Source of the DNA: Anaerolinea sp.
GTDB taxonomy: Bacteria; Chloroflexota; Anaerolineae; Anaerolineales; UBA4823
Length of the DNA: 36,633 nt
Direction: 5' to 3'
NCBI GenBank assembly: GCA_020722415.1
Contig: DYKV01000010.1
Location: forward strand, 1 to 36,633
A program made the position numbers and the translations under genes. Each line of letters starts with the position of its first letter. Positions within the stretch are counted from its first letter, which is position 1. Below the pieces are notes generated by a model, which saw nothing but the letters and a program-made list of their open reading frames with translations, did not search any database and was not told the origin of the DNA. Below are positions 1-36,633 of the stretch, piece by piece.

Positions 1-116
1 TACCAATCGAACTTAGACATTCTGCTTTTTCTTAAGGAGTAACCTCATTTACACTAAGGACGGAACAACAAATAGCGGATAACCCTTTTTGGGAGAATAA
101 CTGGAGATAATGCATC

Positions 117-1259
117 ATGCCAATCGCAGAAATTATTACTATCGGTACAGAGATATTACTTGGTGAGATCAATGACACCAATGCAACCTATCTCTCGCAA
201 CGCTTGAATGCAATTGGAATCGATATCTATCGGAAGACCACCATCGGTGATAACCCCCAACGCATAGCCTCTTTGATCCAAGAAACTTTGTCACGCAGTG
301 ATATCATCCTCACCACTGGGGGGTTGGGCCCAACGGTTGACGATCCAACCCGTGAAGCGATTGCATTGGCATTGGGAGAAGAACAACAGTTTCACCCTGA
401 GTTATGGGAACAAATTAAAGAACGTTTTCGAAGATACCACCGAGAACCAACCGAAAACAATCGCCGCCAAGCATATCTACCCGCTTCCGCTATTCCAATT
501 GAAAATCCAGTAGGAACTGCACCAGCTTTTATCATTCATCAAGCTGGAAAGACCATTGCTTGTCTTCCTGGAGTACCCCGAGAAATGGAATTTCTTATGG
601 AAAATTCTATCATTCCATTTCTAAAATCTACTTATCACTTACAAGGTTTGATTAAAACTCGCACGCTCCACACCGCTGGAATTGGTGAATCTCTCATCGA
701 TTCCATGATAGCGGATTTAGAGACCTTAACCAATCCCACAGTAGGATTAGCTGCTCATTCTGGTCAGGTAGATATCCGCATTACAGTCAAAGCTGATAGT
801 GAATCAGAAGCCAACCAAATGATTGAGCCCGTTGAAAACGAGATCCGAAAACGGCTTAAGGAAACCATATATGGTGCCGACAATGAATCTTTAGAAAAAA
901 TCGCCCTTGATCACCTGCGGTCTTCCAATTGGCATTTGGTGGTTTGTGAAAACAACAGTAAGGGCATTTTAGCTCAAAGGTTGGAAGCTTTCCCTGAGAT
1001 ATTTAAAGCGGGAGAAACAATAACCGGCGATCTTTCTAATGATGATTTAATCATTGCGACAGAACAGTTCCGCTCCTATCACTCAGCAGAATGCGGCTTA
1101 GGTATTTCCATAAAACCTCTCCATCTAGAGCATACGGTGACCATCTATGTCAGCACGCCGTTAAAGCAAGATACATATTCTCGTCCGTATGGCGGTCCAA
1201 CCCAATATGCACCTATTTGGGGGGTAAACCAGGCATTAAACATATTGCGTGAAATATAG
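117..1259 (+). CDS. CinA-like protein (MoCF-binding domain plus degenerate C-terminal domain)
   Basis: This 380-residue protein follows the CinA/competence-damage family layout. Residues 1-170 are a molybdopterin-binding-like (MoaB/Mog) domain, with a GTEILLGEIND start, the TTGGLGPTVDD loop at 66-76 and a LPGVPREM segment at 150-157. A middle linking domain spans about 175-250. In intact family members the C-terminal third is an NMN deamidase (PncC) domain with an ESCTGG-type motif. Here the aligned segment at 278-283 reads ENNSKG, and the stretch that follows looks shortened, so deamidase activity is probably lost. The N-terminal domain, associated with pyrophosphatase activity in the family, appears whole. 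A GGAG-like ribosome site lies about 10 bases before the ATG. The next gene starts 12 bases downstream, suggesting cotranscription. The family call is firm; retained function is inferred. Confidence 0.88.
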   Translation: MPIAEIITIGTEILLGEINDTNATYLSQRLNAIGIDIYRKTTIGDNPQRIASLIQETLSRSDIILTTGGLGPTVDDPTREAIALALGEEQQFHPELWEQIKERFRRYHREPTENNRRQAYLPASAIPIENPVGTAPAFIIHQAGKTIACLPGVPREMEFLMENSIIPFLKSTYHLQGLIKTRTLHTAGIGESLIDSMIADLETLTNPTVGLAAHSGQVDIRITVKADSESEANQMIEPVENEIRKRLKETIYGADNESLEKIALDHLRSSNWHLVVCENNSKGILAQRLEAFPEIFKAGETITGDLSNDDLIIATEQFRSYHSAECGLGISIKPLHLEHTVTIYVSTPLKQDTYSRPYGGPTQYAPIWGVNQALNILREI

Positions 1260-1271
1260 AAAGGATTCTCC

Positions 1272-3251
1272 ATGGCACAATCTGTAGACCTCTTATTAAA
1301 AAATGCTATCGTATTGACAATGGACAACGATCTCCATCAATATGAACCTGGCGCGGTGGCAATTAATGGCAACACCATCATCGCGGTGGGAGAGGAATCA
1401 ACCTTGCAGGCTGAATATACGGCGAAAACCATCCATGATTGTCAAGGGAAAGTATTAATGCCTGGTTTGATTAATGCCCATACCCATGTTCCAATGACCC
1501 TGCTTCGCGGTCTGGCAGATGATTTACGTCTAGATGTATGGCTACTAGGCTATATGATGCCGGTGGAGAGAGAATTTGTGTCTCCGGATTTTGTTGAATT
1601 AGGCACGAAAATAGCCTGTGTGGAACTAATTCGCTCGGGGGTAACCAGTTTTGCGGATATGTATTACTTTGAAGAGCATGTCGCCAATGCCACCGCCCAA
1701 GCTGGTTTGCGGGCAGTTTGTTCCCAGACCGTGATGAAATTCCCCGCTCCAGATGCCCGTTTTTATGAAGAATCATTAGCCCTAACGCGAGAGTTCATTC
1801 AACGCTGGAAAAACCACCCTCTCATTATTCCCTCTGTGGCGCCTCACGCGCCTTATACTTGCACAGATGAGATCTTACAAGCTGCTGCCGCATTAGCGGT
1901 TGAATTCGATGTCCCTCTTCACACCCACCTGGCTGAAACTGCTGGCGAGGTAGAACAATCACGGGCAGAACATGGCATGCCGGTTATACCGTATGTCAAA
2001 AAACAAAATCTTTTCGATGCCAAAGTGCTGGCTGCCCATTGTGTCCATATTGATGATGGTGAAATTAAAACCCTTTTACACCACCAAGCCGGTGTTGCCC
2101 ATAACCCTTCTTCCAATCTCAAATTAGCATCTGGATTTGCTCCCGTCCAAAAAATGCTTGACAGCGGATTGAATGTGGGTATCGGCACGGATGGACCAGC
2201 ATCAAATAATGATTTAGATATGTTCGAAGAAATCCGACTGGCGGCTTTTATCGCCAAGGGTTATAGCGGAGATCCCACCGCATTGCCTGCTACTAAAGCT
2301 TTAAGCATGGCAACCCGCTTAGGAGCCAACGCAATGCATATCGGAAATTTAACCGGGTCACTTGAGGTGGGGAAGCGCGCAGACCTCATCTTGATTGATA
2401 TATCCCCTCTGCATAATACTCCCCGCTTTCGTCGCGATCCACAGGGGATATATGCTCAAATTGTGTATGCATGCAATAAAAATGATGTAACCGATGTTAT
2501 GGTTGATGGAAAATGGCTAATGCAAAACCATCAGTTAACCACCCTTCAGGAAAACGATCTCCGCCAGGCAGCTCAGGAATACGCCAAACAAATCGACACC
2601 TTCCTCATTCAAAGAGAAAAATCGATTCTCTCAAAGCTAATCACCATCGGTGGAGCTGCTGAAGGCGAGAGTTTTGAAGTGCAAGTTAAAGTCCAAATCA
2701 CTGATCCCCAACCTGTATTAGCCGCCATCCAATCAGGCCAATTGGAAATTCTCTATAGCCGCCATTATCACGAATATGATACCTATTTCATCTTCCCCGA
2801 TCCCGATCAAGGATATCTGCGCTATAGAGAAGACGAATTGGTTGACGACAAAGGGAAAATTATCAATGTTCGTTATCGCCTAACCCTGCTTGGAAAAGCC
2901 CGCGAGGCTCGGTTTGATCAAGATGTGTTACTATCTCGCAGCCGTTTCATTGCCCCTGCCACCCATAGCCTACGCTTCTACCGCGAATATTTCAAACCGG
3001 TGCAGGAAGTATCCATCAACAAGGACCGTTTGCGGTGGAGAGTGTTATATCGCGGTACAGAATTTTATATCAACCTTGATCATATTGAAACGCCCGAACT
3101 CGGTTATTTTCTTGAGGTAAAAAGTCGCACCTGGAGTAAACGAGACGCAGAATACAAAGCAGAAGTAGCGGCGAGTTTAATTAAATTCCTCGGCGCCTCC
3201 CCTGATCTCAATGTAACCAATGACTACATTGAAATAGTATTCCCGTCTTGA
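1272..3251 (+). CDS. Amidohydrolase (MtaD/SsnA-like deaminase) fused to a CYTH-like domain
   Basis: This 659-residue protein has two parts. Residues 1-440 form a metal-dependent amidohydrolase of the 5-methylthioadenosine/S-adenosylhomocysteine deaminase or chlorohydrolase type. The metal and catalytic set is visible: H70-x-H72, H192 in PHAP, H217 and H219 in LHTHLAE, H256 in AAHCVH, and D307 in GIGTDGPASNND. Residues about 455-659 resemble a CYTH (triphosphate tunnel) domain: a strand with E469-x-Q471-x-K473 in place of ExExK, basic residues at YLRYRE (515-520), a YRLTLLGK strand, and a closing GYFLEVKSR strand near 611-619. Free-standing MtaD proteins are about 430 residues, so the C-terminal 200 are extra. 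The likely substrate is an adenosine derivative or similar amine, not provable here. An AAGGA site precedes the ATG, which sits 12 bases after the CinA-like gene. Confidence 0.85.
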   Translation: MAQSVDLLLKNAIVLTMDNDLHQYEPGAVAINGNTIIAVGEESTLQAEYTAKTIHDCQGKVLMPGLINAHTHVPMTLLRGLADDLRLDVWLLGYMMPVEREFVSPDFVELGTKIACVELIRSGVTSFADMYYFEEHVANATAQAGLRAVCSQTVMKFPAPDARFYEESLALTREFIQRWKNHPLIIPSVAPHAPYTCTDEILQAAAALAVEFDVPLHTHLAETAGEVEQSRAEHGMPVIPYVKKQNLFDAKVLAAHCVHIDDGEIKTLLHHQAGVAHNPSSNLKLASGFAPVQKMLDSGLNVGIGTDGPASNNDLDMFEEIRLAAFIAKGYSGDPTALPATKALSMATRLGANAMHIGNLTGSLEVGKRADLILIDISPLHNTPRFRRDPQGIYAQIVYACNKNDVTDVMVDGKWLMQNHQLTTLQENDLRQAAQEYAKQIDTFLIQREKSILSKLITIGGAAEGESFEVQVKVQITDPQPVLAAIQSGQLEILYSRHYHEYDTYFIFPDPDQGYLRYREDELVDDKGKIINVRYRLTLLGKAREARFDQDVLLSRSRFIAPATHSLRFYREYFKPVQEVSINKDRLRWRVLYRGTEFYINLDHIETPELGYFLEVKSRTWSKRDAEYKAEVAASLIKFLGASPDLNVTNDYIEIVFPS

Positions 3252-3377
3252 TCATAAAGTGCTGCTTGACCAAAAGACTTTGGGAAGTAGAATTAAGGTA
3301 AGATCCTCAAAAAACGAGGCTCCGCTTTACTCGACATCTATTGCATGTTTTGAAATATATTCGACTGAAGAAATGCA

Positions 3378-4175
3378 ATGCTTAACGAACATTATCCAGA
3401 TTTAGAGTTTGCTTCAGGTTTGTGTTTGGAGAGCGGGAAATTACTCCTCAAATATTTTCGCAATCGTCATTTAAATCCATCCCGGAAGGCAGATCGTTCG
3501 ATCGTCACAGAAGCAGATACAGCTGCGGATGCATTTATTCACGAGACGATTCGCAATGCCTACCCAGATGATTTTCTGCTCAGCGAAGAACTAAACCCGA
3601 TCATAACCAATTCCTCTCTTCAAAATGGATGGGTGGTTGATCCACTCGATGGAACAACCAATTTTGTTTTAGGTTTACCTCATTGGGGGATATTAATCAC
3701 CAAAATAGAGGCAGGATATCCAATCCTTTCGGCTCAATATTTTCCAGTTATTGACGAACTTTATCAAGTCGTGCAAGGGCATCCTCCTACTCTCAATGGA
3801 AGTCCAATCCACGTTGAAAAGGAATTTGAGCCTAGCTTTACCACAATTTTTTCTTGTTGTTCGCGCACCTATCGCCATTACCGGGTTGATATCCGTTATA
3901 AAACGCGTATATTTGGATCAGCGGGGTACTCTCTCGCCAGCGTGGCTAAGGGCACTGCTCGGATTGCCTTTGAAGCTACAGCCAAAATCTGGGACTTGGC
4001 TGCTGCCTGGTTGTTAATACCCCAAGCTGGTGGAGAGATTGGGGTAATATCTGGAGATAATCCATTCCCAATCATTCCAGGAATTAATTATCAAACAAAA
4101 AATTATTCGGTTCTTGCAGCCGCTTCTAAAACATGGTTTAATGAAGGCTTGCAAAAAATAAAACCCCTTGAATAG
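3378..4175 (+). CDS. Inositol monophosphatase family protein
   Basis: This 265-residue protein has the usual length for the Mg2+-dependent inositol monophosphatase/FBPase superfamily. The family's metal-binding motifs are present in order: a TEADTAAD segment at 44-51, LLSEE at 67-71 (E70 is the likely metal ligand), WVVDPLDGTTNF at 85-96 (D88 and D91) and IWDLAAAW at 204-211 (D206). It probably hydrolyses a sugar or inositol phosphate in the cytoplasm; motifs alone cannot separate inositol-1-phosphatase from histidinol-phosphatase or NADP phosphatase paralogues. It begins after a 126-base gap and ends 12 bases before the aldo/keto reductase, so the two are probably cotranscribed. No strong ribosome site is visible before the chosen ATG, and another ATG five bases upstream is out of frame. 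Confidence 0.9.
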   Translation: MLNEHYPDLEFASGLCLESGKLLLKYFRNRHLNPSRKADRSIVTEADTAADAFIHETIRNAYPDDFLLSEELNPIITNSSLQNGWVVDPLDGTTNFVLGLPHWGILITKIEAGYPILSAQYFPVIDELYQVVQGHPPTLNGSPIHVEKEFEPSFTTIFSCCSRTYRHYRVDIRYKTRIFGSAGYSLASVAKGTARIAFEATAKIWDLAAAWLLIPQAGGEIGVISGDNPFPIIPGINYQTKNYSVLAAASKTWFNEGLQKIKPLE

Positions 4176-4187
4176 GAGGAATATCTT

Positions 4188-5180
4188 ATGGAATATCGCT
4201 TTTTAGGCAAGTCTGGCTTGAAAGTATCCGCACTATCTTTAGGTTCCTGGGTTACCTTTGGACAACAAATCGGCGAAGAGACAGCGCTGGATTGTATGAA
4301 AGCTGCCTACGATGCAGGCGTAAATTTCTTTGACAATGCAGAAGTTTATGCCAACGGACAAGCAGAGATTGTGATGGGAAATGTAATCAAAAAAGTTGGC
4401 TGGAAACGGTCCGACCTGGTGATCTCTACAAAACTCTTTTGGGGTGGATCTGGTGTAAATGATAATGGATTAAGCCGCAAGCATATTTTGGAAGGGATTA
4501 ATGCTTCCCTAAAACGTTTGCAAATGGAATATGTGGATTTAGTTTTTTGTCATCGTCCCGACCTTTTCACGCCTATTGAAGAAACCGTTTGGGCAATGAA
4601 TTTGATCATCCAACAAGGAAAAGCATTTTATTGGGGAACGAGTGAATGGAGCGCAGCTCAAATCATGGAAGCCTATGGAGTAGCCCGCCGCGAGCACCTC
4701 ATCCCACCCCTGATGGAACAACCGGAATACAATATGTTCCATCGCTATCGGGTAGAGGTGGAATATGCACCGCTATATCGCTCCATTGGTTTAGGGACCA
4801 CTATTTGGAGTCCTTTAGCCAGCGGGTTATTGACGGGTAAGTACAATAATGGAATTCCAGAAGGCACTCGGATATCTCTGCCAGGCTATGAGTGGTTACG
4901 CAAACGCTTTGAAGGAGAAGAGTTCAAAAAGAAAATTGAAGTCGTAAAAAAATTAGCCAGCTTCTCCAAAGAATTGGGTTGTACCTTACCCCAAATGGCA
5001 TTAGCGTGGTGTTTGCAAAATCCTCAGGTGAGCACGGTAATCACCGGTGCATCTCGACCAGAGCAAGTGGTTGAAAATATGCAAGCCATCGAGGTTGCCA
5101 AACAACTCACGCCTGATGTGATCGACAAAATCGAAGGTATATTGGGAAACAAACCCGAACCGGAAAGAGATTGGAGGTAA
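4188..5180 (+). CDS. Aldo/keto reductase (Kv-beta-like family)
   Basis: This 330-residue NADPH-dependent oxidoreductase has the TIM-barrel aldo/keto reductase pattern. The catalytic tetrad is readable as D49 and Y54 (in [11 protein letters not shown]), K82 (in ISTKLFWGG) and H122 (in FCHRPD). The cofactor-binding end is seen in the [19 protein letters not shown] segment near the C-terminus. The sequence style ([20 protein letters not shown] start, [11 protein letters not shown]) matches the voltage-gated potassium channel beta-subunit-like subgroup of bacterial reductases. A near-perfect AGGAGG ribosome site precedes the ATG, and the gene follows the IMPase-family gene by 12 bases. It converges on the adenylosuccinate lyase gene. 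The physiological substrate cannot be told from sequence. Confidence 0.92.
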
Positions 5181-5184
5181 TCTT

Positions 5185-5200
5185 CCGAAATTTGTTTCGG
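5185..5200. terminator. Candidate stem-loop between convergent genes
   Basis: A 6-bp perfect stem with a 4-base loop (CCGAAA TTTG TTTCGG) lies 5 bases after the aldo/keto reductase stop codon, in the 78-base gap between it and the convergent purB gene. A short T-rich stretch follows on the plus strand, but no run of more than three T. It is a plausible weak terminator; the stem is short and could be chance. Confidence 0.35.
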
Positions 5201-5258
5201 TTACTCTTTACCGAATCAAACCCGGCGATTTATTCGAAGAGGTTGATAGATCAACGCC

Positions 5259-6653
5259 CTATATTAAAGCTTGGCGAATTCTATCCCCAAGCTTGCGCGC
5301 CCGCAGAGCAGCGTCTCCGATGTAATTTTCTATATTCATCAAATCGCGGATTTCCGTTGCAGATAACGCGCTCTGGAAAAGCGTATTTTGAAGCACCAGC
5401 TCGAGTAATGGATTGGGATATCCATCTTTGATAGCTTGCCAGGCTTGCATAGATAGTTTGCGCAGTTCCTCGTGCAATGTTTGCCGATTTATGCCCGATT
5501 TTGCAGCGGCCATCATCAGCCGTTCTGTCGCCGCGAAGGGCGCGTAGATAGTCAAATTTCTCTGGATCACCTCGGGATAAATATTCATACCCTTGACCAA
5601 TCTTGTTATAGTAGTCAGCAATTCATCCGAAATTAAAAACATTTCCGGCAGCATTGTTCGCCGATTCGCCGAATCATCCAACGTATTCTCCAGTAATGAA
5701 TTGGCGGCATTATCCCAAGCCAGCCGCGGGTACTGGGCTAACATTCTCGCTAATGAGTTAATCTTTTCGGCATTGATCGGATTGCGTTTGAATGGCATGG
5801 CTGATGACCCCACTTGTTTCTCCTCAAATGGTTCAGACCATTCGCCTATAGGCATGGATTGCAGGAAGCGCCAATCCAGCGCAAACCGATGCAAGGAGGC
5901 GCCCATTCCTGCTAAAGCACAGGCTAGGTTATAATCCTGTTTGCGCGGATATACTTGAGTGACTACATCGAAAACCGGCATGCCTAGTTTCTCGGCTAAC
6001 TTCTGTTGAAATTCCTCCAAATATCCTTCACCTACTAATTCGGAGAATGTAGCACTGCTGCCCACTGCTCCGCGAAATCCTTTTAGCCGCAAGTCCTGAT
6101 AAACCTGCTGGAGGTGTTGATAATCTTCCAATAAATCTTGTCCATATTGAGCAAAGCGGTAGCCTAATGTAGTTGGTTCAGCGGGTTGAAGATGAGTAAA
6201 TGCTAGAATAGGCAGATCAGCAAAAGTCTCAATTTGGTTAGCGATTAAATGCAGAAGTTCTGCTAATTTTTTTATGATCAACTGAAGAGATTGGCGGATG
6301 CGCAATACATCGGCATTGTCTTTGATGTCCATCGAGGTTGCCCCGAGGTGGATGATCCCTCCACCAATCGGGCATTGCTCTGCAAAGGCTTTGATTTCAG
6401 CCATTAGGTCATGGTGAATCTCAGCTTCAATTTCTAAAGAGCGTTGAAGATTGATTTGGTCGGCATGCTCGCTTAAGTCGCGCACCTGTTCGGAAGTCAC
6501 TAAACCATATTCCGACTGGGTCTCTGCTAAAATCACCCATAGCTGGCGCCATAATTTGCGCTTGGTTAACTCCCCCCAAATCTGACGCATCTCTTTCGAA
6601 CCATAGCGCCAAGAGAAAGGAGAACGATAATATAAATTTAGATCATCCATCAT
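5259..6653 (-). CDS. purB: Adenylosuccinate lyase
   Basis: Adenylosuccinate lyase of the fumarase/aspartase superfamily, 464 residues from the chosen start. It makes AMP from adenylosuccinate and also acts earlier in purine synthesis, in the cytoplasm as a tetramer. Visible family blocks are the YRSPFSWRYGSKEM N-terminus, the HLGATSMD catalytic segment (H102), FTHLQPAEPTT (H154) and the superfamily signature loop GSSAMPFKRNP at 282-292, which carries the catalytic serine. The reading frame extends 32 codons further upstream, but family similarity begins only at MDDLNLYYRSP, so ATG at 6653 or the adjacent one at 6650 is preferred. A TATAAT hexamer ends only ten bases before this ATG and no Shine-Dalgarno is seen, so the message may be leaderless. 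It is divergent from the PQQ-kinase gene. Confidence 0.93.
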   Translation of the reverse strand: MMDDLNLYYRSPFSWRYGSKEMRQIWGELTKRKLWRQLWVILAETQSEYGLVTSEQVRDLSEHADQINLQRSLEIEAEIHHDLMAEIKAFAEQCPIGGGIIHLGATSMDIKDNADVLRIRQSLQLIIKKLAELLHLIANQIETFADLPILAFTHLQPAEPTTLGYRFAQYGQDLLEDYQHLQQVYQDLRLKGFRGAVGSSATFSELVGEGYLEEFQQKLAEKLGMPVFDVVTQVYPRKQDYNLACALAGMGASLHRFALDWRFLQSMPIGEWSEPFEEKQVGSSAMPFKRNPINAEKINSLARMLAQYPRLAWDNAANSLLENTLDDSANRRTMLPEMFLISDELLTTITRLVKGMNIYPEVIQRNLTIYAPFAATERLMMAAAKSGINRQTLHEELRKLSMQAWQAIKDGYPNPLLELVLQNTLFQSALSATEIRDLMNIENYIGDAALRARKLGDRIRQALI

Positions 6654-6662
6654 CAAGAATGA

Positions 6663-6691
6663 ATTATACTTAACCCAAGCCGCTTTGTATA
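6663..6691 (-). promoter_or_regulatory. Predicted purB promoter with TATAAT almost abutting the start codon
   Basis: Read on the minus strand, TATACA (6691-6686, four of six matches to TTGACA) is separated by 17 bases from a perfect TATAAT (6668-6663). A start site about seven bases beyond the -10 box falls at or just before the ATG at 6653, leaving virtually no leader and no room for a Shine-Dalgarno. The hexamer fit is seen directly; promoter activity and leaderless translation are inferred. Confidence 0.5.
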
Positions 6692-6720
6692 GCAAAAATG
6701 CACCTAAATATGATTCTCTG

Positions 6721-6749
6721 TCAACAAATTGGCTTTTTTCGGGTATCAT
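6721..6749 (+). promoter_or_regulatory. Weak candidate promoter for the PQQ-kinase operon
   Basis: TCAACA (6721-6726) and TATCAT (6744-6749) are spaced by 17 bases; the first matches four of six and the second five of six consensus positions. The predicted start site would be only a few bases before the ATG at 6761. It mirrors the divergent purB promoter in the same 107-base gap. The fit is modest and unproven. Confidence 0.3.
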
Positions 6750-6760
6750 ACAACAAAATC

Positions 6761-8656
6761 ATGACAGAAGACTGGAACAGCCCTAATTCAACTGTAAAAG
6801 AACCCGCCTCCACAAATTTAGGCACAGCTCAATTAAGAATTGGTTCAACAATTGCTACCCGTTATTTAATTGAAGGCGTTTTGGGTGTAGGGGGCATGGG
6901 AGCGGTTTATAGAGCGCGCGACCTGCATTTTCCCAATGTCGTCAAGCATGTCGCGGTAAAAGAAATGATAATCCAAACCCATGATCCAGTTATTCGCAGT
7001 TCAATTATTCACAATTTTGAACGCGAAGCAAATTTATTAGCAACCTTAGATCATCCAGCCATTCCGCGCATCTTTGATTATTTTTCCGCCCAAGACCGTT
7101 CGTATTTGGTGATGGAACTTATCAATGGGAAAACACTCGAGGAACTAATAAAAGAAGAATTAGAAATCGCCTCGATCGTCCGTTGGGTAATTGAAATCTG
7201 TGATGTGTTGCAATATTTACATACTCACCAACCAGAACCAATTGTATTCCGAGATATGAAGCCTTCTAATGTGATGATCAATCAATATAATCGGGTTATG
7301 TTGATTGATTTTGGAATCGCCAAACCCTTCCGCGGTGAGCAAAAAGGGACAATGATCGGTACCGAAGGATATTCACCACCAGAACAGTATCGCGGTGAAG
7401 CAACCCACCTAGCTGATATCTACGCGCTTGGGGCAACTTTACATCATGTGCTTACCGGTAAAGATCCACGTTTAGAGCCGCCATTTTCGTTCGGAGAGCG
7501 TCCCATCAGGCGATATAACCCTAATGTATCTACAGAATTAGAAGCGATCGTTATCAAAGCTCTCCAATATGATCCGCAAGATCGGTTTGCCAGTGCACTA
7601 GAAATGAAAAACGCTCTCGAGAATCTACACGCATCCCAAAACCAAACCCAAGATATTGAGACAAGTGCAGCTCCCTTGTTCGCTACTGAAGTTAAATTAT
7701 TGTGGAAATTTCCAACCCAAGATGAGATTCGCGGCAATCTGACGGTTTATGAGCAGTCAGTATTTTTTGGCTCCTATGATCATAACCTATATTGTGTGGA
7801 TAAAAATAGCGGCGAATTAATTTGGCTTTATCAGACAGAAGGCCCAATAGTCAGCCGCCCAGTCGTCGTCGAGGGTAATGTCATCTTTGCTTCTGCTGAC
7901 AACCGGGTTTATGTCCTTAATCAACGCAATGGCAAAATCATATTTTCCTATTATACCCAAGCACCTATATGGTCTTCCCCAGCTTACGCTGCCGGGCATA
8001 TTTTCATCGGATCGGATGACTGTTATCTTCATGCAATCAATTTAGCATCCGGCAATTCCAGCTGGAAAATTGATGCTGGCTCTCCTATTCGGTCCACCCC
8101 CTTCATTTTTGATGACGGAATATATTTCGGGAGTGAATATGGCGATTATTATTGCCTGGATTTTCGTGGCTCAATTCGTTGGCGGTTTAAGGCAAAAAAA
8201 GCTTTGACCGGTTCTACTATTGCCGAAAAGAATTCGGTCTTTTTTGGATCATTGGATGCGAACGTCTACGCCCTAGATGCGAAGACTGGCTGGTTGTTAT
8301 GGCGCACCCGTTTAGGAAAAGCAACCATTTCAACCCCCTCTCTCTCAGGTGACTATCTCTACATTGGTTCCACGGATGGAAATCTTTATTGCCTAGATAC
8401 AAGGAATGGGAAAATCCTCTGGCAGTTTGAAACGCTCAATCAGGTAAATGGATCACCGCTGATCTTCCATGATCGAGTTTATTTTGGCTCTGTTGATAGT
8501 TTTATCTATTGCATAGATGGACTTTCCGGAAATCTAATCTGGAAATACCAAACTGGTGGAGCAATCATCAGCAATCCCCTCATCATTGGAAATGTCCTTT
8601 ATATCGGATCTACCGATAATAACCTTTATGCATTACAAATCAATTTATCTGGATAG
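6761..8656 (+). CDS. Ser/Thr protein kinase with C-terminal PQQ-like beta-propeller
   Basis: A 631-residue Hanks-type kinase from the chosen ATG. Residues 35-290 are the kinase domain: glycine loop GVLGVGGMGAVYRARD, K67 in HVAVKEM, catalytic loop FRDMKPSN (F163-R164-D165, with Phe replacing the usual His), DFG at 183-185 and GTEGYSPPEQY in the activation segment. Residues 312-631 hold about eight repeats of the form YxGSxDxxLYCLDxxxGxxxW, diagnostic of a PQQ/quinoprotein-like propeller. No transmembrane segment lies between the domains, so both should be cytoplasmic and the propeller probably acts as a ligand- or protein-binding sensor. A longer frame begins at 6698, but kinase similarity does not need it. 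The PP2C gene follows by 11 bases, pointing to a kinase/phosphatase pair. No Shine-Dalgarno precedes the ATG. Confidence 0.9.
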   Translation: MTEDWNSPNSTVKEPASTNLGTAQLRIGSTIATRYLIEGVLGVGGMGAVYRARDLHFPNVVKHVAVKEMIIQTHDPVIRSSIIHNFEREANLLATLDHPAIPRIFDYFSAQDRSYLVMELINGKTLEELIKEELEIASIVRWVIEICDVLQYLHTHQPEPIVFRDMKPSNVMINQYNRVMLIDFGIAKPFRGEQKGTMIGTEGYSPPEQYRGEATHLADIYALGATLHHVLTGKDPRLEPPFSFGERPIRRYNPNVSTELEAIVIKALQYDPQDRFASALEMKNALENLHASQNQTQDIETSAAPLFATEVKLLWKFPTQDEIRGNLTVYEQSVFFGSYDHNLYCVDKNSGELIWLYQTEGPIVSRPVVVEGNVIFASADNRVYVLNQRNGKIIFSYYTQAPIWSSPAYAAGHIFIGSDDCYLHAINLASGNSSWKIDAGSPIRSTPFIFDDGIYFGSEYGDYYCLDFRGSIRWRFKAKKALTGSTIAEKNSVFFGSLDANVYALDAKTGWLLWRTRLGKATISTPSLSGDYLYIGSTDGNLYCLDTRNGKILWQFETLNQVNGSPLIFHDRVYFGSVDSFIYCIDGLSGNLIWKYQTGGAIISNPLIIGNVLYIGSTDNNLYALQINLSG

Positions 8657-8667
8657 GAAATTTCAAA

Positions 8668-9546
8668 GTGAAATCATTCTTTAAACGGACCACTCCGAAA
8701 ACGAAACCGAAACAAGGCGAACACCCCTCTTTTTCAAATCCCATTCAAACTGGAGCACAAGCAAATTGGAATCTACCTCAATTTTCTTACGCCTTTGCCC
8801 AATCCGTTGGAATGCAGCGCGATCATAATGAGGATACCCTTATCGCCTTAGCCAGCTCATTGTCCTTACAAGAGAGTGTACGTCCTTTCGGCTTTTTTGC
8901 GATTGCCGATGGTATGGGCGGGCATCTCCATGGGGAGATAGCCAGTAAACTGGCAATAGGTTCCATAACCGCGACAATTACCGAACGAATATTAATCCCT
9001 TATGTCAACCCTACCCGTCCAACTCCACAGAACCCACTTCAGAGTATTATCAATGAGGCAATACTCACCGCTCATCAGGAAGTCCTCCGACATGCTACCG
9101 GTGGTGGCACCACATTAACAGCCTGTTTGATTTTTGGCAGTTATTTAACCATTGCTCATGTAGGGGACAGCCGCGCATATTATATAAGCCTAAACGGCGA
9201 GATCAAACGCTATACCCGGGATCATTCGCTGGTTAATCGCCTGATCGAATTAGGTCAAATAAACGAAAAACAATCCCTCACGCATCCACAGCGTAATGTT
9301 CTCTATCGTGCCCTTGGCCAAAATGAACCACTCGAAGCAGACATCGACTCCTTCCCAATCCCGGAAAATGGCTATTTATTAATTTGTTCCGATGGCTTAT
9401 GGAGTGTTGTACCCGATCAGAGGATATCCGAAATAGTCGGTTCAAGCATTTCCCTTCAAGCGGCATGTAATGAGCTTATTCAATCAGCAAATCAAGCTGG
9501 TGGACCTGATAATATTTCTGTAATACTGGTAAAATTTAACGGATAG
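8668..9546 (+). CDS. PP2C-family Ser/Thr protein phosphatase
   Basis: A 292-residue PP2C/PPM phosphatase, which removes phosphate from Ser/Thr using two metal ions. The metal-site acidic residues are present: D56 in RDHNEDT, D81-G82 in IADGMGGH, D242 in ICSDGLW and D281 in GPDNIS. VGDSRAYY at 165-172 is the usual central strand. The first 38 residues are basic and proline-rich with no membrane segment, so the enzyme is probably soluble or loosely associated. The start is GTG with AGGAAA about eight bases before it. It lies 11 bases after the PQQ kinase, the classic arrangement of a Stk/Stp-type pair, and the likely role is to reverse that kinase's phosphorylations. Confidence 0.93.
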   Translation: MKSFFKRTTPKTKPKQGEHPSFSNPIQTGAQANWNLPQFSYAFAQSVGMQRDHNEDTLIALASSLSLQESVRPFGFFAIADGMGGHLHGEIASKLAIGSITATITERILIPYVNPTRPTPQNPLQSIINEAILTAHQEVLRHATGGGTTLTACLIFGSYLTIAHVGDSRAYYISLNGEIKRYTRDHSLVNRLIELGQINEKQSLTHPQRNVLYRALGQNEPLEADIDSFPIPENGYLLICSDGLWSVVPDQRISEIVGSSISLQAACNELIQSANQAGGPDNISVILVKFNG

Positions 9547-9573
9547 GATTTCTCCGCAAAAATGGAGTGATAT

Positions 9574-9816
9574 ATGCCATATACAGTCATCGTACACATT
9601 ACCAATGCGGATCCGGTAGTAGGTGAGATCAATGAAATACCCTCACCAAAAGATAACTTGATTATTATTAACAATCCCCGTACAAAAGATGGGAAAGATT
9701 TACCCTATCTCTCCAATGAAACATTTCAAGGGATCTGGCCGGTTCATCGCATCAGTTTTATAGAAATTATCTCTTCTGACCAAGAAGAAAATATCTTCGG
9801 TTTCGTAAGGGAATAA
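9574..9816 (+). CDS. Small protein of unknown function
   Basis: An 80-residue protein I cannot assign to a named family. It is rich in beta-branched residues and reads like a compact beta fold: a [18 protein letters not shown] strand pair, a central [14 protein letters not shown] segment and an [13 protein letters not shown] strand. It has no cysteines, signal peptide or membrane segment. It sits 27 bases after the phosphatase and only 4 bases before the OmpR-type regulator, so it is very likely part of the same transcript and may modulate one of its neighbours. The tight spacing on both sides and codon use like its neighbours argue that it is a real gene. Confidence 0.75.
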
Positions 9817-9820
9817 CTAT

Positions 9821-10570
9821 ATGGATGAAGCACGAATTAAAAACCGTCATATTTTAATTGTAGACGATGAAGAACGAATGGTGCGATTCATCCGTTTAAA
9901 TCTTGAACATGATGGGTTTAAAGTAAGCGAAGCCTACCGCGGCATGCAAGCAATCGATAAAGTAAGAAGTCTGCTCCCAGACTTAGTTCTTTTAGATGTA
10001 ATGCTACCCGATTTGGATGGATTTGAAGTATTGCGCATCATTCGTGAAACCAGTTCTGTCCCAGTAATTATGCTGACCGCAAAAGGGGAAGAAGACGACA
10101 GAGTGCGTGGCCTCGAGTTAGGCGCTGATGACTATATCACCAAACCTTTTAGCCCGCGAGAATTGGTCAGCCGTGTGCGGGCAGTTCTCCGCCGCACAGA
10201 AACAATAGCCTCCTCCACTCACGGCGTTATAGAAGTTGATGATCGATTGAAAATGGATTTTGATCGCCACGAAATATGGGTAGACGGTCAACTCGTTCAA
10301 CTCCGCCCCACCGAATACCGCCTCTTATATCACCTCGTGCAAAATGCCGGATGGGTGGTCACTCATGATCAGCTTCTCTCTAAAGTATGGGGTTATGAAT
10401 ATCGCGATGAGCCTCATTACGTACGCTTGTATATCAATTACTTAAGGAAAAAAATTGAGAAAGACCCAGCAAATCCGCAGTATATATTGACTGAAAGAGG
10501 AATCGGATATCGTTTCGTGGATTTCCGTCGGCAACAAAGTGGAGCAATCAAGCCAGAAGAGAAAGTCTAA
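9821..10570 (+). CDS. OmpR/PhoB-family response regulator
   Basis: A 249-residue two-domain response regulator. Residues 8-122 are a receiver with the acidic pair D15-D16, phospho-acceptor D59 in [10 protein letters not shown]86 in VIMLTAKG and K108 in YITKPF. Residues about 134-238 are a winged-helix DNA-binding domain of the OmpR type, seen in [15 protein letters not shown], the [12 protein letters not shown] helix and the [17 protein letters not shown] recognition region ending in ERGIGYRF. It would bind DNA as a dimer to control transcription. No histidine kinase gene is nearby; instead it lies 4 bases after the small unknown gene and downstream of a Ser/Thr kinase and phosphatase, so its partner kinase is an orphan elsewhere or the Ser/Thr pair may act on it. 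Confidence 0.95.
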
Positions 10571-10588
10571 AACGTCTCAGGAGGAAGA

Positions 10589-11242
10589 ATGGCAAAACAA
10601 CGTATTTTATTGGTAGATGATCATGAAGTTGTTCGACTGGGGTTGAAATCATTATTAGACCGGCATCCAAACTTCGAGGTGGTGGCAGAAGCCAGCACAG
10701 CGAAAGAAGCATTAGAACGAGTTGCTTCCCACGCCCCGGATGTGGTTGTTATGGATATCCGCTTACCAGGCGGCTCAGGTATTGAAGCCTGTGAGGAGAT
10801 TGCCGAAAAGTATCCCAACACTCGGGTGATTATGTTGACATCTTATGCCGAGGATGAAATGTTGTTCTCTGCTATTCGGGCAGGAGCGTCTGGTTATGTA
10901 CTCAAGCAAATTGGAGGAGAAGACTTAGTGCGTGCGATCGAGGCTATTGGGCGTGGAGAAGCACTTTTGGATCCAGCAGTCACTCAACGTATTTTCCAAG
11001 AAGTCCGCAAAGCAGCAAAAGAAGAAGAGGCGTCTGCATTCTCCACACTAACCCAACAAGAACGCCATGTTCTTTTGCTTGTCTCTGAAGGGAAAACCAA
11101 CCGCGAGATCGCAAAAGCGCTCTTTCTAGGTGAAGGAACTGTCCGTAATTATGTCAGCAGCATTTTGTCGAAATTAGGTGTCAGCAATCGAGCAGAAGCT
11201 GCCGCGTATGCGGTTGAGCATAACCTCCGTGATTATTTATAA
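10589..11242 (+). CDS. NarL/FixJ-family response regulator (DevR-like)
   Basis: A 217-residue response regulator. The receiver occupies residues 4-120, with D10-D11, phospho-acceptor D56 in [13 protein letters not shown], a serine/threonine switch at LTSYAEDE and K106 in YVLKQIG. Residues 152-212 are a LuxR-type helix-turn-helix ([20 protein letters not shown], then [20 protein letters not shown]). The C-terminal domain strongly resembles the DevR/DosR and LiaR type. AGGAGG lies seven bases before the ATG. It is the last gene of the five-gene plus-strand run, 18 bases after the OmpR-type regulator; two different regulator classes side by side without a sensor kinase is unusual. It converges on the SH3-domain gene across 106 bases in which I see no clear terminator. 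Confidence 0.95.
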
Positions 11243-11348
11243 AGCAGCTTGGCATCGTTAGACATACTCAATCTGACGCAGGCGGATTTAGTAAAAAATC
11301 GAATAACAATTTCAATATATACGACTCCATTATTTCCATGAACAAGGT

Positions 11349-11843
11349 TTAATGGTTTTGCACAACTCTCAAGTAATTATCTACTGCCCAACCTCGAACA
11401 GTTTCATCATAAGGCGCAATGAGATACCACCAATGGTAGCCAGATGCATCTTGGGGTCCATCGTCAACTTTAAATATCTCACCTTCATAAGCAACAAACA
11501 CGATATCACCATCTAGCCCTGGTTGCGAACGTAACCGCAAGCCATCACCTTGGGTCCCGACAATTTCAACATAATCGCCAATCATAATGGGAACTTCGCT
11601 TGAAGATGATTGTGGACCTCCTTCATCATTCAGGGTAGCAGATGCCTGGGTTGGAGGTGGAGTAGATGTGAATGTTGCAGCTGGAATTACTTGGATTACG
11701 GCGGTGGGGTACGAAATAGCATTATCAGAAAAAGGTAACCAAATCGCACTAAATCCAATAATGCAAAACAGGCAAGCCAAACTGAATGCCCCAATTATTC
11801 CTAATTTTAATGATATTGCCTGCTCTTTTCTTTTAGCTTTCAT
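11349..11843 (-). CDS. Membrane-anchored SH3-domain protein
   Basis: A 164-residue protein from the ATG at 11843. Residues 1-13 are basic, 14-36 form one hydrophobic segment (an N-terminal anchor or uncleaved signal), 37-88 are a Thr/Pro/Ser-rich linker, and 89-160 look like a bacterial SH3 domain, with GLRLRSQPGLDG followed by a YHWWYLIAP strand and RGWAVDNYLRV. In this topology the SH3 domain would be outside the membrane, where such domains commonly bind cell-wall material; that role is inferred. A TTG seven codons upstream overlaps the stop codon of the Ca2+/H+ antiporter gene, so the two genes are adjacent or translationally coupled. Confidence 0.78.
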   Translation of the reverse strand: MKAKRKEQAISLKLGIIGAFSLACLFCIIGFSAIWLPFSDNAISYPTAVIQVIPAATFTSTPPPTQASATLNDEGGPQSSSSEVPIMIGDYVEIVGTQGDGLRLRSQPGLDGDIVFVAYEGEIFKVDDGPQDASGYHWWYLIAPYDETVRGWAVDNYLRVVQNH

Positions 11844-11860
11844 CGGTTCTCTGTTTTCCT

Positions 11861-12940
11861 TCAAAGTAAAAAGAAGGCAAGACCAAGCACCAGATATACA
11901 GCTAATAATTCTGCACCTTCAAACCAGTTTGACTCTCCATCTTCGGAAACGAGGGCAGTGATAAGAACTCCAGCAATCAATGCCAACAATTCAAATTGAT
12001 TGAAAATCAAAGTCAAGGGATGCCCTAACCACAAACTGATAAAGATTAAAATCGGTGCTACAAATAATGCGATTTGCAAACTGGATGAAATGGCGATTTC
12101 GACGCTCAGTGTCATCCGATTTTTATATGCCATTTGTATGGCAACCAAATGTTCAGCTACATTTCCAATGATAGGGATAAAGATAATCCCAATGAAGAAC
12201 TCGGATAATCCAATGCTTTGTATCATCGGTTCGATTGTTTGCACCAATAATTCCGACATCGCCGCTATACCAACTGTCGCTAACAACAAAATAATAATGG
12301 CGGTATTTTTCTGCCAGACATCCTTGGAATCTCCGAAATCCAAATTGTCAGCGTTTTCGCTGTCCGCTTCGGTAGCCCAATAACCAAATAACAAATTGAG
12401 GATATACAGGACAACCATAATCATTGCTACGCCCAGACTCAAAGTCTCCACTTTTGGGCTTGGTTGCGGATTGGTAACCCCAATATAGTGGCTCAAAAGG
12501 GACGGGACAAGCAAGATGAGTACGGTTAATACGAGCATGATTGCATTCCGGCTGGCTGCCCGATTATCAAAATGTTGATTTTTGTTCCGGATGCCACCGA
12601 CGAACATCGCCATTCCTAACACCAGTAACAGATTCCCTAGGATAGAGCCGGTCAATGAAGCCTTGACCAATTCCAATAATCCTTGGCGAATTGCTGCAAT
12701 CGTAATGATTAATTCTGCAGCGTTACCAAAAGTGGCGTTGAGCAACCCACCCAGACGTGGACCAGCGTAGTAAGCTAAATTCTCTGTTGCTTCACCAATT
12801 AATCCAGCTAATGGAATGATAGCTAGCGCAGAGAAACCAAATATCCATCCTGCGTTCCAATGGAAAAGTTCGCTAATAATCGCCAGCGGGAGAAACAGGA
12901 TTAAAAATAAAAACGGTTTTTTCAGGAAAAATTGCTTCAT
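11861..12940 (-). CDS. Calcium/proton exchanger (CaxA family)
   Basis: A 359-residue multi-pass membrane transporter of the Ca2+:cation antiporter (CaCA) superfamily, Cax branch. The two signature alpha repeats are clear: GLLNATFGNAAELII in the first half and IPIIGNVAEHLVAIQ in the second, each with the glutamate that binds the cation. An acidic stretch between the halves (ATEADSENADNLDFGDSKD) is the usual linker. About eleven hydrophobic segments are readable. It should export Ca2+ (or a similar cation) in exchange for protons. The frame extends 18 codons upstream to 12994, but ATG at 12940 begins the basic and hydrophobic N-terminus (MKQFFLKKPFLF) and avoids overlapping the divergent kinase gene. 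Confidence 0.92.
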   Translation of the reverse strand: MKQFFLKKPFLFLILFLPLAIISELFHWNAGWIFGFSALAIIPLAGLIGEATENLAYYAGPRLGGLLNATFGNAAELIITIAAIRQGLLELVKASLTGSILGNLLLVLGMAMFVGGIRNKNQHFDNRAASRNAIMLVLTVLILLVPSLLSHYIGVTNPQPSPKVETLSLGVAMIMVVLYILNLLFGYWATEADSENADNLDFGDSKDVWQKNTAIIILLLATVGIAAMSELLVQTIEPMIQSIGLSEFFIGIIFIPIIGNVAEHLVAIQMAYKNRMTLSVEIAISSSLQIALFVAPILIFISLWLGHPLTLIFNQFELLALIAGVLITALVSEDGESNWFEGAELLAVYLVLGLAFFLL

Positions 12941-12977
12941 GGTAAAATCATCATTAGCTGGAGAAATTTTATCAGAA
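12941..12977. promoter_or_regulatory. Compact divergent promoter region
   Basis: Only 37 bases separate the chosen starts of the antiporter (minus) and kinase (plus) genes. It holds a TAAAAT hexamer on the plus strand (12942-12947) and a TAAAAT on the minus strand within the same AT-rich stretch. Both genes must be controlled from here or from inside each other's 5' ends. This is hexamer matching only, with no convincing -35 boxes. Confidence 0.3.
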
Positions 12978-14084
12978 ATGCCTTCATCCGTCATCTTAAA
13001 TAATCGGTATGAAATTATAGAACGCCTTGGTTCGGGAGGAATGGCGGTAGTCTATCGCGCCCATGATCAAATGCTGGATCGGGATGTTGCTTTGAAAATC
13101 CTGCGGGAGAAATACTCGCCTGATGAAGCTTATCGAGAACGATTTCGGCAGGAAGCACGTGCCGCAGCCAATCTATCTCATCCGAATATCGTCACTATCT
13201 TTGATTTTGGCTATGATCATGACCGCTTATTCATTGTAATGGAGTATATTCCTGGGAAAGACCTAAGGACAATATTACAACAACGCGGTCAATTTTCAGT
13301 CCGCGAAACCATTGCTTTGATGATCCAAGCTTGTGCTGGAGTTGGTTTCGCTCACCGCTCGGGTATCGTTCACTGCGACATCAAATCGCAAAACTTTTTG
13401 ATCACTCCTGACCAACGCCTCAAAGTGACCGACTTTGGTATTGCCCGAGCGCTCGCCACAATTCGACCGGAAGAAAAAAGCGATGTCGTTTGGGGATCCC
13501 CGCAATATTTTTCCCCTGAACAAGCAGCGGGTTTGGCTCCTTCGCCAGCTTCGGATGTCTACTCACTGGGAGTGGTGTGCTATGAGATGTTAACTGGCCA
13601 GTTGCCTTTTAACGCTACCTCAGCAGAAGAACTCGCCCGTTGTCACAGAGAGGATCCACCGCCGCCACCCAGTCGATACAATCCAGCAATCCCGCCAACC
13701 CTAGAATTAATTTTATTGAAAGTCTTATCCAAAGAACCATCGGCACGTTATCGTACTGCAGACCAATTTGGACAAGTATTACTCAATGTTCAAAATGAAC
13801 TTTACCAGGCTACCAATCCACTACAAACAGAGCTGGATCAAGAAGATCTTTCTCCAACAATTGCGCTGGTGAGCAATTTTCCTTCACCTTCCAAGACTGC
13901 ATTTATGCCCATAGATGCAGAAGTTTCAGCATCTTCCGAACCAGTAATCTATCCCACCATAAATAATACGGAAGAGAACCCATTAGCTATTGATTGGCTC
14001 ACTGTCTTTCTGGGTTTATTAGCCGTTTTAGCGGTAACCGGATTGATACCACTTTGGATTTGGGTTTATTACCTATACCTATAA
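12978..14084 (+). CDS. Tail-anchored Ser/Thr protein kinase
   Basis: A 368-residue Hanks-type kinase from ATG 12978. The kinase domain spans 10-270: RLGSGGMAVVYRAHD loop, K40 in DVALKIL, catalytic loop VHCDIKSQNF (H132-C133-D134, with Cys in place of Arg), DFG at 152-154, and GSPQYFSPEQA in the activation segment. A 65-residue polar linker leads to one hydrophobic segment at about 339-361, and only a few residues follow it. The enzyme is therefore anchored by its tail and has no outside sensor domain such as PASTA repeats. The Cys in the HRD position makes it a non-RD kinase, a type that often does not depend on activation-loop phosphorylation. Alternative starts exist at 12939 and 12816, but both overlap the divergent antiporter gene. 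GGAGA lies 13 bases before the ATG. Confidence 0.9.
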   Translation: MPSSVILNNRYEIIERLGSGGMAVVYRAHDQMLDRDVALKILREKYSPDEAYRERFRQEARAAANLSHPNIVTIFDFGYDHDRLFIVMEYIPGKDLRTILQQRGQFSVRETIALMIQACAGVGFAHRSGIVHCDIKSQNFLITPDQRLKVTDFGIARALATIRPEEKSDVVWGSPQYFSPEQAAGLAPSPASDVYSLGVVCYEMLTGQLPFNATSAEELARCHREDPPPPPSRYNPAIPPTLELILLKVLSKEPSARYRTADQFGQVLLNVQNELYQATNPLQTELDQEDLSPTIALVSNFPSPSKTAFMPIDAEVSASSEPVIYPTINNTEENPLAIDWLTVFLGLLAVLAVTGLIPLWIWVYYLYL

Positions 14085-14180
14085 TAGAAATGAATCGGAT
14101 TCACCCTAAGCGAAAATCAAAAGAAAACCACATTTCTCTTGCCAGCTATAGATAGAACAGGTATCATACAGACTAAACCT

Positions 14181-14213
14181 AAAAAACAAAATCACGGACT
14201 GACCCGTGATTTA
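14181..14213 (-). terminator. Intrinsic terminator of rpmB
   Basis: Read on the minus strand, a perfect 9-bp stem (AAATCACGG pairs with CCGTGATTT, 14189-14197 with 14204-14212) has a six-base loop and is followed by TTGTTTTTT. It lies 28 bases beyond the rpmB stop codon. The stem plus U-tract is the standard Rho-independent form and is the clearest terminator in the window. Confidence 0.85.
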
Positions 14214-14240
14214 TAAGTAGAAACAATGAAAAGGAAACAA

Positions 14241-14423
14241 CTAATCTGCCTTAGACAAATTGCGAATGCACTTCGCACACAACACCAACCGCACCTTTTT
14301 GCCGTTTTCGTTAACTGTTACAACTTGCAAGTTCGGCCGATAGGTACGAGCAGTGGCTTTTTTAGACCAAGGGCGGTTTTGCCCAAAAGTCGTTGTTTTC
14401 CCGCAATGTGCACATTTAGCCAT
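14241..14423 (-). CDS. rpmB: 50S ribosomal protein L28, zinc-ribbon form
   Basis: A 60-residue large-subunit ribosomal protein. It begins [17 protein letters not shown] and carries the family's RTYRPNLQ segment. Four cysteines in two pairs (C4/C7 and C49/C52) make this the zinc-binding version rather than the cysteine-free paralogue that some bacteria express under zinc limitation. AAGGA lies about eight bases before the ATG. It is transcribed alone, divergent from the Asp23-family gene across a 107-base gap, and ends at an intrinsic terminator. The divergent L28 / Asp23-like / FakA-like order matches the rpmB-yloU-yloV arrangement known from Bacillus and relatives. Confidence 0.97.
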
Positions 14424-14530
14424 ATTATCACGTCCTTAAATTGGTTTAGACCTCAGTCCTTGATGAAGTGGTCAAATCTTACCACGATTACAAAAGATCT
14501 GCAAGCTTTTAACTATTAAAGAGGTTTCGA

Positions 14531-14887
14531 ATGACAAAAGAAGAAATACCCTTAGGCTCAATTCAAGTTTCACCTCGCGCGATTGCAACCATTGCCCATC
14601 AAGCGGCATTAAGATCTTATGGAGTTGTCGGCTTAGCACCTAAAAACTTTATTAATGGTGTCAGTCATGCCATCGTAAAGGAACCCCAATACGGAATTGA
14701 CGTCTCTTATGATGGTGGGGAAATCAATATAGATATCTACATCATTGTGGAATATGGAACGCGGATTGCGCAAGTAGCTGCTAGTGTTAAAGATACTGTG
14801 CGCTACCAAGTCGAAAAAACGATTGGGTTATCCGTTTCAACTGTCAATGTCCATGTGCGCGGTTTGCGGATCAGTGAAGAAGATTAG
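14531..14887 (+). CDS. Asp23/Gls24 family protein
   Basis: A 118-residue protein of the Asp23/Gls24 (alkaline shock, envelope stress) family, of the size of Bacillus YloU. The family pattern is visible: GSIQVSPRAIATIAHQAAL, the GVVGLAP turn, an IDIYIIVEYGTRIAQVAASV strand-helix and the final STVNVHVRGLRI strand. No membrane segment is seen, so it is cytoplasmic or peripheral. It lies 31 bases before the FakA-like gene, and this pairing is widely conserved. The molecular role of the family is not well defined; a link to envelope or lipid homeostasis is inferred from association with FakA. Confidence 0.93.
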   Translation: MTKEEIPLGSIQVSPRAIATIAHQAALRSYGVVGLAPKNFINGVSHAIVKEPQYGIDVSYDGGEINIDIYIIVEYGTRIAQVAASVKDTVRYQVEKTIGLSVSTVNVHVRGLRISEED

Positions 14888-14918
14888 CGGTGGGGATTAA
14901 TTTAGAGGAGTACTATCA

Positions 14919-16592
14919 ATGGATTTAGAGCAAAAACAAAAAGCCCACCCAGCAGAAAAACAAGCACTGGACGGTCAGGCGCTAAAAAAATATCTTGAAG
15001 CCGGGTTGACTTGGCTGCGAACGAATCAACAAATTGTCAACTCGCTAAACGTCTTCCCCGTCCCCGATGGGGATACCGGTACAAATATGGTTTTGACCAT
15101 GCAAGCTGCTTATGATGAAATCGCAAATAATAATGAGACGAACTTTGGAAAGATCGTTCATGCCGTAGCTCATGGTGCATTAATGGGGGCAAGGGGTAAT
15201 TCCGGAGTAATTCTCTCCCAAATTTGGCGAGGATTTGCGCGTGCGGTAGATAATATCAATGAACTAGACGCTGAATATCTGGTCAAAGGGTTAGCTATGG
15301 CACGCGACACTGCCTATAAAGGAGTAGTTCGCCCAGTGGAAGGAACTATCCTGACCGTAGCCAAGGATATCGCCACCGCTGCCCAAAATGCATTTTTGGA
15401 AAAAGCGGACATGAAATATATCCTCGAGAAAGTTGTAGACGCAGCGAATGAATCTGTCCAGCGAACACCAGATTTATTACCCGTATTAAAAGAAGCTGGC
15501 GTGGTGGACTCAGGTGGAAAAGGTTTATTCTTCATTTTAGAAGGGATGTTACGATATGTTGAAGGCTTGTCCTTGGAATCCCCAACCACAACTGTCTTGC
15601 CATTGGCTTCCATGAACCTACAACGAACGATGGAAACGATTGAGCCTGGCCAAGATGTTGAAGTGGTAATTGACTTCCGTCCATTTGAAAAATTCGATAT
15701 TGAAGATTTCTATAACGACCTCGAAAAAATCGGGACTTCCATTCAACTTGGCGAAGGAGATGGAATTTACCGATTACACATCCACGTAGCTGACGGAAGA
15801 CAATACGAGCCCATTGAGCATGTCAAAAAAGTAGGTGTCTTTACCAAGGTTGCCATGGAGAATCTAGCCGCCCAAATGGAGCAAATCGAACAAAAAAGTT
15901 CTGGCAGCCAATTAACCCTAGCAAGGGTAGAACCAGGCCAAATTGCTGCTGTGGCGGTCGTTCCCGGATCGGGTATCGCCCGCATCTTTGCCAGTTTAGG
16001 GGTGGCAGCTATCGTTCACGGTGGGCAAACAATGAATCCTTCCACGCAAGAAATCTTATCTGCTTTTGAGAATTTACCCACCGATAGAATCGTGATTCTT
16101 CCTAATAACAAGAATATTATCCAGACAGCCGAAGCAGCCAGCACCCTTACGGTTAAAAAAGTTGCGGTTGTACCCAGCCATTCCGTCCCTCAAGGTTTGG
16201 CAGCGATGATGCGTTTGATCCCGCATGGCGATTTTGAAGAGGTAATCAAAGAGATGAACGCAGCGATGTTGGATGTCGAGAGCGGAGAGATTACCCGGGC
16301 AACGCGCAGCATTGAGATTGATGGGGTAACTGTCAAAGAAGGTGAATTTATCGCCTTGCACAATGGAAAATTAGTCCTCTCAACAACCAATTTAGAAGAA
16401 GCCACCCTCGGATTACTGCGCAGTGCTCATGCAGATCATTTCGAATTAATTACCTTGTTTTATGGGAAGGATGTGAGCAAACAAGAAGCAAACCACATTG
16501 CCGACCAAATCCGATTCGCTTATCCTGAACAAGAAATTGAAGTCCAAGATGGCGGTCAACCGCATTATTACTTTATTATCTCAATAGAATAA
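14919..16592 (+). CDS. fakA: Fatty acid kinase, ATP-binding subunit (FakA/YloV-like)
   Basis: A 557-residue DAK2/DhaL-domain kinase. Residues about 20-215 are the DhaL-like ATP-binding domain with NVFPVPDGDTGTNMVLTM (D50 and D52 as Mg2+ ligands) and HGALMGARGNSGVILSQIW. The central and C-terminal domains (about 225-557) match the YloV/FakA C-terminal region. In characterised bacteria FakA phosphorylates a fatty acid held by a DegV-family FakB protein, feeding acyl phosphate to membrane lipid synthesis. Two DegV-family genes follow in this window, which supports that role. The length matches the family (about 550). GAGGAG lies about ten bases before the ATG. Function is assigned by family and context. 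Confidence 0.93.
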   Translation: MDLEQKQKAHPAEKQALDGQALKKYLEAGLTWLRTNQQIVNSLNVFPVPDGDTGTNMVLTMQAAYDEIANNNETNFGKIVHAVAHGALMGARGNSGVILSQIWRGFARAVDNINELDAEYLVKGLAMARDTAYKGVVRPVEGTILTVAKDIATAAQNAFLEKADMKYILEKVVDAANESVQRTPDLLPVLKEAGVVDSGGKGLFFILEGMLRYVEGLSLESPTTTVLPLASMNLQRTMETIEPGQDVEVVIDFRPFEKFDIEDFYNDLEKIGTSIQLGEGDGIYRLHIHVADGRQYEPIEHVKKVGVFTKVAMENLAAQMEQIEQKSSGSQLTLARVEPGQIAAVAVVPGSGIARIFASLGVAAIVHGGQTMNPSTQEILSAFENLPTDRIVILPNNKNIIQTAEAASTLTVKKVAVVPSHSVPQGLAAMMRLIPHGDFEEVIKEMNAAMLDVESGEITRATRSIEIDGVTVKEGEFIALHNGKLVLSTTNLEEATLGLLRSAHADHFELITLFYGKDVSKQEANHIADQIRFAYPEQEIEVQDGGQPHYYFIISIE

Positions 16593-16676
16593 AATTCATG
16601 CGGAAAGCCGTTCTTAAAGCCAGTGGATCTACTCGATAAATGCAATGTTCATCTCAGGAACAACCGGAAATTTCGT

Positions 16677-16708
16677 TATAATGTCATCGCCTGCAAAATG
16701 GATTTTGC
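16677..16708 (+). promoter_or_regulatory. Lone TATAAT box and leader stem-loop before the diverged DegV gene
   Basis: The 163-base gap after the FakA-like gene holds a perfect TATAAT at 16677-16682 with no good -35 box, then an inverted repeat GCAAAAT GG ATTTTGC at 16693-16708 and a run of seven T near 16731. This could give the downstream genes their own promoter with a structured leader of about 65 bases. The sequence motifs are seen; function is a guess. Confidence 0.3.
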
Positions 16709-16755
16709 GTTCGATCTCACTTTGTTAAATTTTTTTCTAATGACGAAAATAGATT

Positions 16756-17628
16756 ATGCCCCAAACCTGTATTATCACCGATAATTCTGTCCAATTTCCA
16801 CAAAACAGGTTTAAAGGTCAAGAGTATGTGAAAATCCTGCCGTTAATCCCTAAAAATTTTGGTTACATTGCAAGACAAGGCAAGCATAGCAGCACCAAAA
16901 CACCCCCACCAGCGGATGTAACCGCTGCGGATGTAACCGCTGCTGAATTTGCCCCATCTTCTAGCACACTTCCACAAGCTCATAAGTTGATCCCTGTCAT
17001 CCTTTCATTATCTAGAAAATTTCACAATCTGTTATTTATCCTCCCTGCCCCTAACTTTTCACCATCAATTTCAATAATCACTGCCCTACTAGAACAAGTA
17101 TCTATCTCTGCTAATGTGGAAATCGTCAACAGTCAAACCATTTCATTAGGAGTTGGATGGCTCATTCAGACCTGTGCAGGCGCTATTGCAAATGGTGGAT
17201 CTATATCCCAAATTAAATATTACCTAAACAATAAAATACCTCACGTCTACACTTTAATATATTTCCATAATTTATTAAATTTAAAAGCTTTAAATTTGCT
17301 TGATCCCGACCAGGCATTGGTGGGCGATTTATTAGGCATTCATCCTTTGGTATTATTGGAAAAAGGTCAAATATTACCTTATCAAAAGGTGCGAAATGCA
17401 AGAAATATTGGAGATTTAATCATAAATTATGCTCATGAATTTGAGAAAATTCAATTTTTAGGTATCATTTTTGGCAGCGATGTGGGTGTCAGTGATAAGA
17501 AAAACCTAACCTTTCGTACCTATTCCGCCTTTCCAAAAATTAAAACTGAATTTCAAATGATGAACAAACCTCTCGACAATATTCTGGGGACACAATCAAT
17601 CGGTTTCCTTCTCATTGATAAGGAATAA
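16756..17628 (+). CDS. Diverged DegV-like protein
   Basis: A 290-residue protein with the DegV layout but poor conservation. CIITDNSVQFP at 5-15 matches the first DegV strand. VEIVNSQTISLGVGWLIQTCAGAIANGG in the middle matches the V-x-D-S-x-x-x-S-x-G-x-G block, but with Asn for Asp. The C-terminal half follows the normal order of elements. The fatty-acid-contacting TTSxPSP-type loop is replaced by FAPSSSTLPQ, and the canonical R-S-G-R segment by LKALNLLDPD. A perfect 15-bp tandem duplication encodes the repeat ADVTAADVTAA at 53-63. The gene is AT-richer than its neighbours. It ends 4 bases before the start of a canonical DegV gene. It may be a paralogue with changed ligand binding, or one losing function. 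Confidence 0.7.
   Translation: MPQTCIITDNSVQFPQNRFKGQEYVKILPLIPKNFGYIARQGKHSSTKTPPPADVTAADVTAAEFAPSSSTLPQAHKLIPVILSLSRKFHNLLFILPAPNFSPSISIITALLEQVSISANVEIVNSQTISLGVGWLIQTCAGAIANGGSISQIKYYLNNKIPHVYTLIYFHNLLNLKALNLLDPDQALVGDLLGIHPLVLLEKGQILPYQKVRNARNIGDLIINYAHEFEKIQFLGIIFGSDVGVSDKKNLTFRTYSAFPKIKTEFQMMNKPLDNILGTQSIGFLLIDKE
16912..16941 (+). repeat. Perfect 15-bp tandem duplication inside the diverged DegV-like gene
   Basis: GCGGATGTAACCGCT occurs twice head to tail (16912-16926 and 16927-16941). It keeps the frame and adds five residues (ADVTA). Each unit is also quasi-palindromic (GCGG against CCGC). It looks like a recent slippage or duplication event in a weakly constrained loop. Confidence 0.9.
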
Positions 17629-17632
17629 TTTG

Positions 17633-18493
17633 GTGAGCGAAGAATCATCTATTGCAATCGTGACCGATAGTACTGCAGATATCCCTGAGGATATTCTAGT
17701 TAAATACAACATTCACATGGTTAATAATTTTATCGTCATTGATGGACAAAGTGTTGAGGATCGGAAAGAAATAACCCGAAATGAATTCTATAACACACTA
17801 CCAAAAATGAAGACCTTTCCAACAACTGCAACAGCTTCATCTGGCACCTACCAAAAATTATATGGGCAAATCCTTTCCGAAGGCAAAGAATTTATCTTGT
17901 CCATTCATACATCAGAAAAATTGAGTGGGATAATCAATGCTGCCAGCACGGCAGCAAGTTTATTTTCCGGTAAAGTTAAAGTGATCGATAGCCTAAGCCT
18001 AAGTATGGGATTGGGTTTTCAAGTAATCGCTGCAGCTGAATCAGCAGCAGCGGGGATGAGTCTGGATAAGATTGTCAAGAGAATCGAGAGTATTCGAAAG
18101 CGCCTTAAATTAATCGCCATGCTTGACACGTTGGAATATGTGCATCGCAGTGGCCGGGTTTCTTGGGCAAAAGCCTGGATTGGAGACTTCTTACGCTTTA
18201 AACCTTTTCTTGAGGTGCTCAATGGACAAGTGCTTAGCCTTGGGGAAGTCCGCACATATCGAAAAGGGTTTAAGAGACTGGTGGATATGATTCGTAAATA
18301 TACCCCCCTAGAGAGTCTGGCTGTTTTACACACAAACGCAGAAGAACAAGCTAAAAATTTTCTGAATGAAATTAATGACATTGTCCCCGAAAAAAATTAT
18401 ATTGTCAATGTTACCAGCGTAATTGGATCACACACTGGTCCAAACGGTCTAGGCTTTGCTATTATCCGCCAGGAATCAGGAACGGACTGGTAA
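17633..18493 (+). CDS. DegV family fatty-acid-binding protein (FakB-like)
   Basis: A 286-residue DegV/FakB-family protein from GTG 17633, which has AGGA eight bases upstream; the open frame begins 18 bases earlier but overlaps the previous gene. Family blocks are intact: IAIVTDSTADIPEDI at the start, FPTTATASSGTYQKLY (the head-group loop), SIHTSEKLSGI, VIDSLSLSMGLGFQV and YVHRSGRVSWAKAW with FKPFLEVLNGQV. FakB proteins hold one fatty acid and present it to FakA for phosphorylation. The neighbours fit: FakA-like kinase and a second DegV-like gene upstream. The fatty-acid preference cannot be told from sequence. Confidence 0.92.
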   Translation: MSEESSIAIVTDSTADIPEDILVKYNIHMVNNFIVIDGQSVEDRKEITRNEFYNTLPKMKTFPTTATASSGTYQKLYGQILSEGKEFILSIHTSEKLSGIINAASTAASLFSGKVKVIDSLSLSMGLGFQVIAAAESAAAGMSLDKIVKRIESIRKRLKLIAMLDTLEYVHRSGRVSWAKAWIGDFLRFKPFLEVLNGQVLSLGEVRTYRKGFKRLVDMIRKYTPLESLAVLHTNAEEQAKNFLNEINDIVPEKNYIVNVTSVIGSHTGPNGLGFAIIRQESGTDW

Positions 18494-18503
18494 AATTATA
18501 TTT

Positions 18504-21020
18504 ATGAAGCCATCCATTCAGAAACTTTATAACATATTTAAAATTGAATCAGAAAACGATTACTTTAATCGAGCCGTAATTGGTGGAGTAGATCGCATTC
18601 TAGATAAATGGGTAAATGAAGCGCGGCTCGATCAAATTGACGAAGAGACGATTCAATCTATCTCTGAAAATCTCATTCATTATCCTGATTTAACACTTGA
18701 AGAGCGGGCTGAGACGTTGAAAACACTTTGGGAACAAATCCAAAAAAAATATGAAGCCGGAAATCTCACCCTCTTAACGACCAACCAACCCAAAAAAGAA
18801 ACACCGTTAAAGTCACCACCCAAAACCCACTCAAGGTCCTCAAAAAGAGAAGGTAACGAATTAACCAAAGTTCAAAGGAAGAAGAACAAGGCTTCAGCGG
18901 AAATGAGCGAGTCGCCCATCCAACCAGCCGCTCTGCAAGCTCCAATTCAGGTGATTACCGGTGTGGGCACTCGCTACACCCAAGTACTTGCTAAACTCGG
19001 TCTTTATACTTTGGGGGATTTGTTATACTACCTCCCCCGCCGCTATGATGATTATTCACAGTTGCGCCCAATCAACCGTTTACATTATGGGGAAGAAGTT
19101 TCCGTTATTGGGACAATTCAATCAGTCACCGCGCGGAAATCAGCGAATAACCGCCCCATCGTGGAGGCAATTCTCACTGATAACAGCGGCGCTATTCGGA
19201 TCACTCTATTTAATCAACCATGGCAGATGGCGAAATTGCGGATAGGCAATCAATATTCCATAGCTGGTAAAGTTGATCAGTATTTGGGCAGGTTGGTTTT
19301 TATCAACCCTGAGATAGAACAATTAGATGAGGAATTGTTAAATAGCGGAAGAATAGTGCCGGTCTATCGGTTAACCGAGAATATCAGTCAACGCTGGTTA
19401 CGGAAGACAATTAAGCAAGTTGTTGATTTCTATGCTCCAAAATTAGTGGATTATTTGCCCGATTCTATCCGCAATGCCGCTGGCTTGATGGAGATTTCTA
19501 AGGCGATCGCCCAAGCGCATTTCCCTGACTCGCCGAAAATGCTTGAACAAGCTCGGTTTCGTTTAGCGTTCGACGAAATTTTCTTCCTCCAGATCGGTGT
19601 TTTACGCCATAAACACAATTGGCAAAAACGGACCGCCCATCGTTTTACTTGTTCAAGCGAATGGTTGCAAAGGGTCACAGCTACTCTTCCATATCAATTA
19701 ACCAATGCCCAACAAAGAGCAATTGAGCAAGCCTGTCAAGATTTAGCCTCTGGGAAACCAATGAACCGATTATTACAGGGCGATGTTGGATCGGGTAAAA
19801 CGGTTGTAGCCGCTATCTTAGCCGCATGGATTGCGGAAAATGGCGGGCAAAGCGCCATTATGGCTCCGACCAGCATCCTGGCTGAACAGCATTATCGTAC
19901 ATTTATGAAATTATTATCTGCAGAGGAGCGCTCGGACCCAGCAAGAGCTAACGAACCTCCAATTCTTCTTGGCGAGTCCATCCGGTTGCTCACTGGCGCC
20001 ACACCCGAAAGCGAAAAAAATCAAATTCGAGAGGAATTAGCCAATGGCACGATTAAAATCATTATTGGCACTCACGCATTAATCGAAGAGCCGGTTCAAT
20101 TTAATAATTTGCAATTTATCATTGTTGATGAACAACATCGATTTGGGGTGGAACAACGCGCTCTATTGCGGTCTAAAGGTGAGAATCCCCATTTGCTCGT
20201 CATGACCGCAACACCAATCCCGCGTTCCTTAGCATTAACCATCTATGGTGATCTCGATCTGACCCTTATTGATGAATTACCTCCTGGCAGACAAGCCATC
20301 AACACCTACTTGGTTTTACCGCGCGAGCGTGAAAGGGTATATCGGTTAATCCAAAGTCAGGTAGAGAAGGGCAAACAAGCCTACATCATCTACCCCTTAA
20401 TAGAAGAAAGTGAAAACAACCCTACTTTATCTGCCATCGAAGAAGCCAAACGATTACAAGCCGATATATTTCCACATCTCCATGTCGGGCTTTTACATGG
20501 ACGCCTTAAAGCGGAGGAAAAAGAGGAAATTATGGCTAAATTCCAAAAGGGAGAATTTCACATTCTTGTTTCGACTTCTGTAGTTGAGGTTGGGGTGGAC
20601 AATCCTAATGCAACGGTAATGGTGGTTGAAGGGGCAAATCGGTTTGGTTTGGCACAATTACATCAATTTCGGGGTCGGGTTGGCAGGGGGCAAGACCCCG
20701 CTTATTGCTTATTGATCCCAGAAAAAGAAAGCGCCATAGATAATGAACGATTGATGGTTATCACTCAAACGCAAAATGGTTTTGAATTGGCGGAGCACGA
20801 TCTCAGGCAACGTGGACCAGGCGATTTCTTGGGCACCCGCCAATCTGGGTTTGCACAATTAAAATTCAGCAATTTAACCAACCTGCATGTTATTGAAACA
20901 GCCCGTAAATATGCCTTAGAACTATTCGAAAAAGATCCAGAATTAATTATGCCAGAACATCAACCGCTTGCAAAACAAGTCGAACGTTTTTGGCGCGAAA
21001 CAACCAGTGATATTAGTTAA
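18504..21020 (+). CDS. recG: ATP-dependent DNA helicase RecG
   Basis: An 838-residue RecG, the helicase that remodels stalled replication forks and Holliday junctions. From about residue 150 it follows the family: helix-hairpin-like ITGVGTRYTQVLAKLGLYTL, the OB-fold wedge domain (about 195-275), Walker A GDVGSGKT at 426-433, DEQH box at 542-545 (IVDEQHRFGVEQR), and the helicase C-terminal block with VEVGVDNPNATVMVVEGANR and QFRGRVGRG. The first 145 residues are extra compared with the roughly 690-residue E. coli protein: a helical part (1-90), then a Lys/Ser/Pro-rich linker. An N-terminal extension is known in several RecG lineages. The ATG lies 10 bases after the DegV stop with no visible Shine-Dalgarno, so translational coupling is likely. 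Confidence 0.96.
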   Translation: MKPSIQKLYNIFKIESENDYFNRAVIGGVDRILDKWVNEARLDQIDEETIQSISENLIHYPDLTLEERAETLKTLWEQIQKKYEAGNLTLLTTNQPKKETPLKSPPKTHSRSSKREGNELTKVQRKKNKASAEMSESPIQPAALQAPIQVITGVGTRYTQVLAKLGLYTLGDLLYYLPRRYDDYSQLRPINRLHYGEEVSVIGTIQSVTARKSANNRPIVEAILTDNSGAIRITLFNQPWQMAKLRIGNQYSIAGKVDQYLGRLVFINPEIEQLDEELLNSGRIVPVYRLTENISQRWLRKTIKQVVDFYAPKLVDYLPDSIRNAAGLMEISKAIAQAHFPDSPKMLEQARFRLAFDEIFFLQIGVLRHKHNWQKRTAHRFTCSSEWLQRVTATLPYQLTNAQQRAIEQACQDLASGKPMNRLLQGDVGSGKTVVAAILAAWIAENGGQSAIMAPTSILAEQHYRTFMKLLSAEERSDPARANEPPILLGESIRLLTGATPESEKNQIREELANGTIKIIIGTHALIEEPVQFNNLQFIIVDEQHRFGVEQRALLRSKGENPHLLVMTATPIPRSLALTIYGDLDLTLIDELPPGRQAINTYLVLPRERERVYRLIQSQVEKGKQAYIIYPLIEESENNPTLSAIEEAKRLQADIFPHLHVGLLHGRLKAEEKEEIMAKFQKGEFHILVSTSVVEVGVDNPNATVMVVEGANRFGLAQLHQFRGRVGRGQDPAYCLLIPEKESAIDNERLMVITQTQNGFELAEHDLRQRGPGDFLGTRQSGFAQLKFSNLTNLHVIETARKYALELFEKDPELIMPEHQPLAKQVERFWRETTSDIS

Positions 21021-21074
21021 GGTAAAATTGATTTATGAGACTAGATCCTGTTTTTATAATGTAGAAGGGGCATT

Positions 21075-21599
21075 ATGATCCGTGCAGTATTTCCGGGCAC
21101 TTTTGATCCAATCCATTTTGGCCATATAGACATAGCCAAACGAGCAGCTTTATTATTTGACGAGCTGATTATTGCAGTATACGACCGACCTTTAAAATCA
21201 CTCCTTTTTTCTCCCGCTGAACGAATCGAATTGGCTCAGCAATCCTTTACAGATATTCCGAAAATCAGCGTAATGGGTTATGGTGGATTAACGGTTGAGT
21301 TTTGTCGTAAAATTGATGCTAAAGTAATTGTGCGTGGATTGCGCGTGTTTTCGGATTTTGAATACGAATTTCGCATGGCGCTAGCTAATCATCATTTAGC
21401 TCCCGAAATTGAGGTGGTCGCCTTTATCTCAGCCGAAGAACATACTTTCTTGTCTTCTTCAACGGTACGTGAAATTGCTTCATTAGGCGGCGATGTCAAC
21501 GATATGGTGCCGCCCATAGTTGCTAAGGCGTTGAGAAGACGCTTTAAGGAACTTGGTGATGGCCAACAACTTGTACCAACCACCTCTTTGCGGGATTAA
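21075..21599 (+). CDS. coaD: Pantetheine-phosphate adenylyltransferase
   Basis: A 174-residue enzyme for the fourth step of coenzyme A synthesis, joining 4'-phosphopantetheine with ATP to give dephospho-CoA. The nucleotidyltransferase signature is intact: FPGTFDPIHFGH (T9, H14-x-x-H17), the VRGLRVFSDFEYEFRMA substrate block, and SSSTVREIASLGG as the KMSKS-like ISSTxIR motif. AGAAGGGG precedes the ATG. It lies 54 bases after recG; the rsmD methyltransferase gene often found between these two in other bacteria is absent here. Confidence 0.97.
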   Translation: MIRAVFPGTFDPIHFGHIDIAKRAALLFDELIIAVYDRPLKSLLFSPAERIELAQQSFTDIPKISVMGYGGLTVEFCRKIDAKVIVRGLRVFSDFEYEFRMALANHHLAPEIEVVAFISAEEHTFLSSSTVREIASLGGDVNDMVPPIVAKALRRRFKELGDGQQLVPTTSLRD

Positions 21600-21695
21600 T
21601 ACCTTGAATCTGGCATAATCCTTGCAATGGCTATTGACGAATAAAAACTATCAGAGTAATCTATTGTTAGGAAACTGATCGTGGCGAGGGCTTAA

Positions 21696-22160
21696 ATGGA
21701 TATCATGCATCTAATAGACAGATTAGAAGAAATCTTGAATGAAAGCCGACAACTCCCCTTTACCCATAATATTATTGTGGATGAAGAACGGGTTTTCGAA
21801 TTGATTGATCAGATGCGCATCGTGATCCCAGAAGAGGTTAAAAAAGCCCAACAAATACTTGCCCAAAAAGACCGCATTTTGGCACAGGCGCAAGAAGAAG
21901 CAAATCGAACCCTTGCCATTGCTAAGGAAAAACGTGACCAGATGGTGGAACGCGAAGCAATTGTCCAAGCCGCCCAAGCGCGGGCAGAGCAAATCATCGC
22001 CGAAGCTCGCAATGAACAAGAAATAACCCGCCAGGAGGCTGACGCATACGTATTAGACACCTTACGCAAACTGGAAATGGAATTGGATCGCTCGCTCACC
22101 CAGGTGCGGAATGGCATCACTTACCTTCAAAATGAACATGCCCGTCCACTAGGGGAGTGA
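21696..22160 (+). CDS. Coiled-coil protein downstream of coaD, unknown function
   Basis: A 154-residue, highly charged protein. Residues 1-45 are an ordered start (MDIMHLIDRLEEILNESRQ, then an ELIDQMRIVIPEEV segment). Residues 46-145 are a long helix rich in Ala, Glu, Gln, Lys and Arg with heptad spacing, including QAAQARAEQIIAEARNEQE. It resembles the stalk of ATP synthase b subunits and DivIVA-like proteins, but has no membrane segment and no DivIVA membrane-binding motif. Proteins of this kind are seen beside coaD in several Gram-positive-type genomes, as far as I recall; no function is established to my knowledge. GAGGG lies about five bases before the ATG. Confidence 0.8.
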   Translation: MDIMHLIDRLEEILNESRQLPFTHNIIVDEERVFELIDQMRIVIPEEVKKAQQILAQKDRILAQAQEEANRTLAIAKEKRDQMVEREAIVQAAQARAEQIIAEARNEQEITRQEADAYVLDTLRKLEMELDRSLTQVRNGITYLQNEHARPLGE

Positions 22161-22320
22161 AGCTATGTATTTTCGCGATTTACCGTATTAAAAACCTCAT
22201 ATTGGCAATCACCCCTTACCTAGCCCGCTGGTTCTATCAACCTTAAATTCCCTTCTTGTTTAATTACCAGCTATACACTAAAATAATCATCCTATTATTA
22301 TATGAGATGAGTTTTATTCT

Positions 22321-23226
22321 ATGGACCGATATTTTCTGACCCGCTACGCATGGCTTTCCATTGCAGCAGCCATAGCTACCATCGCGCTTAAAACCCTGGC
22401 GTATTTATTAACCGGGTCAGTGGGTTTATTATCCGATGCAGTTGAGTCAATTGTTAATTTGCTGGGCGCTATGATTGCCCTAACAATGCTAATCATCGCC
22501 GCTAAACCCCCGGATAAAGAGCATAATTACGGCCACAGCAAGGCTGAATATTTTTCCAGTGCAGCAGAAGGATTATTGATCTTAATCGCATCGTTAAGCA
22601 TCGCATATACGGCAGTACAACGATTAATTCACATCCAGCCAATTGAACAAGCGCCATTGGGATTAGCGGTATCTACTTTAGCATCCCTGATTAACTTCTT
22701 TGTTTCCCTCATTTTGATGAAAGCCGGTCGGAATTTCCACTCCATCACCCTAGAGGCTGATGCGCGCCACTTAATGACCGATGTCTATACATCTATTGGG
22801 GTAATTTTTGCTGTTGCTGGGGTGGCATTGACAGGGTGGTTTATCCTCGACCCTATTGTTGCTCTTATCGTCGCGGCAAATATCCTTTGGTCAGCATATC
22901 AGTTACTCCGTCGTTCAGCACTAGGGTTGATGGATACCGCGCTCGATGTTGCTGATCAAAAAATCGTTGAACAAGTCCTCGATAAGTATAAAGGAGAAGG
23001 GATTCAATTTCATGCCTTGCGGACACGACAAGCAGCCGGCAGACGGTTTGTCTCCGTCCATGTTCTCGTGCCTGGCAAATGGTCAACCCATAAAAGTCAT
23101 CATATCGCTGAGGAGATAGAAGCGGATATCCGCAATAGCTTAGTGGACACAACAGTTTTTACCCATATAGAACCGGTTGATGACCCTCTTTCCTATCAAG
23201 ATATGGACATCGATCGGCAGAAATAA
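22321..23226 (+). CDS. Cation diffusion facilitator family transporter
   Basis: A 301-residue metal-ion/proton antiporter of the CDF family. Six hydrophobic segments occupy residues 12-205, and the C-terminal 90 residues are the cytoplasmic domain. Metal-site residues are seen in [12 protein letters not shown] (D39 and neighbouring E42 and N46) and in [15 protein letters not shown] (a His and Asp four apart). The linker [16 protein letters not shown] is the typical histidine-bearing loop after the second segment. It would export a divalent metal such as Zn2+, Mn2+ or Fe2+; the atypical E/N in the first site prevents a firm choice. An AT-rich TATTAT-type stretch precedes the ATG. It converges on the SDR gene with only 4 bases between stop codons. 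Confidence 0.92.
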
Positions 23227-23230
23227 ATCC

Positions 23231-24022
23231 CTACCGCATTTCGCGCTGAACATATCCAATGCGCATTAACTGATCAACTAACCCAGGAAATACTTGATTG
23301 ATCCAAACCAAGTATGTCATATATCCTGGTAAGATTAATTGTTTCTTAGGATGTTCAATCAGATGGACAATCGCCCGGCCAACCTGATCGGCACTTAAAC
23401 GCATCCAATCTGGCGTCTTTATCCCTGTTCTCCGCTCAATCCCAGCATGCTCGGCAAATTCCGTGTTCACACCGCCTGGATACACTCCACTCACCTTAAT
23501 CCCATAATCGCTAACCTCCCTCCGAAGCGCTTCATTGAACCCGCGCAAACCAAATTTTGAAGCAGCATACACACTATAAGTGGGGACGCCGATTAACCCA
23601 GCTAAGGAGTTCACATTGATAATTTGCCCTTGGCGATTTTGGATCATGCTCGGGATAATTGCTCTGCATAATTGGGCTACGGCTATCAAATTGAGCTTAA
23701 TCTGTCTTTCGATGTCATCAATGGGATCGAGTTGGGCAAGCCATTTCAATCTCCCAAAACCAGCATTATTGATCAATACATCTACCCTTCCAAACTGCCC
23801 TAAAGCAGCAGCAGCCAATTCGGCGACTTGAGTTGATTCGGTTAAATCCGCAGGGTAAGATAATGCCGAACCACCTTTTAAATTGATTTCAGCACATAGT
23901 TGTTCCAACCTATCAACCCGCCGTGCAGTCACAAATAACGAATATCCTTTTTGGGCTGCAATACGGGCAGTCGCTTCACCAATACCCGAGGATGCGCCAG
24001 TGATCAAAACAACTTTTTTCAT
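23231..24022 (-). CDS. Short-chain dehydrogenase/reductase
   Basis: A 263-residue classical SDR oxidoreductase from ATG 24022, with AGGATGG upstream; the longer frame from 24070 adds an unsupported leader. The Rossmann motif GASSGIGEA is at 9-17, INNAG at 84-88, and the catalytic set is S139, Y152 and K156 in YAASKFGLRG. The arginines in VTARRVDRLE just after the second strand suggest NADP(H) preference. The substrate is unknown; the closest named relatives by style are the YqjQ/DltE-like bacterial SDRs. The C-terminus (ILPGYMTYLVWINQVFPGLVDQLM) is hydrophobic and might touch the membrane. Confidence 0.93.
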   Translation of the reverse strand: MKKVVLITGASSGIGEATARIAAQKGYSLFVTARRVDRLEQLCAEINLKGGSALSYPADLTESTQVAELAAAALGQFGRVDVLINNAGFGRLKWLAQLDPIDDIERQIKLNLIAVAQLCRAIIPSMIQNRQGQIINVNSLAGLIGVPTYSVYAASKFGLRGFNEALRREVSDYGIKVSGVYPGGVNTEFAEHAGIERRTGIKTPDWMRLSADQVGRAIVHLIEHPKKQLILPGYMTYLVWINQVFPGLVDQLMRIGYVQREMR

Positions 24023-24070
24023 AGAAAAACCATCCTGACTTATTAAAATTATTATTAATTGTACCCACAA

Positions 24071-24466
24071 ATGCTCAAACCACTTTCCCCTTCTAGAACA
24101 GAATAATTCTATAATTGGCTTAATACCATCTTAAAAGTTTTCCCAAAACCCATCCAGCACACTATGAATTCGAGATTTTCACTTGGTAATTCAAATCGTA
24201 ACGTTTAAGCTGCTGTTTTCTGCCAAGTTCGGCAGGCGAAAAGGCTTATTTCAGCACAAGGAATCCCATCATCTGCCAAGCACGTCGGCATTGCCGACTT
24301 TCATTCACTAAGCCAGAGATCTATCCTGCTGAATACAACCAGCCAACGAATGTTGAATCATCCTTCAGATGGAAAATTTTTGATTTAATCTACTTAGTCG
24401 ATTCCTCAATGTTATAATGCATTTAATCCGAAATGTTTGTATCTAGTTTTTAAAATAAACCATCCA
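24071..24466. other. Non-coding gap with two small stem-loops and a lone TATAAT
   Basis: About 395 bases between divergent genes with no credible gene. It holds a stem-loop CTGCC AAGTTC GGCAG (24220-24235), a second stem-loop GTCGGC ATT GCCGAC (24284-24298), and a 9-base direct repeat TCTGCCAAG at 24219-24227 and 24272-24280, each followed closely by CGGCA. A perfect TATAAT lies at 24413-24418, about 48 bases before the peptidase ATG, without a clear -35 box. The paired repeat and hairpins could be an operator, a small RNA or the remains of an old repeat. I cannot assign a function. Confidence 0.4.
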
Positions 24467-24988
24467 ATGATCCACCAGGAGATTGCTTCGCCACTTGCTG
24501 ATCAAATATTAGCAAATTTGCAATATCAGGGATTATCAAACAGTTGCGGACCATATAGTTTAACCACGGTGATCAACGCCATAAAGAACCTCCAGCTCGA
24601 CCCAGAGACAATTGCGCGAGAATTAAATAAACCGGTTAAACGTTTTTTCATTCCCATAATCCGGCGTATCCCCAATTCTGCCACCTTTCCCTGGGGGATG
24701 GTGGACATATTCAGTCAGTTTGGAATCAAAGCTCATTGGAAATGTTTTACGCCTCTCAATCATTTATTGGTCAGCTTTCAAAACGGAAATATCCTAATGC
24801 CAATCATTGGATCACTGCGACCACTTTGGGCGCATTTCCTTATCCTGATTGCAATACACCCCGTCAAAGGTTTCGGCTTTGCAAACACACAATTTCAACG
24901 CCCCGAAATAGATTGGATCGCCGAAGAACAATTTCGGCGGCAATGGCGGATATTTGCGAACTGTGTAGTAGAGGTTAATCCGCACTGA
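24467..24988 (+). CDS. Predicted C39-like cysteine peptidase family protein
   Basis: A 173-residue protein from ATG 24467. SNSCGPYSLTTVINA at 24-38 is the papain-like Cys loop of the peptidase C39/C39_2 clan (C27), and LWAHFLILIAI at 120-130 supplies the His (H123). The following GFGFANT, where the clan usually has an Asp-Pro turn, carries Asn instead. The protein has no signal peptide and no ABC transporter partner nearby, so it is not an obvious bacteriocin-processing exporter; a cytosolic peptidase or amide hydrolase is possible. The frame can be extended to a TTG at 24437, but no ribosome site supports that. It stands alone between divergent SDR and downstream acyl-CoA dehydrogenase genes. 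Confidence 0.68.
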   Translation: MIHQEIASPLADQILANLQYQGLSNSCGPYSLTTVINAIKNLQLDPETIARELNKPVKRFFIPIIRRIPNSATFPWGMVDIFSQFGIKAHWKCFTPLNHLLVSFQNGNILMPIIGSLRPLWAHFLILIAIHPVKGFGFANTQFQRPEIDWIAEEQFRRQWRIFANCVVEVNPH

Positions 24989-25071
24989 CGTCTCTACATC
25001 GTTGAGCTTCATCTCCATCATATCAAAAAAATTAACCTCATAAATAACCTAAATATTTTTAAGGAGGGAAC

Positions 25072-26244
25072 ATGGTGGATTTTAATTTAACCAATGAACA
25101 AGCGTTGTGGAAAGCAACCGTACATGAATTTGTTGCCCGAGAAATTAAACCAAAAGCAAAGGAAGTGGATGAAAGTGGTCAATTCAACTGGGATGCAGTC
25201 CATAAAATGGGAACAATAGGCTTATTAGGCTTACATGTCCCAGAAGAATACGGTGGCGCTGGTATGGATGCCATAAGCGCTGCAATTGCAATTGAGGAAT
25301 TGGGCTGGGGATGCGGTAGCACAGCCCTCTCCATCGCCGCTCATAATAGTTTGGGGTGTGTACCATTAGTTCTTTACGGAAATGATTTCCTCAAGCAAAC
25401 TTACTTACCAATTGTTGCCAGCGGAAGGACCAAAGAGGGGAAACCCAGCAAACTGGCTGCTCTGGCATTAACCGAACCAGGTGCCGGATCTGATCTCAAA
25501 GGAGGGATTACCACTCATGCCCGACAGGAAAAGGATGAATGGGTCATCAGCGGATCAAAAATGTGGTGTACGAATGCAAGCATTTCCGAATATATCCTTA
25601 CCCTTGTCCGCACCGACCCTGATGGAGGATCACGTTCCTTAAGTCTAATCCTCGTTCCTAGTGCTTCAACTGGCCTTTATATTAGTCCAACCGAGAAAAA
25701 AATGGGGCTGAAAGGTTGTCCGACAAATGCGATTTCTTATGATCAGGTGCGTGTCCCTCTTGAGTACGTGTTAGGTCATCCCGGCGATGGATTAAAGCAA
25801 GCGTTACAAACATTAGACGGTGGCCGCATTGGGATAGCAGCTCTCTCGGTCGGGTTAGCTCAAGCTGCATTAGAAGAGGCGGTTCAGTATGCCAAGCAAC
25901 GTAAAGCGTTCGGAAAAAACATCTCAGAACATGAAGCTATCCAATGGATGATCGCTGAAGCTGCTACAGAAATCCAAGCCGCCCGTTTGTTGGTTTACTA
26001 TGCGGCTTGGATGAAAGATTCAAGAAAACCATACTCTAAAGAAGCCGCAATGGCGAAAATGTTTGCCAGCGAAATGGCTGAGCGTGTCTGTCGGAATGCA
26101 ATCCAAATCCATGGTGGATATGGATACAGTCGTGAATATCCAGTAGAACGAATTTACCGCGATGCAAGATTAATGACAATTGGAGAAGGGACAAGTGAAA
26201 TCCAGCGTTTGGTGATCGCCCGTCAAGTTCTTGCGGCGCTCTAA
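25072..26244 (+). CDS. Acyl-CoA dehydrogenase
   Basis: A 390-residue FAD enzyme that introduces the alpha-beta double bond in acyl-CoA during fatty-acid or branched-chain amino-acid breakdown. Family blocks are [15 protein letters not shown] (131-145, FAD contact), [13 protein letters not shown], the [20 protein letters not shown] helix and [20 protein letters not shown]. The GEGTSEIQR block near 371-379 places the likely catalytic base at E372, as in short- and medium-chain dehydrogenases. A perfect AAGGAGGG precedes the ATG, the strongest ribosome site in the window. No electron-transfer flavoprotein or other beta-oxidation gene is adjacent, so the chain-length role cannot be set. Confidence 0.95.
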
Positions 26245-26275
26245 ATCAAAATCCATTATTAAGAGAAGGTTTTTA

Positions 26276-26323
26276 AGCGAAGCGATAATCCTTTTGCACT
26301 CACAAAGGGTGTTTCGCTTCGCT
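26276..26323. repeat. Inverted repeat between convergent genes
   Basis: A perfect 10-bp inverted repeat, AGCGAAGCGA (26276-26285) and TCGCTTCGCT (26314-26323), with an inner 5-bp pairing CCTTT/AAAGG (26290-26294 with 26304-26308), forms a long imperfect hairpin. It lies 31 bases after the acyl-CoA dehydrogenase stop and 41 bases before the lepB stop, so a shared bidirectional terminator is likely. There is no U-tract on either strand, which weakens the terminator call. Arms containing two GCGAAGCG-like units could also be a protein-binding site. Confidence 0.5.
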
Positions 26324-26364
26324 ATGCATAAATCGAGCCAAATAGAAAAGATTGGAGGATTCGC

Positions 26365-26964
26365 CTATTGTCCAGCAGCTACGGCCACATTGGTTTCTAG
26401 CACTTTCCAAGCTTCGGGAGGCCAGTAAACAACTAAGGCTTTCCCAATCACGTTGTTTAGAGGGACCATGCCCCAGCTATGCGAATCAGAGGAACGATTG
26501 CGATTATCCCCCAGTACAAAAAGAGAATCCGAAGGCACCTTCCAGACGCCATCATAATCAGGAGCCGCTGCAATATATGGTTCGATAAGCTGTTCACCAT
26601 TAACATACACTTTCCCATTGCTAATCTTTACCGTATCTCCTGGCAAACCAATCACTCTTTTAATATAGGGCTCTCTTTGCGGATCAGGTGGATATCGGAA
26701 AATAATGATATCGCCGCGATGTGGTTTTCCGATTTTATAAGCTAACCGATCGACAATGACGTAATATCCTGCTTTCAAAGTTGGTTGCATACTGATTGAT
26801 TCCACTTTGATCCGAGCTGATACGGCGTTAATACCAAAATAAAGCACCAACGATAATAGAATGGTCTCGATAATGTCCAAAAGAGTTTGGCGCAACTTCT
26901 TCGAGTTGCTTTGGGGTTCTCCTATAGGCGGTTCGGGTTGGGTTTCTATTCGAAAGTCGTCCAT
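26365..26964 (-). CDS. lepB: Signal peptidase I
   Basis: A 199-residue type I signal peptidase, which cuts signal peptides from exported proteins on the outer face of the membrane. Residues 1-27 are a polar cytoplasmic tail, about 28-50 a single membrane anchor, and the rest the catalytic domain. The Ser/Lys dyad is readable as S58 in ESISMQPTL and K102 in YIKRVIGLPGD; the last conserved box LGDNRNRSSDSHSWG is present. The single anchor and short length match the Gram-positive-type (SipS-like) rather than the two-anchor E. coli form. It starts 4 bases after the AIM24 gene ends, so the two are cotranscribed. Confidence 0.96.
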   Translation of the reverse strand: MDDFRIETQPEPPIGEPQSNSKKLRQTLLDIIETILLSLVLYFGINAVSARIKVESISMQPTLKAGYYVIVDRLAYKIGKPHRGDIIIFRYPPDPQREPYIKRVIGLPGDTVKISNGKVYVNGEQLIEPYIAAAPDYDGVWKVPSDSLFVLGDNRNRSSDSHSWGMVPLNNVIGKALVVYWPPEAWKVLETNVAVAAGQ

Positions 26965-26968
26965 AACT

Positions 26969-27640
26969 TTAATCTTTTTTGGGGAGATGCGGGATAATCC
27001 AATTAATTAACGCCGAGGGGGAGCGAGTTTGTATCCACAATTTGCCTGGTCCAGTGGCTTGGACGACAAGTCCCTCGCCACTTAGCAGGGTTGATTTTAA
27101 TCCTCCCACCGCCCGTATCTGCATATCCACTGTTCCATCAAAGGCGACCAAGTGGGATGAATCCACAATATATTTTTCTCCTGAACTTAATTGCCGATCA
27201 TAAATAGCACCATAAGAGGATACAAGCACTTTTCCATTCCCGCTAGCCTCCAATATAGAGATACCCTCAGCAGAAAGAAATGCCTTCTTGCTTAATTTTG
27301 CATTTAGTTCTACACCTATCTCGGATGCTAAATAGGACCCAGCTTGAACCATTACCGTCCGGTTGGATAATTCAATCACAACCATATCGCCGGGCAGATC
27401 GGGAGCCAATGTGATTTCCCCACCTTGTGGTGGTGCCATAAAAAAATTCTGAAAGAAACTTTCTCCACCTAAAGCGGAGCGAGTCAATGATTTCAAGAAT
27501 CCACCCGCTGCTTTAGTTTCAATCGTTATGCCATCTGTCATGCTTACCATAGCTCCAGAGTCGGCGCGAATTTTTTCATTCGGCGCTAAATTAACCAGTG
27601 CTAATGAGTAAGACGGACGATGTATAATTTCTACATTCAT
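26969..27640 (-). CDS. AIM24/TIGR00266 family protein
   Basis: A 223-residue all-beta protein of the AIM24 family. Typical elements are the IRADSGAMVSMTDGITIETK start, the GESFFQNFF segment, the repeated beta strands with ILEASGNGKVLVSSYGAIY and GEKYIVDSSHLVAFDG, and the VQATGPGKLWIQTRSP end. In yeast the family member is a mitochondrial protein; bacterial members have no settled role. No signal peptide or membrane segment is seen. ATG at 27640 is preferred over the upstream GTG because GGTG lies about six bases before it. It is immediately upstream of lepB (4 bases), which hints at a cell-envelope setting. Confidence 0.92.
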   Translation of the reverse strand: MNVEIIHRPSYSLALVNLAPNEKIRADSGAMVSMTDGITIETKAAGGFLKSLTRSALGGESFFQNFFMAPPQGGEITLAPDLPGDMVVIELSNRTVMVQAGSYLASEIGVELNAKLSKKAFLSAEGISILEASGNGKVLVSSYGAIYDRQLSSGEKYIVDSSHLVAFDGTVDMQIRAVGGLKSTLLSGEGLVVQATGPGKLWIQTRSPSALINWIIPHLPKKD

Positions 27641-27860
27641 AAACACCTACCTTATAAATAATCTATAAGTAATTGTAGAACCCAGCTTGATTTTGACAAG
27701 CTTATCCAGACAGGCTTTCTATTGGCTGAATTATATCTTCTCTTTGAGATAAAAAACCGGCGAAGCCAATCTTTATCTGAACTACTTTGGTTACTTATAA
27801 ATCCTATTATAAAACTGAATTGAGCGATTTTCCTTATCAGACTTGTAAGTGGCGTTCCAT

Positions 27861-28367
27861 TCAAGCTAAACCTGAATAAGAATGTCCCTTCTCCGCATTG
27901 CTATCCTCTTGAAGCAGTTGCACAGCATGGGGTAAGGCTGGTTTAATGACCTCAAATCCTTCTAGCGCTCCTTTTGGGCTGCCGGGTAAATTGACAATTA
28001 ATGTCCTCTTTCTAATCCCTGCAACACCTCGGGATAACATAGCATGAGGTGTCACTCTGAGGCTAGCTGCCCGAATAGCTTCAGCAATGCCCGGCGCGGC
28101 TTTTTCAATGATTGCTTGGGTCGCTTCTGGAGTTACATCACGCCGGCTAAAGCCAGTCCCCCCACTGGTTAAAATGACATCCACCTCATCAGAATCAGCC
28201 CATTCGGATAATATAGCCGCGATTTTATCTAATTCATCGGGAATAACGGCTTGTTTGGCTACCTTCCAATTGTTCTGCAATATTTTTTCCGCTAAACGCG
28301 GACCACAGGCATCTTCGCGGATACCCTGAGCTGAACGATCCGAAATGATTAATATCCCAATTCTCAT
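27861..28367 (-). CDS. MoaB/Mog-family molybdenum cofactor protein
   Basis: A 168-residue protein of the MoaB/Mog family, which adenylates molybdopterin on the way to the molybdenum cofactor. The signature LTSGGTGFSRRDVTPEAT (66-83) and the NLPGSPKGALEGFE block (126-139) are complete, and D10 with R11 follows the first strand as expected. No other cofactor-synthesis gene is adjacent, so the assignment to Mog rather than MoaB cannot be made from context. Its ATG starts one base after the GNAT stop codon with no Shine-Dalgarno, so it is probably translated by coupling. It is the last gene of the long minus-strand run; 214 apparently non-coding bases follow, without a clear terminator. Confidence 0.93.
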   Translation of the reverse strand: MRIGILIISDRSAQGIREDACGPRLAEKILQNNWKVAKQAVIPDELDKIAAILSEWADSDEVDVILTSGGTGFSRRDVTPEATQAIIEKAAPGIAEAIRAASLRVTPHAMLSRGVAGIRKRTLIVNLPGSPKGALEGFEVIKPALPHAVQLLQEDSNAEKGHSYSGLA

Positions 28368-28368
28368 A

Positions 28369-28803
28369 TTAACTTAAATTCTTAGCATAGGTTAAAATAT
28401 CCATACATTCCCAGCCCCGTTTTTCATAATACTGGCGCGCCTCAATATTATCGCGGGTCACCAGCAAATATACACGTATACAACCTTTGGCGCGCAATCT
28501 ATTTTCCAGTTCTTCCATCAGCGCGCTCGCAATGCCGCGCTGGCGAAAGTCTTGTCTGACAGCCAAATGATAGACCAAACCCCTTCGTCCATCAAATCCC
28601 CCCAACACTGCGCCAACAATTTCGGATCCTTTTTCTGCCACTAGAAATAAATCTGGGTCGTAATCCATCTTTTTCTTGATCTCAGGGAGGGTGTCAGACC
28701 GTCCCAGATGAATACCATCTCCGGCATGACTCCACAAATCAATCACCATTTGATAATCTTTAGGCAATTGAAAATTACGAATACGCCAATCTTGATCATT
28801 CAT
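28369..28803 (-). CDS. GNAT family N-acetyltransferase
   Basis: A 144-residue GNAT acetyltransferase from ATG 28803, with GGGAAAGAAG just before it. The acetyl-CoA binding signature is in LAVRQDFRQRGIASALMEEL (R-Q-R-G-I-A), preceded by the GAVLGGFDGRRGLVYHL strands and followed by YYEKRGWE, a typical end motif. The layout resembles RimI/YpeA-like small-molecule or protein acetyltransferases; the acceptor is unknown. The start overlaps the end of the PHP-AlbA_2 gene by eight bases, and the MoaB/Mog gene starts one base after its stop, so it is tightly embedded in the operon. Confidence 0.92.
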   Translation of the reverse strand: MNDQDWRIRNFQLPKDYQMVIDLWSHAGDGIHLGRSDTLPEIKKKMDYDPDLFLVAEKGSEIVGAVLGGFDGRRGLVYHLAVRQDFRQRGIASALMEELENRLRAKGCIRVYLLVTRDNIEARQYYEKRGWECMDILTYAKNLS

Positions 28804-30517
28804 CTTCTTTCCCAACCAGCTTGCGCCAATTTCCATGTATTCCATCCTCAGTGACTCCAAAAAACCAACGATAACCTTGTGGAGTACGGATTACTAAATC
28901 ATAGCGTTGATTACCGGCTTTTCCCTGCTTGCGGAATAAACCCAAGTTTCCTTGCCAGGTAATCTTCGCTTGATTGAGATCCGCCGGTATTTTGGAATAG
29001 GTTGCAATGGCATATTGCCATAAACGGCGGGCAGATTTTTCCGTTACGTTTTGAACCACGTTACTATTTCGCAAATCACGCATCGTATACACTTTCTGGT
29101 CACCGCGCTCATTAACAGATACCACTTCTACACCGGTTCGGGGAAGTAATTCTGCTTCTTCGGCAAGTTGAGTTGGAATATTTTGGATAGTTGATATACT
29201 GACTATTTCATGAGCGACCTCACCCTTTTTTTCCTGCATCAACCCTCGTTTGACCAAATTTACGATCTCATCTCGTACAGCTAGACCCGTTTCTCCTTCG
29301 AATCGAACATAGATTTTATTTTCGTCTATCGCGTATGGTGGGTCTGATCCTCGAGGAACTAAGATTCTGACGATCTTTTTTCCACTCGCTTCAATAACAT
29401 CCAATGTGCAATTAATGGGCGGGCTAATTCTTTTCGCAATTTCCCGATCCAATACTTGGATAGTATGTTCGCTGTCCGCCACGCCGAGGATTGGTTTGCG
29501 CGGATCGCGGCTTACGCCTATGTAAATTGTCCCCCCATTTGTATTCGCAAAAGCACAGATATCTGCCAAAATACTATTTAGACGTCCCCCTCTAGACTCA
29601 AAGTTTTCATGAAAATCTTGCACGATATTCGCACCTTCTTCTTGGGCAGTACGGATGAATTCGTAAATGGGTTCCCCACTAAAGCGGTGCGGACGCGTGC
29701 GGGCAAAGTCGTTGCTCTCAAACAATGCTAATAAAGCCTCAAAACTCAATTCGGGCAAGGACACTTCGGTTGAGCGATCCCCAACGCCTAATTGTTTTTT
29801 TCTCTGAGGATCGGCAATCAGGCGATGCGAATCGGATCCTTGAATGCAATGCATACGCCGCGGGTATTCTGGCTTGCTGCCATTGAAAAAAGCAGCTGTA
29901 GAATTGCGCCCTTTGTTATCAAGATCAGTAACCTCTAATGCATGTAAATATGGGTCTTGCGTGTAAGCAATTTTGGTTTGCCCACCGAGGGGGAAACCGC
30001 GCATCGCCACACCGTTGCTCGAGTTTGCATGCGCCGCAATCACAATGCCACCCGCATCATGGATTAACCGGTATGCGGTAAGCACATCTGTAGTAGCGCC
30101 TACAGTCGCCGAGCCTGCATCGAGTTGGTCGGCTGATATACGGAGATTTAACAAGAGATGCTCGATCTCACGCGTTCCCTTTTCAGGAGAAAATATTCCC
30201 AGGATATGAAAGCCAAATGTTGCCGTAAATTCAAAACCGGGTAAAATCAAAATCTTCTCTTTCAAGCGGCGATATTCATTTAGACGATTCTTCTCGTCAG
30301 GTAAAAGACGGTTAAGTCTTTCCAACAGTTCCAGCTGTTGAATTTCCTCTTGCATTTTTCTATACCCAGCCACCGTATTATGATCGGTGAAGGCGATAAT
30401 ATTCAATCCACGCAGCTCGGCGCGTTGTAATATATCCAAGAAAGTCACTTCAGCCTGTTGGTAATCACTCGACGCAGGCGTATGAATATGTAAATCCATT
30501 ACATACCAAGACATCAT
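28796..30517 (-). CDS. PHP-domain protein fused to a Schlafen-like AlbA_2 domain
   Basis: A 573-residue protein from ATG 30517 (AGAGGAAA upstream); a TTG eight codons earlier is possible. Residues 7-235 are a PHP metallo-hydrolase domain with the metal-ligand series H10-x-H12, D45-H46, E96, H163 and D229-x-H231 intact, so it is likely active on a phosphoester. Residues about 294-425 match the AlbA_2 (Schlafen AlbA-like, divergent AAA-4) domain: ENFESRGG, then [19 protein letters not shown] and [16 protein letters not shown]. The last 140 residues, including an [13 protein letters not shown] helix, are unassigned and might bind nucleic acid. AlbA_2 proteins are often linked to nucleic-acid binding or regulation. 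Neighbours are a receiver protein and Lon upstream and GNAT downstream. Confidence 0.85.
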
Positions 30518-30546
30518 AACGTTTGTTTTCCTCTTATTCAAAGGAT

Positions 30547-30921
30547 TTACACACTTTCTAATATCTGATTTATCTTCAAAATCAGTTCTTCAGGCATATA
30601 CGGTTTTAACAAAAATCCATCAGCGCCATGTTGCAGGCATTCCGCTTCAACTGCCATCCCCGATGACATGAGTATTTTCGTACGATTACCCTTGCTCTGT
30701 TGTTTGAGTTTTTCGACGAGTTCATAACTTGGTTTCCCCTTGATAAACACATCCATCAATACCAAATCAGGTTTTTGATCGGTGATCCTACTCAATACTT
30801 GCACCTCAGGTTGGATATGGTCTAGACAAATAACCTCATATCCTTCCATTTCCAGCAATGCGCTCATCAAAGGGCGCATATCGTTATCATCTTCAATAAT
30901 CATGATCCGTTGTTTACCCAT
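30547..30921 (-). CDS. Stand-alone response regulator receiver (CheY-like)
   Basis: A 124-residue single-domain receiver. The phosphorylation site is complete: D11-D12, phospho-acceptor D57 in LVLMDVFIKGKP, S86 in ILMSSGM and K106 in FLLKPYMPEEL. There is no output domain, so it must act through protein contacts or as a phospho-relay intermediate. It starts 6 bases after the Lon stop codon and ends 29 bases before the PHP-AlbA_2 start, placing it in the same transcript. No histidine kinase is in the window. Confidence 0.93.
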   Translation of the reverse strand: MGKQRIMIIEDDNDMRPLMSALLEMEGYEVICLDHIQPEVQVLSRITDQKPDLVLMDVFIKGKPSYELVEKLKQQSKGNRTKILMSSGMAVEAECLQHGADGFLLKPYMPEELILKINQILESV

Positions 30922-30927
30922 TCGAAG

Positions 30928-33549
30928 TTAATCCGATCGTCCATCTGTATCTTCTAAAGTGACCTTCCGCGATCGTCTCGACTTGGGTTTTCCGGAAGGT
31001 AAATTATCTGGTGATTTGGTTCCCGGCTCTAGAGCAGCATTCAGCACATCCTCTACCGTATTGGCGAAAATGAATGTCATCTCATGGCGAATTTCTTCTG
31101 GTAAGTCATCTAAGTCGGGTTTATTCTTGGCTGGGAGGATAATTGTCTTCAGTCCAGAACGATGAGCCGCCAACACCTTTTCTTTAATGCCACCCACTGG
31201 TAAAACCTGCCCGCGCAAGGTTATTTCTCCAGTCATGCCAACATCTGGGCGTATCGAGCGTTGGGAGATAAGCGATACTAATGCAGTAGCAATCGTTACC
31301 CCGGCAGATGGTCCATCTTTTGGTTGTGCCCCGGCAGGTATATGCAAATGTATATCGGTTTTTTCAAAGAACTTTGCATCCAACCCGAGTTCAGTCGCCC
31401 TTGAGCGCACATAAGAAAGGGCGGCCCGGGCTGATTCTTGCATTACATTGCCGAGTGAGCCAGTTAATTGGAAACCTTTCGAACCGGGCATACTTGTTGC
31501 CTCGATAAACAAAATATCACCACCAGCCGGCGTCCAGGCTAAGCCAGTCGCCACTCCTGGTATCGCGGTTCGTTCAGCAATCTCCTCCGTGCTAAAATAT
31601 TTTTCTCGCCCAAGCATCTCTTTCACTAAATCCGCCGTTATTTCTGTTGAATTCACTTTTCCTTCTGCAATCCGAGTGACAACTTTACGGCAGACACCGC
31701 CAATTTCACGCTCCAAATTCCGGACACCGGCCTCTCGAGTATAAGATCGGATTATCTTCTCGAGCGCTTCATCGGTGAAACTAATTTCTTCTTGCCTGAG
31801 CCCATTCTCTTTGATTTGGCGCGGGATTAAGTAATTGCGGGCAATTGCAATTTTCTCCCGTTCCGTATAGCCAGAAATATGGATTACTTCCATCCGATCC
31901 AATAACGGTCCTGGTATGGTTTCTAAAGTATTTGCTGTGGTAATGAACATCACCTGAGAGAGATCAAAAGGCACTTCTAGATAATGATCCCGAAATTCCT
32001 GATTCTGCTCGGGGTCTAAGACTTCAAGGAGAGCCGAAGCTGGATCGCCATGAAAATCAAAAACCAGTTTATCCACTTCGTCCAACATAAAAACAGGATT
32101 ACGTGATTCAACTCTCCGCAAAGCTTGTATGATACGTCCAGGCAAGGCTCCGATATATGTCCGCCGATGGCCACGGATTTCTGCTTCATCACGCATACCG
32201 CCTAAGGAAATCCGCACAAACTTGCGTCCCATCGCCCGGGCAATAGAACGACCTAATGAAGTCTTACCCACCCCAGGGGGACCGACAAAACATAAAATAA
32301 CCCCCTCGCGCACTCTCCGGATACTATCTTTTTCTTCAGGGAGGATTTCATTACTCCGTTCCATCCGCAACTTTCTGACCGAAAGGTACTCGAGTATCCG
32401 TTCTTTCACATCCTCTAATCCGTAATGGTCCTGATCTAACACCTGACGGGCATGAGCGATATCTAAGTTGTCGGGAGTGATGACCGACCACGGCAAACTA
32501 ACCAGCCAATCCAGATAAGTCCGAATCACACCATATTCTGCCGCAGCGGTTGGTAAGCGAGCAAGGCGATCTAATTCCCGCTGAGCTTGCTTTTCGGCTT
32601 CTTCAGGCATTTTTGCTGCTTCAATCTTTTGGCGAAACTCCTCTACCTCAGCCTGCTGCTCATCCGCTTCACCTAATTCTTTTTGAATCGCCTTTAATTG
32701 TTCCCTGAGGAAATATTCGCGTTGAACTTTTTCAATTTCAGAACGCGCCTCATTTTGAATCTTTTGCCCAATTTCCAACACTTCGATTTCATGCGCTAAA
32801 ATACCTGCCAATTTATGCAACTTTTGGGAAACAGAATCGATTTCCAATAGCTCCTGTGCGTCTGCTATATCCATGCGTTGAAAATTTGCGATGGTATAAA
32901 CGATCTGGAGCGGATCTTCAAGCGAAAGGACAGCCGTGACCAGTTCACGCGGAATGGATGGAATCATTTCGGCAATATGTTCAAATTGACTGCGGGCGCT
33001 GCGTGCTAATGCTTCAATCTCAGTCCCCTGTTCCACCGTCTCCGGGATTAGTTCAATTTTTGCTTTTAAATAGGGTTCTGTTTGCAGAAACTCTAGGGTA
33101 CGGTTGCGGGCAATACCCTGCACTACCAGCCGAATGGTGCCGTCTTGGGCGCGGAACATTCGATGAACAATGGCTGCTGTACCAATTGTATAAAGGTCTT
33201 GTGGTTCAGGTTGTTCAAGCTCGGCGTTTTTTGAAGTTACTAAACCAATGATCCTCTGATCGCCGCTAACAACATCATCTACTAAACGAATCGAGCGTTG
33301 TTGTCCGATTGTCAATGGTACAACTGTTTGAGGATACACAACTAAACCACGCAATGGGAGGATTGGAAGCACATCGGGAATGGGCGGTTCTTGCGCTTCC
33401 TTTTCTCCAACGACCTCTGGGTTATTTTCTTGTTTATTGATTATCTCTGGTGTAAGGGTTTTTAAAAATAACTGCTCCAATGACAACTCATTTTTGTCAA
33501 AGTAGCCTAATAATTCCATCATGTCCATTTGCCATCTCGTTGCTGACAT
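30928..33549 (-). CDS. lon: ATP-dependent Lon protease
   Basis: An 873-residue LonA-type AAA+ protease that degrades damaged and regulatory proteins in the cytoplasm. The LON substrate-binding domain starts near residue 60 ([20 protein letters not shown]), a coiled-coil segment runs about 255-330, Walker A GPPGVGKT is at 423-430, Walker B ends in MLDEVDK near 488-494, and the protease domain has the catalytic serine in KDGPSAG (S748) and lysine in [11 protein letters not shown] (K791), spaced by 43 residues as in E. coli Lon. The first 55 residues, polar and poorly ordered, are longer than usual, and a charged Lys/Arg tail ends the protein. ATG 33549 is chosen for its AAAGGAG site; a TTG ten codons upstream also exists. 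It lies 47 bases after hsp20, giving a proteostasis pair. Confidence 0.97.
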
Positions 33550-33596
33550 ATTCTCCTTTACCTTTAATCCATCTCCCAACTTTCTGACTTTTTTGT

Positions 33597-34034
33597 TTAG
33601 TCATCTTCTTTGTTTTGGATTAGGATATGTTGCGGTTCCCGCCTGGGTAGAGTAATTCGTAAAAAACCGGCTTGGTAAATTGCTTCAATCCGTTCACAGT
33701 CAATGTCAAATGGTAATTCGATTTCTGAAGCAAACTCTCCAAAACGAATCTCTATCTGATGATAGGCACGTCTTTCTGAAAGATCGCTGCGCATCCCGCG
33801 CACCGATAAATATCGCCCATCTAATAGAATGGTAAAATCCTCCTCTTGCATTCCAGCAATTTCAATCCGAACCACCAAAGCATCTTCTGTTTCAAAAACA
33901 TCGGTGGGTGGACGCCAAATATGGGGACGTAACGCAAAATGCCAATGAGGAATGTTATCGCCAAAATGACGAAAACCTTCCACGATATATATTCCCGGCT
34001 TCGAAAAATCCGAACCCATGCTGATCTCTAACAT
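33597..34034 (-). CDS. Hsp20/alpha-crystallin family small heat-shock protein
   Basis: A 145-residue small heat-shock protein, an ATP-independent holdase. The alpha-crystallin domain spans about 42-138: the [20 protein letters not shown] start, the [15 protein letters not shown] strands, an [19 protein letters not shown] block and the closing [11 protein letters not shown] strand. The usual C-terminal I-x-I anchoring motif is represented by ILI just after the domain. AGGAG lies seven bases before the ATG. Lon follows on the same strand, so unfolded clients held by Hsp20 and their degradation by Lon would be controlled together. No CIRCE-type inverted repeat is visible upstream; tRNA-Arg lies 40 bases upstream. 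Confidence 0.95.
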
Positions 34035-34074
34035 AAACTTGCTCCTATAACATTTCCTAAACCATTAAGAACAG

Positions 34075-34147
34075 CGCCCCAGGCGGGATTCGAACCCACA
34101 ACCAATAGCTTAGAAGGCTACTGCTCTGTCCATTGAGCTACTGGGGC
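34075..34147 (-). tRNA. tRNA-Arg (anticodon UCU)
   Basis: A 73-base tRNA folds cleanly on the minus strand: acceptor GCCCCAG pairs with CTGGGGC (7 bp), D stem GCTC/GAGC, anticodon stem GTAGC/GCTAT, anticodon loop CTTCTAA giving TCT (reads AGA/AGG, Arg), a 5-base variable region, and T stem GTGGG/CCCGC with loop TTCGAAT. The discriminator base is G. CCA is not encoded and must be added. It begins only five bases after the stop codon of the upstream 143-residue protein gene. Confidence 0.96.
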
Positions 34148-34152
34148 GATCA

Positions 34153-34584
34153 TCAATTCAAGACCGGTCGTAAACCTTTGTACACCCTGCCGCCAGATAA
34201 AACACTTAAAATCGTGTTAGCTGGCTTCCCTAATTTCTCACTTAGTTCGAGCGGCGTTAATGGTACATTCCCGTTGGAGAGAAACACGCGGAAAATCAGG
34301 TCAACCAAGGGAATGCCGCTGCTTAAAAAATCGGGTTGTTTCGCACAATGATTAATGAGGACATGTTGAATGCCATTTACCTGCTTCACCTCTGCGGTGG
34401 CCGGATCCACCCAGTCTACCATTTCATCTGAATTCCCTTCCGAATAGAACTGTTGATGCTCTGGGCAAAGCATACTCGTTAAGTACACATGCCAGTCGCG
34501 ATCATTTTGTGTCCACCAATCGTAATCAATACAAAAACGGGTGTTGAGGGTTGGTTTTGAAAGCAGGCTGCGTTTAAATTCCAC
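34153..34584 (-). CDS. Conserved-looking protein of unknown function, possible winged helix
   Basis: A 143-residue protein from GTG 34584, which has AAAGGAG eight bases upstream; a GTG six codons earlier directly abuts the previous stop but lacks a site. The first half is rich in Trp, Tyr, His and Asp, with a single CPEHQ motif, and shows no membrane segment. The last 45 residues read like a winged helix-turn-helix: PLVDLIFRVFLSNGNVPLTP, then LELSEKLGKPANTILSVL and GGRVYKGLRPV. I do not recognise the family. It is adjacent to the larger 525-residue gene upstream, which also has helix-turn-helix-like segments, and the two probably work together. Confidence 0.7.
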   Translation of the reverse strand: MEFKRSLLSKPTLNTRFCIDYDWWTQNDRDWHVYLTSMLCPEHQQFYSEGNSDEMVDWVDPATAEVKQVNGIQHVLINHCAKQPDFLSSGIPLVDLIFRVFLSNGNVPLTPLELSEKLGKPANTILSVLSGGRVYKGLRPVLN

Positions 34585-34602
34585 CGGTTTTTCTCCTTTC
34601 AC

Positions 34603-36180
34603 TTACGATTGCTCATTATATCGAAAATGTAAATCTCCAACATGTACAAACCAAGGTCGCGATACTAATAACTCCATTATTGGACCAGGTGGACAACGGC
34701 GCATAATATTCACAGCGGCATACAGCTCGCTCGCGTGTACATGACCTTGGGGATTAAGCTTGGTTAACTCCCGAACTGCATTTATAACCACTTTTTCAAA
34801 AGGGACATGCTCTTTAATTGTCCGTTCCCAGGCTAAATCAACCCCTTCCGCATCGGGTATCGCAATCGCCATTCGTTCGTCAAATACTGCGTTGATATTT
34901 TGTTTCAGCATCGCTAACACGATCCCGCCATCGGAACCGACTAAAACAGTTCTTACCCATTCTCGCCCGGGCCGCCTGGGTTCTCTTTTGATGATTACCT
35001 CTCCTTGCTTTTTCCCACGTTGAATAGTGATTATGCTGCCGGGTATCAACCCCCGTTTTTCATACCACTCTTTCAATCCATATACATATCCTTTTGGCCG
35101 CACAACCCAAGCCGGGAATCGCTCTCCATTTTCTCCATCAATGATCGTCAGGCGAATGCGCGGCGCCTCATAAGCGGTTGGGAACAACGGACGTATTTGA
35201 GCTGACAGCGGCAGGGTGCCTTCTCGCCAATGCGGATAAATCAGGCTCAATTGCACCTGATCAAGAACGGGCAACTTTTCTGGTACAGGCGATAATTCAT
35301 CGTTGAGTTGCCTTTCTAATTGCAACATCTCTGGGGTTAAGAGTGCGCGGTCTTCTTCCACATCTTGATATTTTAAGTGTAACGGAGTCTCTAATACCCC
35401 GGCGGGTTCCAATCGTCGTAAAAACCACACCACTTCTCCAGCAGTGCCTACCTCATCGAAGCGCGGGTCTTCTTGTAGGGCGTAATTAAGGGAAAATTCT
35501 AACAGTTTCGGGTTTACATTACTGGAGACTTCAATTTGTTCAAGGATCTTTGCTGTAGGTAAAGGACCTCCGCCAGCCATATCTAAGATTGCTTCCGCCA
35601 GATTCAGGTGTCCAACATTGATATCAACTAGCAGGGCTCGCGGGAACCATTTTCCAGCAATTGCCACAAAATCGGAGTGGTCCCTCAATCCTGCTTCGAT
35701 GCGTTTTTTAAGCTCCTCACCATAATCTTCGATAATTTTTTGTAAATCTATAGCAAAAGATTTGTCTTGCTCGGCAGGTAGTGTATTTAAGGGGTGATCC
35801 TCAAGTCCTGCAGCAAATTCCCTTTCCTGTCCATTCTCAAACTCAACTCGGATCACTTCAAATAATCCGAGATCGGGGTTTTTCCCTTCCCGCACATGCA
35901 CAACCTTGCCTTTTTGCCAGTTTAAAGCCGGGAAAACTAGTGCTTGACCACTTGGATAATGCTCTTTTGGAAGATAAATTTGGGCGTCTTGGGCGCGTTG
36001 AGCTTCGAGTGCTATTTTTTCCAGGCGAATTCGTTCATTCAAAAGCACTTCTAGCAGCTCATCCGTTGTTAAAGGTGTTTCTGTATCTAATAAGTAATTA
36101 TATAAGAACTCTATATCTGGTTCTCGAACTTGGAAATTACTCCAATATTCTTCATCGAGCTTTATTGATGCCATCACCAT
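34603..36180 (-). CDS. Large protein of unknown function with possible winged-helix segments
   Basis: A 525-residue soluble protein I cannot assign to a family. Residues about 18-45 (FLYNYLLDTETPLTTDELLE) and a central segment (GGGPLPTAKILEQIEV) look like winged-helix or HARE-type helices. A KGKVVHVREG to VEFENGQEREFAAGL stretch near 85-125 suggests a small beta-barrel. Residues about 330-440 are beta-rich with PGSIITIQRGKKQGEVIIKR, and the C-terminus ends HVGDLHFRYNEQS. No catalytic signature or membrane segment is seen. The start is one of two close ATGs (36180 or 36174); AAGG lies about ten bases before the first. It directly precedes the 143-residue gene, tRNA-Arg and hsp20, and heads the long minus-strand run. 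A nucleic-acid-related role is only a guess. Confidence 0.78.
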   Translation of the reverse strand: MVMASIKLDEEYWSNFQVREPDIEFLYNYLLDTETPLTTDELLEVLLNERIRLEKIALEAQRAQDAQIYLPKEHYPSGQALVFPALNWQKGKVVHVREGKNPDLGLFEVIRVEFENGQEREFAAGLEDHPLNTLPAEQDKSFAIDLQKIIEDYGEELKKRIEAGLRDHSDFVAIAGKWFPRALLVDINVGHLNLAEAILDMAGGGPLPTAKILEQIEVSSNVNPKLLEFSLNYALQEDPRFDEVGTAGEVVWFLRRLEPAGVLETPLHLKYQDVEEDRALLTPEMLQLERQLNDELSPVPEKLPVLDQVQLSLIYPHWREGTLPLSAQIRPLFPTAYEAPRIRLTIIDGENGERFPAWVVRPKGYVYGLKEWYEKRGLIPGSIITIQRGKKQGEVIIKREPRRPGREWVRTVLVGSDGGIVLAMLKQNINAVFDERMAIAIPDAEGVDLAWERTIKEHVPFEKVVINAVRELTKLNPQGHVHASELYAAVNIMRRCPPGPIMELLVSRPWFVHVGDLHFRYNEQS

Positions 36181-36296
36181 AATCAACTTGCCTTATAATA
36201 AGTATGACTGAATCCCTTCAAAATATTTTTTGATTGAATTAATTATACACTATCCAAAAGTCAATAGTCTTGCTTCTTGCATATAAAGGTGGTTCG

Positions 36297-36587
36297 ATGT
36301 CTAAAATAGAATTAAAATCTGTCTTTCACTCAAATAATTTAGTGTTAACCGAATTATTAATGAATATCCTTAAAGAAAATCAAATCCCTTGCTATCTTTC
36401 TCAAGAAGCAGTTGGAAAAGAAATTTATCCGGTGACAATTGGAAAACTCGCTGAAATTGATTTGTTCGTTCCGGTTGGGGTGGCAAAATCGGCTGAAGAG
36501 ATCATTCAAGCGTATCTTTCTGATTCATCTCAGGAAAATTCGCTTTTGAGCTTAGATCATAATTCTTACTTTGACTTAGATCAATGA
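36297..36587 (+). CDS. Small DUF2007-like protein
   Basis: A 96-residue protein from ATG 36297, preceded by AGGTGG at seven bases; a TTG nine codons earlier is less likely. The pattern of residues 5-75 fits the DUF2007 (putative signal-transducing) fold: KSVFHSNNLVLTELLMNILK, then ENQIPCYLSQEAVG, and the closing EIDLFVPVGVAKSAEEIIQA. The C-terminal 20 residues are polar and acidic. In other proteins this domain occurs alone or next to zinc-ribbon segments and has no known biochemical role. It is divergent from the 525-residue gene across a 116-base AT-rich gap. Confidence 0.7.
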   Translation: MSKIELKSVFHSNNLVLTELLMNILKENQIPCYLSQEAVGKEIYPVTIGKLAEIDLFVPVGVAKSAEEIIQAYLSDSSQENSLLSLDHNSYFDLDQ

Positions 36588-36633
36588 AAATATTTTCGAT
36601 CGGAAATAAATTTCGAGATATTTAGAATTTTTG

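Follow-up and report, generated by a model that had tools for sequence, protein, structure and literature searches.

Why would an amidohydrolase-type deaminase carry an additional domain of about 200 residues, and what would that domain do? The question is raised by a 659-amino-acid open reading frame (ORF) in the 36,633-nucleotide stretch of an Anaerolinea sp. draft genome that we analyzed (contig DYKV01000010.1, positions 1 to 36,633; referred to here as the window). The ORF starts with ATG and occupies positions 1272 to 3251 of the forward strand, on which all of the features given with positions below also lie. A sequence-only reading of the window had proposed a deaminase fused to a CYTH-like domain, and this was confirmed: the chain consists of an MTA/SAH-deaminase-type amidohydrolase, recognized by an Amidohydro_1 match in its N-terminal part, followed by a CYTH/triphosphate-tunnel domain, recognized by both profile and fold in the tail. 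The amidohydrolase domain spans residues 1 to 443 (positions 1272 to 2600), and the eight-stranded tunnel domain spans residues ∼462 to 655 (positions 2655 to 3236), as delimited by Pfam matches in relatives, hhalign, AlphaFold2, and Foldseek. Two helices predicted by AlphaFold2 (residues 427 to 448 and 452 to 459; positions 2550 to 2648) bridge the domains, and F444 and K455 in this region were invariant in our set of 106 nonredundant full-length relatives. The full-length AlphaFold2 model, computed from the window sequence and 52 of 76 full-length loci, had a pLDDT of 91.6 and a pTM of 0.89.

Residues 61 to 416 matched Amidohydro_1 in a Pfam scan (E value, 3.5e-75). The sequence-only reading had claimed a complete deaminase metal site within residues 1 to 440, and H70, H72, H219, E222, H256, and D307 were indeed invariant in 106/106 relatives; in the amidohydrolase superfamily, residues of this kind bind the metal and take part in catalysis. 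The nearest solved structures of this part were the MTA/SAH deaminase 4f0r together with 3lnp, 4dzh, 4dyk, and 4gbd. When the full-length model was compared with 4dzh, 4f0s, 4f0r, and 4gbd, the TM-score by target was 0.95 to 0.96 at 37 to 40% identity. The MTA/SAH deaminases of Chromobacterium violaceum (4f0r) and Pseudomonas aeruginosa (4gbd and 4dyk) were 38 to 40% identical to the fused protein and Thermotoga maritima TM0936 (1p1m) was 33% identical, with TM-scores by target of 0.92 to 0.96 across these four entries. These PDB chains are 406 to 458 residues long, which leaves no space for a tunnel domain. The label "MtaD-like" held at the family level but not at the level of individual models, since none of the 25 NCBIfam models listed among 68 matched reached its cutoff (best, NF006549 with 466 bits against 540; NF012037, 301.5 against 779). 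Candidate substrates, at the family level only, are MTA, 5'-deoxyadenosine, SAH, and adenosine.

Recognition of the tail depended on how it was searched. As a single query, the window tail had no match in Pfam, NCBIfam, or PDB sequences, and a profile of 77 tails had none in PDB sequences. The sequence-only reading had named a missing CYTH profile match, or a fold other than a β-tunnel, as grounds for giving up the assignment, and the single-sequence Pfam search taken alone would thus have counted against it; a CYTH profile match and a tunnel fold were both found by other means. CYTH was the most common Pfam family in the tails of relatives (25 of 77 at an E value of ≤1; best, 3.5e-6). Among six full-length relatives scanned, three had CYTH and Amidohydro_1 in one chain, both above the gathering score, and the other three had no CYTH match at an E value of ≤0.01. 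Because both domains can be detected by domain libraries in some members, automatic annotation can already reveal this architecture. When 121 genomes of the phylum were searched for CYTH, 11 matches coincided with fused genes, and 8 of these exceeded the gathering score; since at least 27 of these genomes carry the fusion, a single-model CYTH search misses most fused genes.

Alignments and structures were also compared. By hhalign, an alignment of 106 tails matched 22 CYTH domains that had been found as separate hits in the phylum, with a probability of 95.6 (E value, 1.1e-8; 155 columns). These 22 domains came from 31 loci through a script that required ExExK, RxR, and ExE; 24 passed, and 2 were removed before alignment. 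The AlphaFold2 model of the tail (pLDDT, 87.4; pTM, 0.82; input, the window sequence and 76 of 80 tails) contained the eight-stranded tunnel that the sequence-only reading had expected, along with a C-terminal helix; like the full-length model, it was built with no ligand or metal. The ten top Foldseek matches of this model were all CYTH-fold entries (E values, 2.1e-8 to 1.4e-7). Structural Z scores were highest for 2een_A (18.2), followed by CyaB and ligand-bound SaTTM entries (16.0 to 17.0), mouse ThTPase (14.5), ygiF (13.9), and the open SaTTM structure 7ns8 (13.1). Both its fold and its profile thus make the tail homologous to CYTH, but it stands outside the catalytic group defined by ExExK.

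The departures from that group are specific and fixed. The eight-stranded tunnel is common to the tail and the CYTH/TTM proteins (PF01928: PH1819 2een, SaTTM 7ns9, CyaB 2fjt and 3n0z, and ygiF 5a60), and so are the first Glu and the Lys of ExExK, RxR, KxR, the Asp preceding the last strand, and the first Glu of ExE. The tail differs in having ExQxK, ExK, and an uncharged residue in place of the LTxKG lysine, and in its position behind a deaminase. In the window, the altered ExExK reads E469-V-Q471-V-K473 (positions 2676 to 2690), in which Gln replaces the second Glu, a ligand of metal site 2, and the altered ExE reads E615-V-K617 (positions 3114 to 3122), in which the main site 1 Glu is retained and the site 2 Glu is replaced by Lys. 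Both substitutions had been noticed in the initial reading, and each was found in 106/106 tails. L540 (positions 2889 to 2891) takes the place of the LTxKG lysine, and this position was I, L, V, T, or M in 106/106. The phosphate-binding residues are retained: R517-x-R519 (positions 2820 to 2828) corresponded to the RxR within the CYTH motif LRLR, K584-x-R586-x-R588 on a basic strand (positions 3021 to 3035) aligned to the CYTH KxR, and hhalign placed D603 at the Asp of the strand that follows. In all, E469, Q471, K473, R517, R519, K584, R586, R588, N601, D603, E615, K617, and R619 were invariant in 106/106 tails.

High-scoring separate CYTH domains of the same phylum did not share the two Glu replacements. 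All 31 such domains had Glu at both positions equivalent to Q471 and K617; 28 had the first Glu, 28 had the LTxKG lysine, and only 15 had the KxR lysine. These control domains were the match in the genome of the window plus the 30 best-scoring loci, so the set favors canonical CYTH domains, and the profile that aligned them was built from motif-selected members. We also examined which side of the barrel is conserved. On strands 1, 3, 6, and 8, for which the inward face was assigned by homology to SaTTM, 12 of 22 lumen-facing residues were invariant, compared with 2 of 23 outward-facing residues (Fisher's exact test, P = 0.0012). Over all eight strands, mean conservation was 0.76 inward and 0.69 outward (P = 0.036), where two strands had been oriented by the invariant residues themselves. 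The excess of lumen-facing invariance indicates that the interior of the tunnel is under selection.

Studies of characterized enzymes suggest what these changes may mean. In ygiF, E4, E6, and E162 are described as forming metal site 2, the catalytic site that activates water, and E160, the first Glu of ExE, as binding the site 1 metal on the substrate (PMC4641920). The same account reports strongly reduced or impaired hydrolysis for mutants of E2, E4, and E169 in AtTTM3 and of E6 and E160 in ygiF. It further describes the LTxKG-type lysine as helping to orient a site 2 Glu, with only a moderate loss of activity when this lysine was changed to Leu or Ala in AtTTM3 (PMC4641920). By homology, site 2 of the tail is down two of its three Glu residues and the helper lysine, and the predicted substrate-binding basic residues stay. 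Since E7 of SaTTM, the second Glu of ExExK and the equivalent of Q471, is reported to touch metal 1 as well (PMC8233210), site 1 may also be weakened in the tail; conversely, because the site 2 ligand E469 is retained, a weak second metal is possible.

Our preferred explanation, to which we give an even chance, is that the tail, attached to a purine-salvage deaminase, binds a phosphate compound without hydrolyzing it and probably serves a regulatory function. We propose a ligand-binding regulatory module because the tunnel appears to retain its phosphate-binding parts and to have lost most of its means of activating water, and because key metal-site parts are changed alike in the relatives compared, sensing or holding such a compound, rather than cutting it, is the probable role of the barrel. 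In such a protein, the zinc-type amidohydrolase would deaminate a 5'-modified adenosine (MTA, 5'-deoxyadenosine, or a relative), and the Arg and Lys residues of the tail would bind a nucleoside triphosphate, inorganic tri- or pyrophosphate, or a short polyphosphate, with E615 perhaps holding one metal. Hydrolysis by the usual route would be lost through the replacement of the site 2 Glu residues of ExExK (the second) and ExE by Gln and Lys and of the supporting Lys by an uncharged residue. By binding, the ligand would most likely inform either the attached deaminase, through allostery, or a partner of the energy or phosphate status. The tie between deaminase and tail that we observed is their fusion in one chain and their co-inheritance, and the analysis further showed the predicted fold, the fixed substitutions, and the invariant lumen residues; that metal is bound, that a ligand is bound, that hydrolysis is lost, and that the tail regulates are inferences. 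The initial reading had likewise favored binding or a changed substrate over classic hydrolysis, which fits the fixed site 2 changes, although it is a deduction from sequence and literature.

Some of the same observations would also suit an enzymatically active tail whose chemistry has changed, an account that we consider unlikely. Such a tail would split pyrophosphate or a special nucleotide, or transfer phosphate like Vtc4p; one metal, with K617 replacing metal 2, would make the chain a two-step salvage enzyme. The invariant lumen residues are compatible with this, and class IV adenylyl cyclases, which are described as also lacking the second Glu of ExE, are still enzymes (PMC8233210). The plant proteins TTM1 and TTM2 are reported to act on pyrophosphate without the signature motifs (PMC8233210, PMC8615392), and the TTM1 structure 7z67 matched the tail model with a Z score of 14.8. 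Vtc4p (PF09359, 3g3r) shares the tunnel fold (Z score, 8.8) and is described as a polyphosphate-making enzyme in which basic residues stand where hydrolases have the acidic patch, with a metal at site 1 (PMC4641920). Against a changed chemistry, the studied hydrolases activate water through site 2, and the reported AtTTM3 and ygiF mutants with changed site 1 and site 2 Glu residues show strongly reduced or impaired hydrolysis (PMC4641920). Unlike Vtc4p, the tail keeps one Glu of the acidic patch (E469), and it lies far from the VTC family by profile: hhalign against 13 VTC domains gave a probability of 1.2 over 10 columns, and membership in PF09359 was rejected.

It is improbable, in our assessment, that the tail is a structural or oligomerization domain that binds no small ligand, like the tunnel-fold Mediator subunit Med18, whose role is noncatalytic. 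Mediator chains did match the tail model (Z scores, 8.9 to 13.5), and dimerization is called typical of CYTH proteins (PMC8233210), but a scaffold leaves unexplained the invariant Arg, Lys, and Glu residues on the lumen side of the strands placed by homology (12 of 22 inward positions invariant, compared with 2 of 23 outward). A classic CYTH triphosphatase that tolerates both substitutions is very improbable, because CYTH homology and the retained Arg and Lys residues speak for it whereas both site 2 ligands are replaced in every tail and are Glu in every separate CYTH domain compared.

With the phosphate-binding, nonhydrolyzing domain as the preferred reading, we compared the fused protein with known systems. 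The papers cited here describe CYTH domains as triphosphatases, pyrophosphatases, or cyclases. The nearest architectural parallel is plant TTM1 and TTM2 (7z67), in which, as in the fused protein, a nucleoside-salvage-type enzyme and a divergent CYTH domain are reported in one chain; their partner is a uridine-kinase-type domain and not a deaminase, and pyrophosphate is given as the preferred substrate (PMC8233210, PMC8615392). This likeness is one of architecture and reported motif loss. Class IV adenylyl cyclases are characterized by the motif HFxxxxExExK (PMC8233210); residues 463 to 473 of the fused protein read AEGESFEVQVK, with no HF and with Gln for Glu, and membership in the CyaB group was rejected. 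The ygiF-type CYTH-CHAD proteins are also multidomain chains, but their CYTH domain is N-terminal to CHAD and no amidohydrolase is present. A survey of CYTH proteins names multidomain clusters with CHAD and phosphoribulokinase domains (PMC8233210), and among open-license papers searched by title and the start of the abstract, we found none naming a pair of CYTH and amidohydrolase domains. Because the catalytic metal-site residues are changed and fixed across the lineage and the phosphate-binding residues are kept, the fused protein constitutes a natural test of how a tunnel behaves once it probably no longer cuts. It also predicts that recycling of adenosine-type waste in Chloroflexota is under ligand control.

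The gene neighborhood suggests cotranscription and contains no pointer to the ligand. A cinA-like gene (positions 117 to 1259), a probable operon partner, ends 12 nt before the fused gene. Loci of close relatives were collected by a contig scan with tail peptide patterns, and the best 80 of 86 relatives were used; the names of gene functions outside the window were read from the sequences by the analyst. In 59 of these 80 loci, the fused gene was preceded by a cinA-like gene in the same orientation (median gap, 15 nt; gap within −10 to 60 nt in 45 of 59); 71 of the 80 had at least 900 nt of upstream sequence. Downstream, a glycogen synthase gene (glgA) was found in 35 of the 80 loci, with a median gap of 16 nt and a gap within −10 to 60 nt for 28 of 36 ORFs. 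In the window, a gene of the inositol-phosphatase family begins 126 nt past the fused gene, and such a gene lay downstream in 23 of the 80 loci, although the distance was 60 nt or less in just 7 of these.

Pathway context was used to test one possible route. SAH hydrolase genes were present in 38 of 41 relatives and, across the phylum, in 199 of 201 genomes; the draft genome of the window had no SAH hydrolase match. If deamination of SAH fed an S-inosylhomocysteine (SIH) hydrolase, the HxExK fingerprint reported for SIH-preferring SAH hydrolases (PMC10978960) would be predicted in carriers of the fusion. It was found in 0 of 43 hydrolase loci from 42 carriers (every carrier in the 201-genome sample apart from the genome of the window); of these loci, 42 had HxTxE and 1 had HxTxK. 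The hydrolases of 57 of the 158 noncarriers had HxTxE (56/57) or HxTxQ (1/57). Since carriers were no different from noncarriers in this fingerprint, the SIH route was not supported. This result counts against deamination of SAH as the main route. The genome of the window encodes an inosine/guanosine (purine nucleoside) phosphorylase, an 8-oxoguanine deaminase, and an SsnA-type paralogue, together with an MTA-phosphorylase-type gene that scored above the cutoffs for both MTA and MTI phosphorylase.

A more detailed version of the regulatory proposal is tentative, and we regard it as possible rather than probable. In this version, the CYTH domain would have been turned into a built-in allosteric sensor of energy or phosphate, with site 2 dismantled and a lysine placed in it; it would keep hold of a triphosphate or polyphosphate, leaving it uncut, and would set the activity of the deaminase, possibly in step with glycogen synthesis, given the glycogen synthase gene downstream in 35 of 80 loci. 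If true, it would make a CYTH domain an allosteric energy- or phosphate-sensing module.

The distribution of the tail indicates that the fusion is old. The tail was encoded in 57 of 61 near genomes, that of the window included, and in 33 of 33 near genomes with completeness of ≥90% and contamination of ≤5%. In a sample of the phylum, 63 of 301 genomes carried it: the genome of the window, 23 of the 24 further members of its order, 10 of 14 genomes from the remaining orders of the class, and 29 of 262 from other classes, the last denominator assuming, from the order of the list, that the 218 unlisted genomes with no match all belong to other classes. Anaerolinea thermolimosa IMO-1 and Pelolinea submarina MO-CFX1 are among the carriers, and carriage by such named strains makes direct testing possible.

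Searching 201 genomes with the deaminase domain alone (E value, ≤1e-80) gave 47 matches in 46 genomes. The 42 matches with at least 49% identity all lay in complete frames of at least 658 amino acids with the tail (42/42 fused), and four at 37 to 40% identity lay in frames of 440 to 453 amino acids with no room for a tail. In one further genome (G196), a deaminase piece (415-amino-acid frame; query residues 4 to 356) and a tail were found on different contigs, the frame of the tail being cut by a contig end. Candidate standalone tails were rejected, as the short frames in three genomes (G004, G008, and G026) lay within ∼0.66 kb of a contig end, as did that in G196. Nine further long CYTH frames from the phylum were scanned with Pfam, and none was an independent fusion to an amidohydrolase: eight were CYTH-CHAD and the ninth (L304) was CYTH alone. 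Among 140 tail loci, counting near-copies of the same genomes, 134 were full length and 6 were cut at the end of the locus. Identities of the two domains correlated across the 5,565 pairs of the 106-sequence set (r = 0.86), and the simplest history would be a single fusion followed by vertical descent. Two additional tail fragments, of 57 residues (G022) and 30 residues (G008), were also observed.

We examined the genes that follow the fused amidohydrolase-CYTH gene at the 80 loci of relatives that hold its tail, with gene functions named by our own assignment from sequence. A putative glycogen synthase gene lay 3' of the fused gene on the same strand at 35 of the 80 loci, separated from it by a median of 16 nt. 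Genes resembling 4-alpha-glucanotransferase were located downstream at 33 loci. At 8 further loci, distinct from those with the glycogen synthase gene, a metallophosphatase-like gene began within 18 nt of the end of the fused gene. One of the tails, L063, comes from a record titled Calditrichia and is 62% identical to the window's tail; this locus is probably a misbinned Chloroflexota contig or the result of a transfer.

Upstream of the fused gene in the window, a CinA-like protein (117-1259, +) contains MoCF_biosynth (residues 5 to 170) and CinA_KH (residues 181 to 253) domains. CinA proteins usually end in a C-terminal amidase domain; the final ∼125 residues here matched no Pfam family. Elsewhere in the window, a fusion of a protein kinase and a PQQ-type beta-propeller (6698-9546, +) is followed by a PP2C phosphatase gene, and the two likely form a signaling pair.

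Among other long CYTH frames of the phylum, one of 661 residues (L304, 432-2414, +) has a CYTH match spanning 498-587 and lacks any further Pfam domain at an E value of ≤0.001. In three small CYTH domains of the phylum (L172, L183, and L185), the first Glu of ExExK is replaced by Asn and the second Arg of RxR by Leu. Finally, the second SAH hydrolase of carrier genome G196 (L275) has the fingerprint HxTxK, the only such case among the 43 SAH hydrolase loci of the carriers.
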